This document shows, piece after piece, positions 1-5,170 of a stretch of 5,170 bases of DNA. Both the position numbers and the translations under genes were made by a program. Under the pieces are notes generated by a model. The model had not been told where the DNA came from and ran no database searches. It saw nothing but the letters and a program-made list of their open reading frames with translations. Numbering within the stretch: position 1 is the first letter of the stretch; each line of letters opens with the position of its first letter. Source of the DNA: an archaeon (GTDB lineage: Archaea > Iainarchaeota > Iainarchaeia > CSSED10-239); NCBI GenBank assembly GCA_029563035.1, contig JAKQTP010000001.1, forward strand, positions 1 through 5,170, in the 5' to 3' direction.

Positions 1-2150
1 GTTTCAGAAAAAGATTTAGGAAAAGCCCAGTGATATTCTACTTTTTTTAAATCAACTCCTCGTTTAATTAATTCATACTTTAACAAGAGCAGTAATATCC
101 TGAGATATTCTTTTGATGCTTGTTGTTTTATTAATTGAGGTGCCCATTTTAAATTGGTTTGTTGAACATAAGTTTTTTTAATTGTCCTTCCATCTAAATC
201 ATAATTGAAAAATCCAACATCATCTTTAGAGAAAGCAATAGAGGTATTTAATAATGCTTTATAAGAATCAGTATCACCTTCAATTAATATCATAGAAGGA
301 AGAGGCATATCAACAGATTGATTATTATGAATCTCACTTAGTGAATTAGGTAAGAAATATTGTTTTAAATAATTATAAATCAAATTAGGAATTTGTTCTC
401 TTCCTAATTCTGGTTCAGAAAATCTTATGAGGGTGATAAAATCATTATCATTCAGATTTTTACCTGAAAATTCAGAACTATATTTCAGCACTTCTGGCTC
501 GGAATTATCAATTGTAATAGCAATATTAGTATGGGAAGTTCCAAAATCAATACCAACTTTTGCAGATTTTTCCGGATTCATTACTGTGGTCAGGAATTTA
601 TGATTGAGAATTAATAAACCCTTACCATTGGAAGCAATATCAGAAATCACAATATAAGTAGGAAGTTTTTCTAATTGGAATATTTCTATTTTATCAGCTT
701 TGCGAGATCTCTCATAATTTATATCTTTAAAATCCTGGTCTTTAAACTCCAGAGGCACCATTTCTTCCTGATTTATACCATCTTTGTATCTTTTCCCATA
801 AACAAAAGCATAATAGCTATCTTTCCAGTTTTCAGGATGTAGTGGAGGCCAAATCATTATATGTGGAAGAGGTGTATCAATATCCCGGTCATCATAATTT
901 ATAATACGATTTTCTTTGCTATTAGTTAAGTCTTGAAAATAATCCCGTTTAATTTCTATATAATCTCCATTCTGGATAGGAATTTTTAATGTAACTCTAA
1001 CTGTTTTATCACTTATTTCTTGGATGCTTAACATATCCTGTACATCATCATAGTTAAAATAGGAGAAAAATGTATCAGTTAGAGGAAGTGCATATTTCAT
1101 ATCGCTGCTATCTTTGTAAGAACCGAGTATAAGTCTATTATTATTGAGCCGATATTTATACTTAACCAGAACCGGTTGGAAAAAATCTTCTTGGGGTAAT
1201 ATCCAGGGATATTTTATGTTTTCACCTGGCAGAAAATCTCTGTTGCTATCTTTTAATTCTTCATATTTGAAATCTTGTAGATAGTTATAACCATTGTAAT
1301 ACTCACTACCATATAAACTTTTGGAAGTGTCAATAACCAGAGGGGGTATTTCATTTTCCTTAAGATGTTTCAACAGATATGAACTGGATATTCTTTTTAT
1401 ATTAATTTTTTCCAGCAGGTTTGACAGAGAGGATTCCAAGAGAAAATCACAAGTAAGTAAAATGTCCTCCTTTAACGATTCTTTTAAACTTTCTGCACAT
1501 ATACCTTCATCATCAGATAAAGCTTTAACTAAATCAGGATAGTTTCCATCTTTTCGTAGTTTAGTGAGAAAGTTAGAATTTATCCATCTTTGAAAATCCT
1601 GTGGACGTTCTTTAAGAGGGACAGGTTTTTCTCTAAAATATCTTGGGAAAACTATATTACCTTCTTTATGCTTTAAATTCATAGGTGTGAATAAAAGAGA
1701 AAAGGGACTGGTTCCTGCTAAAACGAATTTATCATTTGAATCTCTGCTGGCAATTAATAAACCAATGCTGACAACATCATTTATCTTTAGTTCGTCCGGA
1801 CTGAGGTCATACAGTATTTTTAGAAACTTATTTTTCTCGTCATTCTTTATTTTAATCTCTTTATACTCAATATTAATATTCATCAATTCATAATAGAAGA
1901 TTATCTCCAGAACATCCAGGATATTGGACATAGCTTCTTTGTGCATAAGATGATTAGTAGATTTAATAGCTTCTTTAAAAAGTAACATTCTTGCCCAAGG
2001 TGAAGGAATAGAAGTAACATTAATTTTGGAATCCGGTGAAACTTCCATTTCATTAACAAAAGTAGTAAATTCAGTTGGAGATAATTCTTTCCATTGACCA
2101 GGTGTGGTCTGAGGTAAAGATTGTTGTTTTGGAAGCAAGTAACGTGCCAT
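1..2150 (-). CDS. Large protein with unknown N-terminal region and C-terminal Hsp70/actin-like ATPase domain (3' end outside window)
   Basis: The minus frame is open without a stop from ATG at 2150 to the left edge, giving 716 visible residues; the C-terminus is missing. Residues 533-542 read GIDFGTSHTN, the phosphate-1 loop of the Hsp70/actin ATPase fold (DnaK has a similar GIDLGTTNS), with D535 as the likely metal/phosphate contact. At 707-715 the sequence HWAFPKSFS sits where Hsp70 proteins have their VPAxF strand. The domain therefore begins near residue 528 and is cut by the window. Residues 1-520 match no family I recognise. They contain tryptophan/proline-rich islands that look conserved in style: IPSPWAR (48-54), LAGTSPFSLLFTP (144-156) and IMIWPP (431-436) followed by W442. 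I see no signal peptide or membrane helix, so a cytoplasmic location is inferred. The start is supported by AAGGAAGG upstream and a three-base gap after the tubulin-like gene, implying translational coupling. The product is probably a nucleotide-dependent switch or chaperone-like partner of the tubulin-like protein. ATPase fold call fairly firm; role unknown. Confidence 0.85.
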   Translation of the reverse strand, partial: MARYLLPKQQSLPQTTPGQWKELSPTEFTTFVNEMEVSPDSKINVTSIPSPWARMLLFKEAIKSTNHLMHKEAMSNILDVLEIIFYYELMNINIEYKEIKIKNDEKNKFLKILYDLSPDELKINDVVSIGLLIASRDSNDKFVLAGTSPFSLLFTPMNLKHKEGNIVFPRYFREKPVPLKERPQDFQRWINSNFLTKLRKDGNYPDLVKALSDDEGICAESLKESLKEDILLTCDFLLESSLSNLLEKINIKRISSSYLLKHLKENEIPPLVIDTSKSLYGSEYYNGYNYLQDFKYEELKDSNRDFLPGENIKYPWILPQEDFFQPVLVKYKYRLNNNRLILGSYKDSSDMKYALPLTDTFFSYFNYDDVQDMLSIQEISDKTVRVTLKIPIQNGDYIEIKRDYFQDLTNSKENRIINYDDRDIDTPLPHIMIWPPLHPENWKDSYYAFVYGKRYKDGINQEEMVPLEFKDQDFKDINYERSRKADKIEIFQLEKLPTYIVISDIASNGKGLLILNHKFLTTVMNPEKSAKVGIDFGTSHTNIAITIDNSEPEVLKYSSEFSGKNLNDNDFITLIRFSEPELGREQIPNLIYNYLKQYFLPNSLSEIHNNQSVDMPLPSMILIEGDTDSYKALLNTSIAFSKDDVGFFNYDLDGRTIKKTYVQQTNLKWAPQLIKQQASKEYLRILLLLLKYELIKRGVDLKKVEYHWAFPKSFSE

Positions 2151-2153
2151 TTT

Positions 2154-3620
2154 TTACCTTCCTTTAGTTATTTTTGCCAAGGACATTGCTTCTACCATAT
2201 CACCTAATAAGTTATTTTGATTGGTTTTCTTATCATAAAGTTTGGTATCCAGATGGCTTATATGATATCCTTTATATTTATCAGGATTATTAGTTAGAAG
2301 ATTATCAAGTTTGAGTTCATAATCCATTATATTTAATTTTGCATAATTATTATGATTTTGATAAATCCATTCTCGGAAGGAATCCATTAATTCTTTAAGA
2401 GAAGAAAGTTCAGTTTTTTTATCAATTATATCTCTTGCTCTAACTTTTTCATTGTCAATCTTAAGGTCTCTTAACCAAGCTATTTTATCTAAAAGTCTAA
2501 CATTGTTTTTATCAATAAGTTCAAATAATTCATTTATATGATGATAGAGTAGAGCAAACTTTTCAAATGGTTTTCCTTTATCTTTATGAGGAATATCTTC
2601 ATCAACTACATCGGTAGTATCATCATTATTTTTATCAGGATTTTTCACCTGTATTACATAGAATGGTTTGAAGTTACCGCTTCCTTTATTGAAGAAATCT
2701 ATAGCAGCATAAGCTGCCATAAGTTCCAGCATATGAGCATCATTTTTTTGCTCAGTGCTTCCTATAGCATAATTTTCGTACTGTTTACAGTGTTCAAAGT
2801 CATCACCCAGAAAATAATTAGAGTCAATCTGAGAATAATTATTTTTATAAAATTCACAAGCAGTTTTAGCATTAATCATAAAACTTTTTGAATTTGGCAT
2901 TATCTTTTCTTTTTTGAGGCTTTCTTGATATTTTTGCAGGTTTTCAGGGTCTTTAAGCTTAAAATAGGGAAGCATTAAAACACCACCAACCTTAGTAGTT
3001 GGAGAGGCATTTTTGATTAATTTACTGATAACTGGATATCCTGAAGCTCCAGTACCTCCAAATAACGAGGCAAAAATAAAAACTCGAGAAGCAGTATCTT
3101 CTTCCAATCTTCCTCTTAATTCTGTCCAGAAAGCTTGATTTTGAATATCGGTCATTAAGATAGAACCAATAGAAGGGATACCTCTGTATCCAGCACTCAT
3201 ATCCATATTCAATTCTTCTTTACTGAATAAAAGGTCAGCCAGGAATTTATAATCTGTCCCCTGAAGTTTCGTTTCATATTCAATAAAATGGGAAAGTTTA
3301 TTTTGAGCAGGGTCTAAACCAGAGTTTGGATTGTATAAATTAGGAATTTTAACTGTTGTATTAGGTGAATTTTCTTTGTCGCTGTATATAATCTCTGTAT
3401 TGAATAAATAATCTTTGGATGGTCTGGGTAAATGTTCTCTAATCAGTTTATACTTTTGAATTAATTTAATGGTTCTGGTGATATTCCCATTACTCTGGTC
3501 AGGATCAACAAATATAGGAAATAAAGGCTGGTCTAAATGAATTCCCATAGCACATAAATAAATAAGCGATTCCAGGCATCTTGCACCTGTTCCCCCGACA
3601 GAAAATACATAGTAAGGCAC
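2154..3620 (-). CDS. Tubulin/FtsZ-superfamily GTPase-like protein ('tubulin-like' family)
   Basis: This 488-residue protein shows the nucleotide-binding pattern of the tubulin/FtsZ superfamily. A glycine loop SVGGTGAR lies at residues 7-14 right after the first strand. FVDPDQSNGN (37-46) follows the second strand where FtsZ has its T2/T3 contacts. FGGTGASG (187-194) corresponds to the GGGTGSG tubulin signature (T4 loop). The stretch N293-D294 to E299 followed by the helix LMAAYAAIDFF (300-310) is a plausible T7/H8 region carrying the residues that trigger GTP hydrolysis across a polymer interface, though this assignment is tentative. It is longer than FtsZ (usually about 350-400 residues). 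After an acidic, probably disordered segment (328-350) it ends in a charged, mostly helical region, and I see no FtsZ-style C-terminal tail. It is not a division FtsZ; it resembles the 'tubulin-like' (Tubulin_2/FtsZ-like) group. The GTG start is chosen because AGGAGG stands seven bases upstream and the glycine loop would be too close to any later start. Polymerisation is inferred only. Confidence 0.87.
   Translation of the reverse strand: MPYYVFSVGGTGARCLESLIYLCAMGIHLDQPLFPIFVDPDQSNGNITRTIKLIQKYKLIREHLPRPSKDYLFNTEIIYSDKENSPNTTVKIPNLYNPNSGLDPAQNKLSHFIEYETKLQGTDYKFLADLLFSKEELNMDMSAGYRGIPSIGSILMTDIQNQAFWTELRGRLEEDTASRVFIFASLFGGTGASGYPVISKLIKNASPTTKVGGVLMLPYFKLKDPENLQKYQESLKKEKIMPNSKSFMINAKTACEFYKNNYSQIDSNYFLGDDFEHCKQYENYAIGSTEQKNDAHMLELMAAYAAIDFFNKGSGNFKPFYVIQVKNPDKNNDDTTDVVDEDIPHKDKGKPFEKFALLYHHINELFELIDKNNVRLLDKIAWLRDLKIDNEKVRARDIIDKKTELSSLKELMDSFREWIYQNHNNYAKLNIMDYELKLDNLLTNNPDKYKGYHISHLDTKLYDKKTNQNNLLGDMVEAMSLAKITKGR
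2157..2164 (-). promoter_or_regulatory. Ribosome binding site of the Hsp70/actin-like gene, inside the tubulin-like gene
   Basis: AAGGAAGG forms part of the last three sense codons of the tubulin-like gene and ends six bases before the ATG at 2150. Only three bases separate the TAA stop from the start, so the two nucleotide-binding proteins are likely made by coupled translation. Confidence 0.7.
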
Positions 3621-3627
3621 TGTTCTT

Positions 3628-3633
3628 CCTCCT
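3628..3633 (-). promoter_or_regulatory. Strong ribosome binding site (AGGAGG) of the tubulin-like gene
   Basis: AGGAGG lies seven bases before the GTG at 3620 and overlaps the TAG stop of the membrane protein gene. It is a perfect Shine-Dalgarno core and the strongest in the window. It fixes GTG as the start codon and could compensate for that weaker codon. Confidence 0.8.
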
Positions 3634-4027
3634 ATTTAGCTTTTAGTATATGTTCATGAATTCTGCAAAAATATTTTTTTGCTCTAAGAAAAAAACTTAC
3701 CAGGTAAAACAGTAAAAAGTCACACAATACCATAACAAGCATAAAATTGAGGATATAGAGAAACCTGTAACTATCCGTTACCATCTCACTATCTATCTTA
3801 ATCGCAGTATATATGATATAAATTAGGTTAATAACCATAGAGAATAAAAAGGCCATCCAGAATCTTTGGCTTTCTTTTTCTCTACGGTAACGCAAAGCAG
3901 CATAGATAGCTATAAAAATTATATTAACCATCAACCCAATAAAAACGCTTTGGTTCATTTCATTATGCCAATTTTCAATGTAAATTTTGGGTCTGAAAAT
4001 CCAAAAAAATGAGATATTAGGTAACAT
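3632..4027 (-). CDS. Small three-helix membrane protein, unknown function
   Basis: This 131-residue protein is very hydrophobic and contains three likely membrane helices at about residues 27-46, 56-77 and 89-113. The loop RYRREKESQR (46-55) and the tail from R115 onward are strongly basic, while the loop at 78-88 is acidic to neutral. By the positive-inside rule the N-terminus lies outside and the C-terminus in the cytoplasm. I see no cleavable signal peptide, no catalytic motif and no family I recognise. The ATG directly abuts the TAA of the vWA gene (TAAATG), with GAGG six bases upstream, so its translation is coupled to that gene. A second Met at residue 24 has no Shine-Dalgarno sequence. 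As the only clear membrane protein in the visible operon, between a vWA protein and a tubulin-like protein, it is a good candidate for a membrane anchor or receptor of the complex; this is inference from context. That it is a real gene is well supported by spacing and composition. Confidence 0.82.
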   Translation of the reverse strand: MLPNISFFWIFRPKIYIENWHNEMNQSVFIGLMVNIIFIAIYAALRYRREKESQRFWMAFLFSMVINLIYIIYTAIKIDSEMVTDSYRFLYILNFMLVMVLCDFLLFYLVSFFLRAKKYFCRIHEHILKAK

Positions 4028-5170
4028 TTATTTCCTCTCTATTTGTAGATAATAACGAGTCGTAGTTAAAAATTTATAGTCTTCAAAGTTATCCAGAATG
4101 AATTGCATCCAGTTAGCCAGATGATAGGTTTTAGTCTGGAATTCAGGCTTTGAATCATCATCCGTGCTCCATTCTTTTATCCAGGAGGGTAAGGTTTTAC
4201 GAAAAGATAAGAGGATACGATAGGTGCCTGGATTATCTTCTTCAAAAGGAATTTTAAAAGTTATTTTATCTGTTCCTGCGAGTTTATTTGCTTTAATATT
4301 TCCTCTTTTGTCCTGCAGTTCAACGAAATTAGGGTTCTTTTTCGCTTGATAAGCAATTGCATAATCTATGGTAGTACCGAATCTATCTTCATAACCCTTT
4401 AAATTAAATTTTAGATATTGAAAATGACCTTTATCTAATGTAAAATATGCTACTGGTAACTTTTCATCATTGCCAATATGATTAAGCTCTTCTGGAACAT
4501 TCTTCCCTTCTTCATCTTCTGTATATTTTAGATGATTTGGTAGAATGACTCCAAAATCAAAACAATTCTCAAAAAGGTCTCTAATTTTCTTCTGGACAAA
4601 ATCCGCATATTTACGATTTCCGAAGGCAAGGCAATATATAGGACGTTTCCCTCCTGGTTCAATATCAATATATTTTCTGGCATATTCAGAATAATAGGAC
4701 CCTTCAAAAGACACTAGTTTCCCCATCAAAGCGAAGAAACCATTACCTTCCAGATATGAATTCAATTCTTTAGCAAATATGACATAATCCTGTTGTGAAT
4801 GTTGAGTGGATTGCACACCATCGGTAAGAATTAAATTAACGGAATTTTTGTCCTCTCTAATCAGGTTAAATGGTTTGGTAAGGTCAGTTCTTGGTTCTTT
4901 ATAAAAATCCCGTCGGGATAATTTATATAGATTGGCTCTTAAGTCACCCTCCATCTTGAGCGAGCCCTGACCAAAGCTATAGAAATTGATTTTAGCGTCC
5001 TGAGGAATCTTTGCTATAATGGTATTAAGAAGATTGAGATATTCACTATTTTCACCTGTAAAACCATACATACTTGCACTGGCATCAACTATAATATTGA
5101 AACTTTTAGGATTAGCAGGTTTCTCGGAAGGGGGAATGCCAAAAGGTTTTTCCAATTCTTCCAGAGTACG
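4028..5170 (-). CDS. vWA-domain protein with complete MIDAS motif (5' end probably outside window)
   Basis: The frame is open to the right edge, giving 380 visible residues; numbering here counts from the TTG codon at 5155. A hydrophobic strand leads into VDASASM (23-29), the DxSxS element of the metal-ion-dependent adhesion site (D24, S26, S28). The second element is T90 in PRTDL, and the third is D112 in LILTDG (108-113). All metal ligands are therefore present, so this is a competent Mg2+/Mn2+-binding vWA domain of roughly residues 15-200. Residues 230-375 look beta-rich with aromatic residues and may form a separate sandwich domain. I find no membrane helix or signal peptide in the visible part, suggesting a cytoplasmic protein. 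vWA domains generally mediate metal-dependent protein contacts, so an adaptor role in the complex encoded by the following genes is likely. TTG at 5155 is a doubtful start: GGAAGA lies only about two bases before it and the frame stays open upstream. The true start is probably beyond the window. Confidence 0.87.
   Translation of the reverse strand, partial: RTLEELEKPFGIPPSEKPANPKSFNIIVDASASMYGFTGENSEYLNLLNTIIAKIPQDAKINFYSFGQGSLKMEGDLRANLYKLSRRDFYKEPRTDLTKPFNLIREDKNSVNLILTDGVQSTQHSQQDYVIFAKELNSYLEGNGFFALMGKLVSFEGSYYSEYARKYIDIEPGGKRPIYCLAFGNRKYADFVQKKIRDLFENCFDFGVILPNHLKYTEDEEGKNVPEELNHIGNDEKLPVAYFTLDKGHFQYLKFNLKGYEDRFGTTIDYAIAYQAKKNPNFVELQDKRGNIKANKLAGTDKITFKIPFEEDNPGTYRILLSFRKTLPSWIKEWSTDDDSKPEFQTKTYHLANWMQFILDNFEDYKFLTTTRYYLQIERK
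4033..4038 (-). promoter_or_regulatory. Ribosome binding site of the membrane protein gene, inside the vWA gene
   Basis: The minus strand reads AGAGGA, ending six or fewer bases before the ATG at 4027, within the last codons of the vWA gene. Stop and start codons touch (TAAATG), so terminating ribosomes can reinitiate. This site decides the first ATG over the internal Met at residue 24, which has no such sequence. Confidence 0.65.

Follow-up and report, generated by a model that had tools for sequence, protein, structure and literature searches.

Why would a tubulin-fold and an actin/Hsp70-fold NTPase, members of the two great polymer-forming families, be encoded side by side with a membrane protein and a lipoprotein? 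The stretch of DNA that we analysed (5,170 nucleotides, hereafter the window) contains four minus-strand genes. From 5' to 3', these encode a vWA-like protein, a three-helix membrane protein, a tubulin-like protein, and an Hsp70/actin-like protein (Table 1). A preliminary description, made from the sequence, reported the motifs in these proteins and gaps of 0, 11, and 3 bases between their genes, and we confirmed these observations. It also proposed that the four products form a membrane-attached machine. A membrane machine does seem likely, but the four genes appear to be only half of the operon. In our view, somewhat short of an even bet, the window is the first half of a horizontally mobile operon of eight genes and about 10 kb, which would encode an envelope-spanning machine similar to Zorya. 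Its job is unproven; it may represent a new type of machine, for phage defence or for the envelope.

Table 1. Features of the window, with positions on the analysed stretch.
Feature	Position	Strand	Remarks
vWA-like lipoprotein gene	4028..5170	-	ORF open at window edge; 5' end outside window
MIDAS motif DASAS, vWA-like protein	5072..5086	-	read from translation
131-aa protein, three predicted membrane helices	3632..4027	-	ORF
Tubulin-fold GTPase, 488 aa, GTG start	2154..3620	-	
GGTGASG phosphate-binding signature, tubulin fold	3039..3059	-	read from translation
Hsp70/actin-fold ATPase gene, 716 of about 1092 codons	3..2150	-	3' end cut by window
GIDFGTSHTN phosphate-1 loop, Hsp70/actin fold	525..554	-	read from translation

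The tubulin-like protein has the tubulin GTPase fold (by a fold match) and the glycine-rich T4 loop (in its sequence). The signature GGTGA[SA]G is found in 70 of the 78 ORFs of its family, counting the window ORF and fragments. We predict that this protein is a GTPase of the tubulin fold; hydrolysis and polymerisation are predicted at most. It shares its core fold with FtsZ (11-20% identity in the structural matches listed) but carries about 130 residues beyond the matched stretch. When compared to Tubulin_2 (PF13809), which we take to be the FtsZl1 family and which the preliminary description had suggested as a check, it appears to be a remote relative (E = 0.0014), but its score of 18.4 bits is below the cut-off of 27. 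A cyanobacterial relative from a similar cassette is above that cut-off (40.8 bits). No long coiled coil follows the GTPase domain: the longest helix in the 488-aa structure model has 22 residues. The low score and the lack of a long coiled coil speak against membership of the window protein in FtsZl1.

Full-length relatives of the Hsp70/actin-like protein have 1092 amino acids. The actin-like core is preceded by a long N-terminal half, as the first phosphate loop is not reached until residue 535. This loop (D[FILY]GT[ST][HN][TS]) is present in 80 of 81 ORFs in the family, and the second loop (D[ITV]GGG[ST][ST]D) is present in 73 of 81, with the window's cut ORF counted in both cases. The suggested comparison to HSP70 and MreB gave fold matches to DnaK (E = 2.4e-8) and MreB (8e-7), with a shared core fold and 11-20% identity in the structural matches listed, but no match to Pfam's HSP70 family at E = 0.1 or better in the four full-length members that we scanned. 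The protein has an Hsp70-type nucleotide-binding domain with two phosphate loops, but by Pfam it is not a canonical Hsp70 (DnaK). Overall, both of the folds that had been proposed are supported.

The lipoprotein is termed vWA-like because of its motifs only. The translated window protein contains the MIDAS residues DxSxS (as DASAS) and the Asp of the TDG motif. Among 23 aligned members, S33 is invariant and S31 is conserved at 90% or more; the first Asp of MIDAS is replaced by Glu (ExSxS) in 55 of 75 ORFs in the family. Profile searches of Pfam, NCBIfam, and PDB with this protein returned no vWA match and nothing relevant. Its signal peptide and lipobox would be beyond the window's edge, but the 413-aa full-length relatives (in loci L116 and L117) have an N-terminal hydrophobic segment and an LFSC lipobox, and 51 of the 75 ORFs have a lipobox pattern. 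So, the vWA-like protein is expected to lie outside the cytoplasm and not beside the tubulin. The 131-aa membrane protein has hydrophobic segments at 27-45, 58-76, and 96-114 (Kyte-Doolittle) and matches Pfam's DUF7789 (32.4 bits, cut-off 25); its relative in L117 scores 21.6 bits, which is under the cut-off.

Are the four genes conserved together? We built two alignments, A1 (the window protein and 26 of 67 matches) and A2 (24 of 50 matches), and a scan of genome contigs with the A2 profile found 102 relatives. Among the best 80 of these 102, all four genes are in the same order in 71 loci, from genomes titled as several phyla; tubulin is present in 76 loci, and the vWA-like family's profile matches in 75. 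(As for the exceptions, the membrane protein's slot is taken by an unclustered ORF in L003 (167 amino acids) and L008 (170 amino acids); in L013 no membrane gene was called, and in L054 neither the vWA nor the membrane gene was; L035, L044, and L045 are at contig ends; L079 lacks tubulin; and L069 is a remote match outside the Hsp70-like cluster.) Protein distances for tubulin and for the Hsp70-like protein are correlated across 76 loci (r = 0.94, with none of 300 permutations as high), to which shared ancestry contributes. The preliminary description would have been refuted by homologues that do not occur together in other genomes, but they do occur together.

The cassette is usually rare. 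Across 117 genomes of Cloacimonadota, tubulin and the Hsp70-like gene are present in the same 5 genomes, including the central genome G002, and both are absent from the other 112 (without the central genome, tubulin is in 4 of 116). In Bacteroidota, the tubulin profile matches 9 of 345 genomes, or 8 of 344 without the central genome. The Hsp70 profile matches at least 7 of the 345; no more than two candidates were scored in each genome, which makes this count a minimum. An Hsp70-like gene adjoins tubulin in 8 of the 9 tubulin-bearing genomes, and in G310 an unclassified 1301-aa ORF holds the Hsp70-like position beside tubulin. G011 is the one genome of its genus that has tubulin (1 of 8 genomes, or 0 of 7 without it). 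The picture is different in the genus of G004, titled Hymenobacter: tubulin is present in 101 of 101 genomes (100 of 100 without G004), as well as in 82 of 100 genomes of the family (81 of 99 without G004). Some of the matches in the genus are in pieces, and those in G505 and G519 are only 40% and 38% identical.

The preliminary description covered the four genes of the window. Outside it, the operon goes on with a pair of the ZorAB/MotAB type and a lipoprotein nuclease. The whole content of the operon is present in L116 and L117, and L118 has the operon from tubulin as far as the nuclease (no vWA or membrane gene was called there). By sequence or fold, the half beyond the window encodes a one-helix protein with a coiled coil; a channel subunit that resembles MotA/ZorA and has a long cytoplasmic tail; a subunit that resembles MotB/ZorB and has an ion-carrying Asp and an OmpA-type domain (OmpA was one of the neighbors that had been suggested); and a lipoprotein of the staphylococcal nuclease family. 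In PADLOC, the motor proteins of L117 match ZorB1 (E = 6.9e-27) and ZorA1 (E = 1.5e-9). The best PDB match for the MotA-like profile is a MotA/TolQ/ExbB-domain chain (8vvn, 9.6e-8), and it also matches the structure of ZorA (8qyd, E = 1.4e-7); both alignments cover the membrane core. The MotB-like protein of L001 matches OmpA in Pfam (4.9e-8). Of 50 MotB-like proteins, 49 have the membrane Asp17, and of 52 MotA-like proteins, 51 have Thr117. If we consider the 66 loci with at least 5 kb of downstream sequence, both motor subunits share the operon with the tubulin/Hsp70 pair in 40, and MotA/MotB were not found in 20, so the motor is outside of the invariant core. Exchangeable hydrolase genes are found downstream in 22 of 60 loci outside of Hymenobacteraceae, with an aspartic or trypsin-like protease replacing the lipoprotein nuclease in other lineages, versus 0 of 19 loci in Hymenobacteraceae (picked by organism names; Fisher p = 0.0009).

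Several observations bear on how the operon spreads. First, its DNA is 91.5% identical over 9.9 kb at unrelated sites, whereas NrdD and enolase are 79% and 77% identical as proteins; judging by these identities, the operon has been transferred recently as a unit. Second, in G011 a 194-bp direct repeat flanks the operon on both sides, and we found no other full-length copy of the repeat in that genome. Third, contigs from IMG/VR carry cassettes, including two near-identical ones with phage terminase genes, one of which also has a portal gene. (The window tubulin had no match among INPHARED's phage records.) Fourth, the window tubulin matches 6 plasmid records, all at under 60% identity, and the cassette is present on both of the cyanobacterial plasmids that we examined (two of those six). 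Where annotated, the plasmid matches of the MotB-like protein are OmpA-family proteins, among the matches listed. We conclude that the gene set is mobile and bacterial, that the tubulin-like gene is nearly always paired with the Hsp70/actin-like gene, and that an ion-driven envelope motor is often added.

Known defence genes nearby had also been suggested as a check. We compared 117 of 320 eligible flanking ORFs (within 6 kb, at least 180 amino acids, from loci outside of Hymenobacteraceae) to 104 of 212 control ORFs taken elsewhere in 13 genomes; these genomes differ from the set that holds the loci and are fewer. With a threshold of E = 1e-20, PADLOC matched 24 families in the flanks and 29 in the controls. 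(These are counts of families, not ORFs, with one member matched per family shown in 24 of 24 and 25 of 29 cases.) This indicates no enrichment of defence genes beside the operon, and we rejected a location in defence islands.

Among described systems, Zorya (types I-III) is the closest in its motor. Shared with Zorya (PMC11890865) are a MotA/ExbB-type ZorA with a long cytoplasmic tail and a MotB-type ZorB with an OmpA-like domain, encoded together, and, in the window's clade, a nuclease gene in the operon. Zorya depends on the binding of peptidoglycan, on the tail of ZorA, and on a flow of ions (PMC11890865). ZorA's MotA/ExbB-like membrane core and long tail are found in the extended operon, not in the window, as are ZorB's membrane Asp and OmpA-type domain, and peptidoglycan binding is predicted. 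In contrast to Zorya, none of the operon proteins scanned match PADLOC's models for ZorC, ZorD, ZorE, ZorF, or ZorG; there are five further genes; the nuclease, present in the window's clade, is a lipoprotein of the staphylococcal nuclease family; and the motor was not found in the 20 loci mentioned above.

The preliminary description linked the locus to the operons of FtsZ-like and vWA proteins of Makarova and Koonin 2010. The kinship holds, but not the identity. As far as the consulted text of that paper goes (PMC2875224), those operons also combine a divergent tubulin-fold protein with vWA, membrane, and sometimes OmpA-domain proteins. But FtsZl1 has a length of 1000 amino acids and a long coiled coil, both lacking from the window protein; the diverged P-loop GTPase or kinase was not recognised here in Pfam scans; and Hsp70 appears nowhere in the main text. 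The preliminary description also considered the combination of tubulin and Hsp70 in one cassette to be uncommon. In the sections consulted of Kaur et al. 2020 (PMC7159879), one passage on GTPase systems names homologs of tubulin as well as an HSP70, which is a precedent, but according to section 29 the tubulin theme does not overlap with the HSP70-GrpE theme. In those GTPase-centric conflict systems, too, operons contain tubulin, HSP70, and vWA parts and are predicted to function in conflict at the membrane, but the systems are defined by a DO-GTPase with GAP1, and the sections consulted mention no MotAB motor. Our Pfam scans recognised neither TRAFAC DO-GTPases nor GAP1, although the library may not contain models of these families. 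Among the matches listed from the open-licence literature of PubMed Central, none describes this operon.

What might the operon do? We give roughly a one-in-three chance to an undescribed immune or envelope machine, in which a ZorAB-type ion-driven rotary motor would signal the state of the envelope to the tubulin GTPase and the Hsp70/actin ATPase. The motor would switch a pair of cytoskeletal polymers, the periplasmic nuclease or protease effectors would be exchangeable, and phages, plasmids, and other transfer would have spread the system among several phyla, with fixation in one bacterial lineage. In our main reading, the Zorya-like machine outlined at the start, peptidoglycan would anchor the two motor subunits and ion flow would power them. 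The vWA-like lipoprotein and the MotB-like domain would sense a disturbance of the envelope, such as the entry of phage DNA, on the outer side. The motor would then turn or strain its own cytoplasmic tail, and the tail and the coiled-coil protein would control how the tubulin-like GTPase and its partner, the Hsp70-like protein, assemble at the disturbed site. The lipoprotein nuclease (or, elsewhere, the aspartic or trypsin-like protease) would attack material entering the periplasm. The likeliest benefit would be defence against phages or other invading DNA.

The near-universal tubulin in the genus and family of G004 is untypical of a defence system. The flanks without an excess of defence genes, the loci where no motor was found, the Glu in place of the first MIDAS Asp, the vWA-like ORFs with no lipobox pattern, the lack of matches to ZorC-G among the proteins scanned, and the lack of a match in INPHARED also weigh against our main reading. 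In Hymenobacteraceae, where none of the 19 loci seen has a hydrolase, the operon may have turned into a resident envelope machine. An alternative, which we consider rather unlikely, is that the operon encodes such a resident machine: the tubulin/Hsp70-like scaffold would position the motor for cell shape, envelope integrity, or a surface process, as normal physiology and not immunity. This fits the Hymenobacter distribution, the missing hydrolases, the flanks without an excess of defence genes, and the neighbor family c12, which is directly upstream in L004, L006, L007, and L013. Yet it sits poorly with the operon's rarity in Cloacimonadota and Bacteroidota, its presence in G011 alone in its genus, and its recent transfer and carriage by phages and plasmids.

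Membrane remodelling or vesicle formation is a distinctly unlikely alternative. Here, tubulin-like filaments would bend the inner membrane, and the vWA and OmpA-type proteins would link them to the envelope. The remote similarity to Tubulin_2 is consistent with this, as are the protein types (FtsZ-like, vWA, OmpA-domain, and membrane proteins) that also occur in the operons described by Makarova and Koonin 2010, but their proposal, in the text consulted, itself came from gene context (PMC2875224). Also, no dynamin-like protein (another suggested neighbor) or P-loop GTPase was recognised in Pfam scans of the operon's proteins, and remodelling leaves the motor, the nuclease, and the carriage by phages unexplained.

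Tubulin and actin-like folds are both known in DNA segregation: TubZ and PhuZ are tubulins of plasmids and phages, and ParM is actin-like. Given these precedents and the set's location on plasmids and near phage genes, the genes could maintain or segregate a mobile element. We think this very improbable, since fixation in every genome drawn from a Hymenobacter genus is not expected of a replicon function, and no role in segregation is known for the motor, the lipoproteins, or the envelope parts. Finally, compact genomes can give close spacing by itself, but the conserved order across genomes titled as several phyla, the presence of both genes in the same 5 of 117 genomes, and the correlated protein distances argue strongly against chance neighbors with no joint function, which is almost certainly wrong.

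Returning to the motor-driven machine, tubulin-fold and actin/Hsp70-fold NTPases travel here as a nearly fixed pair that has passed from genome to genome and has also reached phages and plasmids. Because every genome searched from the Hymenobacter genus has the tubulin-like gene, and many of these genomes presumably come from cultured strains, the question is directly testable. If the motor truly controls the pair, then a rotary motor would be linked to a cytoskeletal polymer in bacteria, and phages might be fought in a new way.

Four open reading frames (ORFs) on the minus strand fill nearly all 5,170 bases of the window, and they are separated by gaps of 0, 11 and 3 bases. (For the vWA-like gene, the ORF tool offered a TTG start, which we reject as an artefact of the window's edge because relatives run further upstream, with a hydrophobic segment and a lipobox.) The preliminary description proposed that these genes form one coupled cassette, and they do stay together across genomes. 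We scanned one genome from each of 84,980 species (genome_contigs) with the Hsp70-like alignment alone as the query, which gave at least 102 relatives. Among the best 80 of 102, the tubulin profile matches an ORF in 76 loci, and the vWA-like, membrane, tubulin-like and Hsp70-like genes lie in that order on one strand in 71. Contig ends account for some of the exceptions, not all. When 117 Cloacimonadota genomes, drawn evenly, were searched with the Hsp70-like and the tubulin-like proteins, both searches picked the identical 5 genomes, including the draw's centre genome (Fisher p = 6e-9). Inter-locus distances correlate in all six gene pairs tested (r = 0.79 to 0.94; for each pair, 0 of 300 permutations were as high), as would be expected if the genes were inherited together; shared ancestry contributes. 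The four-gene cassette is real. (In two loci, the Hsp70-like gene (L031) or the tubulin gene (L049) is split into two ORFs, by decay or sequencing errors.)

The window had also been taken as one operon. Its four genes belong together, but the operon extends past them. Two Cloacimonadota loci match the window closely (G056, 97.1% identity over its full length; G011, 95.8% over 5164 bases), and their operons continue with coiled-coil, MotA-like, MotB-like and nuclease genes.

Features of the window, of the longer operons and of related loci
Feature	Location	Strand	Remarks
vWA-like protein gene	window, 4028-5170	-	start beyond window edge
131-aa membrane protein gene	window, 3632-4027	-	ORF
Tubulin-like protein gene, 488 aa	window, 2154-3620	-	ORF, GTG start
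Hsp70-like protein gene	window, 3-2150	-	end beyond window edge
202- to 204-aa protein, one membrane helix and coiled coil	G056/G011, after Hsp70-like gene
MotA-like protein, 506 to 514 aa	G056/G011, after coiled-coil gene
MotB-like protein, 201 to 208 aa	G056/G011, after MotA-like gene
Lipoprotein with staphylococcal-nuclease domain	G056/G011, after MotB-like gene		PF00565, E = 2e-17
194-bp direct repeat in G011	L117:3403-3594, L117:14385-14578		either side of operon
Type I restriction methylase and specificity genes	L118:123-2733		upstream of G051 copy
DUF3987 and PrimPol-type genes	L118:16855-19488		downstream of G051 copy
DUF262-like gene	L159:3633-5798		in flank (IMG/VR contigs G644, G645); putative, judged from its start
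Remote version of cassette	L157:65-12965

The MotA-like and MotB-like proteins resemble a known motor. PADLOC labels them ZorA (E = 1.5e-9) and ZorB (E = 6.9e-27). For a profile built from 21 MotA-like proteins, the top PDB matches are a MotA/TolQ/ExbB-domain chain (8vvn, 9.6e-8) and then ZorA (8qyd, 1.4e-7), and the alignment spans the membrane core, beyond the coiled coil alone. In MotAB and ZorAB, an aspartate in the MotB helix carries ions and a threonine in MotA lines the channel; these are retained in 49 of 50 MotB-like and 51 of 52 MotA-like proteins. Of the 66 loci that have 5 kb or more of downstream sequence (from the best 80 of 102 relatives), 40 have both motor genes, 5 have MotA only, 1 has MotB only and 20 have neither, and some missing genes may reflect ORF-calling failures. 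Because of these 40 and 20, we consider the motor a frequent partner of a near-invariant core, the window's four genes. In six loci (L023, L025, L035, L036, L038 and L075), a protein of family c16 occupies the motor genes' place; three of these loci (L025, L035 and L038) stop shortly beyond that protein. (At its N-terminus, the c16 representative weakly resembles a zinc ribbon; the PF13717 match, at E = 0.0045, does not reach the cut-off.)

Outside Hymenobacteraceae, 22 of 60 loci have aspartic proteases, trypsin-like proteases or nuclease-domain proteins, single or paired, downstream; within that family, 0 of 19 loci do (from the best 80 of 102 relatives; family assigned by organism name). 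Of the members of these families, 9/12, 8/9 and 7/9, respectively, match a loose lipobox pattern. The hydrolases in this slot are exchangeable.

How does the operon compare with known systems? Zorya has a motor that probably works alike, but none of the operon proteins scanned gave a match to a ZorC-G model, so the operon is not a Zorya member. The proposed link to the FtsZ-like/vWA operons described in 2010 (PMC2875224) survives as kinship, not as identity: the coiled coil of those operons is absent, and the Hsp70-like protein and the motor are additions. Tubulin and HSP70 themes also appear in GTPase-centred conflict systems (Kaur 2020, PMC7159879), whose core genes differ from those here. 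Among the matches listed in searches of the open-licence PubMed Central literature, no description of the operon was found.

Several observations suggest mobility. First, the G056 and G011 operons are 91.5% identical (9,932 alignment columns), while two housekeeping proteins that we take to be NrdD and an enolase fragment are only 79% and 77% identical between these genomes; the operon's transfer was thus recent. Apart from the operon, the two 20-kb loci share one other match, of 76 bases. The operon's G+C content (1-kb steps) is 0.28-0.34; in its surroundings most bins lie at 0.36-0.40 and isolated ones fall as low as 0.31. In G011, direct repeats (92% identical, about 11 kb apart) are possible recombination sites; a search of that genome gave no full-length copy besides these two, and seven partial matches of 39-84 bases.

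Second, four IMG/VR contigs have a tubulin relative. Three have the cassette order, two of those with both motor genes next; in the fourth, a weak MotA-like match accompanies the tubulin and Hsp70-like genes. The near-identical contigs G644 and G645 carry the whole cassette with motor genes (L155, L156, L158, L160) and also a phage terminase gene above the family cut-off, and G644 has a portal gene too; its terminase and portal proteins match Bacteroides and Riemerella phages. For G643, the phage evidence is thinner: it consists of IMG/VR's own classification and a single protein, encoded some 2.4 kb away from the cassette, with 38% identity to Flavobacterium phage proteins that bear the annotation nucleotidyltransferase. 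The phage contigs may be prophages with host flanks. In the remote version in L157, the tubulin is 600 aa long and the Hsp70-like protein 1504 aa; nearby are a DNA methylase with phage matches and what is presumably a recombinase-like gene. Third, six plasmid records matched. The two cyanobacterial ones examined (L096 and L097) both encode vWA-like, tubulin and Hsp70-like proteins, and a small ORF fills the membrane-protein slot; in L096 the vWA-like gene runs on the opposite strand. (The contig L001, from a MAG named Caldisericia, is almost solely this operon and is 92% identical to the window; either misbinning or inter-phylum transfer may explain this.)

What is established is the set of parts and its gene order, the folds of two proteins and spread as a unit. 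From what is known of MotAB and ZorAB, a peptidoglycan-anchored MotA-MotB-like complex would conduct ions. More tentatively, the vWA-like lipoprotein and the MotB-like domain might sense the envelope, the motor's tail might pass a signal to the tubulin-like and Hsp70-like partners, and the effectors might be the lipoprotein hydrolases. Defence is our first choice for the role, because of the motor's kin, the slot for a nuclease or protease, the operon's transfer and its carriage by phages. Nearby defence genes were looked for as well, but PADLOC matches in the flanks are no commoner than in control regions; single cases do exist, among them the type I restriction genes and the DUF3987/PrimPol pair near the G051 copy.

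A resident envelope machine comes close behind, because of Hymenobacter. The tubulin occurs throughout the genus of G004 (titled Hymenobacter), in 101 of 101 genomes with G004 included; the best match per genome has between 38 and 100% identity, and some matches are in pieces. In the family, 82 of 100 genomes have it. This suggests a resident function in that lineage. Most genomes of the genus have one match, at about 85-100%, 46-59% or 38-40% identity to the L004 protein, and these groups probably represent ancient lineages of a fixed gene, either paralogous or replaced. Elsewhere tubulin is rare: 5/117 Cloacimonadota and 9/345 Bacteroidota (centre genome included in each), and G011 alone among the 8 genomes of its genus.
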